NCBI GenBank assembly: GCA_021811105.1
Contig: JAJZPM010000003.1
Location: 1 to 64,000, forward strand
DNA: 64,000 bases
Reading direction: 5' to 3'
DNA from: Nitrospirota bacterium
GTDB taxonomy: Bacteria > Nitrospirota > Thermodesulfovibrionia > Thermodesulfovibrionales > UBA6898
Shown here: piece after piece, positions 1 to 64,000 of the stretch
How the letters are laid out: every line of letters starts with the position of its first letter
Numbering within the stretch: the stretch's first letter is position 1
Translations under genes and position numbers: made by a program
The notes under the pieces: model-generated
What the model was told of the DNA's origin: nothing
The model's database searches: none
What the model saw: the letters and a program-made list of their open reading frames with translations, nothing else

Positions 1-801
1 GGCATAACGACAGAAGCGATGGCCCCGTCTTTCAAGCTCCCTATCCAGCTCGTGAAGCACCACATTTGACAGCAGCGGACTGAGCGGCCCGCCCTGCGGC
101 GTTCCTTCATCCGTGGGCGACACAAGCACTCCAAGCATTACCCCCGCTTCAAGGTACGACCGTATCAGCCTAAGCATCAGCTTGTCAGCTATCCTCTTGG
201 ATAGAAGATTCATCAGCTTATCGTGGTTGACACGGTCGAAGAACTTCTCCAGATCAATGTCCACTACTACTCCGTACCCTTCGCCTATATGAGCACGTGC
301 ACGGCGTATCGCCTGGTGCGCGCTGCGACCCGGCCGGAATCCATAGCTATCGTCGGAGAATTCTTTCTCAAATATGGGGGTTAATACCTGCGCTATCGCC
401 TGCTGGATCATCCGGTCAAGCACCGTAGGAATCCCAAGCAGCCTTACACCACCGTCGGGCTTGGGTATCTCCACCCTCCGCACCGGCTGCGGCTTGTACT
501 TCCCTTCCCGTATGCGCTCCCTGATGCCTTCGCCGTGTTCTCGAAGATGGGGCAGAAGTTCATCCGTCCCCATTCCATCGATCCCATGACTGCCGCCGTT
601 CTTCTTTACCCGCTTATAGGCAAGGTTCAGGTTGTCCCTGCAAAGAACTTTCTCAAGCAACTCTACGGTGTTTACTTCGCTTCCGTCCCCGCCTTTTGAC
701 GCCGCCGGAGCGATATTCGGCTCTCCGCGATTATCCCGGAGTTCCACTCCTCTTTCCTCGCGACAGTTGCGCATATTTGCGCGATCTTCTGCTATCTTCA
801 T
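1..801 (-). CDS. ltrA: Group II intron reverse transcriptase/maturase, partial
   Basis: This is the N-terminal 267 codons of an intron-encoded protein; the frame is still open at base 1. It starts at the ATG at 801. Recognisable RT blocks include GSHGIDGM, YKPQPVRRVEIPKPDGG, LGIPTVLDRMIQQAI, YGFRPGRSAHQAI, VVDIDLEKFFDRVNHD and GTPQGGPLSPLLSN. The sequence leaves the window inside the catalytic YADD box (last residues RYA). The protein would splice and mobilise the intron. The block sequences fit the GTPQGGPLSPLL class of bacterial maturases, compatible with group IIC. The endonuclease status and C-terminus cannot be seen. Confidence 0.9.
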   Translation of the reverse strand, partial: MKIAEDRANMRNCREERGVELRDNRGEPNIAPAASKGGDGSEVNTVELLEKVLCRDNLNLAYKRVKKNGGSHGIDGMGTDELLPHLREHGEGIRERIREGKYKPQPVRRVEIPKPDGGVRLLGIPTVLDRMIQQAIAQVLTPIFEKEFSDDSYGFRPGRSAHQAIRRARAHIGEGYGVVVDIDLEKFFDRVNHDKLMNLLSKRIADKLMLRLIRSYLEAGVMLGVLVSPTDEGTPQGGPLSPLLSNVVLHELDRELERRGHRFCRYA

Positions 802-1236
802 ATCGCCCACGAGACCATCACATTTGAGGACAACTTACGTTCGGCCCTTCCCTTTGCATTCATGACTGCTTGGGTACTATGGCCTCTGCTGACTTCTGAC
901 CGCTCAGCCCTGCATCGCTGCAAGGGTTGCCGGTTCCGACATACATCCCCGGCATTCCAGTCAGACCTCCCCGGGTAAGAACGCATACTTTCACTCCATA
1001 TATCCGCCGCATCTACTCCACAAACCTCGGATAGCTTAGGGCTTCGTTTTGTCTTGCAACCTCGCCCGGTCTGCGTAAGCCTTATATGCGGTTCGTGTTC
1101 CTCGGACCGGAGCTTTGCCGCCGGCTTCCTTCAGATTCCACCTCACGATGGACACCCTTGCCTTTGGCTAACGGTTGGCGCTATCAACCTCCGTAGCGGA
1201 CTTTCACCGCCAAGCATGCGCCCGTGCCGGGCGCAC
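1..1236 (-). mobile_element. Group II intron, 5' part (runs off the left edge)
   Basis: The minus strand starts at 1236 with GTGCG, the group II 5' consensus. About 430 nt of structured non-coding sequence follow (domains I to IV), then an intron-encoded reverse transcriptase from 801. The 5' splice point lies directly after the U-tract of the intrinsic terminator at 1245-1268, which ends the peroxiredoxin transcript. Insertion just behind a terminator hairpin is the known target habit of group IIC introns. The 3' end and domains V/VI are outside the window, so intactness cannot be judged. Confidence 0.85.
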
Positions 1237-1244
1237 AAGAAAAA

Positions 1245-1268
1245 GGGACAGGCCGGAAGGCCCGTCCC
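1245..1268 (-). terminator. Intrinsic terminator of the selenoperoxiredoxin gene
   Basis: On the minus strand a 10-bp stem (GGGACGGGCC / GGCCTGTCCC with a G-U pair) with a TTCC loop is followed by TTTTTCTT. The G-U pair forms only in the minus-strand RNA, where the other strand would have an A-C mismatch, so it is oriented for the peroxiredoxin gene. The intron begins immediately after the T-tract. Confidence 0.85.
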
Positions 1269-1299
1269 TATTTTTTTACGCCTTTGGGATCCGAGATCC

Positions 1300-1914
1300 C
1301 TACTTGTTGAGAGCCTCGTAGACCTTTCCCACCATTTTTGCAGAGGGTTTCAGGGTCTTGTCCCCTTCCTTCTTCCAGCCGACCGGACAGGCCTCGTCGC
1401 CATGAATTCCAAGATACGAGTTGGCCTCGACCTTTCTTAACAGTTCCTCGATATTCCTGCCAAGGTTGTAGAAGTTAACCTCTGAATTGAGCAGCTTTCC
1501 TTCCGGGCTGATGATGAAGGAACCCCTCAGTGCAAGCCCGGTCGCTTCATCATACACGCCGAACATCCTTGAAAGGTACCCGGTCGGATCGGACCCCATG
1601 GTGTATTTCACCTTCTCGAGCAATTTTTCGTCCTTCTGCCACGCCAGATGGACGAACTTCGTGTCGGTGCTGACGCTGATCACTTCCGCCCCTGCTTCCG
1701 TGAACTTAGCATGCAGCTCTGCCAGAGCCGCAAACTCCGTTGCTCAGACAAAAGTAAAATCGGCAGGATAAAAAAAGAGGACAGTCCATTTTTTTTGGTC
1801 CCTGAGCGCCTGGAGGCTCACCTCTCCGAAATCGCCTTTGGACGGTTCATATGTCTCCATTTTAAAGTCGGGGACGCTCTCCCCGACACTTAACCCGCAG
1901 CAGTGTTCTCCCAT
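1300..1914 (-). CDS. Selenocysteine-containing 2-Cys peroxiredoxin (AhpC/Prx1 type)
   Basis: The protein reduces hydroperoxides. The frame has one in-frame TGA at 1744-1746, placed exactly where the peroxidatic Cys stands in the FYPADFTFVCPTE motif; here it reads FYPADFTFV-U-ATEF, so it is decoded as Sec57. Sequence on both sides is normal peroxiredoxin, including the resolving Cys176 in EACPVGW, and the total of 204 residues is usual for the family. A SECIS-like hairpin follows the UGA (1713-1731). The start is the ATG at 1914 with AAGGAGG upstream; an ATG 30 nt earlier lacks this spacing. The N-terminus carries a CC pair. Known Sec peroxiredoxins occur in anaerobes. A sequencing error is unlikely because the codon, site and hairpin all agree. 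Confidence 0.9.
1713..1746 (-). promoter_or_regulatory. Bacterial SECIS element with UGA Sec codon (peroxiredoxin)
   Basis: After UGA (1746-1744) there are 12 nt, then a 7-bp stem GCGGCTC / GAGCTGC (one G-U pair) with loop TGGCA at 1720-1724. Bacterial SECIS hairpins sit just downstream of UGA with a G among the first loop bases, as here. The core is shared with the formate dehydrogenase element. Confidence 0.75.
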
Positions 1915-1987
1915 ATCTGTTTCCTCCTTTTTGTTATGCTTCATTAGAATCTTACTATGAAATAAGGCTCCTTAATAGCCCCCCCTT

Positions 1988-2158
1988 TCAGTGCACGGCC
2001 GCTTCCCTTCTGAAGATCCGGGAACCGCATGCCGGGCAGAGCGTCTCCTGCTCGTCCGACCAGAGTTCCACCTCATAGCCGCACTTCAGGCATGTCACGA
2101 AGACCGGTACCGGCATCGTCCTTACACTGCAATGGCTCTTTCCCTTGTTCCCTTTCAT
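1988..2158 (-). CDS. Small zinc-ribbon protein
   Basis: This is a 56-residue protein with two CxxC knuckles, CLKC near residue 23 and CPAC near residue 41, the spacing of a zinc ribbon. Nothing catalytic is visible. The ATG at 2158 is preceded by GGAGG with 7-nt spacing, which makes translation likely. It overlaps the 3' end of the upstream gene by 86 nt in another frame, and the pair is probably translationally coupled. Function is unknown; it may be a small metal-binding or nucleic-acid-binding protein. Confidence 0.6.
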   Translation of the reverse strand: MKGNKGKSHCSVRTMPVPVFVTCLKCGYEVELWSDEQETLCPACGSRIFRREAAVH

Positions 2159-2582
2159 TTGCCTTCCTCCATCCTTCTGTCGCGAGACGGTCCATCCGGT
2201 TTATCCCCCAGGTCTTGAACCGCTCGATATACTTTCTCTTGTCCGTCTTGGCGAGTTCTACAAGTTCCGCTCTTTCCCTGATCGAATCCGCCCGGTCAGT
2301 CGGATATACCCCGTCCCACGTGCAATACCCCTCATCAAACAAGTACAAGGGCGTGGCATCAACGGCGGGAAGTTTGTGCTGCATGAAACGAACGATGTCC
2401 ATGTCATACTTGATTATCCAGCCGTTGTCCAAGATCATTGACTCTCCATCATATCGGACTGCGGCCGCACAGACCGGGCAGTAAAGTCCTTCGAGTACCT
2501 CTTCCGGCATTATTTCATCGCGAAACTGGAAACTTGCACTGTTCCGTCCGCACACGCAGACTTTTTTGTGTTCTACGCACAT
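2073..2582 (-). CDS. Conserved hypothetical protein with N-terminal Cys pairs
   Basis: The protein has 169 residues and no signal peptide or membrane segment. The N-terminal 40 residues carry CV-x5-CVC and CPVC motifs, suggesting a small zinc-binding domain; the rest is hydrophilic and ends in a Lys/Arg-rich stretch. I do not recognise the family. The start at 2582 is preceded by AAGGAGG. It is the first gene of a short leftward group with the zinc-ribbon gene and possibly the selenoperoxiredoxin. It is divergent from the cyd operon. Confidence 0.65.
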   Translation of the reverse strand: MCVEHKKVCVCGRNSASFQFRDEIMPEEVLEGLYCPVCAAAVRYDGESMILDNGWIIKYDMDIVRFMQHKLPAVDATPLYLFDEGYCTWDGVYPTDRADSIRERAELVELAKTDKRKYIERFKTWGINRMDRLATEGWRKANEREQGKEPLQCKDDAGTGLRDMPEVRL

Positions 2583-2691
2583 GATTTTCCTCCTTGTTTT
2601 CGGTCTTAGTTTTTTCGTTCCTCTTCATTTGGAACCATAACGGATGCTCGTCTCCCCGACGAGTCCTTTCCGATCGACCTAAAATTATTAC

Positions 2692-2721
2692 TTGACATTT
2701 TTCCTTAATCAGGACTAAACT
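2692..2721 (+). promoter_or_regulatory. Sigma-70-type promoter of the cyd operon
   Basis: TTGACA (2692-2697) and TAAACT (2716-2721) with 18-nt spacing lie about 100 nt upstream of cydA. The -10 box overlaps the dyad described next, so a repressor bound there would block the polymerase. Confidence 0.6.
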
Positions 2722-2732
2722 GGTCTTAATTT
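2706..2732 (+). promoter_or_regulatory. Candidate Rrf2-family operator
   Basis: An imperfect dyad is centred on 2719 (core GACTAAACTGGTC, flanked by TTAAT and TTAATTT). Its GACT-N5-GGTC shape is like IscR-type sites. It overlaps the -10 box of the cyd promoter, and an Rrf2 regulator is encoded at the end of the same operon. Autoregulation is inferred. Confidence 0.4.
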
Positions 2733-2819
2733 AAGATAGCTGATCCAGATCGAATTGTCAACGGGGCAATTTCGTGGGAAGATAGAAACAGCACAAGGAC
2801 AAAAAAAGGAGGAAATGCT

Positions 2820-4172
2820 ATGGACGTATTGGCTCTCAGCAGGCTTCAGTTCGCGGTGACGAGCATGTTTCACTTCATCTTCGTACCGCTCACGCTCGGT
2901 CTGTCCATACTGGTAGCGTATATGGAGACCCGTTACGTACGCACCGGCGATGAGACGTATCTCAGGATGACAAAGTTTTGGGGGAAATTGTTTCTTATTA
3001 ATTTCGCGCTCGGCATCGTGACCGGGATCACTATGGAATTCCAGTTTGGCATGAACTGGGCGGAATATTCCAAATATGTCGGGGATATCTTCGGGGCGCC
3101 GCTCGCCATAGAGGCAACGGTGGCCTTTTTTCTGGAGTCCACCTTTATCGGGCTATGGGTATTCGGCTGGAACAAGATATCGAAAAGGACACATGCGCTC
3201 TCGATCTGGCTGGTGGCGATCGCTACAAACCTTTCCGCGTTATGGATACTCCTCGCCAATGGATGGATGCAGCACCCCGTGGGGTACACACTGCGGAACA
3301 ACAGGGCTGAAATGACCGACTTCGGCGCGGTAGTCACGAACACATACGGCTGGCTGAAATTCTTCCACACCCTTCTTTCGGGATACGTGATCGCCGCATT
3401 CTTTGTGATGGGGATCTCGGCCTACCATCTCCTGAAAAAAAACGATCTCACTTTCTTCAAGCGGTCATTCAAGGCTGCGGCGACCTTCGGCCTTCTGAGT
3501 TCTCTCCTCATATTCCTCGTAGGTGATTTTCATGCTGCCGAAGTCGCCAAGACACAGCCGACAAAATTCGCGGCAATGGAATCCGTATGGAACACCAAGC
3601 GAGGGGCCGCCTACAATCTTATCGTGATCCCTGATCCCGCCAATGAACGCAATTCCGTGGAGGCAATCGGGATCCCGAAGCTCATGAGCTTTCTCGCCTT
3701 CGGCGACGGGCAGGCCACAGTCAAGGGACTTAAGGAATACCCTGCCGGCGAAAGGCCCCCCGTAATGGCCACGTTCGTCAGTTTCAGGATAATGATCGTA
3801 TTCGGACTGCTCTTCGTTCTCCTGACGCTTATTGCGTTCTTTGTCTCACGGGGTGACAGACTCGATTCCCGCACGACTTTTCTGAGGATCATGTTCTACG
3901 CGCTGCCGCTTCCTTACCTGGCAGCACAGTTTGGCTGGATCGTTGCCGAGGTCGGCAGGCAGCCGTGGATCGTATACGGAGTGCTTAAGACATCGGATGC
4001 GGTTTCGAGAGCCGTCAGCCAGACGCAGGTCTGGGCATCTCTTATCGGCTTTACGCTGCTCTACGGCTTTTTGGCGATCGTTGATATTTATCTCCTCACC
4101 AGGACCGCAAAGAAAGGGCCCGACAGCGACCTTTCCACAATCGTAAAAACTCCGCGTACACAGGAGGTGTGA
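2820..4172 (+). CDS. cydA: Cytochrome bd quinol oxidase subunit I
   Basis: The protein has 450 residues and about nine membrane helices. It binds haems b558, b595 and d and oxidises quinol while reducing oxygen to water at high affinity. Visible family marks are the N-terminal SMFHFIFVPLTLGLS segment with the axial His18, the WMQHPVG motif, and GWIVAEVGRQPWIVYG near residue 380. The short region before this motif places it in the short Q-loop group. The ATG at 2820 follows AAGGAGG. cydB starts one base after its stop. In an anaerobe the enzyme serves mainly for oxygen removal. Confidence 0.96.
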   Translation: MDVLALSRLQFAVTSMFHFIFVPLTLGLSILVAYMETRYVRTGDETYLRMTKFWGKLFLINFALGIVTGITMEFQFGMNWAEYSKYVGDIFGAPLAIEATVAFFLESTFIGLWVFGWNKISKRTHALSIWLVAIATNLSALWILLANGWMQHPVGYTLRNNRAEMTDFGAVVTNTYGWLKFFHTLLSGYVIAAFFVMGISAYHLLKKNDLTFFKRSFKAAATFGLLSSLLIFLVGDFHAAEVAKTQPTKFAAMESVWNTKRGAAYNLIVIPDPANERNSVEAIGIPKLMSFLAFGDGQATVKGLKEYPAGERPPVMATFVSFRIMIVFGLLFVLLTLIAFFVSRGDRLDSRTTFLRIMFYALPLPYLAAQFGWIVAEVGRQPWIVYGVLKTSDAVSRAVSQTQVWASLIGFTLLYGFLAIVDIYLLTRTAKKGPDSDLSTIVKTPRTQEV

Positions 4173-4173
4173 A

Positions 4174-5202
4174 GTGGCCTTTCAGATAATCTGGTTTATA
4201 CTCTGGGGTGTGCTCTGGGCCGTCTATTTTATGCTCGACGGGTTCGATTTCGGTGCGGGCATGCTCTATAACTTCATCTCTAAGGATGAAACAGAAAAAA
4301 GAATAATCACCCGCACCATAGGGCCTGTATGGAACGGCAATGAGGTCTGGCTGCTGACGGCAGGCGGCGCGACTTTTGCGGCTTTTCCGACTACCTACGC
4401 CCTAATGTTCAGTTACCTGTATTCCGCTCTGCTGCTTGTCCTCTTCTCGCTGATCATAAGGGGAGTTTCCCTGGAATTCAGGGAAAAATCCGCCAGTCCG
4501 TCGTGGAAAAAGGGCTGGGACCTGGGCATCTTCCTGGGAAGCTTTCTGCCGGCACTCCTCTTCGGGGTCGCCTTCGGGAACATTTTCCGGGGACTGCCGA
4601 TGGACGCGGACGGCTACCACGGCTCGCTCATTTCGCTGCTGAACCCATATGGCCTGCTCACCGGCGCGCTTTTCGTTCTTCTCTTTCTCGTCCACGGCGC
4701 CATATGGCTCGCCGTGAAAACCTCGAACGAACTAGCGGAAAAAGCCGGCGTTCTCGCCAGGAAACTTTGGGTTGTCCTTCTCGTAGTGGCGGTCTCATTT
4801 CTTGCCTATACATATTTCGCCACGAATCTCTACGCAAACTATTTCAGCAACCTCGTCCTGCTCATCGTGCCCGTCATCGCGGTCCTTTCGCTCCTCGCTA
4901 TACGACTCTTCGCGGGGAGAGGACAATATCTGGCGTCTTTCTTTGCCTCCTGCCTGACTATTCTCATGGTGACGTTCACCGGTGTAATAGGGCTCTATCC
5001 CAACCTCATACCGTCGAGCATGGACCCGAACCACAGCCTCACGATATTCAACTCTTCTTCGAGCGTGTATACCCTGAAGATCATGACCGTGGTGGCCCTG
5101 CTGTTCGTTCCGATAGTAATCGCCTACCAGATATGGACGTACCGGATATTCAGACAGAAAACCACGTCGCTTGACATTGCGGCCGAAAAAGAATCATATT
5201 GA
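4174..5202 (+). CDS. cydB: Cytochrome bd quinol oxidase subunit II
   Basis: The protein has 342 residues and about eight transmembrane helices. The N-terminus carries the family signature (WGVLWAVYFMLDGFDFGAG) and the GPVWNGNEVWLLTAGGATFAAFP region. It pairs with CydA in the inner membrane. The start is GTG at 4174 with AGGAGGTG overlapping the end of cydA, so the pair is translationally coupled. No cydX-sized gene is evident before the regulator gene. Confidence 0.96.
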   Translation: MAFQIIWFILWGVLWAVYFMLDGFDFGAGMLYNFISKDETEKRIITRTIGPVWNGNEVWLLTAGGATFAAFPTTYALMFSYLYSALLLVLFSLIIRGVSLEFREKSASPSWKKGWDLGIFLGSFLPALLFGVAFGNIFRGLPMDADGYHGSLISLLNPYGLLTGALFVLLFLVHGAIWLAVKTSNELAEKAGVLARKLWVVLLVVAVSFLAYTYFATNLYANYFSNLVLLIVPVIAVLSLLAIRLFAGRGQYLASFFASCLTILMVTFTGVIGLYPNLIPSSMDPNHSLTIFNSSSSVYTLKIMTVVALLFVPIVIAYQIWTYRIFRQKTTSLDIAAEKESY

Positions 5203-5264
5203 TATGGCGATGGCCGGGAAGGGTCGTATCCCCTTCCCGGCTGGAAAGCGAAAAGGGACCGATC

Positions 5265-5675
5265 ATGCAGATAACCCGTGAAACAGATTATGCGATCAGA
5301 TGCGTGTATTACCTCTCCGGTAAGAGCAGCGCGGTGACTATGGTCGACGAGATATCGAGGGAAATGAGCATCCCGAAGAGTTTTCTCGCGAAGATCCTTC
5401 AGAAACTGAGCAAGGCAGCCATCGTGAAGTCCTATCGCGGGGTAAAGGGAGGGTTCGAAATCGCGAGAGACCCCGCGGAAATCACCCTCCTCGATGTCAT
5501 CGAGGCGGTCCAGGGCCCGGTCGCAATGAACATCTGCGCGCTGGACGAAGCCCTCTGCGGGTTCAGCTCCACCTGCTCGATCCACCCGGTGTGGATCGAG
5601 GTGAGAAAAGAAGTCGAAAAATTACTGAGAGAAAAAAATTTCTCGTCGCTTCGCCTGCAGGAAAGACTGAAATAA
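5265..5675 (+). CDS. Rrf2-family transcriptional regulator with [2Fe-2S]-type cysteines
   Basis: The protein has 136 residues. It begins MQITRETDYAIRCVYYL, the usual Rrf2 opening, with a winged helix to about residue 65. Cys91, Cys98 and Cys104 match the cluster-ligand region of IscR/NsrR. It probably senses redox, iron-sulfur status or nitric oxide. I chose the ATG at 5265 (GGGA upstream) because an upstream in-frame ATG overlaps cydB and adds an unconserved tail. It is the third gene of the cyd operon and likely controls the dyad at 2706-2732. The stop lies inside the shared terminator. Confidence 0.88.
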   Translation: MQITRETDYAIRCVYYLSGKSSAVTMVDEISREMSIPKSFLAKILQKLSKAAIVKSYRGVKGGFEIARDPAEITLLDVIEAVQGPVAMNICALDEALCGFSSTCSIHPVWIEVRKEVEKLLREKNFSSLRLQERLK

Positions 5676-5696
5676 CGGCTGCTAAGCCGTTATTTT
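5670..5696. terminator. Bidirectional terminator shared by the Rrf2 gene and secG
   Basis: A perfect 10-bp stem AAATAACGGC / GCCGTTATTT (5670-5679, 5686-5695) has a 6-nt loop, with T-rich 3' sides on both strands. The TAA stop codons of both convergent genes lie within the stem. Confidence 0.8.
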
Positions 5697-6055
5697 GAAT
5701 GCATCGGGCCCGGAGCGCCAGGCTGGGCCGGCAAAGAAGGGTTTTGCGTCCCCTGCACAGGGCCGGCCGGAGCAGCGGGCATATTAGTCCTCTGCTGCGT
5801 TACCGGGGTCCTTTTCACCACCGAGCCGCCCTTTGCGGTGATGACCGCAAGGGACAAAGAGGTGATCATAAAGACAATCGCGGCGATAGTCGTAAGTTTA
5901 CTGAAGATCGTCGCGGCGCCCCGCGCACCGAAGAGGGTCTGGCTCGATCCGCCGAAGGCCGCACCGAGTTCGGCGCCTTTGCCGCTCTGCACTAGGACGA
6001 TAAAAATCAGAAAGAAACAAACTATCACATGAATAATCAATATTGCCGTAAACAT
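5690..6055 (-). CDS. secG: Preprotein translocase subunit SecG
   Basis: The protein has 121 residues and two transmembrane helices (about 3-23 and 53-73) joined by a loop with the SecG pattern LVQSGKGAELGAAFGG. It assists SecYEG-mediated export. The C-terminal tail is Pro/Ala/Gln-rich and low in complexity, which is common in SecG. The start has GGAG upstream. It follows tpiA by 9 nt, the frequent tpiA-secG arrangement. Confidence 0.93.
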   Translation of the reverse strand: MFTAILIIHVIVCFFLIFIVLVQSGKGAELGAAFGGSSQTLFGARGAATIFSKLTTIAAIVFMITSLSLAVITAKGGSVVKRTPVTQQRTNMPAAPAGPVQGTQNPSLPAQPGAPGPMHSK

Positions 6056-6064
6056 CAGTTCTCC

Positions 6065-6805
6065 TTATTTAAAACTTACTATGCGAGCGAAACTTTCGGC
6101 TTTGAGGCTTGCGCCCCCGACAAGGGCCCCGGAGACGTCTTCGCATGCCATGAGATTGTCCACGTTTTCCGTGGTAACGCTCCCTCCGTATATTATCCGA
6201 AGAGACTCAGCCTTATTTCCATATAAAATCCCGAGAACTTTTTTTATAAACGCATGTACTTCCTGGGCCTGTTCCACAGTAGCCGTCCTGCCGGTCCCGA
6301 TAGCCCAGATGGGCTCGTAGGCTACCACGAGATTCTCAGGGCCGACTTCTGCAAGCCCCGTTTCAACCTGCCGCTTTATTATATCGAACGTGCGGCCCGC
6401 CTCTCTTTCTTCGAGCGATTCCCCCACGCAGAAGATCACTTCAAGACCGGCCTTCCTCGCCGCCTTAACCTTCCTGTTGACGATCACATCGTCTTCAGAG
6501 AAATATTGCCTCCGTTCGGAGTGCCCGACGATCACGTGGCTGCAGCCCGCGTCCAGAATCATCGCAGGAGAAACCTCTCCGGTATATGCGCCCTTCTCCT
6601 CCCAGAAGACATCCTGTGCCGACAGCTTGACGCCGCTTCCCTTCAGAGCGTCCGCAGCAGCGGACAACGCGGTAAAGGGCGGCGAGATAACGACGTCCCT
6701 GTCCTTTATGTCCTTTACAAGCGGAAGAAAAGCGCGGAGAAAATCCCTCGTCTCCGGAATCGTCTTGTTCATCTTCCAGTTTGCCGCAATACAATATCTT
6801 TTCAT
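6065..6805 (-). CDS. tpiA: Triosephosphate isomerase
   Basis: The protein has 246 residues and interconverts glyceraldehyde-3-phosphate and dihydroxyacetone phosphate. Catalytic residues are visible: Lys in NWKMNKT near residue 12, His in VIVGHSERRQYF, and Glu in VVAYEPIWAIGTG. The phosphate loop IIYGGSVTTENV and the GGASLKAESF end are present. Length is normal for the family. It is co-directional with pth upstream and secG downstream. Confidence 0.97.
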   Translation of the reverse strand: MKRYCIAANWKMNKTIPETRDFLRAFLPLVKDIKDRDVVISPPFTALSAAADALKGSGVKLSAQDVFWEEKGAYTGEVSPAMILDAGCSHVIVGHSERRQYFSEDDVIVNRKVKAARKAGLEVIFCVGESLEEREAGRTFDIIKRQVETGLAEVGPENLVVAYEPIWAIGTGRTATVEQAQEVHAFIKKVLGILYGNKAESLRIIYGGSVTTENVDNLMACEDVSGALVGGASLKAESFARIVSFK

Positions 6806-6845
6806 TGTCCGATTAATTTAAAGTATCCTCGAATTCTTGTCAAGT

Positions 6846-7397
6846 TCAGTTATACCGGTTCATCGCCTTGTCGATGCCGCCGGCGATGATCGCGCCGATC
6901 GATTCTGCGGCCTGCGCGACTGCGTCTCTGATAAGCGGCAGTTCGTCCCTCCTGAACTTCGAGAGGACATACGATTCGACCGGAACGGTGTCGTCCCTGC
7001 CGATCCCGATTTTCACCCTGATAAAGTCCCTTGACCCGATACTCTGGATAATCGATTCCACACCCTTGTGGCCTCCCGACGAACCCTTTCTCCGGATCTT
7101 CAGTCTGCCGGTCGGGATATCAAGGTCGTCGTGGATAACGATTATCCTTTCCGGAGGGATGTGATATTTGTCGATCACCTTTGTCACGGCGGAGCCGCTT
7201 CTGTTCATAAACGTCAGCGGTTCGATTATGCCGATCCTCTCGCCGTCAATGGGGCCGGCGCATATCCGATAATCGTCCTTTTCCCTGAAATCCAGACCCT
7301 GTTCCGCGGCAAACCTCTCCACCACGAGGAAGCCGGCATTATGCCGCGTCCTGGAATATCTCGCGCCCGGGTTTCCGAGTCCGACAACAAGCCACAA
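6846..7397 (-). CDS. pth: Peptidyl-tRNA hydrolase
   Basis: The protein has 183 residues and releases peptides from tRNA that has dropped off the ribosome. Motifs are GLGNPGARYSRTRHNAGF (catalytic His), FMNRSG, and IHDDLDIPTGRLKIRRKGSSGGHKG. It follows rplY by 3 nt, the common rplY-pth pair. The start is the ATG at 7397. Confidence 0.96.
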   Translation of the reverse strand: MWLVVGLGNPGARYSRTRHNAGFLVVERFAAEQGLDFREKDDYRICAGPIDGERIGIIEPLTFMNRSGSAVTKVIDKYHIPPERIIVIHDDLDIPTGRLKIRRKGSSGGHKGVESIIQSIGSRDFIRVKIGIGRDDTVPVESYVLSKFRRDELPLIRDAVAQAAESIGAIIAGGIDKAMNRYN

Positions 7398-7400
7398 ATA

Positions 7401-8075
7401 CTACTTCTCCTTCTTCTCGGCCCCCTCTTCTTCCTTCTTCCCCTTCTTTACGACTTCCGGTTCGGCAGCCTCCGGCGCAGCAACAGCCTCGGCAGCCTCG
7501 GCAGCAGGGGCGGCTTCCACGACAGGTGCGGTCACCGTGACGATTACCTCTCCCTGCTCAGAAAGTACCTTGACTCCTTCCGCAAACGCAAGGTCACTCA
7601 CATGCACCGACTGCCCCAATTCAAGTCCTGAGATATCAACCTCTATCCTTCCCGGTATCTTGTCCGGCAGGCACTCTATCATGACCTCGCGAAGAGTATG
7701 CTGCAGGATTCCCCCGTCTCTTCTGACGCCGATCGGTTCGCCCACGGTCGTCACGTGCACGGGCACCCTCACCTCTTCGGTAAGAGAGACCTCAAAAAAA
7801 TCCGTATGGAGCAATTCTCCTTTGAGAGGGTCGACTTGGTAGGCCTTCAATAGGGCAAGCTTCTTTTCACCTCCCTTGAATTGAAGGTCGACCATCACCT
7901 GTTCCCCGGACATGGAGTTGATAAGTTTTGCCAGGTCCTTCTTGACCAGCTTGATCGACTGCGCGCTTCCTCCTCTATATAGAGTAGCAGGTATCATGCC
8001 CTCCCTCCGCAGGGAACGGGCAACTCCCTTTCCGTGATCTTCCCTTTTTTCCGCGACTATGCTCAGCCTTTCCAT
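7401..8075 (-). CDS. rplY: 50S ribosomal protein L25, long CTC form
   Basis: The protein has 224 residues. It has an N-terminal L25 domain binding 5S rRNA (about 1-95) and a C-terminal beta domain (about 96-185) typical of the general-stress CTC form. An Ala/Glu/Lys-rich tail ends in runs of KKGKKEEE. Motifs include KREDHGKGVARSLRREGMIPA. It lies between prs and pth in the standard prs-rplY-pth order. Confidence 0.95.
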   Translation of the reverse strand: MERLSIVAEKREDHGKGVARSLRREGMIPATLYRGGSAQSIKLVKKDLAKLINSMSGEQVMVDLQFKGGEKKLALLKAYQVDPLKGELLHTDFFEVSLTEEVRVPVHVTTVGEPIGVRRDGGILQHTLREVMIECLPDKIPGRIEVDISGLELGQSVHVSDLAFAEGVKVLSEQGEVIVTVTAPVVEAAPAAEAAEAVAAPEAAEPEVVKKGKKEEEGAEKKEK

Positions 8076-8099
8076 TTTTCCTCCTCTTCTAGGTCCTCA

Positions 8100-9044
8100 C
8101 TATATAAACAGTGAACTTATCGATGATTCCTCATGAATCCGCTTGATCGCCTCTCCGAGTAAAGGGGCGATGTTCAGCACCGTCAATTTGCCGCATTGTT
8201 CCCTCTTGCTGTCGAGCGGACTTGTATTAGTGACTATCATTTCTTCAATGGCGGAGTTGTTGATCCGCTCCACCGCAGCGCCGGAAAGAACCGCATGGGT
8301 GCAGGCGGCTGAAACCTTTCTCGCCCCTTTTTCCTTCAGTGCGGCCGCGGCCTGCGTCATCGTTCCGGCCGTATCCACCATGTCGTCGAGTATCAGCGCA
8401 TCCATCCCGGAAACGTCTCCGATGACATTCATCACTTCACATTCGTTCGCCTTTTCACGCCGTTTGTCGATGATCGCAATCGAGCATTTCAGTTTCTTGG
8501 CGAAGGACCTTGCCCGTTCGACACCGCCCGCGTCGGGCGAAACGATGACCAGGTGGTTCGTGTCGTACTTGCTCCTGATAAAATCCAGGAGGATCGGCGT
8601 AGCGTAAAGATTGTCGACCGGGATATTGAAAAAGCCCTGTATCTGGCCTGCGTGCAGGTCCACCGTAAGCACCCTGTTAGTACCCACCGCAGTGATCAGG
8701 TCTGCCACCATCTTCGCAGAAATCGGCACCCTCGGCTGCACTTTTCTGTCCTGCCTGGCATACCCATAGTAGGGGATCACCGCCGTGATCCTGCTCGCAG
8801 AGGCCCTCTTCAGCGCGTCGGTAATCAGGAGCAGCTCCATAATATTATCGTTCACAGGCATGGAAGTGGGCTGCAGGACAAAGACATCGTACCCTCTTAC
8901 ATTTTCATTCAGACGGACCTGTATTTCTCCGTCGCTGAAAGTAGTGACCGTTGCATCACCCAGTTCAATACCGAGAAAGACGGCAACGTCCCCCGCGAGA
9001 TCGGTATGCGCCGTCCCGGTGAAAAGTTTCATCCCGCGAGGCAT
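8100..9044 (-). CDS. prs: Ribose-phosphate pyrophosphokinase
   Basis: The protein has 314 residues and makes PRPP from ribose-5-phosphate and ATP. It shows the ATP-binding region YGYARQDRK, the catalytic flexible-loop region, and the PRPP-binding loop [13 protein letters not shown]. It is cytoplasmic. The start at 9044 has AGAGGGGG just upstream; a Met four codons later is possible. It is followed closely by rplY. Confidence 0.96.
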
Positions 9045-9159
9045 GATGCCCCCTCTGTCCTGCAGAGGATAAACAATGTGAAGCCGCCCTTCCTCTCAGT
9101 CATAATCAATTTCATTCCTTTGTCCGCCCTGTTTCAACACTTGATTCACCATTACAAAC

Positions 9160-9234
9160 TGGCTGGGGCGGGAGGATTCGAACCTCCACATGGGAGATCC
9201 AAAATCTCCTGACTTGCCGTTTGTCGACGCCCCA
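9160..9234 (-). tRNA. tRNA-Gln (anticodon TTG)
   Basis: The minus strand forms a complete cloverleaf: acceptor stem TGGGGCG / CGCCCCA, anticodon stem GGAGA / TCTCC with loop TTTTGGA (anticodon at 9200-9202), and T-arm GGAGGTTCGAATCCTCC. Discriminator G and an encoded CCA end the gene. It lies between ispE and prs. Confidence 0.95.
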
Positions 9235-9292
9235 ATATTCCGCACACAAGGGATCGAAAAACGCCTCTTCTTTTCCGGTTCAACGTTGTTTT

Positions 9293-10132
9293 TCATACCA
9301 GCGTCCTCACGACCCTGCACCAGTATTTTCCCATATGCTCAGATGCGGCTGTTGCCTCTTTCCCGGAAGGAAACACTCCAAAAACCGTAGACCCGCTTCC
9401 GCTCATGGAAGCGAATGCCGCACCGTTTTCAATAAGCGCCCTCTTTATTTCAGCGACGACCCGGTACTTTTCGAAAACCCCTTTTTCGAGGTCATTCCCT
9501 ATAATATGCCGCAGGGAAGCGAAATCCTTCCTGTCAAGAGCTTGACAGAACAGTTTAATATCAACGGATTTTTTTGTCAACTCCGGTTTGTAGACTCCGT
9601 AGGCCCAGGCCGTGGGGACCGCTAAGCCGGGCTTCACGAGAAGCAGCCAGAACGGATCATGAGCCCTCAGGCGCCGCACCCGTTCGCCGCGCCCCTCCAC
9701 AACCGACAGCGGACTCCCCCCGATGAAAAAAGGGACATCCGAACCTATCTCTGCACCGAGACCCATAAGAACGTCCTCGCCGAGATTCAACCCCCAGAGC
9801 CTGTCGAGCCCAACCAGGGTATGCGCGGCATCGCTGCTCCCCCCGCCGAGACCGGCCGCATGCGGAATATTCTTCCTGAGGACTATTCTCGCCCCTCCCC
9901 GATAAGAGACACGGCGTTTCAGCAACGCAGCCGCCTTGTAGGCGAGGTTTTCCGCCACGGGCAAATCAAGGTCCGAGACCAGCTCAATCTCCGGCGCATC
10001 CTCGAAAGAAATATGGTCCTCAAGACTCACGCACTGCATCGCGCTGACGATATCGTGATACCCGTCACTCCTCTTGCCGGTGATATGCAGGAACCAGTTT
10101 ATTTTGGCAGGCGCGTCTAAGGAAAATTTCAT
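9293..10132 (-). CDS. ispE: 4-(cytidine 5'-diphospho)-2-C-methyl-D-erythritol kinase
   Basis: The protein has 279 residues, is a GHMP kinase and catalyses the ATP-dependent step of the MEP isoprenoid pathway. The N-terminus (APAKINWFLHITGKRSDGYH) and the glycine-rich ATP loop (HAAGLGGGSSDAAHTL) are diagnostic, and the C-terminal SGSGSTVFGVF motif is present. It is cytoplasmic. It is followed by tRNA-Gln and prs, an arrangement seen in many bacteria. Confidence 0.96.
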   Translation of the reverse strand: MKFSLDAPAKINWFLHITGKRSDGYHDIVSAMQCVSLEDHISFEDAPEIELVSDLDLPVAENLAYKAAALLKRRVSYRGGARIVLRKNIPHAAGLGGGSSDAAHTLVGLDRLWGLNLGEDVLMGLGAEIGSDVPFFIGGSPLSVVEGRGERVRRLRAHDPFWLLLVKPGLAVPTAWAYGVYKPELTKKSVDIKLFCQALDRKDFASLRHIIGNDLEKGVFEKYRVVAEIKRALIENGAAFASMSGSGSTVFGVFPSGKEATAASEHMGKYWCRVVRTLV

Positions 10133-10157
10133 GCTATGGGTATTCCCTGGAATCGTC

Positions 10158-11864
10158 TCACTCGGTCTTCTTCAACTGTAGTGCCCTGATCTTCTTCTCC
10201 ACCCTCTCTTTCAGCCCTTCTTCTTTTTCGTGATACCGCAGCGCCTTCTCCCATGACTCCCGGGCCTCAGCCGGGTCGCGCATCCGCTCGTAAATGTCGC
10301 CGAGGTGTTCGAGCACCACGGGGTCTTCCTTTGTCAGCTCGGCCGCCTTCCTGGTCACTTCAAGCGCCTTTTCAAGCTTGCCCTGTCTGAAGTAAGCCCA
10401 GCCGAGGCTGTCGAGGATATACCCGTTATCGGGCTTCAATTTCAGGGCGCGCGTGATCAACTCCACTGCCTCATCGAGATGGATGCCCTTATCCGCAAAG
10501 GAGTAGCCGAGGTAATTCAGCACGTCCGCGTTCTCGGGATTGATTTCGAGGGCCTTTCTCAGGTACGTCACCATATCGTCGAACCTGCCGGTCTTGTCAG
10601 ACACAATCGCGAGGTTGTAATACAGATCGTCGTTGTTGCCGAATTTTGCGATCGCGTCTTTCAGTATCAGCCCGGCCTTCCCGTAGTCTTTCTTATGCAT
10701 GTACTCTCCGGCCAGGTAAAGATAGATCTCCGGCTTTTCCTTCTCGAACTCGAGGATCTCCTCATATATTTTGATCGCGTCGTCGTCCTTCTTGAGCCTC
10801 GAATATATATAGGCGAGATGCAGGAAGGCGTTTATGTTCTTCGGTTCCCGGGATGTTATCGTCTTCAGTTCGCCGGCCGCTTCGTCGAACCGCTCTGTCT
10901 CTTCGAGCACCAGGGCGAGATAATACCGCACCGTATTGTTTTCGGGGTTCGCCTTGAGCGCAAGCCTGAACTCGTCAAGCGCCCGGTCATACTCCTTCTC
11001 CTCGAAATAGAGCATCCCGAGCCTGACATGGATATCGACATCCCCCGGGAGCTCCTTGCTCAACGTCTCGAGTTCCTCGATCGCCTTTCCGAGCGATTTC
11101 TGTTTTAGATAGATACGGGCAAGCCTCTCTCTTGCCTGGGTGTTATGAGGGTTCTTGCCGAGCGCAGTCTCATAATTCTCCGCAGCTTCATCAAGCCGGT
11201 CTGTCATTTCGTCGATAAGTCCGAGCTTGAAATATGTCGTATCGAGGTTCGGCCTTATCTCGAGCGTCCTTTTCAGGTATTCGCGCGCCTTTGCATAGTC
11301 TTTCTTTTCTATATAGAGAGAACCGAGATAATCGAGGGAAACATAGTCCCCGGGGTCTTTCGCAACAAGCTCCGCGAAGGTCCGGACTGCTTCATCGATC
11401 TGGTCGTTGTTGTAGTAGAGCCTTCCGAGAAAACGCGCGGCTTCCCGGTCGTTAGGGTCTCTTTTCAGGATGCGTTTACAGACCTCAATGGCCTCGGGCA
11501 GTTTCTTGAGGTCGCTATACAGTCCCGCCATAAGCATGAGCGCGGGCCCGTACCCGGGACTTTCCCTGACGACTTCTTCCGCAGTCTTGAGTGCGCCGTC
11601 GTAATCCCCCATCCGGTACAACACCATGCTCACCTGGGTCTTCAGGTACGGAGATTTCGGGTCATACTCGACCGCCTTGCGGTAATACTTGAGAGCGGTG
11701 TCCCACTGAGACGAAATAACCGCATCGTATCCCAACATAAAATAATAGTCCGCCTCATACGAGTGTGAGACGACCGGCTGCGGGATTTCGGTCTGTTTTA
11801 CCGACTTCACCGAACAGCCGGAGACGAACACCGCCATCAGTATAATTACCATTCTTACTTTCAC
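10158..11864 (-). CDS. TPR-repeat lipoprotein
   Basis: The protein has 568 residues. A lipoprotein signal peptide ends at VSGC with Cys17 as the lipidation site. The rest is an almost unbroken array of roughly fourteen tetratricopeptide repeats, recognisable by recurring A-x3-Y-x3-L and P-x-N/D spacing. Such proteins act as scaffolds in envelope assembly or secretion. No catalytic domain is visible. It lies 25 nt upstream of ispE and may share a transcript with it. Confidence 0.88.
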   Translation of the reverse strand: MKVRMVIILMAVFVSGCSVKSVKQTEIPQPVVSHSYEADYYFMLGYDAVISSQWDTALKYYRKAVEYDPKSPYLKTQVSMVLYRMGDYDGALKTAEEVVRESPGYGPALMLMAGLYSDLKKLPEAIEVCKRILKRDPNDREAARFLGRLYYNNDQIDEAVRTFAELVAKDPGDYVSLDYLGSLYIEKKDYAKAREYLKRTLEIRPNLDTTYFKLGLIDEMTDRLDEAAENYETALGKNPHNTQARERLARIYLKQKSLGKAIEELETLSKELPGDVDIHVRLGMLYFEEKEYDRALDEFRLALKANPENNTVRYYLALVLEETERFDEAAGELKTITSREPKNINAFLHLAYIYSRLKKDDDAIKIYEEILEFEKEKPEIYLYLAGEYMHKKDYGKAGLILKDAIAKFGNNDDLYYNLAIVSDKTGRFDDMVTYLRKALEINPENADVLNYLGYSFADKGIHLDEAVELITRALKLKPDNGYILDSLGWAYFRQGKLEKALEVTRKAAELTKEDPVVLEHLGDIYERMRDPAEARESWEKALRYHEKEEGLKERVEKKIRALQLKKTE

Positions 11865-12025
11865 CGGATTACCTCATTCCCTCGGGCTGCTTTGCTGGCA
11901 TTCGGTTCGACAAATAAAGATTATTAATTATGACATAACAAGGGGGTTTCTACAAACACGCTGCCCGGTCCGCCTTCACATCCGGTACTGCCTTGTCCGA
12001 AGGGTGAGGCGCGCCGTTGGCCGCA

Positions 12026-12793
12026 CTATTCCTTCTTCGGGGGTACCGCACCGGCGCCGAATATGTGCGGATAGAGCTTCTGTGCGCATTCGGGACAAAT
12101 GCCGTGGGTAAACTCTGCCTCCGAATGCTTGCTGATGTAAGCCTCGATCTGGTTCCAGTAACCTCTGTCGTCACGGATCTTCTTGCAGGAAGCGCAGATG
12201 GGAAGAAGTCCGCTCAGGGTTTTGACCTTGGCGAGAGCCTCCCTGAGTTCCCTGATCAGCCCTTCGCGTTCATTTTCTATGGCAATCCTATGCTCGATCT
12301 CCTGTTTCAGCGCGGCATTCGCTTCGGAAAGCTCGGCGGTCCTCTCGCTGACCTTCATCTCCAGTTCGTCGTAGGCCCTTTTCAGCGCCTCATCGGCTCT
12401 CCTCCGCCCGCGTCTGGTCTCTGCATCGCGAAGTTCCCGCGCAACCGCCGGACCCAGCCGGGCAAGATTGCCTTTCAGGATATAATCATGGGCGCCCGCC
12501 TTCATCGCCTCGACCGCAACGTCCTCACCGATCTTGCCCGAGACGATGATAAACGGCAGGTCTATACAGCTGGCCTTGAGCAGGCCCAGTGCATCAAGGC
12601 CGCTGAAACGCGGCATGACATAATCCGAAATCACCACGTCCCAATTCCCCTCACGCAGGGCGACCGTCATCTCTTCGGCGGTCTGCACCTGATGCACCTC
12701 AAGATCATATCCGCACCGGCGCAGTTCGCGCAGCACCAGCAGCGCGTCGTCCTCCGAATCCTCAATGTGCAGTACGCTGAGAGGTACTCTCAT
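12026..12793 (-). CDS. Response regulator with coiled coil and C-terminal zinc-ribbon-like tail
   Basis: The protein has 255 residues. It has an N-terminal receiver domain (about 5-125, phospho-acceptor Asp57 in DVVISDYVMP), a charged coiled coil (about 130-195), and a conserved tail LLPICASCKKIRDDRGYW...GICPECAQKLYP. The tail's CxxC pairs suggest zinc binding. This tail recurs at the C-terminus of many receiver and PAS proteins. No DNA-binding or enzymatic output is seen, so the output is probably protein-protein. It is a single gene with no kinase next to it. Confidence 0.85.
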   Translation of the reverse strand: MRVPLSVLHIEDSEDDALLVLRELRRCGYDLEVHQVQTAEEMTVALREGNWDVVISDYVMPRFSGLDALGLLKASCIDLPFIIVSGKIGEDVAVEAMKAGAHDYILKGNLARLGPAVARELRDAETRRGRRRADEALKRAYDELEMKVSERTAELSEANAALKQEIEHRIAIENEREGLIRELREALAKVKTLSGLLPICASCKKIRDDRGYWNQIEAYISKHSEAEFTHGICPECAQKLYPHIFGAGAVPPKKE

Positions 12794-13009
12794 ATTCCCT
12801 TTCCTGATTCACTCCAAAGTAAGCGCCTAATCCACCTCACCTTAAAGTCTATATTACCGCAATACGACCGTCAAGCGCCGCTCCGGCCGCGATATCGCCG
12901 CAATGCCCCTTATCATGCCCGCCGGTTGCATCCTTTTTTTAAGGTGCTATAATTCCTCTTAAGCAGAGCGGACGGATTGCCGCTCATCACACCGCACCGG
13001 AGGTAATGT

Positions 13010-13546
13010 ATGGCAAAGTGGATTATCGATCCCGATCATTCTGTCGCCGCCTTTTCATCGCGGCATCTGAAGGTAGCTAACGTGCGGGGACAGTTCAACG
13101 GCCTCAGCGGCGCGATTGATTTCGACCCGGCGGACATGGGCCGGGCTTCAGTCACGGCAGAGATAGAGATCATCTCCCTTACGACGGGGAACAATAAACG
13201 CGACCAGCACCTTTTCAGTCCTGATTTTCTCGAAGCGACAACGTATCCCAGGATGACATTCATCAGCAGAAAGGTCGAGCCTTCCGGGGGGAACAGGGCA
13301 AGAATCACCGGGGACCTCACGCTCCACGGAATCACGCGCTCCGTTACGTTTGAGGCGGAGTTTTTCGGGCCCGTGAAGGGCCCGCAGGCACTCGGCGGGG
13401 AGACGACGATCGGGTTCAGCGCATCGACCTCGATAAACCGCTTTGACTTCGGGGTGAAGTGGGACATCAAGATGGACGACGGCACCTTTATCGTGGATAA
13501 GGAAGTAAAGATCACCATTGATATAGAGGCGGACATGGCGGAATAA
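13010..13546 (+). CDS. YceI-family lipocalin-like protein
   Basis: The protein has 178 residues and matches the YceI beta-barrel family, which binds isoprenoid-like lipids: DPDHSVAAFSSRHLKVANVRGQF, then HLFSPDFLEATTYPRMTF, DLTLHGITRSVTFEAEF and GFSASTSINRFDFGV. There is no signal peptide, so it appears cytoplasmic, unlike many YceI proteins. The start ATG has GGAGGTAATGT upstream. It is a lone rightward gene. Confidence 0.9.
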   Translation: MAKWIIDPDHSVAAFSSRHLKVANVRGQFNGLSGAIDFDPADMGRASVTAEIEIISLTTGNNKRDQHLFSPDFLEATTYPRMTFISRKVEPSGGNRARITGDLTLHGITRSVTFEAEFFGPVKGPQALGGETTIGFSASTSINRFDFGVKWDIKMDDGTFIVDKEVKITIDIEADMAE

Positions 13547-13576
13547 GCGGGCGGCGATGTGCGCCGCCGGTCCGTA

Positions 13577-14626
13577 CTACGGCACGTCCGGCATTTTTAT
13601 GACGATGTCTTCTCCGGTCAGCGCTTCAGCCATAAAGGTCTTCAGATATCTCTTATCATCCGGGCTGAGACCGAGCGGCTTTAAGACGGTGTTGCCTGCG
13701 CCCCCTCCCTTATCGAAAAACTCGATCACCTGGTCCAGCGTCTCGAACACACCATTGTGCATGTAAGGAGCGGTCTTTGCGATGTAACGAAGCATCGGAG
13801 TCCTGAAGGCCTTCCAGTCCTTTTTGTCCTGTGTGATAAGGTATCGGCCCGGGTCTTCCTTCAAGGTGCGGTATTCGCCGTAATGATAGACCTTGGCCAC
13901 AAACCGCATCGTCGTCGTGACCCGCGGATCATCCATCAGTTTGGGATTTTCGGGCACATTCAGCGCATAGAACCTGTCGTCGGTAAGATCAGCCCCGTCA
14001 TGGCATCCGATGCACTTCCCTTTGCCCTTGAAGACCGCGAGCCCTTTTTTTGCGTCTTCCGACAGCGCCGCTTCATCTCCCTTCAGATACCTGTCGAGAG
14101 GCGTGACCTTCGAGATGAGCGTCCTTTCGAAGGCGGCGATCGCCATCGCAATCCTTTCCCTGGTCACCTCCCCCCCGAAGACCTCCCTGAATTCGGCCCT
14201 ATATTCCGGCACCAGCTGGATCTGCTCTTCGAGATAGTCGAGGTTCTTGTTCATCTCGAAGGCGGACATCATCGGAAATAGCGCCTGTTCTTCCAGCGTC
14301 CTCGCCCGCCCGTCGTAAAAGAGGTACTTTCGGAAGGCTGAATCGATCAGCGTCGGCGAGTTCCTCCAGTTCTTGGTGGTCGGGTAGCTGAGCGAAATGT
14401 CGAGCCCGTCCGTGAAGGCAAGCTCCGGATTATGACAGGTCGTGCAGTTCATCGTGCCGTCGCCGGAAAGCCTCCGGTCGAAGAACAGCTTTTTCCCGAG
14501 TTCGATCTTCCCCGGGGTCTGCGGGTTATTCTCAGGGACCGGGACGGACCCAAGAGGCTCGAGGCCGCCGGCAAGCGCGGGATTGCAAAATAAACCGGGG
14601 AGCATTACAAGAAGTATGAAAACCAA
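13577..14626 (-). CDS. Di-haem cytochrome c peroxidase (MauG/CcpA family)
   Basis: The protein has about 349 residues and two haem c motifs, CTTCH and CIGCH, in the bacterial di-haem peroxidase fold (LGKKLFFDRRLSGDGTMNC, FRTPMLRYIAKTAPYMHNGVFETLDQVIEFF). It acts in the periplasm, reducing peroxide or oxidising a protein partner. The start is uncertain. I chose TTG at 14626, which gives a signal peptide cleaving after NPALA. The open frame continues upstream only through a dispersed repeat, and the ATG at 14605 would make the signal too short. It lies behind the selenocysteine DsbA-like gene. Confidence 0.85.
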   Translation of the reverse strand: MVFILLVMLPGLFCNPALAGGLEPLGSVPVPENNPQTPGKIELGKKLFFDRRLSGDGTMNCTTCHNPELAFTDGLDISLSYPTTKNWRNSPTLIDSAFRKYLFYDGRARTLEEQALFPMMSAFEMNKNLDYLEEQIQLVPEYRAEFREVFGGEVTRERIAMAIAAFERTLISKVTPLDRYLKGDEAALSEDAKKGLAVFKGKGKCIGCHDGADLTDDRFYALNVPENPKLMDDPRVTTTMRFVAKVYHYGEYRTLKEDPGRYLITQDKKDWKAFRTPMLRYIAKTAPYMHNGVFETLDQVIEFFDKGGGAGNTVLKPLGLSPDDKRYLKTFMAEALTGEDIVIKMPDVP

Positions 14627-14650
14627 AGAACAGAGTCTCTGTATAAATGC

Positions 14651-14732
14651 CGTTTGTTCGTCATGCCCGAAGTTCTTGGTCGGGCATCCACTTCCGCATT
14701 CCCTGGATTCCCGCCTTCTCGGGAATGACGGC
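14651..14732 (-). repeat. Dispersed palindromic repeat (GTCATTCCCG type)
   Basis: Two hairpins lie side by side: TGCCCGA / TCGGGCA (14664-14670, 14680-14686) and ATTCCCG / CGGGAAT (14707-14713, 14720-14726). This is the widespread intergenic repeat that translates to FPRRRES in one frame. It lies between the DsbA-like and peroxidase genes and may act as a transcript-end or processing signal. Confidence 0.65.
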
Positions 14733-14783
14733 CTTTCAAAAAAGCGCAGTATATGTACACTCTCTAAGTGGCGCAGAGCCCTT

Positions 14784-15374
14784 CTAATGCTTCGCATTCC
14801 GGAGCTCCTCATCGACGGTTTTCTTGAGATACTCGTACGGCACGTCGCCGACCACCTTCCTACCATTGATAAAAAAGGTCGGCGTGTTATAGAGATCAAG
14901 GGAGAGCGCGAGCTTCACATCCCGGTCGATCTCGCCTTTATGTTTCTTCATGTCCACCGACTCGGTGAACTTCTTAATGTCAAGCCCCAGTTCCTTCGCG
15001 TAACTGATGAGGCTGTCCCTGTCGAGTTTCGGGGATTTCCTCAGCAGCAGATCATGCATCTCCCAGTATTTCCCCTGGTCACGGGCCGCGAGGGCCGCCT
15101 CCGCGGCAATGAAGGAATAGTCGCGATATTTGTAGGGATAGTTCTTGATGATAAGCCGTATCTTGCCCCTGAACATATCCATCAGCTTCTCGACGGCCGG
15201 CCCGGCCGCCTTGCAGTGCGGTCACTGGAAATCGAGAAACTCGATGACCGTGACCGGGGCGTCCTTCGGCCCTTTCTGCGGCGAGTCGTCGACGGGCACG
15301 TTATACCGCTGCACATCCGCGAAGGCAAAGGAAAACAGCAGGAGAATAAATGCTGCGCTCGTTATGCGTTTCAT
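14784..15374 (-). CDS. Selenocysteine DsbA-like thiol oxidoreductase (UxxC active site)
   Basis: The protein has 196 residues, with a signal peptide (KRITSAAFILLLFSFAFA) and then a thioredoxin/DsbA fold with a helical insertion. An in-frame TGA at 15222-15224 stands at the first active-site position in IEFLDFQ-U-PHCK, so the motif is U51-P-H-C54 where homologues have CPHC or CPFC. A SECIS-like hairpin follows. The cis-Pro motif is visible as YNTPTFFINGRKVVG. It probably makes or isomerises disulfides, or reduces peroxide, in the periplasm. The ATG at 15374 has AAAGGGG upstream. It lies between ubiB and the peroxidase gene. Confidence 0.88.
15192..15224 (-). promoter_or_regulatory. Bacterial SECIS element with UGA Sec codon (DsbA-like)
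   Basis: After UGA (15224-15222) and 11 nt there is a 7-bp, mostly G-C stem GGCGGCC / GGCCGTC (one G-U pair) with loop GGGCC at 15199-15203. Distance and loop G fit bacterial SECIS rules. Confidence 0.65.
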
Positions 15375-15431
15375 CGTTATCCCCTTTCCTGTCCTTTGTT
15401 GAAGGCTATCATGTATTTTGCCTTGCTGCAA

Positions 15432-17051
15432 CTATCGCTTCAGCAGCTTATAGACCGAAAAGAGGCTGAGGAGCACTGCCGAGCCGGCGGCCACGAGGGA
15501 AGGCGTCTGGTTCCCGAGGAAGGCGAAGAAAAGTGCGGCTGTGGAGGCGTTCACCGTAAGGATCACAAGGAGCATCACGTCCGAGAGGGAGGTGAGCTGT
15601 TTAGCCATGCCCCGCATATCGGCCTTCCCGATCTTGAATGAAAGATCCCCCTTGTTTGCCTTCAGGAGAAACGCATGGGCCTGAGACGGAAGGTCAGCCA
15701 GTTCGAGGAATTTCTTCTTCAGGGAGACGAAGACCTGGTTTATGCCTTCTTCCCGGGCGCCGATGAAGAATTCTTTTATATAGGGTTTGGCGATCTCTAT
15801 GATGTTAACCTCCGGGTTCAGGCGGTACGACATGCCGTTCAGCATGCCGATGGTCCTCAGAAGAAGGATAAAGTAGTTCGGAACCTGAAAGTTATTGATG
15901 ACGCCGCGGACATGGTCGAGCTCCTCGCCGATGTCATCCACCGTCAGTGATTTCAGTTCTTCCGGGGTGCTGTACCGGTACTTGTCGATCAGGTCCTGGG
16001 TGACATCCGCGATAGCCGTGTAATCGGCGCCCTCTATCAGAAACCCCAGCTTTTCGAGCGCCTCGACGATAGCGGTCGCATCGTTTTCGACGATGGCATT
16101 GGCATACCGTCTGAGGTTCCTCCTTGTGGCGTCGGTGATCGCCTGCACCATCCCGAAATCGACGAAGACGATCGTCGCCCCTTCACCCATGAAGATGTTC
16201 CCCGGATGCGGGTCGCAGTGGAAGAAGCCATGGACGAAGATCATCTTCGCATAGGTCTCTACGAGGAGGTTCACCAGTTTCCGGCAGTCCACGCCGGACG
16301 CCTTGATCACCGCGCACTCGGTGATCTTGATCCCCCCGACAAATTCGAGGGTAAGGACCTTCCCGCTCGAAAATTCCCAATACACCCTCGGGATGACGAC
16401 CCGCTCGTCCGAGCTGAAATTCAGCCTGAACTTCTCGGCGTTCTTTCCCTCCTGGACGTAATCGAGTTCTGCCCGCACGATCTTGGAGAACTCCTCGTGG
16501 ATCACCCTCAGGTTGATCCATCCCATCCTGCCGCGCATGAGGCGTATGAGCACCTCGAACATCTTGATATCCGTCTCGATGATCTTCTCTATGCCGGGAT
16601 ACTGGACCTTGACTGCCGCCTCTATTCCGTCCTTCAGAACAGCCCTGTGCACCTGGCCGAGGGACGCAGCTGCAATCGGCTCTTTTTCGAACTCGGCAAA
16701 GACCTCTTCCGGAGGCGAGCCGAGCTCATGGATTATCCTCTGTCTGATCTCCCCGAAGTCATGCGGCGGTACCTGGTCCTGCAGTTCCGACAGTTCTTCG
16801 ATATACTCGTCCGGAAGAAAGTCCTTCCGCGAACTCAGGAACTGGCCGACCTTGATCATCACGCCCTTCATTTCGAGGGCCTTTTCCCTTATGAGAACGG
16901 CATTTCTCCTGTTGAGTGCGCTGAGGCGGGAGTCTCTGCTTTCCTGAGAGAGGAATATTCCCAGGGCACGGTTAAGCCTGTAGGAAAGCACTATCCTGAG
17001 GGCGATGACCAGCCCCTTCAGGAACCTCCTTCTGTAGTGTATCCTGGCCAT
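15432..17051 (-). CDS. ubiB: ABC1/UbiB-family atypical kinase
   Basis: The protein has 539 residues. Family motifs are visible: KxGQ-like region MKGVMIKVGQFLSSRKD, A-rich loop IAAASLGQVHRA, KVQYPG, HCDPHPGNI catalytic loop and FVDFGM metal site. Two hydrophobic helices lie at the C-terminus. These proteins support quinone synthesis or lipid handling at the inner membrane. An ubiE/menG gene is nearby (18484-19194). I chose the ATG at 17051 with GAGGAAAC upstream rather than an earlier in-frame ATG. Confidence 0.93.
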   Translation of the reverse strand: MARIHYRRRFLKGLVIALRIVLSYRLNRALGIFLSQESRDSRLSALNRRNAVLIREKALEMKGVMIKVGQFLSSRKDFLPDEYIEELSELQDQVPPHDFGEIRQRIIHELGSPPEEVFAEFEKEPIAAASLGQVHRAVLKDGIEAAVKVQYPGIEKIIETDIKMFEVLIRLMRGRMGWINLRVIHEEFSKIVRAELDYVQEGKNAEKFRLNFSSDERVVIPRVYWEFSSGKVLTLEFVGGIKITECAVIKASGVDCRKLVNLLVETYAKMIFVHGFFHCDPHPGNIFMGEGATIVFVDFGMVQAITDATRRNLRRYANAIVENDATAIVEALEKLGFLIEGADYTAIADVTQDLIDKYRYSTPEELKSLTVDDIGEELDHVRGVINNFQVPNYFILLLRTIGMLNGMSYRLNPEVNIIEIAKPYIKEFFIGAREEGINQVFVSLKKKFLELADLPSQAHAFLLKANKGDLSFKIGKADMRGMAKQLTSLSDVMLLVILTVNASTAALFFAFLGNQTPSLVAAGSAVLLSLFSVYKLLKR

Positions 17052-17255
17052 GTTTCCTCTATAAAATGTAACGGAATTGGTCGTGAAATGCAATTAACGG
17101 GAGGCTCCCTCGCTGATTGTTGACGCTACGGCCATTCGGTACTATGGTAATGCTACGGTCAATTTGACAGCAAGGGTTTCCGGAAAAAGCAAAATAACAG
17201 GGGATGCTTTAGCAGGGAAATAGGCACCCTTGTGCAGAGGCATGGCAGGCGCCAA

Positions 17256-18380
17256 ATGGTGAGCAGGGTCGATACGCTGTGCGATGCGGACAAAGAGATG
17301 ATGCTGGATTTCAGCAGACTCTGTATCACGCGTCTTGGTGATCACCTTCCTCTGAAACTTTTTATTTCCGTCTTACGCCATTTTCTCGATGCCAACGTAC
17401 TCAAGGAGATAGACAAGGACAGGTTGATCATCGAGCATGCCGCGGCCGCCTTTTACGGGGGAAAAGGCAGGGCTGTAATAGACGTTAACGGACTTTTTGA
17501 AATGACCAAGCAGGTCGATCACGAGTTCATAAACAGATTCTCGAACACCTTTTTGTCTATACGGGTTCGCTATGACGATTTTGCAGAGATACGAAAAGAA
17601 AGAATTTTTTCTTTCATAGGCTTGGTCTTCGATTTGCTGGGTAACTGGCAAGACGGACTGTCTTTTGCCGAGGTGGTGAAACGCACCTTTTCCGAAGAAC
17701 GGTATGCGCAGATTCTCTGCGAAATCCTTCATCTTTACAATCTCGAGACGAAGATGCTAAGCAATTCGATCACCTTTCACGGTCCTGCCGCAAAGCTGAA
17801 GGACCTTTTTGCGGAGAAACTCCTTGCCGCGATGGAAAGCACGGCCGGAGAAATCGCAGTTGAACATGCGCGCAGGGCATACGACTGTGCTGTCGAAAAC
17901 CTCAGGAAGGCCCCGCGAAAACCGGTTGTCCATACGACGATCACCCGTCAGAACTTTCATGCCGTTGAAGAATTTCTCGACGCGCTGAGCGGGTTGCCTA
18001 TAAAAGGGGTAGGATTCAGTTTCTACACGCCCCACAGAACCGAAGATAACGGCCTCTTCATTCCGGTGGACGAACGCGACCCGATCCTGGACGAACTTCT
18101 GAGGCTGAGAAAGAAATATTGGCGGATTCTGGGCCTGACCGCAACAATGGCGAACCAGTTCAGGAAAGACGGGGAATTCTCAGAGTGGAACAGCATCGAT
18201 AAATGCCCCGTCAACAAGGTATGCAATTGCTACAATGCGGACGGGACCCTGAAGCCGTGCACCTACGGAAGCGACGCCGACTGCAGTCGCTGCTGCTGCG
18301 CGAGCATCCCACTTTATCGTGCGGCGATCAGGCATCTCGACCCATTGGCCCTCTTCATGATATACCGCATGGTGAAATAA
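17256..18380 (+). CDS. Radical-SAM-like protein lacking the cluster motif
   Basis: The protein has about 374 residues. From about residue 215 it looks like the second half of radical SAM enzymes of the HpnH/SPASM-like group: VVHTTITRQNFHAVEEFL, GVGFSFYTPH, then a Cys-rich tail with DKCPVNKVCNCYNADG, KPCTYGS, DCSRCCCAS. The first 200 residues do not resemble a radical SAM core, and no CxxxCxxC is present. I do not recognise the N-terminal domain. It may be a decayed enzyme, a domain swap, or a partner protein. The start is uncertain (GTG 17232, ATG 17256 and ATG near 17299 are possible). It is a lone gene between ubiB and ubiE. Confidence 0.6.
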   Translation: MVSRVDTLCDADKEMMLDFSRLCITRLGDHLPLKLFISVLRHFLDANVLKEIDKDRLIIEHAAAAFYGGKGRAVIDVNGLFEMTKQVDHEFINRFSNTFLSIRVRYDDFAEIRKERIFSFIGLVFDLLGNWQDGLSFAEVVKRTFSEERYAQILCEILHLYNLETKMLSNSITFHGPAAKLKDLFAEKLLAAMESTAGEIAVEHARRAYDCAVENLRKAPRKPVVHTTITRQNFHAVEEFLDALSGLPIKGVGFSFYTPHRTEDNGLFIPVDERDPILDELLRLRKKYWRILGLTATMANQFRKDGEFSEWNSIDKCPVNKVCNCYNADGTLKPCTYGSDADCSRCCCASIPLYRAAIRHLDPLALFMIYRMVK

Positions 18381-18483
18381 GCCGGCGGGCTTCCTGGAGT
18401 CGAGGATTCGTCCGGCATTTGCTGCCGGTGCCCACGGCCGGAAAAGCGATGTTTCGAATGTCAGGGCCTTGAAGAATCCCTGC

Positions 18484-19194
18484 TCACCCTTTCCGGGCCA
18501 CAAAGATCGTAGCGATGCCGAAGGTCATCGGATGGACGCTCACCTCTTTGAATCCGCAGGACTCCAAAGTTCGTGCGAATTCGCCGGACGATGGAAATGC
18601 TTCAATAGACCTCGGCAGATAATTATACGGCACGGCGGTTTTCAGGACCTTCATCGCAATAAAAGGCATGACCTTGAAGCAGTATTTGGTATAGGCCGGT
18701 TTGATCCATCGGTTCGTAGGCGGGGTGAGTTCGAGACAGCAGAACCTCCCGCCGGGTTTAAGGACCTTGTGTGCTTCATGTAACGCGGCGGCGGTGTCGG
18801 GAATGTTCCTCATACCGAAGGAAACCGTCACCGCATCGAAGGAATTCTCGGGGAAGTTCAGGTCTTTTGCATCAGAAAATTCGAACCCGATATCCGACTG
18901 CCTGCCATTTAGCTTCCTGGTCGCTTCGGCAAGCATCTCCCTGCTGAAGTCTACGCCCAGGACCGACCCCTTTTCCCCGACTGGACGTGAAAGCAAAAAG
19001 GCCAATTTCCCGGTACCCGTACATACGTCCAGTACTTTCTCCCCTCCCTTCAGCTTCAGAAGGGATACGAGCCTTCTCCTCCAGCCCTGGTCGAGTCCGA
19101 AACTGAAGAATGAGCTGAGGAAATCGATATCCCCTGCAACCGATGCAAATATCTCCTTGATAAAGGTGTCTCTGTCCCGCTGTGACGTGTTCAT
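18484..19194 (-). CDS. ubiE: Demethylmenaquinone/ubiquinone methyltransferase
   Basis: The protein has 236 residues and is a class I SAM methyltransferase. Motifs are VLDVCTGTGKLAFLL (SAM loop), GVDFSREML, and the UbiE signatures FDAVTVSFGMRNIPD and YNYLPRSIEAFP. In an organism with formate dehydrogenase and bd oxidase it most likely completes menaquinone (menG). I chose the ATG at 19194 with GGAGACGG upstream; a longer in-frame start adds 39 unconserved residues. Confidence 0.93.
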   Translation of the reverse strand: MNTSQRDRDTFIKEIFASVAGDIDFLSSFFSFGLDQGWRRRLVSLLKLKGGEKVLDVCTGTGKLAFLLSRPVGEKGSVLGVDFSREMLAEATRKLNGRQSDIGFEFSDAKDLNFPENSFDAVTVSFGMRNIPDTAAALHEAHKVLKPGGRFCCLELTPPTNRWIKPAYTKYCFKVMPFIAMKVLKTAVPYNYLPRSIEAFPSSGEFARTLESCGFKEVSVHPMTFGIATIFVARKG

Positions 19195-19312
19195 TGGTCC
19201 GTCTCCATCTTCTCCATCAATAAAATTATCGCAGGAAATCCGTTGCTTGTCATTGATTTTTTGGAGCCTTCGCGTGAAAAAAAAGCACATTTTTTTATTT
19301 AATGCGCACAAA

Positions 19313-19344
19313 AAAAGCGGGACACCGGCCGGCGTCCCGCTTTT
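19313..19344. terminator. Terminator after the formate dehydrogenase operon
   Basis: An 11-bp stem AAAAGCGGGAC / GTCCCGCTTTT has a GC-rich loop and T/A tracts on both sides. It lies 13 nt past the stop of the leftward membrane-subunit gene and can work in both directions. Confidence 0.8.
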
Positions 19345-19357
19345 ACAGACATGTCCC

Positions 19358-20500
19358 TCAGTGCTGCGCTTCCGTCTTCGGAAAGACCCTCAGGTATTTC
19401 ACCGAAACCTTGAAACCGATTATCGCAAAGGCGATAAAGGCGAAGGTCACCACAAATTCCATCCAGGTCGGGAAGTAGCTGAACCCGGTCGAAGCCTGGT
19501 CTCTGTATACTCCTAAGATCGAGACGTTCAGCCTGTTCAGGAGGACACCCGAAATCACGAGTATATCGACGAAAAAGATGCTCTTCATGTTTTCTCTTAC
19601 GTTCTTCATCGAAAGCAATATGATCGGCAGGACAACACCTACGATCATCTCGAGAAGATACATATTCGCCTCCATAGTCCCGTTAAAGGCCGCGGGGATG
19701 CCGGGACCACTGAAGAGAAACCATATTTTCGCGATAAATAAGATGACCCCCGTAATCAGGGTGCCCCGTGCCAGGCCTGAAAGGATGCCGATATCGGCCT
19801 TATGCCCGAGATACTTTTCGCTCAAAACGGTTTCAAAGCTGACCATCGAAAGCCCCATCATTACTGCCGAGATGAGAAATAGCGTCGGGACCTGGGAGTT
19901 GTACCAGAACGGCGACAATTTCCTGGCGGCTATCAGATAGACAGCCCCCAGCGACGACTGGTGCAGCGTTGAAAGGAGCACGCCGAAGAGCACGACCGGT
20001 ACGATAATCTTGTGTATAAAGCCGGCCGCCTTCTCCATGCCGAATTTTTCGAAGAATATCGGGCTCGATTCTGTCGCGAGTGTCGAGGTATATAGGACCA
20101 CATGGATAGCCACGACCCACATCACCGAATGAATCTGCCACATCACAATAGGATGCCAGATGTTCCAGGGCAGGCCGATATCGAGCGTTATAGCGGTAGC
20201 GGCAAGGAGATAACCGAAAAAGGCGTTCAGGATGGCCGCCCTCACAATAGGCCTGTATTTCTTCATATTCAGGATATACACCGCCCCCGCGATCAAGAAG
20301 CCCCCGGCAGCCATCGCAACCCCTCCAAGTACGTCAACGCCTATCCAGAGTCCCCAGGGGAAGCGGTCGCTAAGGTTGGTCACGGCGCCGAGTCCCTTAA
20401 AGAGGCGGTAAACCATAATCACGAGGCCGAAGATCATGATAAGGACCAGGAACGCTGTCGTCGGCGTCCACATTTTTATTTCTTCATGTTCCGATTTCAT
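19358..20500 (-). CDS. NrfD/HybB-type membrane subunit of formate dehydrogenase
   Basis: The protein has 380 residues and about ten transmembrane helices. It belongs to the NrfD/PsrC/HybB family of quinone-interacting subunits without haem: FPWGLWIGVDVLGGVAMAAGGF at the N-terminus is typical. It would pass electrons from the iron-sulfur subunit to the menaquinone pool. It takes the place of the cytochrome b556 subunit found in E. coli Fdn. The start lies just after the stop of the iron-sulfur gene. Confidence 0.9.
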   Translation of the reverse strand: MKSEHEEIKMWTPTTAFLVLIMIFGLVIMVYRLFKGLGAVTNLSDRFPWGLWIGVDVLGGVAMAAGGFLIAGAVYILNMKKYRPIVRAAILNAFFGYLLAATAITLDIGLPWNIWHPIVMWQIHSVMWVVAIHVVLYTSTLATESSPIFFEKFGMEKAAGFIHKIIVPVVLFGVLLSTLHQSSLGAVYLIAARKLSPFWYNSQVPTLFLISAVMMGLSMVSFETVLSEKYLGHKADIGILSGLARGTLITGVILFIAKIWFLFSGPGIPAAFNGTMEANMYLLEMIVGVVLPIILLSMKNVRENMKSIFFVDILVISGVLLNRLNVSILGVYRDQASTGFSYFPTWMEFVVTFAFIAFAIIGFKVSVKYLRVFPKTEAQH

Positions 20501-20502
20501 GC

Positions 20503-21288
20503 CTATTCCTCCTTATCCATATTCTTGTTGCGCCTGGTGATGGCCCAGCTGACCGCGCCGGCAGCAATGACAACTCCGATCACGGCAGGGATCTTCTTGA
20601 TATACGCCCATGTGAGGTCAGGATACGGCTGGGCAGGGATCGCCATATTGAATCCGAGCGTCTCGAACGGCACGCCTGAAATGTAGATCCACGATGTGCC
20701 GCCCGCCTCTTCCTTCCCGTAGATGTGGCTGACATACTTGCCGGGGTTCTGCGAAATCCGCCTTTCCGCCTCCGCCCTCACCCCGTCGAAATCCGAATAG
20801 TACATAGTCTGCGTCGGACAGACCTTGATGCAGGCGGGCACAAGACCGTTCGCCACCCTCTCGGAGCAGAACGTGCATTTCCTCACCCACGGCACCGCCT
20901 TTTCCCACTCGTATTTCGGGATATAGAAGGGACACGCCAGCATGCAGTAGCGGCATCCGATACACCGCTCGAAGTTGTATGTGACCGGTCCTGCCTCGGT
21001 CTTTTTCAGGGCCTCGACCGGGCAGACCGAGGCGCACGCAGGATTTTTGCAGTGGAGACACTGGTTTTTCACAAAACTCCAGACAGGTACGCCGCCGTTA
21101 TCCTGCTCGATGTATCTGATATTCGTATAACACTCCGAATTGAGCTCGGGCGGATTCGTAAAATTGCCGTACATCACGGTCTTCTTGACCGAACGTTCAT
21201 TCCACTCTTTGCATGCCACCTGGCAGCCCCTGCAACCTATGCATCTTGTCAGATCGACCAGTACACCCTTTGGTTTGGTATCAGCCAT
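20503..21288 (-). CDS. Formate dehydrogenase iron-sulfur subunit
   Basis: The protein has 261 residues and binds four [4Fe-4S] clusters through CIGCRGCQVAC, CLHCKNPACASVC, CIGCRYCMLAC and CTFCSERVANGLVPACIKVC. One C-terminal transmembrane helix (YIKKIPAVIGVVIAAGAVSW) anchors it, as in FdnH/HybA. It carries electrons from the catalytic subunit to the membrane subunit. The start is the ATG at 21288 with GGGAGGTG upstream. Confidence 0.93.
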   Translation of the reverse strand: MADTKPKGVLVDLTRCIGCRGCQVACKEWNERSVKKTVMYGNFTNPPELNSECYTNIRYIEQDNGGVPVWSFVKNQCLHCKNPACASVCPVEALKKTEAGPVTYNFERCIGCRYCMLACPFYIPKYEWEKAVPWVRKCTFCSERVANGLVPACIKVCPTQTMYYSDFDGVRAEAERRISQNPGKYVSHIYGKEEAGGTSWIYISGVPFETLGFNMAIPAQPYPDLTWAYIKKIPAVIGVVIAAGAVSWAITRRNKNMDKEE

Positions 21289-21298
21289 GTTCACCTCC

Positions 21299-24200
21299 CT
21301 ACATTTTTTCGACGTTGACCATAAAGGCCTTCGTCTCAGGAATCATGGTGTTCGAATCGCCGATCGTCGGAGTAAGCAGATTTGCGCTCTCTCCGCCGCT
21401 GCCGTCGGCAGGCCACTGCCACCCGAAATGCCAGGGCATCCCCACCTGATGCACCGTGTTGCCGGCGATCTTGAAGGGTTTCAGTCTGCCGGTGACAACC
21501 GCCTTGGCCCACAAGTTGCCGCGGGCCGAGGAGACCATTACCTTGTCGCCGCTCTTGATGCCCTTCTCTGCAGCCAGTTCTTTGCTGATTTCGATAAAGA
21601 CCTGGGGCACCATCTCGAGCTGCCACGGCTCGTGCCTTGTCAACACCCCTGTCTGCCAGTGTTCGGAGACACGGTAAGTTGTGGCGACAAAGGGATACCT
21701 TACATCGCACGAGGCGAAGATGTCCTCGGGGGCGATCTTCTGGCCTTCCTTGGTATACCAGAGCTTGATCGTAGGGCTGTTGTACTGCTTCGACATCGGG
21801 TTTTCCTGTATCGGGCATTCCAGCGGCTCGTAATGCTCGGGGAAAGGCCCGTCGGCAAGCCCTGGCCCGAATATCGACCCGACGCCGTCGGGCTTCATGA
21901 TAAACGGCAGTTTGCCGCCTTCCGCCGCCAGCGGCGGCGCAGGCCCGTCCGGAACGTCGCCAACCCAGACACCCGGTTTATTGGTTGCCGGATTTATCTT
22001 TGTCGCGTCCCATTTTATGACAGGACGTTTCTGGTCCCAAGGCCGGCCCTCGGGATCGACCGAGCAACGGTTGTAGATGATCTTCCTGTTCACCGGCCAT
22101 GCCCAGGCCCATCCGGGGAAGAACCCCATACCGGTGGGGTCTGACTTGTCCCTTCGTGCCATCATGTTGATGATCTTGCCGTCCTTCTGGGTATAGCTTT
22201 GCGAATAGATCCAGTTGCCGCAGGATGTAGTCCCATCGTCCTGCAGATTTACAAATGAGGCGCAGAGATCCCCCTTCTTCGCGATCAGCTTTGGAGGCAC
22301 TGCCTTCTTATCGTAAAGGTCTTCAAGGTGATAGCCGTTGATCTCCATCGCGATCTTGTGGGTATTCACCTCTTTCACCTTGCCTTCGGCGTCCTTCTCG
22401 CCGTAGTCCCAGGTAAGATTGAAGATCGGCTCCGGGAATTTTCCTCCCTGCTTCTGGTAGAGCTTCTTCACCCTGAAGAAGAGCTCGTTCATGATGTCAG
22501 AGTCGGGCTTTGACTGGCCGATCGGCTCGATCGCCTTATACCGCCACTGCGCCAACCTTCCCGAATTCGTGATGCTCCCTTCCTTCTCTACCGAGAAGCA
22601 AGCCGGGAGCATGAAGACTTCGGTCTGCACGTCCTTGGGGTTCATCCCGGGGCCACGCCAGAACGAGCCGGTCTCATTGTCGAAAAGGTTTACGTCCACC
22701 ATCCATTTCAGTTTGGAAAGCGCCTTTCTTACCTTGCCGGCGTTGGAACCTGAGCAGGCAGGGTTCTGGCCCCACGCAAAGAACCCTTCGAACTTGCCCT
22801 TGAACATCTGGTCGAAGAGAAAGAGCCAGGAACAGTTCTGTCCTTCATCGAGCTTGGGGAGCCAGTTATATCCGAAGTCGTTGTCTTTGGTCGCCTTAGC
22901 GCCGTAAATAGCCTTCAGATAGCTCACCATATATTTGGGCTTGTTCGACCACCAGTTTACGCTCTTCGCTTCCTTCGTCTTTGGGGTATTCTTGTCATTA
23001 TAGGTTGCGAGGTCCGTCCAGGAAGCGGTCGGAGTCGCGAGATAACCGGGAAGGGTATTGAACAAGAGTCCATGGTCGGTTGAGCCCTGCACGTTTGATT
23101 CACCCCTCAGCGCATTCACGCCGCCTCCGGCCATGCCCATATTGCCCAACAGCATCTGGATGATCGTCATCGCCCTTATGTTCTGGGTGCCTATCGTATG
23201 CTGGGTCCAGCCCATCGCATAGCATTCCGTGCCCACCTTGTTTGGAACCCCGGTAGTCGCATAAAGCCGGTATACCTGCAGAAGCACGTCTCCCGGCGTC
23301 CCGGTGATTTCAGACACCTTGCCGGGGGTATAACGAGAATATTGCCTCTTCAGAAGCTGGAAGACGCAGTGCGGGTCTTTCAGCGTCCGGTCCTGTTTCG
23401 GGACGCCGTTTGCGTCGAGCTGAAAGGTCCAGGTCTTTTTATCGTACTTCCTCGTCTTGGGGTCGTAACCGGAGAAGAGCCCGTCCAGGTCGGTACAGGT
23501 CTTGAAATCAGGATTTACGAGAAACGGGGCGTTCGTGTAATTTACGATGTAATCCCTGAAGTACATGTTGTTGTCGAGAATGAACTTGATCATGCCGCCG
23601 AGGAATGCTATATCCGTACCCGAACGCATCGGGGCATAGAGGTCCGCCTTTGCCGCGGTCCTCGTGAATCTGGGATCGACGACGATCAGTTTCGCCCCCC
23701 TTTGCTCCTTGGCCCTCTGGATCCATTTCATCGAGATGGGGTGGTTCTCTGCAGGGTTTGCACCCATCACGAGAACGACATCAGCGTTTCTGAGGTCCGC
23801 CCAGTGATTTGTCATCGCACCGCGACCGAACGACTCTGCCAGAGCCGCAACAGTTGCGGAGTGTCATATTCGGGCCTGGTGCTCGATATAGACAAGGCCC
23901 CAGGAGCGCAGGGCCTTCTGTAGCATGTAGCATTCCTCGTTGTCCAGTGCGGCGCTCCCAACGTGGGCGATAGCGTCGGTCCTGTTCACGACGAATTCTT
24001 TTTCGACCTCCTGTTCCTTTCCATCGGGGGTCTTTTCCTTGACCCTGGCTTTCGATGTGGCTTTGAAGGTCCGGTCACGGGTGTCCTTGATCTTTTTGGC
24101 GATCTCATCGAGGGCCCAACCCCACTCGACTTCCTTCCAGTCCGTGGCACCCGGGGCGCGGTACATGGGTTTCGTAAGCCTTGTGGGATTGTTTACAACC

Positions 24201-24475
24201 TGATAGAGAGATGCCCCTTTTGAGCAGAGGGTCCCCTCGCTTATTGGATGGTCAGGGTCGCCTTCCGCGTCGACAAGCTTGCCGTCTTTCGTATAGGCAA
24301 GGATACCGCATCCGACCGAACAGTAGGGGCAGATAGTCTTCGTCTCCTTGGCACCCTTGATCCGCAGTTCCTTCTCGGCGGCAGAGGCCTTTTGAGGGGA
24401 GATCCCTGCGCCTATCGCACCCGCCACCGCCGTACCGCCCGAAAGCTTCAAAAAGTCCCGTCTGGATACACCCAT
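21299..24475 (-). CDS. fdnG: Formate dehydrogenase major subunit, selenocysteine-containing, Tat-exported
   Basis: The protein has 1058 residues and oxidises formate at a molybdenum or tungsten bis-pterin site. A twin-arginine signal (VSRRDFLKLSGG) sends it to the periplasm. A [4Fe-4S] site (CPYCSVGC...LCSKG) follows. The in-frame TGA at 23864-23866 encodes Sec204 in VYIEHQARI-U-HSATVAALAESFGRGAMTN, the exact site of Sec196 in E. coli FdnG; the frame is open on both sides. The C-terminal molydopterin-binding domain ends with TGRLKPFKIAGNTVHQVGMPWHFGW. It is first in an alpha-beta-membrane operon. Reading the TGA as a stop would break it into two proteins. Confidence 0.96.
23832..23866 (-). 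promoter_or_regulatory. Bacterial SECIS element with UGA Sec codon (formate dehydrogenase)
   Basis: UGA at 23866-23864 is followed by 17 nt and then a hairpin GGCTC / GAGTC with loop TGGCA (23837-23841). A second possible hairpin, CCGCAAC-T-GTTGCGG, lies between them. Seventeen bases (TTGCGGCTCTGGCAGAG, 23834-23850) are identical to the peroxiredoxin element. Confidence 0.75.
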
Positions 24476-25158
24476 TGCCGAACCTCCGTAATATGGTTTA
24501 TAAGAATCTCAGATCGTTAAATATGCACTGTAAGGGATCACACACACCAGACCGAACGAACCACCCTGCACCAGAGCGGCGAGGAATTCTTTTTGATCAA
24601 ACCTTTTCCGCGCTTTATTAATTCTTTTCATGAAATCGATTATTTTTTATTTATAAACTATATATATCTGGTCATAAGTATATCTCATAATATTCCCGGC
24701 TACCCGCCTTGTCAAGACCAAATAACTCCACTTATCAACTATCGAATGTGCGTGGAGGCTCATGCTAATGTTTTCGGGAGGAAAAGAGCGGCGTTGAGGA
24801 CGGCGATCTCCCCAGCTTCGAGATGAAGGAGATCAAACACAGACTCCTCTCCGGGATTTCCTCAGGTTGCCGCGGGACCAAACCGATTTTTGGGCATTTT
24901 CCCCAATCATGGGCTAATTCTGTCAACGGGATGTCGCATCGTTAAGCGCTGTTCTCAAGTATCGCGCCGGAAATAAACAATATCGTTAATTGGGTTCGAA
25001 GTGGCACGCATAATGCTTATAAAAATTTAAGAAATGTCCTCACTATCTTTAGGGTTCTCATTTTCGCCCTGCAGGACGGAAGGGAAGGATGCCGCAACGG
25101 AAGGGAAAAGATTGAAGGGCAATTCCAACAAAATGAAAGAGTGTTCGGGGGTCGGTCT
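24476..25158. other. Long intergenic region upstream of the fdn operon
   Basis: No convincing gene. Bases 24600-24720 are strongly AT-rich and probably hold the fdn promoter and upstream control sites, though I cannot fix boxes on the minus strand. A sigma-54 promoter match facing right lies at 25002-25017. The remaining sequence has only short shadow frames. Confidence 0.5.
25002..25017 (+). promoter_or_regulatory. Sigma-54 promoter match
   Basis: TGGCAC-GCATA-ATGCT, with GG at 25003-25004 and GC at 25015-25016, has the exact -24/-12 spacing; one base departs from TTGCW. It faces the small Cys-rich gene that starts at 25159. Confidence 0.5.
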
Positions 25159-25365
25159 ATGAAGCCGGAAAAGAAAAAGGACGGCCAGAAGAAGCCGGCA
25201 AGGTGCCCGTGCTTCAGGTCTTATTACGTGGGGGTCTGCGCGGGACATAATTTCCCCTATGCGCCTACTCCCGCGGAAAAAAAGCAGTACTGCATGACCG
25301 CCGATTTCCATCTCTGCCTGATCTATGAGCAGTATATCGCCGGCAGGGAACAGGACAGGGAATAA
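25159..25365 (+). CDS. Small Cys-rich protein
   Basis: The protein has 68 residues with cysteines in CPC, VGVC, QYC and HLC, and a conserved-looking core FRSYYVGVCAGHNFPYAPT. There is no signal peptide or membrane segment. It may bind zinc or iron-sulfur. I chose the ATG at 25159, which has GGGGG upstream, rather than the first in-frame start at 25141. A sigma-54 promoter match lies about 140 nt upstream. Family not identified. Confidence 0.5.
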   Translation: MKPEKKKDGQKKPARCPCFRSYYVGVCAGHNFPYAPTPAEKKQYCMTADFHLCLIYEQYIAGREQDRE

Positions 25366-25461
25366 AGAAGTTCGTGACTGTCCCGACAGTCCCGATATCG
25401 CGGCGCGAGGGGTGCTGTCAGTAAGGAAATATTCCGGATTTTCTGCTACAATATCCTTCGT

Positions 25462-25537
25462 GCCGAGATAGCTCAGTTGGTAGAGCAGCTGATTCGTAAT
25501 CAGCAGGTCGTCGGTTCGAATCCGATTCTCGGCTCCA
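25462..25537 (+). tRNA. tRNA-Thr (anticodon CGT)
   Basis: Complete cloverleaf: acceptor GCCGAGA / TCTCGGC, anticodon stem GCTGA / TCAGC with loop TTCGTAA (anticodon at 25495-25497), T-arm with GGTTCGAATCC, discriminator T and encoded CCA. A T-rich tract follows and may terminate transcription. Confidence 0.96.
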
Positions 25538-25685
25538 CTTTTTTCTTATACAGCTCTCCTTGCCCTCCATGGTAATCAGGCAGTTTATGCATCCTCTACA
25601 TAAAGGCATTATTTATCTTGAACATGCCCTTTTCTCATGCTATTCTTTTCCTATCTGATATCATGTGATAGAGAAGGCCCTGTCA

Positions 25686-27476
25686 ATGACGTTGATAACA
25701 AGACTCAGGACTATAGATCTTAAACTCCTTATAGTTTTTTCAGTGCTTGTCTCTGAAATACTGACATCCATCATGAGTATTATACTGCTGGGTAAAATAA
25801 CAGGTGAGTATCTTATAACAGGCGGAGTTGTATCGTTAATTGCATCAACAATTATCGTTTATTTGTTCAGGCAAATCATCAGGCTTGCAGAAGACAACGA
25901 GACCCTCCAAAGGGAAATTAACAATAGGAAAGCAGCGGAAAAGGCTCTCATTGAAAGCGAGCAGAAATACCGGAGATTAATCGAGACAACCAATACCGGA
26001 TATGTGATTATTGATCCGCAAGGAAAGGTCTTAGACGCAAATCAGGAATATATCAGATTGACCGGCTATACCACGCTGGAGGAAATAACAGGCAGGAACG
26101 TTGTTGAATGGACTGCTGAAGTGGATCGTGAAAAAAATGCCGAAGAGGTAAGAAAATGTCTGGACCGTGGATTTGCCAGAAACGTTGAAATCCTCTATGC
26201 AGGAAGAGACGGACGGATGATACCCATAGAGATGAACTCAACTGTTATCAAGGACGCGGCCGGCACAAAAATCCTGACCTTATGCTGGGATATATCCTCG
26301 CGCATCAATGCTGACGAAGAAAGGAAGAAGCTTGAAAGCCAGCTCCGTTATGCCCAGAAGATAGAGGCTGTCGGTCAACTGGCCGGTGGCGTAGCCCACG
26401 ACTTCAACAATATCCTTTCAGCGATCATCGGTTATGGACATATTACCCTCGTGAAAATGGCAAAGGACGATCCCCTCAAAGTCAACATCGAGCAAATGCT
26501 TGCGGCGGCCGATAGGGCGGCGCATCTTACGAAAGATCTCCTCCTTTTCAGCAGGAGACAGATCAGCGACAGAAGGCCCGTGGACCTCAATGGGGTCATC
26601 AGGACGGTGGAGAAGTTCCTGGTCAGAGTCATCGGAGAGGATATCGCATTTAAAACGATATTACATGAGGGGCCCATGCCGGTCCTCGCCGATGTGCATC
26701 AGCTTGAGCAGGTACTGATGAACCTTGCGACGAACGCACGGGATGCTATGCCGAAGGGAGGTAGTCTTATCATTGCCACAGAACAGATTATGCTCGATAA
26801 AGAGTTCATCGCAATCCACGGCTACGGTAACCCCGGCATGTACGCGACGATAACAGCGGCAGACACGGGCATGGGCATGGATGAACATACACGCCAGAGG
26901 ATCTTTGAGCCTTTCTTCACGACAAAAGAAGTGGGAAAAGGCACAGGGCTCGGGATGGCGGTCGCCTACGGCATTATCAAAAAGCATGAGGGCTACATCA
27001 ATGTTTGCAGTGAACCCGGCAAGGGCGCGACCTTCAGGATATACCTGCCTGTTATCGCATCGGAAATTATCGAAGAGAAAAAGGAAGCTCAGGTTGACTA
27101 TCCCGAAAAAGGCGCGGAGACCATGCTGTTTGCAGAGGATGACGAATCATTGAGAGAGCTAACGGTATCGATGCTTCAGGAGTTCGGATACGAGGTCATC
27201 GTTGCGGTTGACGGCGAAGACGCAGTGAAGAAATACATAGAGGAGAAGGACAGGATCCAACTTCTCCTGTTCGATATTGTTATGCCGAAGAAGACCGGAA
27301 AAGAGGCCTATGACGAGATTAAAAGAATAAAGCCTGACATAAAAGTTATCTTTTTGAGTGGATATGCTCCGGACATAATCCGGCAAAAGGCACTGCTCGA
27401 AAATAATGAGCCGGTGGCCTACAAGCCCATTTCACCGGCAGACCTCTTGAAAAAGATAAGAAGCGTACTGAATTAA
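25686..27476 (+). CDS. Membrane hybrid sensor histidine kinase (PAS-HisKA-HATPase-REC)
   Basis: The protein has about 596 residues. Two transmembrane helices (about 15-62 together) precede a PAS domain (about 95-210), a HisKA box VGQLAGGVAHDFNNILSAI, an HATPase domain with N box, DTGMGM and GTGLGMA, and a C-terminal receiver domain (about 480-595, DIVMPKKTG). It would phosphorylate its own receiver. I chose the ATG at 25686 with AGAAGG upstream; GTG at 25665 is also possible. The HD-GYP regulator downstream (27830) could be its partner, but the integrase remnant separates them. Confidence 0.9.
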   Translation: MTLITRLRTIDLKLLIVFSVLVSEILTSIMSIILLGKITGEYLITGGVVSLIASTIIVYLFRQIIRLAEDNETLQREINNRKAAEKALIESEQKYRRLIETTNTGYVIIDPQGKVLDANQEYIRLTGYTTLEEITGRNVVEWTAEVDREKNAEEVRKCLDRGFARNVEILYAGRDGRMIPIEMNSTVIKDAAGTKILTLCWDISSRINADEERKKLESQLRYAQKIEAVGQLAGGVAHDFNNILSAIIGYGHITLVKMAKDDPLKVNIEQMLAAADRAAHLTKDLLLFSRRQISDRRPVDLNGVIRTVEKFLVRVIGEDIAFKTILHEGPMPVLADVHQLEQVLMNLATNARDAMPKGGSLIIATEQIMLDKEFIAIHGYGNPGMYATITAADTGMGMDEHTRQRIFEPFFTTKEVGKGTGLGMAVAYGIIKKHEGYINVCSEPGKGATFRIYLPVIASEIIEEKKEAQVDYPEKGAETMLFAEDDESLRELTVSMLQEFGYEVIVAVDGEDAVKKYIEEKDRIQLLLFDIVMPKKTGKEAYDEIKRIKPDIKVIFLSGYAPDIIRQKALLENNEPVAYKPISPADLLKKIRSVLN

Positions 27477-27796
27477 TTGATACTTGGAAAGCGTGAATCT
27501 TTCTTCGCCCGGTCGATGGCTTTTCTCAGGTCCGTTATCGGCTGTCCTGTTCGGGACATAAAAAGGTGCTTGCCGTTTTCGGGGATTTGTTTTAATTCGG
27601 CATGAAGCCGGTTGCCGAAAGGCACTATTCTTTCCTTACCGCCCTTCCCTGTTACTCGTATTGTGCTGCTCTCCATGCTTATCTTGTCCCAGGTGATCTG
27701 CGTGAGGCCGGCAGTCCGTTCATCACGGTCGGGGCTAGCGGGGTTAATATTGACTCTTACGGAAGGCAGGATATAATTAAATAAACCGTTATTCAA
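27473..27796 (-). pseudogene. Remnant of a tyrosine recombinase (phage-type integrase)
   Basis: About 107 codons resemble the start of an integrase catalytic domain: GLTQITWDKI then SSTIRVTGKGGKERIVPFGNRLHAEL and HLFMSRTGQPITDLRKAIDRA. The N-terminal domains, the first catalytic Arg context and the HxxR...Y end are missing. It overlaps the 3' end of the kinase gene by four bases. It is probably the scar of an old integrative element, perhaps one that used the tRNA-Thr 2 kb away. Confidence 0.65.
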
Positions 27797-27829
27797 ACCC
27801 GGGGATCACAGGAGAAAGGGGGAAAAATC

Positions 27830-28900
27830 ATGTATCAGAAAAGCGACGTGAACGTACTCGTGGTGGATGATGATGAATTTGTGCTTGATTCAGTATCGGC
27901 GCTCCTAAAGGAACGCGGTTACCACGTCGCAGCCTCGGGCAGTGCAAGGGAGGCATTCGCCAAGTTGCGGGAAATAAAGACGAACGTCGTGGTCACCGAC
28001 ATAAAGATGCCCGACGTCACGGGCGTCGAACTGCTCGAAAAGATCCATGCCCTGAACCCCGACATACCCGTTATCCTCATGACAGCGTACGCGGAACTGG
28101 ACGTGGCGGTCGACGCGATCAAGAAAGGCGCCTTTGACTTTCTCACCAAACCGTTCGGGAGGGATTATCTCTACCATGCTGTGGAGAAGGCAGTGCGCTA
28201 CTACAGACTCCTGGAGCTCGAACGGGACTATAAGGCCAACCTGGAAGAGACGGTGAGGAAGAGGACGAAGGAACTCGCGGACGCTGTCGTCATGGTCAAG
28301 AGCCTCAGCAGGGAGGTAGTGCAGAGATTAACTGCAGTCGCCGAATTCAGGGATACGGACACGGGCGAGCACATATCGAGGATCGGCCTGTACGCAAACA
28401 AAATCGCGGAGGCACTCAACATGCCTTCTGAGTTCGTCGAATCGGTAACCTTCGCGAGCGCCATGCACGATATAGGGAAAATCGGGATCCCGGACAGTAT
28501 CCTGCTCAAGCCCGGCGCCCTTACCAAAGAAGAATTCGAGGTCATAAAGACACACACGACCATAGGGGAGCATATGCTTGCCGGTTCGATCCATCCGGAC
28601 ATAAGGATGGCAGCGTCGGTCGCGCTCAACCATCATGAGCGATGGGACGGGACAGGATACCCCAGAGGGCTGAAGGGTGAAGACATTCCTATCGAGGGAA
28701 GAATCTGCATCATCTGCGACCAGTACGACGCACTCATGAGCAAGCGGCCGTATAAGCCGGCCTTGAGCCATGATGAGGTTTTCAGGATCATCACCGAGGG
28801 CCGCGGAAGGACCCAGCCGTCTCATTTCGATCCCATGGTACTACAGGCCTTTCTTGAGGTGTCACCCGTTTTCGAAGAGATATATGCCCAGCATCAATAG
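27830..28900 (+). CDS. Response regulator with HD-GYP cyclic-di-GMP phosphodiesterase domain
   Basis: The protein has 356 residues. It has a receiver domain (about 8-125, Asp57 in [13 protein letters not shown]), a coiled linker (about 140-165), and an HD-GYP domain with [11 protein letters not shown] and [11 protein letters not shown], all metal and catalytic residues present. It would cleave cyclic-di-GMP in response to a kinase signal. The start has GGGGG upstream. The transcript may follow the sensor kinase at 25686. Confidence 0.93.
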
Positions 28901-29221
28901 TTGACTAGCGGATCGGTTTGTCTCTACAAGCGTGTTCAGGTCTCTCAGCAGCCCTTTCAACATCTCCTCCATCACGGCCATCACATCTCTTTAATTAAAG
29001 GGTATCAATTTAAAATGGATAGTATGCGTCTATAAATTGGCGATTGTGATGGTAGAGCGTCCTATCAGCTTTGTTCCGGCTGGAAAACCAGTATAAAAGA
29101 TTCTTGACGCCCCTCTTATTTTGTCATATACTTTCCTTAAGTTGTTTCCTCTTAACTTTTACCTATGACTGAAATCCGATGACTATACGAAAGACTTCTC
29201 ACGTAGGAAAGAAACCTCAGG
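28901..29221. other. Intergenic region with promoter
   Basis: A weak 39-codon leftward frame (28867-28983) overlaps the HD-GYP 3' end and is probably not a gene. A good sigma-70 promoter facing right occupies 29104-29132. Nothing else is evident. Confidence 0.45.
29104..29132 (+). promoter_or_regulatory. Sigma-70-type promoter
   Basis: TTGACG (29104-29109) and TATACT (29127-29132) with the ideal 17-nt spacing, about 90 nt ahead of the PilZ-like gene. Confidence 0.6.
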
Positions 29222-29494
29222 GTGAAAACTGTGTGGCATGATTTATCGACAGGTTATGGTATAGCTTTCACAGTTTTGTACATGGAAGGGTCTGAATTTA
29301 AGAGAGAAGAAGCAGAAGGCAAAGTCCTGAGTTTGGGTGAGTCCGAAATAGAGATATCGACAAGATTCTCCCTCCAGCCAAAGCAGATGTTATATTGGGC
29401 CGATAGGCACAAGAAGGACAACCTTCATTTTGCCACGGTCAAATGGTGTAAAAAATCAGATGATGCTTACCGAGTGGGGTTATCTATCCTTTAG
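29222..29494 (+). CDS. Small PilZ-like protein
   Basis: The protein has 90 residues and no signal peptide. The pattern GKVLSLGESEIEISTRFSL, then FATVKWCKK and YRVGLSIL, resembles the beta-barrel of PilZ domains, which bind cyclic-di-GMP. The N-terminal RxxxR motif of PilZ is not clear, so ligand binding is uncertain. The start is GTG at 29222, with CCTCAGG upstream. It stands alone behind a good promoter. Confidence 0.55.
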   Translation: MKTVWHDLSTGYGIAFTVLYMEGSEFKREEAEGKVLSLGESEIEISTRFSLQPKQMLYWADRHKKDNLHFATVKWCKKSDDAYRVGLSIL

Positions 29495-29920
29495 ACCCGA
29501 CCCAGCCGTTTCCCTTCGGTCCAGGCAGGAAGAATGCGTATAGCTCCATCTTTTATTTTGAGATTTTGATGCTCTGAGGTTGGTCATGGCTAATCCGCTC
29601 CGCAAAATCGAAGCCGGAGACAAAACCGACACCGCCGGGAAAGAGCCGGAAAAGTCTTCGCCCCATGACCAACAAAGCAATCCAGAGAAAGAGTCTCAAT
29701 AGTGCCGTAAGTTGCCTGCCTCCAATAATAGTCTAACGCATGGGCATAAAAATGACAGGGGTAAGTCACGGCCGCTCTCTCTGGCGCAGCAGCTATCCTC
29801 GAGATCATTCATCCCGACGCCGAGGTCGGCCAGGAATATGGACAATACCAGAAGATCAACACCGCCTATCTGGTTGGTAAAGCCGCAGCTGAGACGGCTC
29901 AACTGCCTCCCAAGCTGCAC
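29495..29920. other. Degraded stretch before the conserved hypothetical gene
   Basis: A 38-codon hydrophilic frame at 29586-29702 has a fair ribosome site but no recognisable content. From 29765 the frame of the next gene is already open and looks protein-coding (AAAILEIIHPDAEVGQEYG, INTAYLVGKAAAETA), but a TAA at 29762-29764 and the lack of a start suggest that the 5' end of that gene has been lost. Confidence 0.5.
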
Positions 29921-30883
29921 ATGAAGGTGACCGGCGAGGAATACGACTCGGCCCGGGTGATTGGTGACATGGGGCTGATTCTGAAAGATGCCGGGGGACC
30001 TTCTGTCATCGGCATGATGGCATTGGACGAGATATTCAGCGCCTTCCAGGAGGGCATCGCCGGATTCTCCGGCGGGCCTGTTAACGCCCCTCTGGGCCAC
30101 GTGTGCGCCTATGCCGTCGTGGCAATGAAGGCGCTCTTACAAAACAACGGGGACAAGAACGCCGCAGGAGAGGCAATCGTCAAAGACCGTGCGGGGTGCT
30201 CGTTTGATCCGGAGATGGCCATCATAGCCATTAACACGGTGGCTCGAAAAGCCGCGGAGGTACACGGTGGTCCTGTTACTGACACCCTCATCCTGGCGTC
30301 AGAGCCGACGCGTTGCAACGCCCTCTATCGTCGTGCTGCAAAGGCCTATGTCGACCTCAGGGCGGGCAAGTCCCCGGCCGATGTTGTGTGCGATTTGGAC
30401 CAGGAGCGCCAGGCGACTGTGGAGGCCCACGCAAACGCGATGTTCACAGGCATGCTCGGGAAAGACATCAAAGTCCATGTAACGAAGCTCGGTCCCGCTG
30501 CCAGGCGCAAAGGCAAGATTGTCGAGAAGTACTGGGCCTTCGATGCTTTGGCAGACGTGGAGGTCACAGTTAATGGCCAGACCGCACGGTTGGAAGGGTT
30601 TGTTCATGATCTTCTGCCGAAGATCGTCAGGGGCGAGCGAACAGATGTTGCCTGGGCGGTTCCATTGGCCGCAGCTGTCATGTCTGAATTGTACCTGGCA
30701 AGCAATACCATCATCAACGTCACTGTCCCCGCGGCAGTGGCCGCTGCGATGGGGACAATGGACCCGAAGGAGGCTGCGGCAGTTGCAGAGCGAGCCGGCT
30801 TCATCACCGTTGGTATACCCGGTGCGCGCGAGCGTGCGGAGCAGGTGGCGCGGCTGGCGGCCAGGATCGCGCAGACCACTTAG
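29921..30883 (+). CDS. Conserved hypothetical protein, probably 5'-truncated
   Basis: From the first ATG the protein has 320 residues; coding-like sequence runs another 52 codons upstream in the same frame back to a stop at 29762, so the true N-terminus is likely missing. It is Ala/Gly/Val-rich and soluble. Recurring features are GGPVNAPLGHVCAYAVVAMKALL, GCSFDPEMAIIAINTVARKAAEV and NTIINVTVPAAVAAAMG. I do not recognise the family and no cofactor motif is clear. It is followed by the larC-like gene and may have been its operon partner. Confidence 0.6.
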   Translation: MKVTGEEYDSARVIGDMGLILKDAGGPSVIGMMALDEIFSAFQEGIAGFSGGPVNAPLGHVCAYAVVAMKALLQNNGDKNAAGEAIVKDRAGCSFDPEMAIIAINTVARKAAEVHGGPVTDTLILASEPTRCNALYRRAAKAYVDLRAGKSPADVVCDLDQERQATVEAHANAMFTGMLGKDIKVHVTKLGPAARRKGKIVEKYWAFDALADVEVTVNGQTARLEGFVHDLLPKIVRGERTDVAWAVPLAAAVMSELYLASNTIINVTVPAAVAAAMGTMDPKEAAAVAERAGFITVGIPGARERAEQVARLAARIAQTT

Positions 30884-31007
30884 ATTGTCGTAATGCGATG
30901 GTGCGAAGAGTCTCTCCCCTCTTCTGACCTGAAGAAGGTAACGCAAGCGATAGCGCATCACGAGAGAGTTTGAGTTCTGTCGGCGCATTTGAAAGGAAAG
31001 TGTTTTC

Positions 31008-31684
31008 GTGGAGAAGCAATCAAGGCTGATACTTGTGCAGGTCGACCATGCGTCAGGGGAGGTGCTCGGCTTTGCGGTAGAACGGATCATCCTAAAAAAG
31101 GCAGATCCTTTACCACGAAGGCACAGAGACACAGAGAAAACAACAATTTGCCGTAAAATTTCGGGGCACCATCGAGGTGATTGGTACATTCAGGAGTTTT
31201 CTCTTTTTTTTCAACTCTGTGCCTCCAAGTCTCTGTGGTTAACTGCTTTTTCCAGGATCATGCAGCACGGGGCCCGTAATGTCCAGCTAATCCCAACCAT
31301 CACCAAGAAGAACCGGCCCGGACACATCCTCCTTGTTGACGTCGAAGCAGCCAAAGAGGAGGTCATAGCAGAATTCCTGGTAAAGGAGCTGAGTGTGGCC
31401 GGATACCATCGGATTGACACGACCCATGTATTCCAGCGAGTCACCTTTGCCAAGAAGAAACTCTCTGTCAGGGTAAATGGACGGGTCAGGACATTCCAAT
31501 GCGAAGTAAAACTGATTGGGGCACCTCAAAGCCGCTATCGGTGGATGTGGAACACGACTTTCTGGTTAAGGTCCAGAATCTGGTGAGGGAGAAGTTGGAT
31601 TGCGAGATAGCGCTCAGCGAGCTGAGGGCGACGATCGAGTCGAAATTGCCGGAACCGGCTAACGATGTTATTTTAGAAATTTGA
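31008..31684 (+). pseudogene. larC-like nickel-insertion protein gene, interrupted and frameshifted
   Basis: Sequence before and after an insertion joins to a LarC-type C-terminal region: LVQVDHASGEVLGFAVERI followed by MQHGARNVQLIPTITKKNRPG. LarC proteins make the nickel-pincer cofactor. A 164-bp palindromic element with 7-bp duplications (31091-31261, 171 bp in all) splits the gene without breaking the frame. Near 31500 the coding similarity appears to move to another frame, which ends at 31684 (VEHDFLVKVQNLVREKL). The N-terminal LarC domain is absent. The start is GTG at 31008 with GAAAGGAAAG upstream. Confidence 0.6.
31084..31261. mobile_element. MITE-like palindromic element with 7-bp target duplication
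   Basis: GGATCAT is repeated at 31084-31090 and 31255-31261. Between them lie 164 bp whose ends are inverted repeats (CCTAAAAAAGGCAG against CCTGGAAAAAGCAG), followed inward by the complementary ACCACGAAGGCACAGAGAC and its inverted partner. It has no coding capacity of its own. Removing the element plus one duplication restores VERIMQHGARN in the host gene. Confidence 0.75.
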
Positions 31685-32077
31685 GAAGATGAAGAGATGA
31701 CTCTTTTGAGTAACACTGTGCTGAGAGTAGGAAAGCATACAGCCCTAAAGAGATTAGGCCTTGATTACATTGCAATTCTTTTTGGATTGTGCCCATATTT
31801 GAGCGCCGATAATGCTAATAATGAATCCCGCAAGGGATTCAACAGAAAACAAAAAAGGTTCAGATAATACGTGGGTGATTTTACCCTGGTGTCAAACTCG
31901 AATTTGACTTTGACCGCAAGAATCTCTTACTGCTAACATTATTAACAATGTAGTGTAGAGACAGGTTTCAGTTAAGAGGAGGACTACCTGTATAAATCTG
32001 ACACAAAATCCCCTCAGCACGGCGGGCACAGACACGTCAGAGAGAAAATATTTAATATAGGAAACTCTTTTTACGGT
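31685..32077. other. Intergenic region ahead of the sensor kinase
   Basis: No gene seen. A perfect small hairpin GAATCCC-GCAA-GGGATTC lies at 31823-31840, without a T-tract. AT content rises here and stays high into the kinase gene, so this may be the left border of an acquired segment. Confidence 0.4.
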
Positions 32078-33847
32078 ATGTTGCGTAATCGATGGAACTT
32101 GCTTCCCCCGCGAGATGATCAGCCGCTGCTAAAATATGTCGTTTTCCGGCTTGAAGACTTTGAAGATATTTCTCTGTCATCGGCAAGAAAAAGATTCCTG
32201 TTATCCACTGCAGGTATTTTGGGTTTTGTAGTGGTCATATCGCTGACGTTGCCTTTGCTCAAAATAGTTTTTCATTCAGATGACATACGTTGGATAAATC
32301 CTTCAACCCACACACTTCTTGAGACTTCCGGCAGTTTGATTTCAATCATTATTGCCATGATATTGTCATGGGAATATCTGGCATCGGGAAAAACCAACGT
32401 CCTTTTTCTTGTCTATGCCTTTTTCGCTATTAGTGTTCTGGACTTCTTCCATGCTTTCTCGGATTATTCTCATAACTTGTTCGTCTGGTATCATTCAGCA
32501 AGTGCCCTAATGGGTGCCCTTTTCTTCTTCTGTTCGATGTTTGTTTTCCATGACGATAGACCCGATTCTGATCATTCAGTATGGATAAGAAGATTCTCGA
32601 TCTTCTCCGGAATTTTCGTAATTCTTCTTTTTACCGTTTTGTTTTCCGCATATCATTCATTTGTTCCTAACGTTCTGTCAATATCATTGCAGCAGCAAAT
32701 TAATGTTTCCATGGCAAAAGGCCGCTTCAGTGCTTCTATCTATGCTGTTAATTATGCCGCTTGCGTGCTTTATGCGCTTTCGGGAATTCTGTTGGTCAGG
32801 GGTTTTCTGAAAACCAATGATGTCATGTACCTAATTTTCGGGACATCGACGCTCCTCTTCTTCATAAGTCAGCTCTTTTTTGCTTTTTCGGAATTATGGA
32901 ACCCCATGTGGTGGTATTGGCATATCGTAAAAGCGGTCCTTTTTTCGGGCCTTCTCCTGGGACTTGCCTACGGATTTACAAAGACCTTTTACAGACTCTA
33001 TGTATCTAGAATGCGGTTGGCGGAGCTGCTCGATAATATTAAGGAAAAGAATTTGGAGATTGAGAAGGCTTACGTGACACTGAAAGAAACACAAAAATAT
33101 CTCAATGAATCTGAAAAGCTTGCTTCCATTGGAAAAATGGCTGCTATGATGGCACATGAAATTAGAAATCCACTGGGCGCGATCGCAAATTCAGTCGGTG
33201 TTCTAAAGAAATATAGCTTACGTCCGGAAGAAAACACCGAAATTCTCAGCCTTGTCGAAGATGAGATGGATCGATTAAACAAACTCACGGAAGATTTCCT
33301 GAGTTTTGCCAAACCCTCTCATCTCAGAAAAAATAAAACGGACCTAAACACTGTTCTTGTTGAAACGCTCTCTCTTTTGAAGACTGAAAAGACAAAATCA
33401 TCCGGGATCATCTTTCAGGAATCATTCGCCCCTGATATTCCTCCTCTCATGCTGGACAGAAATCATATCAAACAGGTTTTCATCAACATCCTAATGAATT
33501 CCCTGCAGTCGATTTCTCAAGATGGAGTGATTACAATTCTGACAAGATACAGGAAAGCAGAAGATGAAGTTGAAATTACTTTTGCCGACACGGGAATAGG
33601 AATGACCGAGGATGAACTTACAAAGGTATTTCAACCTTTTTATACGACAAAGGACAAAGGCCTGGGATTAGGACTCAACATTATTCACAAAATTGTTAAG
33701 GAACATGGAGGATACCTTCTCCTTTCAAGCAGGAAAGGTGAAGGTACAGAAATAAAGTTGAGCTTTCCTGCATGCAGGAAAACTGTTTCTCCGCAGACGC
33801 TTGATAACGTTAGTGAACTATCTGACAACATCCTGATAAAGGACTGA
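32078..33847 (+). CDS. Membrane sensor histidine kinase of a sigma-54 two-component pair
   Basis: The protein has 589 residues. Its N-terminal half holds about eight transmembrane helices with short loops, including the His/Phe/Tyr-rich LDFFHAFSDYSHNLFVWYHSA; this resembles integral-membrane sensor (MASE-like) domains. A coiled stretch, a HisKA box (MMAHEIRNPLGAIANS) and an HATPase domain with DTGIGM and GLGLGLNI follow. The signal is unknown. The regulator gene starts 5 nt after its stop. Codons are visibly AT-richer than in the housekeeping genes. Confidence 0.92.
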   Translation: MLRNRWNLLPPRDDQPLLKYVVFRLEDFEDISLSSARKRFLLSTAGILGFVVVISLTLPLLKIVFHSDDIRWINPSTHTLLETSGSLISIIIAMILSWEYLASGKTNVLFLVYAFFAISVLDFFHAFSDYSHNLFVWYHSASALMGALFFFCSMFVFHDDRPDSDHSVWIRRFSIFSGIFVILLFTVLFSAYHSFVPNVLSISLQQQINVSMAKGRFSASIYAVNYAACVLYALSGILLVRGFLKTNDVMYLIFGTSTLLFFISQLFFAFSELWNPMWWYWHIVKAVLFSGLLLGLAYGFTKTFYRLYVSRMRLAELLDNIKEKNLEIEKAYVTLKETQKYLNESEKLASIGKMAAMMAHEIRNPLGAIANSVGVLKKYSLRPEENTEILSLVEDEMDRLNKLTEDFLSFAKPSHLRKNKTDLNTVLVETLSLLKTEKTKSSGIIFQESFAPDIPPLMLDRNHIKQVFINILMNSLQSISQDGVITILTRYRKAEDEVEITFADTGIGMTEDELTKVFQPFYTTKDKGLGLGLNIIHKIVKEHGGYLLLSSRKGEGTEIKLSFPACRKTVSPQTLDNVSELSDNILIKD

Positions 33848-33851
33848 ACGG

Positions 33852-35207
33852 ATGAAAATACTTGTTCTCGACGACCAAATTGGTATGCGAAGAAGCCTAG
33901 GCATTCTACTGAGAAAAGAGGGTTTTCATACTGACGAGGCTGAGAATGGGAAACAGGCCATTTCATATTTTGAAAAGGGGCCTTACGATCTTGTCATTAC
34001 AGACTTGAAAATGTCTCCGGGAACGGGTTTGGACGTTCTTTATTTCGTGAAAGAGCGGCATCCCAATACCGATGTAATAATCATGACCGGCTATGGCACG
34101 GTAGATTCTGCTGTACTGGCCATGAAGATGGGAGCTTTCGATTACATTTTGAAGCCGTTCAAAAACGAGGAAATACTGCACAGAGTCAGGAAATCAATGA
34201 ATCACCTGGAAACAACAAGAGAGCTGTCTTCGTTGCACAAAAGGGGAACGTCTGAAAACAGCAAGGTTCCCCTTCTAGGTAACAGCACAGCTATCAAAGA
34301 AATCGTAGCCGTCATGCATAAGATTTCGAATCTGGATATATCGATATTGCTCACCGGAGAGACCGGTACGGGGAAGAGCCTTATCGCTAAGACAATCCAC
34401 AGCCTTAGCTCCAGAGCTGATAAGCCATTTATCTCAATTAATTGCGCTTCTGTTCCCGAAAATCTACTCGAAAGCGAACTCTTTGGTCACGTAAAAGGTG
34501 CATTCACCGGCGCACTGCTCGAAAGGAAGGGACTATTCGAGGCTGCAGAAGGAGGTTCAATACTACTCGATGAAATAGGAAGCATGCCTTTTCCAATGCA
34601 GGCAAAACTACTGGATGTTCTTCAGGACCGGGCGATCCGCAGAATAGGCAGTAACAAGAGTAAAGCAATAAATGTAAGAGTTATTACCGCTACTAATACA
34701 GACATTATCAAGGCAATAGACAATGGCTTATTTCGTAATGACCTTTATTATCGGATAAAAGTTGCCCATATCCACGTGCCTCCGCTTCGGGACCATGCCG
34801 AAGATATTCCATCCCTCGGAAACCATTTTCTGGAATCCATCGGAAAAGAATTGAATAAACCTGATTTAGAATTCTCTCCTGAAGCGCTCGAATTCCTTCT
34901 GCACTATAAATTCCCTGGGAACGTGAGAGAGCTCGCCAATGCAATCTCAGGCGCTGCTGCTGTTGCAGTAAGCAATATCATTTCCGTTCAGGATTTGGCG
35001 CTCACTCTCACAAACAGCCTTACAGAAATGCCAACGCCAATCCCTCCAGAGAGAGACCTGCATCCAAATAGTCTTGAAGAATGGGAAAAGGAGCTCATCG
35101 TTGAAAGTCTCAAGAAAAATCCTAGCAATCTCACGAAGGTATGCAGTGAGTTGCGAATCGGCAGGACAACGCTTTGGAGAAAAATGAAAAAATATAATAT
35201 TGAATAA
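33852..35207 (+). CDS. NtrC-family sigma-54-dependent response regulator
   Basis: The protein has 451 residues. It has a receiver domain (about 1-120, Asp51 in LVITDLKMSPGTG), an AAA+ domain with Walker A GETGTGKS, the sigma-54 contact loop GAFTGA, Walker B and DEIGS, and a C-terminal Fis-type helix-turn-helix (LTKVCSELRIGRTTLWRKM). It activates RNA polymerase with sigma-54. The nearest strong sigma-54 promoters are the divergent pair at 45240-45523, with a palindrome between them that is a candidate binding site. It pairs with the kinase just upstream. Confidence 0.95.
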   Translation: MKILVLDDQIGMRRSLGILLRKEGFHTDEAENGKQAISYFEKGPYDLVITDLKMSPGTGLDVLYFVKERHPNTDVIIMTGYGTVDSAVLAMKMGAFDYILKPFKNEEILHRVRKSMNHLETTRELSSLHKRGTSENSKVPLLGNSTAIKEIVAVMHKISNLDISILLTGETGTGKSLIAKTIHSLSSRADKPFISINCASVPENLLESELFGHVKGAFTGALLERKGLFEAAEGGSILLDEIGSMPFPMQAKLLDVLQDRAIRRIGSNKSKAINVRVITATNTDIIKAIDNGLFRNDLYYRIKVAHIHVPPLRDHAEDIPSLGNHFLESIGKELNKPDLEFSPEALEFLLHYKFPGNVRELANAISGAAAVAVSNIISVQDLALTLTNSLTEMPTPIPPERDLHPNSLEEWEKELIVESLKKNPSNLTKVCSELRIGRTTLWRKMKKYNIE

Positions 35208-35216
35208 TTAGCATCG

Positions 35217-35513
35217 CTATTTGAGCCATTCAGTCAGGTCTAAGGTAATAAGAAAATTCGGGCCCTCCTCTTTTTTTACTCTCTGATAAAATTCACATTT
35301 TCTGCAGTCGTTGTGCTTCTTTGCAAAGCTGCCTTGGACCTCACCCCCGCACATCGTTCCGGCAACCACCCAGCATACCCTGCCGGCGTTCTTGCCTCCG
35401 TGTGCAGAATCAAGCTTCGTATGGCTCGCAGCAGGACAAACGCCGAGTTCTTTCGCTTTTTCCCCTCCGCATTCTCTCCCGCACTTCATAATCTCCCAGC
35501 AGTTTTTTTTCAA
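35217..35513 (-). CDS. Small Cys-rich two-CW-type protein
   Basis: The protein has 98 residues. The opening KKNCWEIMKCGRECGG and later VCPAA, VCWVVAGTMCGG and CRKCEFY are the signature of the short two-CW domain often found as a separate protein or at kinase ends. It probably binds a metal. Function is unknown. It ends 9 nt from the convergent regulator gene and may be the last gene of the leftward module operon. Confidence 0.75.
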   Translation of the reverse strand: MKKNCWEIMKCGRECGGEKAKELGVCPAASHTKLDSAHGGKNAGRVCWVVAGTMCGGEVQGSFAKKHNDCRKCEFYQRVKKEEGPNFLITLDLTEWLK

Positions 35514-35706
35514 AGCGGTCTCCGTTTAAATATAACATACTGCAACCCTGTCGCCGACATTAAAGAACCATCTTGTTTTCAACTGGAAGCCGTTCAGGTC
35601 GTGATACAAGGGCAGACAACCTGCAAGGGGCCAAGCCTCTTAAGAACGACTCAGGCCCAATAAGCTTGTCACCGCCGCTTATTGATAATGAATATACACC
35701 CCGCAT

Positions 35707-36240
35707 TCACATCCCCTCTCTAAGCACCCAGGTATCTGTCTTGGGAGTTATCCAATAGGAGCTTTCGCCGGAATTACTTCGAAGGACAGGCTCGGAACCA
35801 AAAACAAATCGAATCAGATACTTGAACATCATATTTATATCTCCTTCACTGTTTGTATAAAGTGACGGAATGTTAAGGGGTATGTTCAGAATATATATGA
35901 CCTGCCTACCTTTCTTTGGAAGAAGCACGGTGTTTCCATAGTCTCCGCGATGGGAGGTGCTTAGTTCCTGCCATCGGCCGAGAATTTCTGTCTGGACGTA
36001 AAAAGTTTCCTTGTCCTCTTTCAATACTATGGTTCCGTCTGACCTGTTATATACGGTTATGTCCACTCTGTAATTGTTATTGCCCTGATAAGAGATGTTC
36101 CCGACGGTGACGTTAAGATACGCAAAAGACGGATTCACTGCAAAACAATCGTCGGCGGCCATACTGCCGAGCACTATGGCCGCAAAACAGCCATATCGGA
36201 ACATTCTCTGAAGCAGGGCTATCTTTTTATGGGATTTCAC
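35707..36240 (-). CDS. Exported hypothetical protein
   Basis: The protein has 177 residues. A signal peptide (about 1-34, cleaved near DCFA) precedes a beta-rich domain: AYLNVTVGNISYQGNNNYRVDITVYNRSDG has the look of an immunoglobulin-like fold. There are no cysteines in the mature part. I know no family. It is the last exported gene of the module operon, after the YtkA-like gene. Confidence 0.65.
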   Translation of the reverse strand: MKSHKKIALLQRMFRYGCFAAIVLGSMAADDCFAVNPSFAYLNVTVGNISYQGNNNYRVDITVYNRSDGTIVLKEDKETFYVQTEILGRWQELSTSHRGDYGNTVLLPKKGRQVIYILNIPLNIPSLYTNSEGDINMMFKYLIRFVFGSEPVLRSNSGESSYWITPKTDTWVLREGM

Positions 36241-36321
36241 CCGATCACCGGCACCATATCATATGCCGCTTCAGGAAAAAAATTTCTGCACAACTCACCA
36301 CCAGATACTTTGGGATATCTC

Positions 36322-36735
36322 TCACTTGACATTGACATTAAACACCGCCGTATCCTCACCCTTCTTCCCTTTATTTATCCTGACATATATTTCCCATAGT
36401 CCGGGCATACTGAGGCCGACCCGTTCCACGGAATATTCTCCCTTTCCAACTTCCTTGATGATCGGCAGTGTACTTGTTCCATGTTCGTGTGCCGGCATCC
36501 AGGGGACTATCTCAATATCCAGCTTATCCTTTACTGGTGCCTTCGTCCTGCGGTCCCCGACGAATAGTCTCATGCTATTTTTCCCTACCTTTGCCTGTGC
36601 TCCTGAGAACTCAAGTGAAACAAAATACAGCCCCTGTTCAGTGGCATTTTGCTGCATTGCAAAGCCGGACAAAAAGAGACCCAAGGGTATAAAAAATACT
36701 AAGGGAAGCACGCGTTTAAATATCCGGGTAACCAT
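36322..36735 (-). CDS. YtkA/FixH-like exported protein
   Basis: The protein has 137 residues. A signal peptide or anchor (about 8-27) precedes a small beta-sandwich matching the YtkA-like domain: AQAKVGKNSMRLFVGD, IEIVPWMPAHEHGTSTLP and GLSMPGLWEIYVRI. Members of this fold group with MP-x-HxHG motifs are often linked to copper handling, so the HEH site is a possible metal ligand (inference). It lies between the two paralogous anchored proteins and the exported hypothetical protein. Confidence 0.75.
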   Translation of the reverse strand: MVTRIFKRVLPLVFFIPLGLFLSGFAMQQNATEQGLYFVSLEFSGAQAKVGKNSMRLFVGDRRTKAPVKDKLDIEIVPWMPAHEHGTSTLPIIKEVGKGEYSVERVGLSMPGLWEIYVRINKGKKGEDTAVFNVNVK

Positions 36736-36749
36736 GAGATATCCTCCTT

Positions 36750-37394
36750 TTAATGGGGCGGCATTGGAATCATGACAGGGACCTTATTATCGGCAAAGGT
36801 CACCTGCCGCAGAATATCCTTGTCGGTGATAAAGTAGGGTTTCAGATAAATATACACGTCATTGACCCTCTCGATCACCTCCTCTTCCTTGAACACACTC
36901 TGCGGCACCACGAATATGGAAATGTGAAACCGCACATGCATATAACCGTACATCTGGTAAAAACTGTACTTGAGACCACGCTTTATCGTCACTATTTTAT
37001 GGTAGAGGTGTTGCCCTTTCTCCAGCTTGATGATTTGTTCATGCTCCTTTTTTTCCTTATCGTGAATCGGCACTTCCACCCAGAAAGTCCCGCTTTGTAC
37101 ATATGCACTGACATCCGGATGGGTGGCATATACAGGCTCATCGGCCAGATTGTCTATTTTCAGGACCGCCTCATATTCCCCCGGAGCGCCGTGGACATCC
37201 CACGCATCCCGTATATCGGGGAAAATCATATAGAATGCAAGCTTTTCCAGCCGCTGTTTTTTGGCGTCTCTCTCTCTGATGATGGCATTCTCCTTCTGGC
37301 CTATATAGAAATCCACGAGAAAAAAGACTGCAATTATGCACAGAATCGAGGCGATCGACTTTCTTTTCCTTGTTAAGCCTTGCAAGAGACTCAT
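36750..37394 (-). CDS. Membrane-anchored module protein, paralogue 2
   Basis: The protein has 214 residues: one N-terminal transmembrane helix (about 14-31), a charged helix (KENAIIRERDAKKQRLEKLAF), and a periplasmic beta domain. It shares the layout and the end motif YIYLKPYFITDKDILRQVTFADNKVPVMIPM with its neighbour. By layout it could be a periplasmic adaptor or a subunit of the adjacent FtsX-type transporter. No named family is recognised. Confidence 0.7.
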   Translation of the reverse strand: MSLLQGLTRKRKSIASILCIIAVFFLVDFYIGQKENAIIRERDAKKQRLEKLAFYMIFPDIRDAWDVHGAPGEYEAVLKIDNLADEPVYATHPDVSAYVQSGTFWVEVPIHDKEKKEHEQIIKLEKGQHLYHKIVTIKRGLKYSFYQMYGYMHVRFHISIFVVPQSVFKEEEVIERVNDVYIYLKPYFITDKDILRQVTFADNKVPVMIPMPPH

Positions 37395-37467
37395 ACGAAG
37401 CTCTCCAAATTACCTCTTTCCCTGCATGTTTTTATGCCTCTCATTCGCTCCTCAAACACCCCTCCCG

Positions 37468-38160
37468 TTACTTGTTCCAATTTCTGAATCCCGTTATAGG
37501 CATATAAACCGGGACCTTGGTATCGCCGAAGTCAATCGCCGCCGAGATTTCTTTCTCTGTTATCCAGAAAGGCTTGAGGTAAACATATGTTTCGCTTTTC
37601 CTCTCGAATATCTCCCCTTCCTTGAACCCGCTTTCAGGCAATACCGACATCCTGGCAAGGAACCTGATATGCATATATTTCGGAATAAGATAGCGGTTGT
37701 AAGGTGTCTTTGGATTTATAGTCAGTATTCTTTGGAAGGAATGAGGACCGGTGCCGAGCTTGTACATCTGTTCCTTCTTTTCCGCTTCTGCATCGGTAAC
37801 AGGGACCTCCATCCAGGAAATGGTGCCGACCTGCATAAATGCCCTGACTTCAGGATAGTCTATATACACCGGTTCGTCGCCGATGTTGTCTATTCTGATC
37901 GTCGCTGCGTATTTCCAGTTCTTCCGGATATCTTTGGTTTCCTGGATGTCCCGCACATCGACGGAAAGCATGTAAAAGGCCTCTTTCTCAAGCTTTTTTA
38001 TCCTCTCTTCCCTGGCCCTAATGATCGCCTCCTGTCGTTCGGCCACAAGGTAATCGACCGCCACCGCCAAAAGCACAGTTGCCGCCAATAAGACCACAGC
38101 TTTCCGCCTCAGGAACCGCGGGAGCATCTTTCTCGTATTATTTTTCCCCGCCAGTCCCAT
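37468..38160 (-). CDS. Membrane-anchored module protein, paralogue 1
   Basis: The protein has 230 residues with the same plan as the next gene: transmembrane helix (about 22-38), charged helix (ERQEAIIRAREERIKKLEK), and a beta domain with KYAATIRIDNIGDEPVYIDYPEV and YVYLKPFWITEKEIS...FGDTKVPVYMPI. It starts 3 nt after the ATPase gene, so it is almost certainly co-expressed with the transporter. The two genes probably arose by tandem duplication. Confidence 0.7.
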   Translation of the reverse strand: MGLAGKNNTRKMLPRFLRRKAVVLLAATVLLAVAVDYLVAERQEAIIRAREERIKKLEKEAFYMLSVDVRDIQETKDIRKNWKYAATIRIDNIGDEPVYIDYPEVRAFMQVGTISWMEVPVTDAEAEKKEQMYKLGTGPHSFQRILTINPKTPYNRYLIPKYMHIRFLARMSVLPESGFKEGEIFERKSETYVYLKPFWITEKEISAAIDFGDTKVPVYMPITGFRNWNK

Positions 38161-38163
38161 GTA

Positions 38164-38892
38164 TTACACCTTGCATGGAGGACACGCTATGGCTTCATCT
38201 TTCAGGAATACCCCATCTTTCAGGTGCACAATACGGTCGGCCCTGTTCGCTATTTCAAGATCATGCGTAGACAAGACGATAGCGATATCCTTTTCCTTCG
38301 AGAGCTTACGGAATGTCTCGATCACGAACAAGCGGTTATCCCTGTCAAGGTTTGCCGTAGGCTCGTCTGCCAGGATCATCGCAGGATGTGTTATAAGAGC
38401 CCGCGCAATCGCGACTCTCTGTATTTCACCGCCACTCAGCTGACTCGGCATATGGTAAAGCCGATGTCCTAATCCGAGCGACTTGATAATCTCTATCCCT
38501 TCATTCCTTATATTCCCGTTTCGATTCTTCGGTTTGAAGAAATTAAAGGGCAACAGGGTATTCTCTAATACGTTCAGCATCCGGAGAGGTTTTGCGTCCT
38601 GAAAGATAAAACTGAATTTTTCTCTCCGGAAATGAACAAGCTCTTCTTCCGATAGCGTGTCTATCCTGGTACCTTCAAGGATAACTTCTCCCTTGCTCGG
38701 GCGGTCCAGTGAACCGATGATGTTTAATAAAGTCGTCTTGCCGGAACCGCTTGGGCCAACAAGGGCAACCAACTCTCGCTTGTTGATCGTTAAGGAGACA
38801 TGCTCAAGCGCGGTCACCTCACCATAAGATAAGTTGAAAGTCTTGTTGACATTCTTCAACTCCAAAAAAGCGGTGCCATTGCTATTGTCCAT
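38164..38892 (-). CDS. ABC transporter ATPase (LolD/MacB type), A
   Basis: The protein has 242 residues with Walker A GPSGSGKTTLL, signature LSGGEIQRVAIARAL, Walker B MILADEPTANLD and the switch His in LSTHD. It belongs to the group that powers FtsX/MacB mechanotransmission transporters rather than classic importers. I chose the ATG at 38892, which has GGGAGG at 7 nt and lies 2 nt after the permease stop. Confidence 0.93.
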   Translation of the reverse strand: MDNSNGTAFLELKNVNKTFNLSYGEVTALEHVSLTINKRELVALVGPSGSGKTTLLNIIGSLDRPSKGEVILEGTRIDTLSEEELVHFRREKFSFIFQDAKPLRMLNVLENTLLPFNFFKPKNRNGNIRNEGIEIIKSLGLGHRLYHMPSQLSGGEIQRVAIARALITHPAMILADEPTANLDRDNRLFVIETFRKLSKEKDIAIVLSTHDLEIANRADRIVHLKDGVFLKDEAIACPPCKV

Positions 38893-38894
38893 AA

Positions 38895-40085
38895 TCATCC
38901 CTCCCATTGTGTTCTGAAACTTTCCGTGATTTTTATTCTGGACAACCGGTATATAGGATAAGAACTGGCTGCAAAACTGCAGAAAACACCAACAAGCAAG
39001 GCCACCAGGACATAGAGGAGGTTAACTCTTACTCCAGTCCCGAGTTTAAGGAGAAAGGAATCCAGCAGATACGTCATAAACAGGCCCAGGGGATATCCGA
39101 TCATCCCGCCAATGAGTCCGATGGTCAGGTATTCGGAGAGAAATATGGTCAGAAGTTGCGACCTAGATGCGCCCACGGACTTCAGCAAACCAATTTCCTT
39201 TACCCGGGAATAGAGTACACTCGTCATTATATTAAAGATTGAGAATATACTCACCGCTACGGTTGCCACAACAATGGCCAGCAGGAATTTAAGCGTTTTT
39301 TTCAGCAGCGTGTATTTCATTGTGCTGAACTGCTGGGGTGAAAGCGCGGTGATGTTCGGGATATTTCTGTTGATATCCTCCACCGCTGCCTGGAGTAATT
39401 TCTTGTCTTTATCGAGGGAAACATTCTGGATGTTGATAACGGACACGAAACCGGTTTTATCAAAGAGTTTTTGCACTTCGGCAAAAGGCGCAAAGACCAT
39501 GTAATCCTCGGAAGAGTTATAGTTCTGCAAAATGCCCGCAACCTTAAACTCGGAACCGTTGATCGTGACTGTATCATTTAAAGATATTTTTCGGGAACTC
39601 GCATACGTCCCGCCGAGGACCGCCTCCCTGTCACTTGTCGGCCATCTCCCATCGGTCAGGGTCCATGAGGGCTTTGCCTCCAACTCGGATTTGAAGTCAA
39701 CACCTGCAACGACTGAACTGACTTCATATTTTCCCGCAAGAACTTTCTCATCTTTATAGAAGCGCACTACGGTAATAATCCTGTCCTTAGGGTTGAGGAT
39801 AATTTCGCGTACCCTTTTTTCAATCTCCCTAACCACTCCCTCAGGGATGTATTCCTCGGTGTTTACACCTATCTGATTGATCCTGTCCACGCGAACATTC
39901 TTGGGTTGAACGATCAGGGTGAAACCGAACTTGGACGCCAGGTTCGACAGGGAGCTGTCTGCATTATCGAAGGTCAGCAGTATTGTGCTGAGAATAGCAA
40001 CAGGTATTACGATCGCAACTAACAGATAGAGGCTTTTCCCCTTTCTCCGGAATATATCTTTTATCGCTAAGACGATAAGTTCCAT
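38895..40085 (-). CDS. FtsX/MacB-type permease A
   Basis: The protein has 396 residues: one N-terminal transmembrane helix (about 18-38), a large periplasmic domain (about 40-265), then three helices at the C-terminus with the FtsX domain signature SRVKEIGLLKSVGASRSQLL. It ends in KITESFRTQWEG, nearly the same as permease B, so the two are related. It would couple with ATPase A. Confidence 0.9.
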   Translation of the reverse strand: MELIVLAIKDIFRRKGKSLYLLVAIVIPVAILSTILLTFDNADSSLSNLASKFGFTLIVQPKNVRVDRINQIGVNTEEYIPEGVVREIEKRVREIILNPKDRIITVVRFYKDEKVLAGKYEVSSVVAGVDFKSELEAKPSWTLTDGRWPTSDREAVLGGTYASSRKISLNDTVTINGSEFKVAGILQNYNSSEDYMVFAPFAEVQKLFDKTGFVSVINIQNVSLDKDKKLLQAAVEDINRNIPNITALSPQQFSTMKYTLLKKTLKFLLAIVVATVAVSIFSIFNIMTSVLYSRVKEIGLLKSVGASRSQLLTIFLSEYLTIGLIGGMIGYPLGLFMTYLLDSFLLKLGTGVRVNLLYVLVALLVGVFCSFAASSYPIYRLSRIKITESFRTQWEG

Positions 40086-40086
40086 A

Positions 40087-41505
40087 TCAGCTCTCCCATT
40101 GCGTTCTGAAGGTTTCGGTTATCTTAAGTTTTGACAGTTTATACGCGGGATAGATAATTGCTACCAGGCTGCATACGACCCCCAGGATAAGCGCTCTCGG
40201 AAGAAAATCGGTGGATATCCGGATTACAGCGCCTATGTCAAGGAGAGTATTCAGAATGTATGCCATTCCCAATCCCAGCAAGTATCCGATGATGCCGGCT
40301 GCAAGACCGAGGATGAAATGCTCGTAGATGAAGATCCTGAACAGCTGAGATCTGGATGCGCCGATAGCCTTTAACATGCCTATCTCTCTGATGCGTGCAT
40401 AAAGGGAGCCGGTGACTATATTGAATATGGAGAAGATACCGACGGCGATCGTTGATACGACGACGGCAAGCAGGAATTTGTACAGCATGTTGAAAAAGTC
40501 AAATTGCACCCCGGCAACGTCAAGTTGGGAAACAGCAGTAATTCCGGTTACGTTCTTGTTCAGTTCCACCATTGCGTCGCCGACAGGACAGTTGGGACAC
40601 ATAGCCCGGACGCTCACCAGCGATATAAGCCCCTCTTTGCGAAAAAGGCTCTGAGCAGTACTCAGGGGGATAAATACCATATAGTCATCAGCCGAGTTTG
40701 TTTCTTCCAGGATCCCCCTGACGGTGAATTCAGTTTTATTGATAGCAAGCCTATCACCTAGTTTCAGTCCTCTTGCCTTTGCATAAGCGCCCCCCAGATA
40801 CGCGTCATCCCATCCCTTTAGTATCGGCTTTACCGGCGCGACCTTGTCTTTCTTCTTCTCCTCCTCGGCAATTATTCTGCCGCTGGAATCAACGCCATAA
40901 CTGGTTTTATCTATAACAACGTTGCCGTGGGAGTCTAATTTGTATTGAGTGGAAATATTTGTATTTACATCTTTGATATCAGTGTCTGCCGGCCACTGGC
41001 CACTGGTCAGGTTCCACCAGAATCTCACAAAATATTCTTTGCGTAACTCGATACCGGTAACGATCACTTCCTGGCCGTTTACTTCAGCTTTTTCGAAGAG
41101 CCGCGGCGCCCATGTGGCAGGTTCCAGGACCACACCGGGAACACCCGGATTTGAAACCAATCCGCCTTTTTTCTCCCAACCGGCTTTTATGGCCTCGTCA
41201 TAGTTCTTCATTATTTCCGGTACTGCAGCTTCGGGGATATAGGAACCGAGAACGACTTCTGATGTGGTTAATTTATACTCCTGGCCCTTTCCTCCGGCAT
41301 TGGCGCCCGAAGAACTTGCCGCCGGCCGGACTGTCAGCGTATGACCTGTCTTGGCGATAATTTCCATGATTGCCAGATTCGCCGAATTGCTGACAATCGA
41401 CAGAGAAGTAAGGAGAGCGACGGCTATGACGATAGAAGAGGCGATCAGCATATTTTTCTTGGGTCTTCGCATCAACTCTAAAATGGAAAGTTTAAGGATT
41501 TTCAT
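40087..41505 (-). CDS. FtsX/MacB-type permease B
   Basis: The protein has 472 residues with the same plan as permease A but a longer periplasmic domain, including a Cys pair in MCPNCPVG and a Lys/Glu-rich insertion near residue 210. The FtsX domain reads ARIREIGMLKAIGASRSQLF. The ATG at 41505 overlaps the stop of ATPase B in TAATG. The CxxC in the periplasmic part is unusual and could bind metal or be redox-active. Confidence 0.9.
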   Translation of the reverse strand: MKILKLSILELMRRPKKNMLIASSIVIAVALLTSLSIVSNSANLAIMEIIAKTGHTLTVRPAASSSGANAGGKGQEYKLTTSEVVLGSYIPEAAVPEIMKNYDEAIKAGWEKKGGLVSNPGVPGVVLEPATWAPRLFEKAEVNGQEVIVTGIELRKEYFVRFWWNLTSGQWPADTDIKDVNTNISTQYKLDSHGNVVIDKTSYGVDSSGRIIAEEEKKKDKVAPVKPILKGWDDAYLGGAYAKARGLKLGDRLAINKTEFTVRGILEETNSADDYMVFIPLSTAQSLFRKEGLISLVSVRAMCPNCPVGDAMVELNKNVTGITAVSQLDVAGVQFDFFNMLYKFLLAVVVSTIAVGIFSIFNIVTGSLYARIREIGMLKAIGASRSQLFRIFIYEHFILGLAAGIIGYLLGLGMAYILNTLLDIGAVIRISTDFLPRALILGVVCSLVAIIYPAYKLSKLKITETFRTQWES

Positions 41506-42236
41506 TATTTGCACACTCCATTCATAATGGCCTGCACAGGATCAGCGAGATCCTTATATATGAACCCGTCCTTCATGACAATTGTGGTTTTCGCTTTTTC
41601 CAGCCACGTGAGGCTATGGCTGACAACGATGAGGGTCTTCTTGTAGACATTGTTTATCTGGCAGCATATCTCTATAACTTCCTTCTCTGTTCTGATATCA
41701 AGCTCTCCGGTTGGCTCATCGGCCAGGATGATCTCCGGATCGTTTATAAGCGCCCTTGCTATCGCAACCCTCCTCTGTTCACCACCGGAAAGCTCTGAAG
41801 GGAATGAATTCACCTTGCTTTTCATATCGAGGTCGGTCAATAGGGATATCGCTTTCGACTTCAGCGCATCGGTGTCTTTTTTGCGTGAATTACTGTTGAA
41901 AATTGCCGGCATGACGACATTGTTCAAAACATTGAGTGTCGGCAGCAGACTAAATGATTGAAACATAAAGCCTATTTTCCTGTTCCTGAAATTCGAAAGC
42001 TGGCTGTCATTGAGTTTCCATATGTTCTTTCCTTCGATCAAAACAGTCCCTTCCGTAGGCCTCGTCAGACCTCCGATCGTACTGACAAGGGTCGTTTTGC
42101 CCGAGCCTGAATGTCCCATGAAAACGACAAAGTCGCCTTGCGCTATTTCGAGATCCACCCCCTTTAATGCTTCCACGCGCTGATCGCCTACATGATAGAT
42201 TTTCTTTAATCCGTTCGTCCTGATAAATTCGCTCAT
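41505..42236 (-). CDS. ABC transporter ATPase (LolD/MacB type), B
   Basis: The protein has 243 residues with Walker A GHSGSGKTTLV, signature LSGGEQRRVAIARAL and Walker B EIILADEPTGELD. It starts just after permease C ends and overlaps permease B, so it may serve both. The C-terminus continues past the usual end with KDGFIYKDLADPVQAIMNG. Confidence 0.93.
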   Translation of the reverse strand: MSEFIRTNGLKKIYHVGDQRVEALKGVDLEIAQGDFVVFMGHSGSGKTTLVSTIGGLTRPTEGTVLIEGKNIWKLNDSQLSNFRNRKIGFMFQSFSLLPTLNVLNNVVMPAIFNSNSRKKDTDALKSKAISLLTDLDMKSKVNSFPSELSGGEQRRVAIARALINDPEIILADEPTGELDIRTEKEVIEICCQINNVYKKTLIVVSHSLTWLEKAKTTIVMKDGFIYKDLADPVQAIMNGVCK

Positions 42237-42237
42237 A

Positions 42238-43452
42238 TCATAACCCCTGTTTCATAGTTTCGTGCGGGTCGATTCTTACCGCAACAAGCGCAGGATATGC
42301 CGACCCGCTGATACCCATCAACAGAGCGATAAGTATCGCACCGCCGGCCATCAAACCGATAATTTCAACTGGGGGCAATATAAACGGTATATTGAGGAGT
42401 CTGAGATAAAATACGATCGACCTCTGAAATATCTTCAACAGACCGCCTCCTATCAACATGCCCACGAAGCCGCTCATAACGCTCGTAAGCAGGGCCTCAT
42501 AAATAATGAGCTTGAAGATGTCGGGCCGTGTGGCACCGATCGCCCTGATTATTCCCAGCTCTCTCTTTCGCTCGTTGACCACTGCGGAGTATATGGCATT
42601 GATCATGAGTATGTTCGAAAGGACCAGAACGACGATTAGTGCAATAATGCCGGAAAAGACTGCAACCGTCGTCTGACGGGCCGACGTCGCAATATTTCCG
42701 GTAGTGACGGCCTTGAGCTCCGGGTTTTCCTTTAAAATGGAAAAGGTAATAAAGGGTATCTTTGCTCCGACCTCCAGCTGTACCAATCCACCGGATATCT
42801 TTCCTCTTAATGGTGCAAGTGGCTTGATTGACTTGTCAGACTGTGAATAATCTGACATTTCATAGGCTTTTTGAATATTAAAGAAGATTGCATTATCATA
42901 TAATCCAATCCCTGTTCTTTCGAGCTTTCCCCAGACCGTAAGAGGGATTCCATAGAACTTCACAATATCGCCTATCTCCCACGGTGACATCGCTCCGATG
43001 ATTGCACCGTCAGCAGGAAAGGCACTGTCCGCTTTCTTGTCGACCCAGGGCATGACAGTAAAATCATCGGTAGGATCGAACCCTATCAGAAAGGAATTGC
43101 CCATAACGCAGCATTCACCGGTTGCACTCGTAAGGAAGATCTGTCCTGACACCCTCTTGACTCCCTTTAGTGCACGTATCTTGGCAAGCACTCCCGAGTC
43201 CATATAAAAGGCAGATGGCTCCCCTGTCAGAAGGGCCGATTTCATAGCTACCAGGGAGTCCTTAGGAATTACAAGAAGATCAGCGCCCAACTTCGAGAGT
43301 CCTTCGTCCAGGCTGTGCTGGATCCCTAAAATAAGCAGTGATGACGCGAATAATGCCCCAATGACAATGCTTACACTTATCAGGATTATATAAAACCGTA
43401 AATGCTTCACCTGCAGGTTCTGGTATGCCAGTCTGAACAGAGATATGATCAT
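42238..43452 (-). CDS. FtsX/MacB-type permease C
   Basis: The protein has 404 residues: N-terminal helix (about 20-42), periplasmic domain, and three C-terminal helices with NERKRELGIIRAIGATRPDIFKL. It is more distant from permeases A and B than those are from each other; its end reads IDPHETMKQGL. The start ATG has AGGAGG upstream. It follows the propeller gene after a 111-nt gap holding a hairpin. Confidence 0.9.
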   Translation of the reverse strand: MIISLFRLAYQNLQVKHLRFYIILISVSIVIGALFASSLLILGIQHSLDEGLSKLGADLLVIPKDSLVAMKSALLTGEPSAFYMDSGVLAKIRALKGVKRVSGQIFLTSATGECCVMGNSFLIGFDPTDDFTVMPWVDKKADSAFPADGAIIGAMSPWEIGDIVKFYGIPLTVWGKLERTGIGLYDNAIFFNIQKAYEMSDYSQSDKSIKPLAPLRGKISGGLVQLEVGAKIPFITFSILKENPELKAVTTGNIATSARQTTVAVFSGIIALIVVLVLSNILMINAIYSAVVNERKRELGIIRAIGATRPDIFKLIIYEALLTSVMSGFVGMLIGGGLLKIFQRSIVFYLRLLNIPFILPPVEIIGLMAGGAILIALLMGISGSAYPALVAVRIDPHETMKQGL

Positions 43453-43516
43453 CTTTTTATTGACCTCCTAAACACATGAAAACCTTCAATTCAATTCCCT
43501 CTCCTGTGCTTAGTGT

Positions 43517-43549
43517 CTCCCCCGCCTCGCAACTACAGAGACGGGGGAG
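43517..43549. other. Hairpin between the propeller gene and permease C
   Basis: An 8-bp stem CTCCCCCG / CGGGGGAG has a 17-nt loop. The T-run lies on the plus side only (43550-43554), so it is not a standard terminator for the leftward operon. It could reduce readthrough or protect the upstream mRNA, making the propeller more abundant than the transporter. Confidence 0.5.
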
Positions 43550-43563
43550 TTTTTGGAATTCCA

Positions 43564-45102
43564 TTACGTAGTCGTGCAGCGTGAAATTGCCAGTCCCTTG
43601 ACTGACCTGGGAACGATGCAACTGTCGTGGTGTCCGAAAGGACTCGGGAGAAGACCGTAAAGCTTATCATCCTTCACCCGTACGACGTAGGTTCCGGACT
43701 TTGTCTTCTGGTATCCGCTGTACACCCCGAACAGCCATTTCCCGTCGTCTGTGCACGCTATGGTATGTGTATCTGGCCCGATGTTGATCACCTTGGTGAT
43801 CTTCCAGGTCCGCGTATCAACGGCGCATATGCCGTTCATGCTGGGCGACGGCCACCACAGGGTGACATACAGCTTCTTGCCGTCGGGCGTAAAGCACATA
43901 TGGAACGGATTGGGATACGCGCCTCTCCAGCTCGGATCGCCCACCCCTGCGACTCTTCTCCACTTCGTGGGATCGGAATAATTGCTGGAGTCGAATACAG
44001 CCATAACGTTTTCCCTGGCATTGTTCATGAGCAGGAAGCGGTCTCCGGTGGGATTGAAACCGGCTTGGTGAGCAGGAGTGGGGATGTTCTTGAACGTTGC
44101 TGTCCACTCGCCGTCGCCGACCTTCTTGAAGGGGACCTGAAATCCCTGCGCCGCATGTTTTTCTGATCCCACGCAAATCGCCTTGGGTTCCCACGTCTTT
44201 GTATCAAACACAACTCCGCATCCGATCAGTCTGAGCGCGGCTACCGCGTACTTCTTGTGCTGCGGTTCCCAGGTCAGAGAATCTAGGGCACAGAGGTTCT
44301 TCAGGTGCGGGCCCGGCACCTTCCCCTGCTCGGCAAAAAGTTCTCCTCCGGGAACAAGTTCCCAGTCTACCTTGATGCCGTTTGTGCCCTTCAGGTGATA
44401 GGGCGGTTTCAATTTCTTGATGGTAAGCGTCCCGCCATCAACCCATGCCCGGGCGAGCTCAGAGTTATTGTATTCCCAGTCGAACTTTATTACCGCTTCG
44501 ACTGAAGACGGCTGGGTGCCACGCCCCTTTTTGAATACTGCAAAAATGTCTTTTTGCCCGTCCGCCACCGAAAAGCGCTCGTTGTCCGGCGCGATTGTGA
44601 CATGCACGCCAAGACCGACGCCGGTTGTTTCAGCAACGTCCTCCAGTATATTCATCTTGGTGCCGTCATAATTGATCCGCCAGATATTGAACCCTGGAGC
44701 CGGATCTTTCACCGGAGTCGTGACGCCGTAGATATAGAGATTCTTCCCTCCCTGGGAATCCACCACATATTCGAATTCCTTGTAGGGATCCGGCGAGGCA
44801 AACGCAGCGATATGATGGACAATAGGGGTCTTGTTCCCGGCCCAAATGCTCATATTCAGCCAAGCGAGACAATTACCAGTTGACATATCATATGCGCCTA
44901 CGCCTCCGGCGTATTTCCCCGGGACAAGATGGATATACTTGCCGATCTGCTTGTAGACATCGTCAAACGTCGGATCGCCGAACATGACGGCTTCAGCCGT
45001 GCCCGAAGAACTGATGCGCTTACCAAGACCAAGCTTGCTCATACCGCTTAATGCAGCTCCTGCAACCGCTGCCTTGAATAAATTGCGCCTCGAAATACTC
45101 AT
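43564..45102 (-). CDS. Tat-exported His-rich beta-propeller, NosZ N-domain-like
   Basis: The protein has 512 residues. A twin-arginine signal (SRRNLFKAAVAGAAL) is followed by repeated blade motifs (FTPDGKKLYVT, CTDDGKWLFGV, FNPTGDRFLLMN). Histidines stand at blade starts: H96-H97, H167, H266, H345, H401, H446 and H491-H492. This recalls the propeller of nitrous-oxide reductase, where seven His hold the CuZ centre, but no C-terminal CuA domain is present. A metal site is inferred. The ATG at 45102 has AAGGAGG upstream. It is first in the operon behind a sigma-54 promoter and divergent from tatABC. It could also be a non-metal YVTN-type propeller. Confidence 0.75.
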   Translation of the reverse strand: MSISRRNLFKAAVAGAALSGMSKLGLGKRISSSGTAEAVMFGDPTFDDVYKQIGKYIHLVPGKYAGGVGAYDMSTGNCLAWLNMSIWAGNKTPIVHHIAAFASPDPYKEFEYVVDSQGGKNLYIYGVTTPVKDPAPGFNIWRINYDGTKMNILEDVAETTGVGLGVHVTIAPDNERFSVADGQKDIFAVFKKGRGTQPSSVEAVIKFDWEYNNSELARAWVDGGTLTIKKLKPPYHLKGTNGIKVDWELVPGGELFAEQGKVPGPHLKNLCALDSLTWEPQHKKYAVAALRLIGCGVVFDTKTWEPKAICVGSEKHAAQGFQVPFKKVGDGEWTATFKNIPTPAHQAGFNPTGDRFLLMNNARENVMAVFDSSNYSDPTKWRRVAGVGDPSWRGAYPNPFHMCFTPDGKKLYVTLWWPSPSMNGICAVDTRTWKITKVINIGPDTHTIACTDDGKWLFGVYSGYQKTKSGTYVVRVKDDKLYGLLPSPFGHHDSCIVPRSVKGLAISRCTTT

Positions 45103-45239
45103 CTTTTTACCTCCTTTTTTGTATTGCATTTTATATGGTTCATTCCCGCCCGATGACGTTTGCTGACTAACTCCCTTGCCACCTCCTTTTGTCATTTCTT
45201 ACCGCGTCTTTGCCTTGAGCGATCCATTCATCGCAATCA

Positions 45240-45254
45240 GCAAGCTGGGTGCCA
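45240..45254 (-). promoter_or_regulatory. Sigma-54 promoter of the propeller-transporter operon
   Basis: The minus strand reads TGGCACCCAGCTTGC, a full match to TGGCAC-N5-TTGC with GG and GC ten bases apart. Transcription would begin near 45229, about 127 nt before the propeller start codon. Confidence 0.75.
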
Positions 45255-45320
45255 GGTCGCAACGCTTGTTTTTTTTGCAGGTTTTATGCGGCACTATCGG
45301 AATCAAAGGAGATTTTTTTC

Positions 45321-45360
45321 CATAATGAAACATGAAAATGTTTCATTATGTTCCATTATG
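45321..45360. promoter_or_regulatory. Candidate upstream activating sequence for a sigma-54 activator
   Basis: A perfect inverted repeat has 13-bp arms (CATAATGAAACAT, 45321-45333; ATGTTTCATTATG, 45338-45350) around GAAA. A third half-site TTCCATTATG (45351-45360) directly repeats TTTCATTATG. It lies about 67 bp behind the leftward and 145 bp behind the rightward sigma-54 promoter, normal distances for an enhancer. Confidence 0.65.
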
Positions 45361-45506
45361 GAAAGACAGAAGAGACTTGAAGAGGTTTGATTAAAATAAT
45401 GTTTGATCAACACAAAAGAAACGATTCTCATATATTACAGGACTTACCGCTGCCCCTGGCGTTGCATAAAGCAAAATCTTCAATTAAGCAAAGTTGCGGG
45501 GACTTC

Positions 45507-45523
45507 TGGCACGAAAATGGCTT
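45507..45523 (+). promoter_or_regulatory. Sigma-54 promoter of the tat operon
   Basis: TGGCAC-GAAAA-TGGCTT: GG at 45508-45509 and GC at 45520-45521 have exact spacing; one base differs from TTGC. Transcription would begin near 45533, about 57 nt before tatA. Confidence 0.65.
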
Positions 45524-45589
45524 AGCCAAATACAGGACGCTGTCTCACATCAGAAAAAAACGAATCATCCACCAATGAGGAGGCAAACT

Positions 45590-45775
45590 ATGTTTGGTCT
45601 TGGCTTGCAGGAATTAATAATCATTTTAGTGATAATCATGGTTTTGTTTGGAGGGAAGAGATTGCCGGAACTTGCAGAAGGGATGGGAAAAGCGATCAGG
45701 AATTTCAAAAAAGCTTCTCTGGAGGATAACGCCCTTAACGTTACACCCAAAACAAATTCAGATAATGAAAAATAG
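45590..45775 (+). CDS. tatA: Sec-independent translocase protein TatA
   Basis: The protein has 61 residues: N-terminal helix (GLGLQELIIILVIIMVLFGG), the hinge GGKRLPELAEGMGKAIRNFKKA, and an acidic tail. It forms the transport pore of the twin-arginine pathway. The ATG at 45590 has GAGGAGG upstream. It is first of three tat genes facing away from the Tat substrate gene at 45102. Confidence 0.92.
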   Translation: MFGLGLQELIIILVIIMVLFGGKRLPELAEGMGKAIRNFKKASLEDNALNVTPKTNSDNEK

Positions 45776-45907
45776 CGTGTGTAAAGAAATACTGTAATCG
45801 CCCTTAGATCTCAGACGTATTATAGAGCATCACAATTATCAAAAAGAAATCTCTTATGGCGGAATTTAAAAGAGGATGCTTTTGTTAAATTCTGAAAATA
45901 TTTTATT

Positions 45908-46186
45908 ATGCTCGACATTGGCTTTCAAGAGATAATAATAATTTTTGCTGTTGCCCTTATAGTCATAGGCCCCAAACAACTTCCTGAATTCAGCAAGAAA
46001 CTCGGGAAATGGATTCTGGAGATTAGAAAAGGTGTAAATTTGGCCAAGAGCCAAATAACGGAAGAGATTAACAAAGACATCCAGATTTCCGGGGAAAGGT
46101 CAGGGACTACTGCTCACCCTCTCCGGGAAGATGACGAAAGAGATGACGTCATGAGTGAACACAATGTTGCTGAGGAAAAGACATAA
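45908..46186 (+). CDS. tatB: TatA/TatB-family protein, probably TatB
   Basis: The protein has 92 residues. The N-terminal helix and GPKQLPEFSKKLGKWILEIRKG fit TatB better than TatA, as does the longer amphipathic region. It would form the substrate receptor with TatC. The ATG at 45908 comes after a 132-nt gap from tatA; no strong ribosome site is visible. Its stop is directly followed by the TTG start of tatC. Confidence 0.85.
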   Translation: MLDIGFQEIIIIFAVALIVIGPKQLPEFSKKLGKWILEIRKGVNLAKSQITEEINKDIQISGERSGTTAHPLREDDERDDVMSEHNVAEEKT

Positions 46187-46987
46187 TTGGAAGATACAAA
46201 ACTACCTTTGACAGAACATCTTACGGAACTGCGTAAAAGAATATTAATATCGGTAGTAGTTTTGTTTTTCGCATTTCTCTTTTTTTTTAACTATTCGGAA
46301 GAATTGTTTAAACTTATTACTTTCCCTCTAAACTCAGAAATAAAGCTTGATCTTGCAAATCCCTATATTCGTATAGAGGAAAAAGTCGGCCCCCCGCTGG
46401 TTTTTCTTGCAGTTGCAGAGGCTTTCTGGATACACTTCAAGGTTTCTTTCGTCGCGGCCTTTATTGCCTCGTTGCCGATAATATTTTATCAGTTGTGGAG
46501 TTTTATCGCCCCGGGCCTGCTTGAAAAAGAGAAGAGATATGTTATGCCATTTGTGTTATTTGCCACGCTGCTTTTCCTGGTCGGGTCTCTGTTTTGTTTT
46601 TATGTTGTTCTGCCTTTTTCACTCACTTTTTTGCTGGGATATAAAACAGCCTCTTTAACGCCTATGCTGTCGGTCGAAAAATATATCGATTTCTGTTTGA
46701 AATTCATCCTTGCCTTCGGATTAATTTTCGAACTCCCAGTGGTTATATTGTATTTGACAAGATTCGGAATAGTTTCGCCAAAGACCCTGGCAAAACACAG
46801 AAAATACGCTGTCCTTTTTTCTTTTATTGCAGCCGCCATTCTAACCCCTACGCCTGATGCATTCAATCAGGTACTCATGGCAATTCCTATCATTCTTTTA
46901 TATGAAATCGGCATGCTTTTATCTATAATTATCTACAGAAAAAGAAAAGTGCCTGATGAAAGAGGAAAAGTGCACAAAACCATTTAG
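46187..46987 (+). CDS. tatC: Sec-independent translocase protein TatC
   Basis: The protein has 266 residues and six transmembrane helices. It opens with LPLTEHLTELRKRILIS and contains the conserved FYQLWSFIAPGLLEKEKRYV and F-E-PVVI regions. It recognises the twin-arginine signal. The start is TTG at 46187, just after the tatB stop, with GAGG 11 nt upstream. In this window it could serve the propeller and the formate dehydrogenase. Confidence 0.94.
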   Translation: MEDTKLPLTEHLTELRKRILISVVVLFFAFLFFFNYSEELFKLITFPLNSEIKLDLANPYIRIEEKVGPPLVFLAVAEAFWIHFKVSFVAAFIASLPIIFYQLWSFIAPGLLEKEKRYVMPFVLFATLLFLVGSLFCFYVVLPFSLTFLLGYKTASLTPMLSVEKYIDFCLKFILAFGLIFELPVVILYLTRFGIVSPKTLAKHRKYAVLFSFIAAAILTPTPDAFNQVLMAIPIILLYEIGMLLSIIIYRKRKVPDERGKVHKTI

Positions 46988-47040
46988 GGTCAACCAGCAT
47001 TGGCTTCGTCCCAAACTCAGGTGGTATAATTTCCGGTATC

Positions 47041-47359
47041 ATGCTTGTACCAATTTCCGTCAACGACCTGAAACCCAGCATGTATGTCGTCATCCGGGAT
47101 TCCTGGTTGAAGCACCCTTTTCTGAAAGCGCGCTTTCTCATTCAGTCGCAGGAGCAGGTAGATAAACTAAGGGCGTCCGGACTTTCTGTGGTCACCATAG
47201 ACACGGAGAAGGGACTCGTGCCGGATTCGGCCCGCCGCAGCTCCCCCCCCCGACGTCTCATCGCCGTCCCCTGCGGTCTGGGAACCGGAAAAACTTGTGC
47301 CCCCCGAACTGCGCGAGGCTATCCGGGACAAGACCCTCCCGCCGGAAAAAAAGGCCTAG
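47041..47359 (+). pseudogene. N-terminal (DUF3391-type) part of a broken HD-GYP gene
   Basis: The first 70 codons (PISVNDLKPSMYVVIRDSWLKHPF...LSVVTIDTEKG) are the domain that normally precedes HD-GYP in this family. A tract of nine C at about 47243-47251 shifts the frame; the correct continuation (VWEPEKLVPPELREAI...PPEKKA) is in another frame and ends at TAG 47357-47359. So two lesions separate it from the catalytic domain. Either a pseudogene, a variable tract, or a sequence error in the C run combined with a real amber stop. Confidence 0.65.
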
Positions 47360-47362
47360 GTC

Positions 47363-48025
47363 GTGTACCGGTCTTCCCTGATACTCATGGAAAGGCTCTT
47401 CAACGACCCGAAGGCCGAGAAGATCAGGGAGGCTAAGAAAGGGGTCTCGGAGATCGTCGACGTCGTGATTGCCGACAGCGTCATGGCGAAGAACCTCGTC
47501 AATATTACCTCATATGATTTCTATACCTATACGCATTCGGTAAACGTCGGCATCCTCTCTGCCCTGCTGGCGGGCGCACTCTACAGACGGTCGGCCGCCC
47601 ATGACCTGCATGAACTCGGCGCCGGCTTCTTCCTCCACGACATCGGGAAGGTGCGGGTGGACCCTGCGATCGTGAACAAGCAGGGCGCGCTGACTGAAGA
47701 GGAAATGGAGCAGATGCGGTCGCATCCCTGCCAGGGGTATGCCATACTTTCAGAGGCAGGAGAGTTGTCCGAGGAGTGCAGGATCATTGTGATGCAGCAC
47801 CACGAGCGTCAGGACGGGAATGGATACCCGAAACGGCTGAGGGGCGACGAAATCCATTCTTACAGCCGCATCTGCAGCATCGCCGACGTCTATGACGCGC
47901 TCACATCGGAGCGCTCATACAAAAAGCGATTCACACCGTTCGAGGCACTGATGATAATGAAGGAGCAGATGATCGACCACTTTACGACAGAACTTTTCGA
48001 GAAGTTCGTGCTTCTCTTAGCGTAG
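47363..48025 (+). CDS. HD-GYP cyclic-di-GMP phosphodiesterase domain protein
   Basis: The protein has 220 residues with an intact HD-GYP domain: FLHDIGKVRVDP, the GAGFF lead-in, QHHERQDGNGYPKRL and SIADVYDALTSERSYKK. It could be translated alone from GTG at 47363, which has AAAGG at 8 nt. In the family it follows the DUF3391 part found just upstream in another frame. If expressed it would degrade cyclic-di-GMP. It converges on the motB1 gene. Confidence 0.8.
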   Translation: MYRSSLILMERLFNDPKAEKIREAKKGVSEIVDVVIADSVMAKNLVNITSYDFYTYTHSVNVGILSALLAGALYRRSAAHDLHELGAGFFLHDIGKVRVDPAIVNKQGALTEEEMEQMRSHPCQGYAILSEAGELSEECRIIVMQHHERQDGNGYPKRLRGDEIHSYSRICSIADVYDALTSERSYKKRFTPFEALMIMKEQMIDHFTTELFEKFVLLLA

Positions 48026-48045
48026 CAGTGCCGCAGGCCCAGCCG

Positions 48046-48876
48046 TCACACGGGCGGTTCACCTGGAACGGCAGCCCGCTCCGGGGCTTCATGCTCAGAA
48101 TGGTCCCCGCCGTCTTTCGGGAAGAGAAGAATAATGCTTATCCTCCTGTTGCGCGGGTCGCCCGGGTTGTCCTTGATCAAAGGTTCGGTTGCGGCGAAAC
48201 CGGAGACCCGGTAGATCCGATCGGGATTCAGTCCGTTTTTTTCGAGCTCTTTTCTGGCGGCCGAGGCGCGCTCCGTCGAAAGCTCCCAGTTCGTATATCG
48301 TCCGGATGCGTAGCTGAGAGCGTCGGTGTGCCCTTCGATGGCGATCCTGTTGTCGAGGGACTTGATGCTTTCCGCAATGACAAGGAGAATCTTTACGGCA
48401 TTCGGGCTCAATTCCGAGCTGCCCAGTTTGAAGAGGGGCCTGCCTTCCGAGTCGATCAGCTGTATCCGTAATCCGTCGTCCGCGACCTCGACCGCAACCT
48501 GGTCCTGGACATCGGCAAGACGGGCAGCGATCTGCTGCCGGATAGATCGGCCCACTGTCTCGGGGTTCGACATATCGGTAATACCTTTGCCGAAGTTCTT
48601 ATCCATCTTTCCGAAGGCGCCCCCTGCCTCTCCGGTAACGCCGCCCTGCTCGTTGAGGAACATGGAAGAGCCGGATTTTTCGAAGATGTTAAACTCCTTG
48701 AAGTACGCTGCAACACGCGCCCGGCGTTCGGGCGCGACCATCGTGATAAGCCAGAGAAGCAGAAAAAATGCCATCATAGCGGTTACAAAGTCGGCATAGG
48801 CCACCTTCCAGCTGCCGCCGTGGTGGTCATTGTGCCCCTTTTTCCGCACCTTCTTAATGATGATCTTGGGTTTCAT
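48046..48876 (-). CDS. motB: Flagellar stator protein MotB (set 1)
   Basis: The protein has 276 residues. It has a basic N-terminus, one transmembrane helix with the proton-binding Asp (SWKVAYADFVTAMMAFFLLLW), a plug region, and a C-terminal OmpA-like peptidoglycan-binding domain (IEGHTDALSY, NWELSTERASAAR, RNRRISI). With MotA1 it forms a stator that drives the flagellar motor. It is the last gene of a nine-gene leftward operon. Confidence 0.95.
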   Translation of the reverse strand: MKPKIIIKKVRKKGHNDHHGGSWKVAYADFVTAMMAFFLLLWLITMVAPERRARVAAYFKEFNIFEKSGSSMFLNEQGGVTGEAGGAFGKMDKNFGKGITDMSNPETVGRSIRQQIAARLADVQDQVAVEVADDGLRIQLIDSEGRPLFKLGSSELSPNAVKILLVIAESIKSLDNRIAIEGHTDALSYASGRYTNWELSTERASAARKELEKNGLNPDRIYRVSGFAATEPLIKDNPGDPRNRRISIILLFPKDGGDHSEHEAPERAAVPGEPPV

Positions 48877-48887
48877 GCTCCTATCGC

Positions 48888-49742
48888 TCAGGGCTTTTTC
48901 CTGAGCGCAACCTCAAGTTCCGCAAAGGAAGGGCGGGCCTTTCCGGGTATGGCCCTCCTGCCCGATTCCACTGCCATCTGCGGCGCCGCCCCGCCAACAA
49001 ACGCGACGAGGGCCGTCCTGATTACCATCGCGTAGATCTCCTTTTCCCTTGCCTTATGCTCGAGATTAGTCGCCATGGGACCTACGAATCCGTAGCACAT
49101 GAGCACGCCGAGAAAGGTCCCTACCAAGGCCGCGCCGATGCTGTGGCCGAGCACTGCGGGAGGCTGGTCGATCTTGCCCATGGTGATCACGACCCCGAGG
49201 ACCGCAGCGACGATCCCGAGCCCGGGCAGGGCATCGCCGATCTTGTTTATGCTCTGTGAAGGCAGGATCTCCTCGCTGTGCTGCGCATCCATGTCTATCT
49301 CCATGATTCCGTCCAGCTCGTGCGGCGAAAGGTTCGTGGTGATCATGACCTTCAGGTTGTCGCAGATAAAGTCAACGGCGTGCCTGTTCGATACCACGCT
49401 CTTGAATTTGCTGAACATGGGGCTTGCGACGGGGTTTTCGATGTCCGACTCTATGGAGATCAGGCCCTCTTTCCTGATCTTCGAGAAGATGAGACTGAGG
49501 AGAGCGAGGATCTCGAGATAATGGGCTTTTGTAGTACCTCCGCCGCTGAAAACCTTGCCGATGTTGCCGGCAACCAGCTTCGCGACCGGTCCGGGCGACG
49601 AGATCAGGAAAGAGCCGATGGCGGCCCCGAAAATGATCACCACCTCCGCCGGCTGAAAGAGGACACTGAGGTTCCCATGCTCCAGCAGATACCCGCTGAT
49701 AATCGAGCCCAGCACCACGACTATGCCCACGATCGCGAACAT
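48888..49742 (-). CDS. motA: Flagellar stator protein MotA (set 1)
   Basis: The protein has 284 residues and four transmembrane helices, opening FAIVGIVVVLGSIISGYLLEHGNL with the usual MotA layout; the cytoplasmic loop lies between helices 2 and 3, and LPGLGIVAAVLGVVITMG begins helix 3. It partners MotB1, which starts 12 nt downstream. Confidence 0.95.
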   Translation of the reverse strand: MFAIVGIVVVLGSIISGYLLEHGNLSVLFQPAEVVIIFGAAIGSFLISSPGPVAKLVAGNIGKVFSGGGTTKAHYLEILALLSLIFSKIRKEGLISIESDIENPVASPMFSKFKSVVSNRHAVDFICDNLKVMITTNLSPHELDGIMEIDMDAQHSEEILPSQSINKIGDALPGLGIVAAVLGVVITMGKIDQPPAVLGHSIGAALVGTFLGVLMCYGFVGPMATNLEHKAREKEIYAMVIRTALVAFVGGAAPQMAVESGRRAIPGKARPSFAELEVALRKKP

Positions 49743-49790
49743 TGTTCCCCTCTTCTTACGATGGATTGGCCGGGACGCCCCTGCGGCCGG

Positions 49791-50933
49791 TTACGTGGCA
49801 CATGACGACGGCCCTCTCCCGTCCTTGACGACCGGAAGCTCGATGGTGACCGTCGTCCCCTCCCCCTCTTTCGAATCGACCGCTATCGTCCCTCCGTGTT
49901 CGCTTATGAGACCGTAGGCGATCGAAAGACCGAGGCCCGGGCCGTGCCCGACTGATTTCGTGCTGAAGAAGGGATCGAATATGCGCGGCAGGTCGGAGCT
50001 CTTGATGCCGGTCCCATTGTCCGCGATGACTGTCGTGATGCAGCTGCGCCCCTCGTCGTGCGACGTCGTGACGGTAATACACCCCTGGGTGCCCGCCTGG
50101 GCAATCGCCTCCTCGGCATTCAAGAATATATTCAGGACGACCTGTTGTATCTGCGGCACGTCCACGCATACGCCGGGCAGGTCGCCGTAGTGCTTGACGA
50201 TCTCTATCCCCCTTTTCCTGAACCAGTATATCCGCATCCCGGCCGTCCTGTCGATGACGTAATTCAGGTGCGCGAGGCTGCGCTGCGGCATCTGCTGCCG
50301 GGAGAAACAGAGAAGACTGTCGACAATTTCCGCGCACCGTTCCGCCGCTTTGCGTATCTTGTCGAGTCCGGCGCGCACGCTCTCGTCAGGGACCTTTCGG
50401 AGCATCAGCTCCGTCAGCCCCAGAATGCCGGTCAGCGGGTTGTTGAGCTCGTGCGCCACTCCGGAGACGAGCTGTCCGAGGGAAACCAGCTTATGGGCGT
50501 GATAGAACTGATCGCGCATCCTGTTCATCTCCGTCATGTTCTTCAGTATCCCGACATACACCTGCTCTTCCCCGAAGAGCGCCGGGAAGATGCTCGTGAG
50601 ATAGATCTCGCCGTCGACGCCGACCTCATCGATCACCACGCTGTTCGACATGATGGCCCTGTCGATCACGCAGTTGTCATGCGGGAGGCTCATCTGGAAG
50701 AGGTCGCTCACCTTCATTCCGATAATCTCGCGCGGGTGCTTTCCGAACCGAGCGGCAAAAGACACATTTACTTTCCTGATCGTCCGTTCGGCGTTAAAGA
50801 CAACGATATAGTCGGTGACGGCATCGAAGGTCGCCTGCCATTGCCGCTGACTCTTCGCGACATCGGTCAGCCTTGTCCGGTCAACTTCCTCGGCCCGTGT
50901 TCTTTCGCTCTGCTCCCCGGCGCGCCTGGTCAT
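49791..50933 (-). CDS. PAS-domain sensor histidine kinase
   Basis: The protein has 380 residues and no membrane segment. It has a PAS domain (about 30-145), a HisKA box SGVAHELNNPLTGILGLTE, and an HATPase domain with ADNGTGI and GPGLGLSI. It lies between the two stator gene pairs and just after motB2. I chose the ATG at 50933, which overlaps the motB2 stop region and has AGGGG upstream. The nearby receiver genes (53154, 54628) are likely partners. Confidence 0.88.
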   Translation of the reverse strand: MTRRAGEQSERTRAEEVDRTRLTDVAKSQRQWQATFDAVTDYIVVFNAERTIRKVNVSFAARFGKHPREIIGMKVSDLFQMSLPHDNCVIDRAIMSNSVVIDEVGVDGEIYLTSIFPALFGEEQVYVGILKNMTEMNRMRDQFYHAHKLVSLGQLVSGVAHELNNPLTGILGLTELMLRKVPDESVRAGLDKIRKAAERCAEIVDSLLCFSRQQMPQRSLAHLNYVIDRTAGMRIYWFRKRGIEIVKHYGDLPGVCVDVPQIQQVVLNIFLNAEEAIAQAGTQGCITVTTSHDEGRSCITTVIADNGTGIKSSDLPRIFDPFFSTKSVGHGPGLGLSIAYGLISEHGGTIAVDSKEGEGTTVTIELPVVKDGRGPSSCAT

Positions 50934-50937
50934 CTCT

Positions 50938-51645
50938 TCATTCCCCTTTCCCTTTTTCCGCTGATCTCCCTGCACGCACTATTATATCAACCCTCCTGTT
51001 TTTCGCTCTACCTTCCGGCGTCTCGTTGGGCGCCAGCGGCCTGAACTCGGCGTACCCCGATGCGGAACATCGCGCCGGGTCGAGTCCCCGCGCCTCGACG
51101 AAGTACCGCAGGACGTTCACCGCACGCGCGGTCGAGAGTTCCCAGTTGTCCCTGAACGGGCCCTCGCCGCCCGGCAGAGGCATATTGTCGGTATGTCCCT
51201 CGATGGCCAGCCCATAGGGTACCCGCTTCAGTGCGGCTGCAAGAGAGGCCAGCCCCGGAAGCGCATCTTGCCTGATGCGGGCCTGCCCCGAAGCAAAAAG
51301 AAACTGATCGCTGACCGATAGAACCACTCCGCGCCGGTCTCTCCGAACATCGACATACCGGCCGAAGCGGCCGGACTCCACCACTTGCCTGAAATCTCTC
51401 TCTATTCCGACGACGTCCGGTGCGACCGGTGAGATCCCGTCGATAACCGGCGCTGCCGCGGCCGCGCCGCCGACTTTCAACGCAGTCCTCATGGAGCCGG
51501 TAAACAGCTCTATCTTGCCGCTGTCTACGTGACTCACCGCGTACATCGTGGTGAAAAATGCAAACAGCAGGGTGACAAAGTCCGCATAGGAAACGACCCA
51601 CCGGTCGGGGTGTTCCTCATCCTCAGGCAGCCGCCTCCTCTTCAT
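50938..51645 (-). CDS. motB: Flagellar stator protein MotB (set 2)
   Basis: The protein has 235 residues. The transmembrane helix (DRWVVSYADFVTLLFAFFTTMYA) holds the stator Asp; an OmpA-like domain follows (IEGHTDNMPLPGG, NWELSTARAVNVLRYF, KNRRVDIIV). It is more like the MotB/PomB of polar or sodium-type stators than set 1, but ion choice cannot be told from sequence alone. The ATG at 51645 overlaps the MotA2 stop. Confidence 0.93.
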   Translation of the reverse strand: MKRRRLPEDEEHPDRWVVSYADFVTLLFAFFTTMYAVSHVDSGKIELFTGSMRTALKVGGAAAAAPVIDGISPVAPDVVGIERDFRQVVESGRFGRYVDVRRDRRGVVLSVSDQFLFASGQARIRQDALPGLASLAAALKRVPYGLAIEGHTDNMPLPGGEGPFRDNWELSTARAVNVLRYFVEARGLDPARCSASGYAEFRPLAPNETPEGRAKNRRVDIIVRAGRSAEKGKGE

Positions 51646-52397
51646 CGTCTGTCGTCCTTTTCCAGGAAGCACCGCAGCCGCTGTTCGAGAAAGTGCGGGT
51701 GAGTACCCGCCTGAATGCCGGCCACCCCTTCGATGATCATCTCCCGCACCTGCAGCGCACGGTGCAGGCGGTTGTTGAGCTTTTTGGCGATCGGCAGAAG
51801 CACGAGATTCGCGATGCCGACACCGTAAATCGTCGAAACGAACGCAACCGCAATACCCGCCCCCAGCCGTCCCGGGTCCGAAAGGTTTTCCATCACATGA
51901 ATCAGGCCGAGCACCGCGCCGATAATGCCTATCGTGGGGGCAAACCCGCCTGCGGTCTCGAAGACGCGCACGATCATCTTCTGTTCGATCTCATACGTAT
52001 GCACTTCCTGCTCCATAGTTTCCCGCAGCATCCTGGCGTTCATATGATCGGAAATAAGGCGCATGCCCCTCTTCAGAAACTCGCTATGCATCCCGGGGAT
52101 TTCGGGCTCGATCGCCATAAGTCCCCGGTGCCGCAGGACCCGCGACAGCCGCACACATTCATCGATATATTGTTCGGGCCTGATCCGCTTCTCGAAAAAA
52201 ACCGCCCGCAGCGACACAAGCGCATTGCGCACGTCGCGCATCGGAAAGCTTAACAGGGTCGCCCCGAACGTCCCTCCGAACACGGTAACCGCCGCGGTCG
52301 GCTGGAGGACGGACGCAAACTTGCCGCCTTCGAGCAAATTCCCGCAGAAGACCGCGGTGAGCCCGAGGATGATGCCGAGGACGCTTGCACGGTTCAT
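51642..52397 (-). CDS. motA: Flagellar stator protein MotA (set 2)
   Basis: The protein has 251 residues with four helices and the MotA motifs GGKFASVLQPTAAVTVFGGTFGA, FAPTIGIIGAVLGLIHVM and VAFVSTIYGVGIANLVLLPIA. This pattern is close to PomA/MotA of set-2 type stators. It overlaps the PilZ gene upstream by 4 nt (ATGA). Confidence 0.94.
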   Translation of the reverse strand: MNRASVLGIILGLTAVFCGNLLEGGKFASVLQPTAAVTVFGGTFGATLLSFPMRDVRNALVSLRAVFFEKRIRPEQYIDECVRLSRVLRHRGLMAIEPEIPGMHSEFLKRGMRLISDHMNARMLRETMEQEVHTYEIEQKMIVRVFETAGGFAPTIGIIGAVLGLIHVMENLSDPGRLGAGIAVAFVSTIYGVGIANLVLLPIAKKLNNRLHRALQVREMIIEGVAGIQAGTHPHFLEQRLRCFLEKDDRR

Positions 52398-53164
52398 CGG
52401 TCCTCATTCCCCCGGTTACGAAGGTCCTGCCGGATCATATCGCGCTGTCTCATGAGCGTGTAATTGATAATCTCCTCCCTTACGTTTTCCTCGACACTCG
52501 CAAAATGGACCGCGGTCTCATAGTCTCCTTCATCCGTCGGCGTCACGCGCACCACGTGACCATAGAGCAGTACCCCGACAGGGGGTGAGGTCGGCAGCAG
52601 GAATTTCAGTTCTACAAGGTCCCTCTCTTCCATCTTCTCCCAGGTCTTGAATTTAATGCCGCTCGCACTGATATTTACCTGCCTGTCTTCGGCGTGGCTG
52701 AGTCCCGCATCCCTGACAGCCATCCGGTCGAGGACATGGGTAAGCAACCCCTGGATGTTTACGAGCATCGTCCAGAGATGGGGATTGATCGAATCGTCCG
52801 GAGGCTCTTCCAGATTCGTCCCGTCAATGAACCCCGAAATGATGCAGGACCGGAGCGGCACCGCAGCGTTCTGCACCCTGCGGGCCGCGACCGGGAAAAA
52901 GTCATCGACCCTGAAATACTCCCGGCGTTCGTTCCACAATATCTTCACGGTAAGTATCTGTCCCTCGCGCCGCAAGACCTCTGCGTAGTAGCTGCAGTCG
53001 TGAGAAGAAAGAACCAGCCGGGCACCGGGTCCGGCTTCGAAAGACAAACTCCCGCTCAGCTGGAGCGACAGTTCCCCGTCCGGCGCCGGCACGACCGTCG
53101 CCCCGTAGCTCTGCCTCCCCGATACGCAACGGAACGTGATTAGCTCGCCCGCATCAAATGCCAT
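52394..53164 (-). CDS. PilZ-domain protein (YcgR-like flagellar brake)
   Basis: The protein has 256 residues. The N-terminal half is a YcgR-N-like beta domain (about 10-100). The PilZ part starts at RREYFRVDDFFPVAARR with the cyclic-di-GMP RxxxR motif, followed by NISASGIKFKTWEKM in place of the D/NxSxxG motif. Placed ahead of motA2B2, it probably slows the motor when cyclic-di-GMP rises (inference from the YcgR family). Confidence 0.88.
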   Translation of the reverse strand: MAFDAGELITFRCVSGRQSYGATVVPAPDGELSLQLSGSLSFEAGPGARLVLSSHDCSYYAEVLRREGQILTVKILWNERREYFRVDDFFPVAARRVQNAAVPLRSCIISGFIDGTNLEEPPDDSINPHLWTMLVNIQGLLTHVLDRMAVRDAGLSHAEDRQVNISASGIKFKTWEKMEERDLVELKFLLPTSPPVGVLLYGHVVRVTPTDEGDYETAVHFASVEENVREEIINYTLMRQRDMIRQDLRNRGNEDR

Positions 53165-54635
53165 GGTTCCCCGCCTTCCCCGTGGCTGTCAGCAAGAACG
53201 CCCTCACGACCTCCCCATCAAACTGTATGTTGCTGTATCGTTGTAATTCCTCGACAGCAGTTTCGTGGGGGAGCGCCTTACGATAGGGCCGCGACGACGT
53301 CATCGCGTCGTATGTGTCCGCCACTTTCAGTATCCGCACCACCAGGGGGATCTGATCAGCGGCGAGGCCGTCGGGATATCCGTTTCCGTTGTAATCCTCA
53401 TGGTGATGCCTGATAAGTTGGCGTTCCAGGGGAAAGAACTTGATATGCTTAATGATATTGTCGCCGATCACCGGGTGCAGACGTATCTCCGCAAGCTCTT
53501 CCGCGGTGAGACGCCCCGGCTTCAGAAGGACCGTATCTCGCACGCCGATCTTACCGATGTCATGAAGGTACCCGCCGAAGCGAATGACGTCCTTGTCGTC
53601 ATCGCGTAGTTGCATCACGTCGGCGATCTCGAGGGAATACGTTGCGACACGCTCCGAGTGGCGGCGGGTGTAGATGTCCCTCGCCTCGATGCTCGTCACG
53701 AGCGACCGGAGCGTGTTTACCATATTGTTATAAAAGGCCTCGTAGAGGGCGTTATTCTCTATGCGCAGCGCAGCCTTCTTCGCAAAGGTGAGTGCAAGGG
53801 AGACCTCGTAGTCCGTGAAAGCGGTGCCGTCCTCCTTCCCCGACAGGTTGAGGATCGCAAACACCTCGTCATGGACCATGAACGGTATCGAAAAAAAAGG
53901 TACGTCAAGCAGCCTTCCGCTGTGAGGGTTGATCTCGCCCGGCAGCGCCATGTAATGACTTTTTGTCCTGATGACGTTCTCGAATATGGTCCCGTCGAGT
54001 GCGATCTCTTTCCTCATCGCCACTGTCCCCTGCTCGATCTTCAGCGTGCCGCCGTCGACGATTCCGAACGAAGCCTCCTTCAGTCCCAGCAGGCGCGATG
54101 CCATATGGACGATTTTTTCACATATCTGCCGGTTCTCGTGCAGACCGTCGAGTTCACTGCTGACCGCCTGGAATATGCTGATCTCGTAAAGGCTGCAGAA
54201 AAGTTCGCTATTGAGACGTCCTATCGTCTCTTTGTCCCCCGATGCGGAGATTTTTTCGAGTTGCCGGTTCTCACCGACGATTTTGTCCGTCAGACAGATT
54301 ACCTTGTCGAGGTTGAATGGTTTCGTAACGAAATCCTTCGCTCCCTCCTTCATCGCGCGTATGGCGTTTTCAATGGATGAAAAACCGGTGATCACCACGA
54401 TCGGCGTCGAATTGTGGAGCCTTCTCGCCTCCCTGAGGAAATCGATGCCGTTCATTCGCGGCATGCTCAGGTCGGTGAAGACGACGTCGTACCTGTTGCA
54501 GCTCAGTTTTCGCAGTCCCTCACTCCCGTCGGCCGCCATGTCGGTCTTGTACCCCCCGACGCTGTCCAGGATCTCGGACAGAACGTCGCGAACAACCGGG
54601 TCGTCGTCTACTATAAGAACCGTACCCTCACCCAT
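53154..54635 (-). CDS. Response regulator with GAF and HD-GYP domains
   Basis: The protein has 493 residues. It has a receiver domain (about 5-120, Asp55 in VVFTDLSMPRMNG), a GAF-like domain (about 145-310), and an HD-GYP domain with YLHDIGKIGVRD and RHHEDYNGNGYPDGL complete. It likely lowers cyclic-di-GMP and so opposes the PilZ brake encoded next. It overlaps both neighbours by about 8-11 nt. Confidence 0.93.
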   Translation of the reverse strand: MGEGTVLIVDDDPVVRDVLSEILDSVGGYKTDMAADGSEGLRKLSCNRYDVVFTDLSMPRMNGIDFLREARRLHNSTPIVVITGFSSIENAIRAMKEGAKDFVTKPFNLDKVICLTDKIVGENRQLEKISASGDKETIGRLNSELFCSLYEISIFQAVSSELDGLHENRQICEKIVHMASRLLGLKEASFGIVDGGTLKIEQGTVAMRKEIALDGTIFENVIRTKSHYMALPGEINPHSGRLLDVPFFSIPFMVHDEVFAILNLSGKEDGTAFTDYEVSLALTFAKKAALRIENNALYEAFYNNMVNTLRSLVTSIEARDIYTRRHSERVATYSLEIADVMQLRDDDKDVIRFGGYLHDIGKIGVRDTVLLKPGRLTAEELAEIRLHPVIGDNIIKHIKFFPLERQLIRHHHEDYNGNGYPDGLAADQIPLVVRILKVADTYDAMTSSRPYRKALPHETAVEELQRYSNIQFDGEVVRAFLLTATGKAGNHGI

Positions 54636-55206
54636 CGTCTCTGATCAGCCTCCCTCTCAAAATGTCCGCCTCCTGCTCGGTGAGTAAACTCATATTTTTT
54701 AATCGCTCCAGCCGCTCCAGCCAGTGTGTTGTTATATCGCCGTTGCGGGAGCGGGCCACGTCCTTTATGATCTCTATGTCGCGGTACGTGTCCTTCAGAT
54801 GTTCCCTAAGCTCCCGGTTGTCGCTGAGAAGGACCGCCCTCTGGAAGGCCCTTTCGGAAAGCAAAACAATTTCTTGCCCCCTGAAAGGCTTTGTAAGGTA
54901 ATAGAAAGCCCCTTCCTTCATTGCCTCGAGGGTGGTGTCGAGCGACCCGTATGCCGTAAGGATGACCACCGCCGTGTCCGCGTTGCTTCTGACCGCATGC
55001 CGGAGCACCTCTATCCCATCAGCGCCGGGCATACGCAGGTCCGTGATGACAAAATGGACGGTCTCTACCCTGAGCAGCCTGATCGCGTCAAGGCCGTCCG
55101 ATGCGGTAACGACCCTGTATCCTTCCTGAAAAAGAAGGGAAGCCACTACCTCCCTCACAATCTCATCATCGTCGGCTACCAGTATATTGAAGTCTCTTTT
55201 CTCCAT
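54628..55206 (-). CDS. Receiver-domain response regulator
   Basis: The protein has 192 residues. A receiver domain (about 5-125, Asp56 in HFVITDLRMPGADG) is followed by a helical tail without DNA-binding motif (LSDNRELREHLKDTYRDIEII). The first residues are typical (FNILVADDDEIVREV). Its output may be contact with another protein in this operon. Confidence 0.88.
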   Translation of the reverse strand: MEKRDFNILVADDDEIVREVVASLLFQEGYRVVTASDGLDAIRLLRVETVHFVITDLRMPGADGIEVLRHAVRSNADTAVVILTAYGSLDTTLEAMKEGAFYYLTKPFRGQEIVLLSERAFQRAVLLSDNRELREHLKDTYRDIEIIKDVARSRNGDITTHWLERLERLKNMSLLTEQEADILRGRLIRDDG

Positions 55207-55208
55207 GA

Positions 55209-55412
55209 CTATGTGCTCTTTATCCTTTCCAGGACTTCTTTTCTGGCCTGGTCCATTATCTGTTTCTTCTTGCCCTCAGACGATATGTTTACGATATCTC
55301 TCGTTTCTGACTGCTCAGACCGCTCCTCCTGCATCAGCGCGGACGGCTTCAGTTTCGAAAACCGGTTATAAAGCCGGAGCATATTGTCGATATTGATTTG
55401 GAATAGCGTCAT
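55209..55412 (-). CDS. Small flagellar-locus protein, FlgM/DVU0524-like
   Basis: The protein has 67 residues and is hydrophilic and helical. It ends VNISSEGKKKQIMDQARKEVLERI. A short basic protein with an ISxEGKKKQI motif at a flagellar locus resembles the DVU0524-type proteins thought to act like anti-sigma factor FlgM. It is the first gene of the operon, 2 nt before the receiver gene, and lies back to back with a sigma-28-dependent flagellin gene. Confidence 0.55.
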   Translation of the reverse strand: MTLFQINIDNMLRLYNRFSKLKPSALMQEERSEQSETRDIVNISSEGKKKQIMDQARKEVLERIKST

Positions 55413-55936
55413 GTCGTCCTCCTTGCCTTCCCGTACCTCGCCGTTCTACTGTTTTTATCGGAACTTCCGACAAAAACTTTAGGCTTCCCCGGAGAATAAC
55501 CAGCAGCCGTCCCGACTGCTCCGGATACGACTGCCGGGGGGGCCAGGACGGCACCGCAGGTCTTTGCCGCAGATAATTTTCCTGTCGCCGAATAATAAGG
55601 TGTACCATTTTTCCCCGGCATGGTCAGGGCAATCGAACGGGTCTTTCTTTTCCTTATATAATGTCCGGCCCCCCGGCGTCGTCCATACCGCCTATCATAG
55701 TGTCGAACAGCATTAAATTTGGGCCTCCCGGCAAAGAATTCCGCCGACCGCACGGGACGGGCTAAAGTTTTTCCTGGCGGCACCGATAAGAATTTTAGAG
55801 TTAAGGAATCGAGGTCGAAAAGGAGGTGCAAAGTCAGAGACCGACAGAAGTGACAGAGACAGGGCCGGGTTAACCGGCAAATGAAAACCCCGGCAAGAAT
55901 TGCCGGGACTAAAACCTTAGAAAAAGGAGAATTACA
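55413..55936. other. Divergent intergenic region before flagellin
   Basis: 524 bp with a sigma-28 promoter facing the flagellin gene (55763-55789) and a long leader. A 205-codon leftward frame overlaps it and the flagellin start but looks like noise. I see no clear promoter for the leftward operon. Confidence 0.5.
55763..55789 (+). promoter_or_regulatory. Sigma-28 (FliA) promoter of flagellin
   Basis: TAAAGTTT (55763-55770), 11 nt, then ACCGATAA (55782-55789): a near-perfect match to TAAAGTTT-N11-GCCGATAA. It lies about 148 nt before the flagellin start. Confidence 0.85.
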
Positions 55937-57091
55937 ATGGCTATCAATGATATTTCCTTGACCTCTGCGATGAGGTCGAACCTCGTAAGTCTTCAAGGCA
56001 CAGTGGACCTTCTCAGCAGGACCCAAAACAGGCTTTCTACAGGCAAGAAGGTCAACAGTGCACTCGACAACCCTCTTAACTACTTTACCGCACTGGCACT
56101 CAACAGCCGCGCAAACGATCTTGCCGGTTATAAAGACGCCATGAGCGAGGCCGTACAGACTATCAAGGCGGCCAACAATGGTATAAGCTCGATTTCGGCC
56201 CTGATTTCCCAGGCAAAGGCAGTTGCAGCATCGGCAAAGGCATCAGGCAGCGGTACCGGCAACGTGACCGCATCGATAAACGTTGGCACCCTGTCAGCCG
56301 GCGACACGATCACGATCGGCGGGACCACCTACACCGCAGTGGCAGGCACTGCTAACACTACCACGCAGTTCGCGATCGGAAGCAATGCCCAGCAGACGGC
56401 CTTTAACCTTGCTCAGCTGATCAATAGCGCAACGGAAACATGCGATTTCGTCGTAACGGCGGTCAACGGGACGTCCCTATCGGTGGGGAAATCAGTAGCT
56501 GCCGATGTCGTGGCAGGAGACATTACATTCCCCGGGACCCAGACATCGATGAGCTCTTCTTTGGTCTCCGCCAACACGGATCGGGGAAATTACGCACAGC
56601 AGTATAATACCATTATGGCGCAGCTTGACCTTGTAGCAGCGGATTCGGGATACAAAGGCGTTAACTTCCTTGCCGGGAACTCTCTTGATGTACAGTTCGG
56701 GCCGGGCGCAACCGACAAGATAACAATTGATACTAACAGCGGTAGTTTTGACGCCTCGGCAGCCGGCCTAACCATGAATGTGACTGCGACATCGAGTTGG
56801 GCCACGAACACCAACATTGATACGGATACGGCGAAGATGGATACTGCCCTGAACACACTCAAGGCACAGGCATCGAAGCTTTCTTCTAGCCTGAGCGTCA
56901 TCAACGTACGTCAGGATTGGGTAACGAGCATGACGAACACCCTCACTGAAGGCGCTGACAAGCTGACGCTTGCCGACATGAACGAAGAGGGCGCCAACAT
57001 GCTGATGCTCCAGACGAGAAACTCTCTGGGCACCACGGCATTGTCGCTTTCATCGCAGGCGGCTCAGTCGGTCCTGAGACTGTTCGGCTAA
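55937..57091 (+). CDS. fliC: Flagellin
   Basis: The protein has 384 residues. The conserved N-terminal D0/D1 part (SLQGTVDLLSRTQNRLSTGKKVNSALDNP) and C-terminal part (ANMLMLQTRNSLGTTALSLSSQAAQSVLRLFG) flank a variable Ser/Thr/Ala-rich centre (about 95-290) that is a likely glycosylation surface. One Cys is present in the centre. The AAAGGAG ribosome site precedes the ATG. It is expressed from a sigma-28 promoter and followed by flbT/flaF. Confidence 0.95.
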   Translation: MAINDISLTSAMRSNLVSLQGTVDLLSRTQNRLSTGKKVNSALDNPLNYFTALALNSRANDLAGYKDAMSEAVQTIKAANNGISSISALISQAKAVAASAKASGSGTGNVTASINVGTLSAGDTITIGGTTYTAVAGTANTTTQFAIGSNAQQTAFNLAQLINSATETCDFVVTAVNGTSLSVGKSVAADVVAGDITFPGTQTSMSSSLVSANTDRGNYAQQYNTIMAQLDLVAADSGYKGVNFLAGNSLDVQFGPGATDKITIDTNSGSFDASAAGLTMNVTATSSWATNTNIDTDTAKMDTALNTLKAQASKLSSSLSVINVRQDWVTSMTNTLTEGADKLTLADMNEEGANMLMLQTRNSLGTTALSLSSQAAQSVLRLFG

Positions 57092-57115
57092 AAAGCAACC
57101 TTGGGAAAAGGGATG

Positions 57116-57145
57116 GGGGGGAAGAAATCCTCCCCTTCTCCTTTG
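57116..57145 (+). terminator. Probable terminator or attenuator after flagellin
   Basis: A 7-bp stem GGGGGGA / TCCTCCC (one G-U pair) with loop AGAAA is followed by a weak pyrimidine tract. It would reduce readthrough from flagellin into the accessory genes. Confidence 0.45.
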
Positions 57146-57162
57146 CATATGAGGGATGAACC

Positions 57163-57648
57163 ATGAATATCATCAGTATACAGGAAAGCCTGCTTTCGCA
57201 GAATGCGACCCGGCCTACCGGAAAGAACGACTCAGCGGCAGACGACAAGCTCCGCCCTGCCGCTGTTCAGAGCGGCCCGGATGTACCGATTGTCTCATCG
57301 GGGGCGTCGAAAGCACCCCAGGTCGCCGGCTTGACCGCCGGAATCGACTATACAAAGGAACAGTTAGATACAATCCTGGTAAGTTATCCGCCCTTTTTCC
57401 CGCTCGGAACTTACCAGAGATTGGATTTGATCAGACAGGTCCAGGGGTTGCAGGACGAAGTGCACAAGTCGTCCATAGATACAGATCTAAAGAAGTCTAT
57501 CGCCGGGAGCAAGCTGTCCGAGCATGCAACTGATCAGGAAATATCAGCCGCCCTGGACGGCCTTTTCGGACTCAGGAAGAACTTGGCAGGAGACAAATCT
57601 GCATCAGGGAAGACCCAGCCGGGTGCGATCCTGGACATAAAGGTCTGA
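57163..57648 (+). CDS. Hypothetical flagellar-locus protein
   Basis: The protein has 161 residues, hydrophilic, with no signal or membrane segment. The first 60 residues are low in complexity; a helical part follows (IDYTKEQLDTILVSYPPFFPLG, LDLIRQVQGLQDEV). No family recognised. It lies between flagellin and flbT and is 10 nt from flbT, so it is probably part of the same expression unit. Confidence 0.6.
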   Translation: MNIISIQESLLSQNATRPTGKNDSAADDKLRPAAVQSGPDVPIVSSGASKAPQVAGLTAGIDYTKEQLDTILVSYPPFFPLGTYQRLDLIRQVQGLQDEVHKSSIDTDLKKSIAGSKLSEHATDQEISAALDGLFGLRKNLAGDKSASGKTQPGAILDIKV

Positions 57649-57658
57649 GGAGGGATCT

Positions 57659-58066
57659 ATGGCGCTGAAAATAGTCCTCAAGCCCCATGAGAAGCTTATC
57701 ATAGGCGGTGCGGTGATCGTAAACGGGAGGACCAGGAGCGATTTTGTTGTAGAAAACAATGTCCCCATTCTCCGGGAAAAAGACATCATGAGCCTGAAAG
57801 ATGCGGATTCTCCATGCAAAAAGATCTATTTCGTAATTCAGCTGATGTATGTCGATGAAAAAAATATTGCCGATCACCATAAGACATACTGGGAGTTGGT
57901 CAAGGCCGTGGTCGATGCCGCACCCAGCAGGAAACCGGTCCTGCACGAAATCAGCGAAAGCATTTTGCATAACAGGTACTATCAGGCGCTTAAACTTACA
58001 AGGAAATTGATTGATTATGAACAGGAGGCAATAAATAATGTACGCAACACAGCTGGCCGCATATAA
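57659..58066 (+). CDS. flbT: Flagellin mRNA regulator FlbT
   Basis: The protein has 135 residues and matches the FlbT family (LKPHEKLIIGGAVIVNGRTRSDFVVENNVPILRE, then YFVIQLMYVDE). In Caulobacter FlbT controls flagellin translation and mRNA decay; here it likely has a similar role. The ribosome site is GAGGAGG. It overlaps flaF by 29 nt in another frame. Confidence 0.88.
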   Translation: MALKIVLKPHEKLIIGGAVIVNGRTRSDFVVENNVPILREKDIMSLKDADSPCKKIYFVIQLMYVDEKNIADHHKTYWELVKAVVDAAPSRKPVLHEISESILHNRYYQALKLTRKLIDYEQEAINNVRNTAGRI

Positions 58067-58412
58067 GACCGTCCGGAAGGAAGCCATGTCGGGCCGCGAA
58101 ATAGAGGCACTTGCTCTTACTCAGGCAGCGCTGAGCCTCACCGAATGTCAGAAGAACTGGGATGCGGCAGACCGTGAGGCCAAACTCGGTGAGGCGCTCA
58201 AGATAAACCAGATGGTCTGGACCATTTTTCAGGGCGAACTAATGAAAGAAGACAACCCCCTTCCCAAACAACTCAGAGCGGACATCCTCAGCCTGAGCGT
58301 GTTTATCGACAAAAGGATCTTCGAGGTCATGGCCGATCCGGCGCCTGAAAAGCTCACCGCCATTATCAATATAAATCTCAATCTCGCAGCGGGCCTGAAG
58401 GGACAACCATGA
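58038..58412 (+). CDS. flaF: Flagellar biosynthesis regulator FlaF
   Basis: The protein has 124 residues and matches FlaF (AYKTVRKEAMSGREIEALALTQAA, QMVWTIFQGEL). FlaF acts with FlbT as activator of flagellin synthesis in alphaproteobacteria. The start ATG has AGGAGG upstream, inside flbT. The gene ends 34 nt from the convergent glycosyltransferase gene. Confidence 0.87.
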   Translation: MYATQLAAYKTVRKEAMSGREIEALALTQAALSLTECQKNWDAADREAKLGEALKINQMVWTIFQGELMKEDNPLPKQLRADILSLSVFIDKRIFEVMADPAPEKLTAIININLNLAAGLKGQP

Positions 58413-58445
58413 CCGGCTGCACGTGACTATACGGCCAAGCTAACA

Positions 58446-61400
58446 CTATGCCCGGCAGGTAGCCATGAGGTCCGTCATCTCACTGCTGCGGTATCCGCCT
58501 TCGAGGCCCGCCTCAAGAAGGCAGATGGCATCCTGAACCCTGCCGGCTGCAATAAAGAGTCTGGACATGCCGCAGATATATTCGGTAAAGTTGTACCCCA
58601 TCTTGCGCATTTTCCTGAAATATGCCAGCCTCTGATCTTGTCCCTCATCCCTGCAATGCGCAACCGCAAGTGCGGCGACGGCCGGCACATATTCGGGGAA
58701 CGCACAGTGCAATCTGTCGAGCCTTGAAATAGCCTCTTCACAATTTCCGACAACGAGCTCACAGGTAGCAAGGTTGATACATGCCTCTTTGGAGTGCGGG
58801 GCAAGTTCCACCGCACGCCGCGACGCAGCAAGGGCCTCCTCAAATTTATGGAGCATCAGATAGGCATACCCCATATTGAAAAACGCCGAGGCCTTGTGAG
58901 GGGCCAGTTTGATGAATCGCTGCCATAACTCAACAGCCTCTTCATGGCGCTTGAGTTCGCCTGCCTGCACTGCAAGTTCATGGAGCGCCTTCGGATCGCT
59001 CTCCTTCTCCTGAAGTTTCTTTTTGCCGAGCAGATAATACGCTTCAGCCTTTACCGCCTTACTTTCTTTGTTGAGCTTTCCATAATGGTGAACAGGGATG
59101 GGGCAGAGCTCGACTCCAACGCCCGCCTTCTCCAGTGAGGCCTCGACCCCTTCATGCACATAATTTGCAAATCTGATCGTCTCGAGGTTCGGGAATAACC
59201 GTGTCTTCCTGCTCGGGTTCCATCCGGTGCCAGCCTCCTCGCCCCCATAGCATCCGTCATTCGGGCTCCACCCCTCTATGCTCGGGTCATCAATATAATT
59301 TCTTGTATCAAAGGCATAAGCCCTGGGCCGTTCGGACTGAACGCCGAGCATACGGACAAAGGCCTCCTGGTCCTTAGGGGAGATGACCTCGTCGGCGTCG
59401 AGGGCGAATATCCAGTCCCCCGATGCCCTTGACAACGACTCGTTCCTCGCCTCGGCAAAACTCCCCGTCCACACAAAATCATATACCTTCGCGCCGAATA
59501 CCCGCGCGATATCCTTCGTCCGGTCGGAAGAACCCGTGTCCACCACGATCATCTCGTCGGCGAGCCTTCTCATGCTCCTCAGACATCTCGCCAAATTCCC
59601 CTCCTCGTTCTTCACGATCATGCATAGAGACAGTGTGCCACGCCCCTTTTCTGTCCGGTCTATCTCCTTCGCCCCAATCGTATTCCGCACCTCAAGTCCG
59701 GCTGCCAGGATACCGTCATCCACGCCAAAGGTCGCCATCGCGTCTTCGACCTCTTCAATTGCCGTGTCCCGCTTGCCCTGCCGTATCAGGACATCTATCA
59801 ACAAAAAAACTATCCTCCTGCACTGCGGATACAGGTCCCTCGCCTCCCTAAGAATCTTCTCGGCACCGGGGAACGCTTCCGTTGCAGCCACTGCGGAATA
59901 GTACGCTGAGGCGGCATCCGCGTTCGTCGGAGAAAGGATAAACCCCTTCTCGAGAAACCCCAGCCCCTCTTCTTGCCGGCCTTCGGACCATGCCAGCACC
60001 CCGATGTTCGTATGGGCCTCACCATATCCGGGATCGGCCTCAAGCGCCTTCTCGAAAAAATCCTTCGCATTCCTCCGGTCTTGCCGCTTGAATGCTAGGA
60101 CACCCTTGAGGTTCAATGCCGCAGCCGACGACTGCTCCAGACGGAGGGCACTGTCTGCATATGCTCCCGCTTCATCATCCAGCCCCAATCCCTCCTTGCA
60201 GTATCCGATCAGCTCCAGTTGCCTTGTCTCCTCATCTCCCGCAGGAATCGTCCAAAGCGCATCAAGGGCGTCCTGAAACCTCTTTTCCTCTATCAACATC
60301 TCGGCAAGTGCGTAATAAAGCGCCCTGTCATCCGGCGCATGCCCGATTCCCTCTGCATACTTCTCAACCGCCTTCCCGATATCGCCCCTGAGTCTCAGCT
60401 CATCTGCCTTCTCCCGTGCCGTGACGGCAAGGATCCTTTCCATGAGAGGGCCCTGCGTATCTATCCCGCACCACTTCTCCGCAAATATCTTCTTGTTCGC
60501 CGCCATCGCCGAGACGTAATCCACCTTATTCCCGGCAAAGCTCCTGCTCCCATAATGATGGATAAACACATCTCCCGCGATGAAGTTCCTGTATCCCTCC
60601 AGCACAGCCCGAAGGCAGAAATCGTCGTCTTCGAAATTTCCTGAGCCGAAGCCTTCGTCCAGAAGCCCCACCCTTTCGACAAGCTCCCGCCTGAACAGCA
60701 TACAGAAACCGACCACCCTCCTTGACGGTATGAGCCGATGCCTGTTCTTCACCCGAAAGATTTGTGCAAATTCGGGGAGCCCGTCCATTGAGTCGTATTC
60801 GATCTTCGCAACCTTTTGAATCCCGCTGATGTTGTTTGTCATGGGGCCGACGATGCCGATATCAGGGGCGCTGTTCAGGCACTCCTTCATCCTCCGGAGC
60901 CAGTTTTCGGTTACCACGACGTCGTTGTTCAAAAGCAGGATATACTCTCCGGAGGCGGCCTCGATTCCCTGGTTGCACCCCCTGGCAAAACCGAGGTTCA
61001 TGTTGTTTTCAATGAGCTTGTAGTTCGGATTCTTCTTTACGAGTTTCTGCAGCCACTGGACAGTCCCATCGCGGGAACCGTTGTCTATGAATATGATCTC
61101 ATGCTTCTGAGTCGTATGTCTTCTGATGCTCTCGATGCATTCTTTTGTGTACCTGAGTTCGTTAAAGGTAAGGATGACCAGGGAAGTCAGGTCTTTTACG
61201 CGGTCTCTGCGCTCGATCCGGGCGGGGGGAAACAGCCGGCCCGGAAGATCACCCGAACGGGAAGGGGAACCACACGGTGCATCTCCTTCCCGTGCCTCCT
61301 GTCTGTCCGCCTTTCCGGCCGCGCAACATTCATCAAGCAGCCGCGACAGCTCAGGGCTGAGCCTGCCACGCTCCTGAAGCGGCCGAAGAACTGCAACAAC

Positions 61401-63980
61401 ATAGCCGCAATGACCGAGATGCTTTAATTCCAGCATTATGGCGTCGAGAAACCGTTCCGATCCTGTCCGGTCTTCTTTGACCGGGAGCATTGCAGCGAGA
61501 CCCTGATCCATTTGACCGTTGCACAACTGTATAATGCCCAGGAGTGATGTGGCGTTCATGAAATCAGGATCCAGACTGCGGAGTGCCTCTATCGGCCTCG
61601 ATGCCTCCGGCGCCCGCCCCAGACACAGAAGCGTAACTGCATGATTCAGATAGACCTCCTTCAGACCGGGGTCCAGGGCTGTGGCCCTCTCAAGGGCGGG
61701 CAGCGCATCCGAATACCGGCGAAGCGACATATAACAAATGCCCGCCTGCATATGCACCGCCGGAAGCGCCGGATCGATGGCAAGCAAACGAGGATCAAGC
61801 TTGAGCAACTCAAGGAACCATCCGAGCGCATTCTGGAAGTCTCCATTGACGAATTCCTGTATGCCCAGTTCCCATAATGTCTTGGGATTCTTTCCCCCCA
61901 GTTCTTTGAGCTTTTTCTTGCCGAGTTCCAGATACCATTCGCCCTTTCTTTTACTTTTTTCGCTGTCCAGTTTGCCGTAATGGTGTATAGGAATTGGACA
62001 CTCTTCGACCCCTATGTGAAGTCCTGCGAGGGCAGGCTCCAGTGATTCATGGACCGGGTTTACATATGAGACACCGCTATTGCGGCTGAAAAGCCGCACT
62101 TTTTTACTTGGAATCCAGCCGTTGCCGGCTTCCTCCGGATAGGAGCCGTCATTTCGTTTCCATCCGTGCATACCCGTATAAGCGACATAGTTTCGAGTGG
62201 TAATTGCATAGGCAATAGGTTGGGCCGGCTTTTCGGTAATAAGGGCCTTAAACCGTACATAGTCCTTAGGGGAGATGACCTCGTCGGCGTCGAGGGTGAA
62301 TATCCAGTCCCCCGATGCCCTTGACAACGACTCGTTCCTCGCCTCGGCAAAACTCCCCGTCCACACAAAATCATATACCTTCGCGCCGAATACCCGCGCG
62401 ATATCCTTCGTCCGGTCGGAAGAACCCGTGTCCACCACGATCATCTCGTCGGCGAGCCTTCTCATGCTCCTCAGACATCTCGCCAAATTCCCCTCCTCGT
62501 TCTTCACGATCATGCATAGAGACAGTGTGCCACGCCCCTTTTCTGTCCGGTCTATCTCCTTCGCCCCAATCGTATTCCGCACCTCAAGTCCGGCTGCCAG
62601 GATACCGTCATCCACGCCAAAGGTCGCCATCGCGTCTTCGACCTCTTCAATTGCCGTGTCCCGCTTGCCCTGCCGTGGCTCATTCTCGGCAATGATAATA
62701 TACTGATAGACAAAAAAGCGGAGCACCTCCTCCCTGTTGAGGCCGGTGAGGCTCATCTTCTCATGGGTCAGGCAGTTTCCGGTCTCCTGTATCTTGGAAA
62801 CATCGACGGGCGGGTTCAGGACGTATTCCGTCTTCAACAGGGAAAGCCCTGCACCTAAAAAAAGACTCTCAATTTCACTCCGCGTGAAAAACCGCAGGTG
62901 CGTTGCATCAAGAATGCCTGCACTCTCATATTTCCAGCTGCCCTGTATCAGGCTGTTGACCACAGTTATGTTCTGAACGTTAGGGACCGAGGCTATAACG
63001 TGTCCGCCGGGTCTAAGAAATCTCCTCAGACCGGCAAGGACGTCCCACGGGTTGTAGAGATGCTCCAGTACATCAAGGGCGATGATAAGGTCGAATTCAC
63101 CGTATTCCAGGCCGTGTTCGAGCAGATCGGCGCTTTCTATGTCAGCGACAATGACCTTGTCCAGGTACTGCCGCGCCAGCAGGGCTGCCTGCTCGGACAC
63201 CTCGACTCCCGCATAAAAATCCACCTGCCGCTCCTGCTTCAGCCTCTGTCCGGTGGCACCGCCCGCACAACCGATCTCAAGCACCCTGCTCGCCGCGAGT
63301 CCGTTTTTCACTATTGCCTCGATTATTTCGCCGCGGGCGAATGAATAATACGAGCCGGCCTTTCCGGACTGCAGGGGGCTGGCACTGTTGACGGCCTGAT
63401 TCACCTGGCTTGGTCCGGATGCCCGACTCCTGTAATCGCATTTGGACTCTTTCTTCCAGAGGATGCAGAAGCTGTCTCCCCATTGATCGCTGCCGTCCTT
63501 AAAGCCGGTCGGCCCCCAAATGGTCTTTGCCTCCAGTACTTCGAGACCGGCCCATTTGGCAAGCGCACGCAGACCGTCGGGATAGTATCTCCAGCAATCA
63601 ACGGGATGTCTGTGCTCCGGCCCTCTTGAAGGCGCTACGATACAGATCAGGCCGTTCTTCTTCAGCACCCGGGTCATCTCTCTGATGGCAAGCCAGGGAA
63701 ACTCCATATGTTCAAATTCCTGGCCTGAAATGATCACGTCATACGACTCGTCTTCCATCTCCACCCATGCGTTGGGGTTTTGGGGGACATAGTCGATCCC
63801 CGGGCTGCGCCGGAAGGCCAGACGTGCATAGACAAAGAGGGAATTATCAGAAAAAAGTTTCTCGTAGCCGCCTTCCGCTTCACAGCCGCCGACATCCAGA
63901 ATGCTGATCTTGCGGCCTTTGAAGTGCTGGGTGACGAGGCTGCGGAATTGCGACATAATCGTGAATGAGCTCTGGTGCAT
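58446..63980 (-). CDS. Giant methyltransferase-glycosyltransferase-TPR protein
   Basis: The protein has 1844 residues. Domains in order: SAM methyltransferase 1 (about 1-180, ISILDVGGCEAEGG), methyltransferase 2 (about 205-430, VLEIGCAGGATGQRL), GT2 glycosyltransferase (about 480-690), TPRs, a second GT2 (about 930-1190, LTSLVILTFNELRYTK, NNDVVV), TPRs, a third GT2 (about 1445-1650), TPRs. The first and third GT2 share a 415-bp duplication; both keep VDTGSSDRTKDIA and DADE. It is cytoplasmic, and probably builds or modifies a surface or flagellin glycan, as suggested by its position. The ATG at 63980 has GGGAG at 7 nt. Confidence 0.88.
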   Translation of the reverse strand: MHQSSFTIMSQFRSLVTQHFKGRKISILDVGGCEAEGGYEKLFSDNSLFVYARLAFRRSPGIDYVPQNPNAWVEMEDESYDVIISGQEFEHMEFPWLAIREMTRVLKKNGLICIVAPSRGPEHRHPVDCWRYYPDGLRALAKWAGLEVLEAKTIWGPTGFKDGSDQWGDSFCILWKKESKCDYRSRASGPSQVNQAVNSASPLQSGKAGSYYSFARGEIIEAIVKNGLAASRVLEIGCAGGATGQRLKQERQVDFYAGVEVSEQAALLARQYLDKVIVADIESADLLEHGLEYGEFDLIIALDVLEHLYNPWDVLAGLRRFLRPGGHVIASVPNVQNITVVNSLIQGSWKYESAGILDATHLRFFTRSEIESLFLGAGLSLLKTEYVLNPPVDVSKIQETGNCLTHEKMSLTGLNREEVLRFFVYQYIIIAENEPRQGKRDTAIEEVEDAMATFGVDDGILAAGLEVRNTIGAKEIDRTEKGRGTLSLCMIVKNEEGNLARCLRSMRRLADEMIVVDTGSSDRTKDIARVFGAKVYDFVWTGSFAEARNESLSRASGDWIFTLDADEVISPKDYVRFKALITEKPAQPIAYAITTRNYVAYTGMHGWKRNDGSYPEEAGNGWIPSKKVRLFSRNSGVSYVNPVHESLEPALAGLHIGVEECPIPIHHYGKLDSEKSKRKGEWYLELGKKKLKELGGKNPKTLWELGIQEFVNGDFQNALGWFLELLKLDPRLLAIDPALPAVHMQAGICYMSLRRYSDALPALERATALDPGLKEVYLNHAVTLLCLGRAPEASRPIEALRSLDPDFMNATSLLGIIQLCNGQMDQGLAAMLPVKEDRTGSERFLDAIMLELKHLGHCGYVVAVLRPLQERGRLSPELSRLLDECCAAGKADRQEAREGDAPCGSPSRSGDLPGRLFPPARIERRDRVKDLTSLVILTFNELRYTKECIESIRRHTTQKHEIIFIDNGSRDGTVQWLQKLVKKNPNYKLIENNMNLGFARGCNQGIEAASGEYILLLNNDVVVTENWLRRMKECLNSAPDIGIVGPMTNNISGIQKVAKIEYDSMDGLPEFAQIFRVKNRHRLIPSRRVVGFCMLFRRELVERVGLLDEGFGSGNFEDDDFCLRAVLEGYRNFIAGDVFIHHYGSRSFAGNKVDYVSAMAANKKIFAEKWCGIDTQGPLMERILAVTAREKADELRLRGDIGKAVEKYAEGIGHAPDDRALYYALAEMLIEEKRFQDALDALWTIPAGDEETRQLELIGYCKEGLGLDDEAGAYADSALRLEQSSAAALNLKGVLAFKRQDRRNAKDFFEKALEADPGYGEAHTNIGVLAWSEGRQEEGLGFLEKGFILSPTNADAASAYYSAVAATEAFPGAEKILREARDLYPQCRRIVFLLIDVLIRQGKRDTAIEEVEDAMATFGVDDGILAAGLEVRNTIGAKEIDRTEKGRGTLSLCMIVKNEEGNLARCLRSMRRLADEMIVVDTGSSDRTKDIARVFGAKVYDFVWTGSFAEARNESLSRASGDWIFALDADEVISPKDQEAFVRMLGVQSERPRAYAFDTRNYIDDPSIEGWSPNDGCYGGEEAGTGWNPSRKTRLFPNLETIRFANYVHEGVEASLEKAGVGVELCPIPVHHYGKLNKESKAVKAEAYYLLGKKKLQEKESDPKALHELAVQAGELKRHEEAVELWQRFIKLAPHKASAFFNMGYAYLMLHKFEEALAASRRAVELAPHSKEACINLATCELVVGNCEEAISRLDRLHCAFPEYVPAVAALAVAHCRDEGQDQRLAYFRKMRKMGYNFTEYICGMSRLFIAAGRVQDAICLLEAGLEGGYRSSEMTDLMATCRA
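59370..59784 (-). repeat. 415-bp internal repeat, copy 1 (third GT2 domain)
   Basis: Identical to 62262-62676 apart from one base that changes FALDADE to FTLDADE. Encodes residues about 1400-1537, from the TPR-like linker RQGKRDTAIEEVEDAM into the GT2 catalytic core. Confidence 0.95.
62262..62676 (-). repeat. 415-bp internal repeat, copy 2 (first GT2 domain)
   Basis: Direct copy of 59370-59784 at a distance of 2892 bp (964 codons, in frame). Encodes residues about 436-573. Here the TPR-like linker follows the end of methyltransferase 2 directly, without the TPRs it belongs to, so this copy is probably the recipient. Confidence 0.95.
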
Positions 63981-64000
63981 AAATGATCTCCCGTTTTCTC

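Follow-up and report, generated by a model that had tools for sequence, protein, structure and literature searches.

A thiocyanate dehydrogenase homolog and its operon in a Nitrospirota genome

The gene at positions 45102 to 43564 (minus strand) of the window, the whole 64-kb stretch of Nitrospirota DNA that was analysed, is by homology a thiocyanate dehydrogenase (TcDH), a member of a known copper enzyme family and not a relative of nitrous-oxide reductase (NosZ). Its activity and its copper are likewise assigned by homology. The assignment comes from a phmmer search against the PDB, residue mapping, and fold searches with an AlphaFold model. The open reading frame, of 512 amino acids, starts at the ATG at 45102, and another in-frame ATG lies upstream at 45195. 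A first-pass annotation had the coordinates right; the gene is read on the minus strand only, the plus-strand frame at 43564-45102 being interrupted by stops. The host genome, a Nitrospirota MAG of 3.94 Mb in 93 contigs, has a single TcDH copy. The enzyme family is known and, on the literature searched, the host phylum is new. That literature, which took in few subscription journals and can carry no claim of priority, gave no description of TcDH in Nitrospirota. PMC8906906 has a tcdh gene in a passage that is taken to concern MAG 65, Thiohalobacteraceae, and PMC8958297 mentions thiocyanate dehydrogenase only in its references.

Sequence, fold and active site

The protein matches nine distinct TcDH sequences in the PDB over residues 46-512, with E values of 1e-171 to 1e-155. 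It is 55% identical to the solved enzyme of Pelomicrobium methylotrophicum (PDB 8q9x, 8z75) and 53% identical to that of Thioalkalivibrio paradoxus (PDB 5f75). The homology to the Pelomicrobium enzyme is full-length and includes all active-site residues, but the window protein falls into a separate phylogenetic group and has five residues missing after Pro233 and minor insertions at other places. No Pfam family was found for it, TAT_signal being the only model listed at E 10, and a PHROGs search gave no match. NCBIfam returned weak partial scores only, 18.4 bits for hydrazine synthase beta (NF052340, curated cut-off 560 bits) and 16.5 bits for the clade III lactonase-type NosZ, L-NosZ (NF052460, cut-off 700 bits). 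Membership of NosZ, clade III NosZ and hydrazine synthase beta was rejected on model scores. Local blade-repeat similarity to hydrazine synthase beta and to a YVTN surface-layer propeller is seen at residues ~394-460, but the match is partial and the hydrazine synthase model stays far under its cut-off.

An AlphaFold model was built from an 11-sequence alignment (mean pLDDT 79.5, pTM 0.83). With this model the top Foldseek entries are all TcDHs (E 9e-63 to 4e-57). VIA superimposes it on TcDH structures with Z scores of 57.5-58.4 (58 for the Pelomicrobium enzyme) and an rmsd of 1.6-2.0 Å over 456-461 residues. The next families in VIA are lactonases and a YVTN propeller, at a Z of about 33. NosZ comes further down, at Z 27.5 among WD40 proteins and generic propellers (Foldseek 1.7e-11). 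The first-pass annotation had called the protein a NosZ-like propeller lacking the CuA domain. The β-propeller is borne out, as is the missing CuA domain; no such Pfam domain is present and residues 45-511 are all occupied by the TcDH fold. The likeness to NosZ gave way to full-length TcDH homology, profile searches yielding no meaningful NosZ score and the fold comparison placing TcDH first. The propeller shared with NosZ is real in the predicted model, but points to no specific relation between the two.

The published TcDH active site consists of Lys103, His135, His136, Gln156, His206, Glu288, Asp314, His381, His437, His482, His528, Asp529 and Arg544 (PMC6504805). By alignment all 13 are identical in the window protein, where they are, in the same order, K63, H96, H97, Q117, H167, E248, D274, H345, H401, H446, H492, D493 and R508. 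In addition Y125, which is conserved, corresponds to Tyr164 of the Thioalkalivibrio enzyme, the proposed electron exit (PMC9456337). Nine blade histidines had been listed in the first pass. All nine are where it placed them and seven (His96, 97, 167, 345, 401, 446 and 492) belong to the TcDH active-site set, as H135, H136, H206, H381, H437, H482 and H528. The eighth, His266, is private to the window sequence, with Arg in every relative. The ninth, His491, is conserved nearly always, but it is absent from the published list and is Ser in homolog L046. An alignment of 15 sequences shows no variation at His96, 97, 167, 345, 401, 491 or 492, and has His446 in all but one. The proposal that such histidines build a metal site survives in modified form; by homology they would make a multi-copper site, with the trinuclear set of TcDH and not CuZ. 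The window protein thus resembles NosZ in its β-propeller and in a putative histidine-built multi-copper site at the channel. It differs in having no NosZ family match, no CuA domain, another operon, a predicted trinuclear site, and a chemistry that would be oxidation and not reduction. That the chemistry would be other than N2O reduction had been foreseen as one possibility, and agrees with the TcDH assignment by homology.

A Tat-type signal, with the motif SRRNLF and a hydrophobic stretch, can be read from the sequence. The Pfam TAT model scores it at 9.3 bits, below the cut-off of 22.7. Despite this the Tat-type reading, already made in the first pass, is supported by the relatives and by the adjacent tatABC genes.

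The operon, its promoter and the proposed mechanism

On the minus strand TcDH is followed by an ABC permease with MacB_PCD and FtsX domains (42238-43452; Pfam), syntenic with and 45% identical to its counterpart in Thioalkalivibrio thiocyanoxidans ARh2, and by a LolD-like ABC ATPase (41505-42236), also syntenic with ARh2, whose best NCBIfam model is LolD at 227 bits, under cut-off. Next are a second MacB_PCD and FtsX permease (40087-41514; Pfam, locus comparison), a third permease of the FtsX/MacB type (38895-40085; Pfam) and a second LolD-like ATPase (38164-38907; NCBIfam, locus comparison). Hypothetical protein A (37468-38160) has no Pfam match over cut-off and is present in the Tat-type Nitrospirota loci. 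Hypothetical protein B (36750-37394) has a 26% identical homolog (E 2e-21), likewise a hypothetical protein, in the TcDH operon of ARh2. The series ends with a YtkA-like protein (36322-36735; PF13115, E 3e-12), conserved in Nitrospirota loci, and hypothetical protein D (35707-36240), without a Pfam match and conserved in most Nitrospirota TcDH loci. The plus strand encodes a MASE3-type sensor histidine kinase (32078-33847; Pfam), with homologs beside TcDH in ARh2 and relatives, and a sigma-54-dependent response regulator (33852-35207; Pfam), 47% identical to its counterpart in the TcDH operon of ARh2 and with a GAFTGA motif read from the translation. Upstream of TcDH and divergent from it, also on the plus strand, are tatA (45590-45775, its start set at an internal Met of an ORF from 45494), tatB (45908-46186) and tatC (46187-46987), which score over the cut-offs of TIGR01411, TIGR01410 and TIGR00945, respectively.

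The window genes stand in the same order as in the ARh2 locus (L009), at 26-50% identity, and identities to Nitrospirota MAG loci reach 93%. The core shared with ARh2 is TcDH-permease-ATPase-permease-ATPase-hypothetical-kinase-sigma-54 regulator. Among loci complete enough to tell, the third permease is limited to the Tat-type Nitrospirota; it is absent from L007-L009, L043 and L044. The TcDH gene of Thioalkalivibrio precedes genes for four ABC subunits, for hypothetical proteins and for a sigma-54 two-component system, and tatA lies close by (PMC5328954); the enzyme likewise has a Tat-type signal. When ARh2 grows on thiocyanate its TcDH gene shows the strongest induction of all genes (logFC 7.5) and the neighbours rise too (PMC5744179). 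The window differs from Thioalkalivibrio in the host phylum, in the extra permease, the YtkA-like and other genes, and in that copCD and fccAB were not recognised beside its TcDH. No cus copper genes were recognised there either, nor NosD-type nos maturation genes, the positions being taken instead by FtsX/MacB and LolD-like ABC proteins, the YtkA-like protein and unmatched proteins. A CXXCH scan of the window ORFs found no cytochrome near TcDH. Elsewhere in the window, at 27830-28900, an HD-output response regulator resembles a NosR-named c-di-GMP phosphodiesterase family (224 bits, cut-off 400).

A sigma-54 -24/-12 promoter sequence, TGGCACCCAGCTTGCT, is found at 45254-45239 on the minus strand, 137-152 nt upstream of the TcDH start. 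It is the only -24/-12 site with zero mismatches in the 64-kb window. Sites upstream of TcDH in the relatives score 11 of 11 in L002, L005 and L044 and 10 of 11 in L004, L006 and L007. Altogether a site scoring 10 or 11 of 11 lies at most 300 nt upstream of TcDH in 7 of 14 homologous loci. The background is 1.7% of random 300-nt stretches reaching a score of 10, a conservative figure because it includes the loci themselves. Most of the remaining loci peak at 9 of 11, for which the chance level is 7%.

The favoured reading, with a probability of close to nine in ten, is that of a periplasmic, operon-regulated TcDH with three coppers that works as in Thioalkalivibrio; its copper, substrate, products and electron route are modelled on that enzyme. 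There, thiocyanate is bound by three coppers in the propeller tunnel and its carbon is attacked by a water molecule. Cyanate is released, and two one-electron oxidations bring the sulfur to the elemental state, the electrons exiting through His528 and Tyr164 to cytochrome c (PMC9456337). Because every listed residue is kept, this mechanism can be provisionally transferred to the window protein. The three copper ions would sit in the central channel of a seven-bladed propeller, within a site built by His96, 97, 167, 345, 401, 446 and 492 together with Lys63, Gln117, Glu248, Asp274, Asp493 and Arg508. The operon would be switched on from the -24/-12 site by the sensor kinase and the sigma-54 regulator. 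The hypothetical proteins and the ABC proteins of the FtsX/MacB type would most probably serve the copper site, in its maturation or supply, or else remove the sulfur product; for the ABC proteins we infer a role in copper-site maturation. Homology is no guarantee of measurable turnover, as others detected no activity in a purified Thiohalobacter TcDH (PMC6934394).

Distribution, host physiology and alternative readings

The named relatives of the window TcDH are from Thermodesulfovibrionales and other Nitrospirota MAGs. A homolog scoring >300 bits is present in 13 of 396 sampled Nitrospirota genomes, and TcDH was absent from four further genomes of the host genus, of which two have a completeness of at least 94%; the distribution is thus patchy. 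The only homolog found in looking for close plasmid-borne copies was one of 41% identity in Methylocella tundrae. The tree has supported groups of Tat-type Nitrospirota (100/99), Sec-type Nitrospirota (98/98) and proteobacteria (100/98), the branching order among them being without support. Both Nitrospirota groups occur inside the host's own family (genomes G000, G013, G014 and G023 versus G011).

The host encodes an aa3 cytochrome c oxidase, with CtaD 0.25 bits under the curated cut-off and CoxB over its cut-off, and an oxidase with FixO and cytochrome c domains. DsrA is over its cut-off, with DsrC, DsrM and DsrK nearby. DsrD was found neither in the host nor in any sampled member of its family, and was rejected as a marker separating TcDH carriers since all those members lack it. 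A cyanase gene was found neither in the host nor in five TcDH-carrying relatives, and cyanase was accordingly dropped as a partner enzyme; Thioalkalivibrio is also reported to be without one (PMC6504805). The NosZ propeller (PF18764) was not found in the host, and one of 11 TcDH-carrying genomes, G053, has a nos_propeller match.

Three features would each fit a TcDH-fold copper oxidoreductase that acts in Nitrospirota on another small sulfur or pseudohalide substrate, thiocyanate being at most a side substrate: the window lineage forms a well-supported group apart from the enzymes of proteobacteria (100/99), its operon has an additional permease together with YtkA-like and other hypothetical genes, and no cyanase was found. 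This appears unlikely, since the window protein matches the characterised enzyme at all 13 active-site residues and at the proposed electron-exit Tyr, and the operon core and regulator class are the same. Propellers are common and many are non-catalytic, and an inactive or structural homolog with no redox role may be imagined on that ground. It is very improbable; the active-site residues are invariant across phyla where much else varies, and the operon and promoter are conserved. A true NosZ relative without CuA, reducing N2O or a similar gas through another electron donor, can be virtually dismissed, for although NosZ turns up in the fold searches and L-NosZ scores weakly, that score is a small fraction of its cut-off, no NosZ Pfam domain appears even at E 10, NosZ ranks among generic propellers far under TcDH, and the neighbours are not recognised as nos genes.

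Sec-type and divergent lineages

The TcDH reading extends to a second Nitrospirota lineage. Homologs in G011, G053, G115 and G310 (L043:7329-8750, L044:9288-10676, L045:9370-10782 and L046:3563-4984) have Sec-like signals without twin arginines, as read from their sequences, and retain both the full set of 13 residues and the ABC genes. This argues that copper loading in the cytoplasm may not be obligatory for TcDH. The first-pass view that the Tat signal implies cofactor loading before export is weakened by this sister lineage with the same active site, although the signal itself stands. NosZ, too, has both Tat-type and Sec-type lineages, and the split of TcDH runs parallel to it. In two of the Sec-type loci the stretch from the sigma-54 regulator to TcDH contains small ORFs (L044:11128-11424, L045:8645-8974) that have a lipoprotein-like start and two CXXCH motifs and are candidate electron acceptors.

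The Tautonia, Methylocella and Nitrospirota G243 homologs cluster together (97/100), and each carries Gln at the copper-site position of His482. This TcDH-like subfamily (L010:10001-11368, L047:3699-5117, L060:8755-10599) spans Planctomycetota, Nitrospirota and a Methylocella plasmid. The same change was engineered in mutant 6sji, and in 8yu5 at the equivalent His447. No homologs of the window ABC genes were found beside the Tautonia and G243 genes; at the Methylocella gene a permease and an ATPase are retained. A further Nitrospirota homolog, in G360 (L048:9296-10756), is 31% identical and has the 13 active-site residues by alignment, but Tyr164 is replaced by Asp and none of the genes beside it is homologous to the ABC genes.

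What appears new in detail, from the sequences, is the presence of two TcDH lineages in Nitrospirota, Tat-type and Sec-type, and of a separate natural His482-to-Gln subfamily. A wider proposal, which is tentative and more doubtful than probable, is that Dsr-type Nitrospirota gain energy from thiocyanate through both lineages. The Sec lineage would then show periplasmic assembly of the trinuclear copper site, with the MacB/FtsX-type ABC proteins as machinery, as NosDFY is for NosZ.

TcDH, characterised only recently and known mainly from sulfur-oxidising proteobacteria, is extended by these findings to Nitrospirota sulfur bacteria with a whole operon and its regulator, and thiocyanate is suggested as an overlooked substrate in this group. 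Tat- and Sec-type lineages with the same active site and ABC genes may offer a lever on the location and mode of assembly of the trinuclear copper site. The His482-to-Gln subfamily, a natural form of a change made in the laboratory, may provide a further one.

Follow-up and report, generated by a model that had tools for sequence, protein, structure and literature searches.

The window analysed here is a stretch of 64,000 nucleotides of a Nitrospirota genome (contig JAJZPM010000003.1, positions 1–64,000). It contains, side by side, a two-component regulatory pair, a long minus-strand cluster headed by a homologue of thiocyanate dehydrogenase (TcDH), and a divergent set of tat genes:

32078..33847, plus strand: membrane histidine kinase with a MASE3-like sensor, predicted partner of the activator (Pfam HisKA, HATPase_c, MASE3)
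33852..35207, plus strand: NtrC-type sigma-54 activator with receiver, AAA+ and Fis HTH domains, predicted operator-binding protein (Pfam)
35707..36240, minus strand: last gene of the cluster and kept with it, product probably secreted and assigned to no family
36322..36735, minus strand: YtkA-like protein (Pfam PF13115, E=3.4e-12)
36750..37394, minus strand: envelope protein, paralogue of the 37468..38160 product
37468..38160, minus strand: envelope protein with an N-terminal hydrophobic segment, kept with the cluster, no Pfam family
38164..38907, minus strand: ABC ATPase 2, LolD-like (Pfam; NCBIfam below cut-off)
38895..40085, minus strand: FtsX/MacB-type permease 3 (Pfam)
40087..41514, minus strand: FtsX/MacB-type permease 2 (Pfam)
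41505..42236, minus strand: ABC ATPase 1 (Pfam ABC_tran)
42238..43452, minus strand: FtsX/MacB-type permease 1 (Pfam FtsX, MacB_PCD)
43564..45102, minus strand: TcDH homologue of the propeller copper enzyme family, 512 amino acids, twin-arginine signal peptide
45590..45775, plus strand: tatA (TIGR01411 above cut-off)
45908..46186, plus strand: tatB (TIGR01410 above cut-off)
46187..46987, plus strand: tatC, one of two in the genome (TIGR00945 above cut-off)

The first gene of the minus-strand cluster encodes a protein homologous to TcDH over the whole catalytic domain: residues 46–512 match PDB entry 8q9x (E=1e-171), and the comparison with the Thioalkalivibrio enzyme (5f75) gives E=6e-157. The residues which we take to form the copper site of TcDH (K103, H135, H206, E288, D314, H381, H437, H482 and H528 in 5f75 numbering) align to K63, H96, H167, E248, D274, H345, H401, H446 and H492, and these nine residues are invariant in six homologues. 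The enzyme of the window may oxidise thiocyanate to cyanate. An earlier sequence-only reading of this DNA had placed the start of the gene at 45195, which has been corrected to 45102.

Behind the gene of the TcDH homologue, the cluster encodes three FtsX/MacB-type permeases and two ABC ATPases as well as four envelope proteins, of which one is YtkA-like. The kinase and activator genes approach it from its other end, in convergent orientation. Permease 1 adjoins TcDH in the activator-linked loci that are long enough to show such a neighbour. The YtkA-like protein is kept in the operon of relatives and possibly has a role in copper handling. Plus-strand open reading frames at 36263–38091 were rejected as shadows of conserved minus-strand genes. 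The tat genes form a second set in this genome beside that on another contig, where the other tatC copy is located (G000:C8:34352-35026), which makes dedicated control of the set in the window plausible.

Between the two divergent transcription units, the following elements are found:

45240..45254, minus strand: sigma-54 −24/−12 promoter TGGCACCCAGCTTGC of the TcDH-transporter operon, 10/10 consensus positions, predicted start around 45228
45317..45331, no strand: operator unit 1, TTTCCATAATGAAAC, centre 45324, kept by orthologues
45340..45354, no strand: operator unit 2, GTTTCATTATGTTCC, centre 45347, well matched on the left, overlapping unit 3 on the right
45350..45364, no strand: operator unit 3, GTTCCATTATGGAAA, centre 45357, the best unit
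45507-45521(23), plus strand: sigma-54 −24/−12 promoter TGGCACGAAAATGGC(TT) of tatABC, 9/10 consensus, predicted start around 45533

Both promoters, which the sequence-only reading had described as divergent and outward-facing, were located where it had placed them. Each has the GG at −24 and the GC at −12 at the fixed spacing, in conserved surroundings. Exact matches to TGGCAC-N5-TTGC number seven in the 3.94-Mb genome, the minus-strand promoter among them; the score of this promoter (20.0) is reached by none of 1257 background windows. The genome contains a single sigma-54 gene (PF04552, E=5.7e-62). Equivalents of the minus-strand promoter are present in most orthologues, 84 to 211 bp from the operator. 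For 15 loci, the highest sigma-54-like score within 180 bp past the operator was set against the 1257 background windows: 12 loci fell in the top 4%, nine of them in the top 1.5%. In this comparison L048 and L066 have weak promoters, and no convincing sigma-54 promoter lies in those 180 bp next to the operator units of L044.

Between the promoters lies a perfect inverted repeat, CATAATGAAACAT/ATGTTTCATTATG (45321-45333/45338-45350), with 13-bp arms that are 100% complementary and a 4-nucleotide spacer. In 2000 mononucleotide shuffles of the 252 bp between the promoters the longest perfect arm was 10 bp, so that a repeat of this size is not expected by chance. The sequence-only reading had described this palindrome together with a third half-site. 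The repeat is indeed there, but its arms arise from two 15-bp units arranged back to back, and the palindrome as a unit was rejected, relatives having 15-bp palindromes at varying spacing; the third half-site is likewise present, but as part of a full palindromic unit (unit 3, 12 of 15 positions self-complementary). By this comparison, the predicted working unit is the 15-bp palindrome GTTTCAnnnTGAAAC. The centres of the three units are 10, 23 and 33 bp apart, placing them on similar faces of the helix, and the best pair is formed by units 1 and 3, at a spacing of 33. The region thus has what is expected of an NtrC-type enhancer, at least two palindromic sites in helical register upstream of a promoter, with three units in this case. 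A scan with TTYCATWATGRAA allowing two mismatches was too unspecific and was dropped.

The palindromes are kept upstream of TcDH homologues of the same order with 87, 85, 83, 59 and 55% identity, and orthologous intergenic regions retain both units and promoters. A scan of named genomes yielded 25 loci. Paired units are located upstream of TcDH in 16 further genomes, belonging to Nitrospirota, Betaproteobacteria, Thioalkalivibrio thiocyanoxidans ARh2 and two relatives of the latter; it is the unit GTTTCAnnnTGAAAC that persists, in pairs 20–24 or 32–33 bp apart. As the consensus had been settled after weak matches in some distant loci had been seen, the loci were retested with a matrix trained only on those with a TcDH identity of at least 71%. 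In eight loci more distant than these, the sites upstream of TcDH scored 39.4, 38.3, 35.1, 34.0, 25.6, 20.7, 19.5 and 11.9. A background of 178 windows taken from these eight loci contained one that exceeded 11.9, the best two scoring 20.0 (inside a coding region) and 11.4.

Taken alone, the evidence for the ARh2 operator is weak. It lies in the gap that separates TcDH from copC-copD-tatA, flanked by outward sigma-54-like sequences. In two further genomes of the Thioalkalivibrio family, fetched afterwards, a pair is present at the same position with a score of 13.5, ranks first and second in 16 kb and is again flanked by sigma-54-like sequences, which are found at −125 and −291.

Within the genome of the window, a profile of the pair places the site of the window first, at E=7.7e-4, with the next match at E=1.7, and the search revealed no other convincing copy of the pair; since the profile was built partly from recovered sequences, its E-values are not independent and the rank within each genome is what counts as evidence. 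Among 61 genomes of the order, every match with E<0.01 is upstream of TcDH, and these matches fall in precisely those six genomes that have a close TcDH; weak matches in genomes without TcDH (best E 0.012) were set aside as being at about chance level. In seven more genomes the best match is again the site upstream of TcDH. The half-site TTTCATTATG has 14 exact copies in the genome. The search for it near other sigma-54 promoters, which the sequence-only reading had suggested, was run genome-wide and did not reveal a second target. The sole copy outside the window that lies beside a strong sigma-54 match, on contig C19, was rejected, as it is the ATGAAA gene start of a pilY1-type operon. A strong sigma-54 promoter at L009:10074-10088 precedes genes for a small secreted protein and a 2013-residue PilY1-like protein, an operon that is probably pilus-type.

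The product of 33852–35207 is the sole protein with a Sigma54_activat domain in the window, as had been claimed. A histidine kinase and an NtrC-type activator are encoded in most operator-bearing TcDH clusters; L047 and L067 have no activator on their incomplete loci. A single clade (support 100/99), separate from the other activators of the genome, unites 13 TcDH-linked activators of Nitrospirota and Proteobacteria. Twelve of these 13 share the recognition helix IGRTTLWRKM, that of L044 being ISRTTLWRKM. A helix of this type is in none of the other activators examined from this genome, although unrelated activators in other genomes may also have it. A planctomycete activator encoded beside a TcDH homologue is more distant and falls outside the clade, and the operator is missing from its locus. 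The membrane segment of the kinase is recognisably similar across distant loci, including ARh2 and a betaproteobacterium, as judged by eye and without scoring, which suggests that these kinases may respond to a shared kind of signal.

From the promoters and units, their conservation and their co-occurrence with one activator clade, we infer that the site is a bidirectional sigma-54 enhancer, through which the linked kinase and activator very probably drive both the TcDH-homologue operon and tatABC. The membrane kinase would sense a signal, probably thiocyanate or a condition that accompanies it, and would phosphorylate the activator. Dimers of the latter would bind the palindromic units at 45317–45364, assemble an AAA+ ring and loop to the sigma-54 polymerase at the two outward promoters, turning on the TcDH-homologue, transporter and envelope-protein operon on the left and the extra tatABC genes on the right. 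The earlier proposal, which links the propeller enzyme, the transporters and Tat to one signal, is supported, as operator, TcDH/transporter cluster and activator clade occur together from Nitrospirota to Proteobacteria.

The enhancer might instead serve the TcDH promoter only, the sigma-54-like sequence on the tat side being fortuitous and tatABC being expressed by other means. That sequence is the weaker match, with TGGC in place of TTGC, and adjacent tat genes are missing in many relatives. It is also further away: the sequence-only reading had given enhancer distances of about 67 and 145 bp, of which the 67 bp on the minus side agrees with our measurement, while the plus-side distance is 157 bp from the palindrome and 143 bp from unit 3. 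Nevertheless, a tat-facing promoter is present at a nearly constant distance, −147 to −151 from unit 1, in all three examined genomes with adjoining tat genes, two relatives having the counterparts TGGCATGAAAATAGC and TGGCACGGAAATCGC, and is absent from both examined genomes without them (L043 and L044). L043, with neither tat genes nor divergent promoter, is a natural control. In ARh2, furthermore, genes including tatA in a similar divergent arrangement are induced. We therefore regard control of the TcDH promoter only as unlikely. In L043, a close relative (G023:C204), an apparent selA-type gene start replaces tat upstream of TcDH.

Slightly less likely still is that the units serve as operator for some other protein, such as a TetR-, MarR- or Fur-type repressor, with another activator serving the sigma-54 promoters. 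Palindromes of such size are typical of repressor operators too, the genome encodes about 30 proteins with a Sigma54_activat domain, and the linked activator gene is 10 kb from the site. The units, however, do not overlap the promoters but lie upstream of both at enhancer distance, and their occurrence follows that of the linked activator clade in two phyla. Eleven control TcDH loci, none with an activator of this clade, give matrix scores of no more than 5.5, with one borderline exception (Thioploca, L050, 11.6). A role of the inverted repeat as an RNA hairpin, either a terminator or a riboregulator, is very improbable in spite of its perfect arms and GAAA loop, as it lies upstream of both predicted starts and hence in neither transcript, has neither a G+C-rich stem nor a U tract, and is conserved as DNA half-sites at a spacing that varies between loci.

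According to Berben et al., the TcDH cluster of ARh2 is induced on thiocyanate, with its ABC subunits, copCD and tatA as well as its kinase/sigma-54 regulator pair. They propose that this regulator controls the cluster; neither a promoter nor an operator is given in their text (PMC5744179). Other Thioalkalivibrio have the same arrangement (PMC5328954). In ARh2 and its relatives, as in the window, TcDH is followed by ABC subunits, hypothetical proteins, a histidine kinase and a sigma-54 Fis-family regulator, with tatA in a divergent unit and, as found here, an operator of the same type flanked by outward sigma-54-like sequences. Both papers predict the regulator, and no operator or promoter was found reported in them. 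The two systems differ in that ARh2 has copCD and fccAB, while the divergent unit of the window consists of tatABC alone, and in that the whole genome of the window has no match to cyanate hydratase (PF02560), despite its TcDH homologue. In Thiohalobacter and Guyparkeria a sigma-54 activator gene also adjoins TcDH (PMC6504805), but Cus-type copper genes replace the ABC cluster; the comparison with these two covers their genes. Classical NtrC-type enhancers, for example in Desulfovibrio vulgaris (PMC4641369), likewise have pairs of palindromes separated by about two or three helical turns, some 80–210 bp from −24/−12 promoters and with the activator gene in the same cluster; a search of that paper's text did not reveal the half-site of the TcDH site.

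The site is therefore most likely a classical bidirectional sigma-54 enhancer, newly located, of a regulon whose genes have already been described and whose site has not; no report of a TcDH operator was found in the open-licence literature searched. It would supply the missing cis-element for a regulator so far only proposed for TcDH operons, and the 15-bp motif could be used to predict such regulons in other genomes. It also points to a conserved membrane sensor, with thiocyanate, cyanide and copper as candidate signals, and to the presence in Nitrospirota of a regulated TcDH-type enzyme that has its own export system. The same switch beside the same enzyme in two phyla looks old and specific. 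More tentatively, and with somewhat less than even confidence, the MASE3-like sensor, NtrC-type activator, operator, sigma-54 promoters and TcDH cluster may be a self-contained thiocyanate-response module, retained in one piece or transferred as such from one phylum to another, membrane sensor segment included, which in Thermodesulfovibrionales, a lineage not known for thiocyanate oxidation, would command a copper TcDH and a dedicated Tat system.

Some further observations concern distant loci. TcDH is considered a Tat substrate, yet the signal peptides of the more distant homologues in L029/L065 and L030/L052 (L029:1441-2931 and L030:2970-1498, 55–59% identity) are without a twin-arginine motif; the link to Tat is thus lineage-specific. 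Still more distant homologues (38–45%) from Melainabacteria/Obscuribacterales and other phyla (L055–L063) mostly have one permease and one ATPase, and neither the kinase/activator pair nor the operator. The background match scoring 11.4 is in the ARh2 cluster, about 400 bp from the full-consensus sigma-54 sequence TGGCACGCTCATTGCA on the side of fccAB, genes published as thiocyanate-induced in ARh2. This second operator-like pair occupies L054:6815-6850 and the sigma-54 sequence 6416-6401, and in L122 and L123 a similar second pair is located 3.3 kb upstream of TcDH, near another sigma-54-like sequence.
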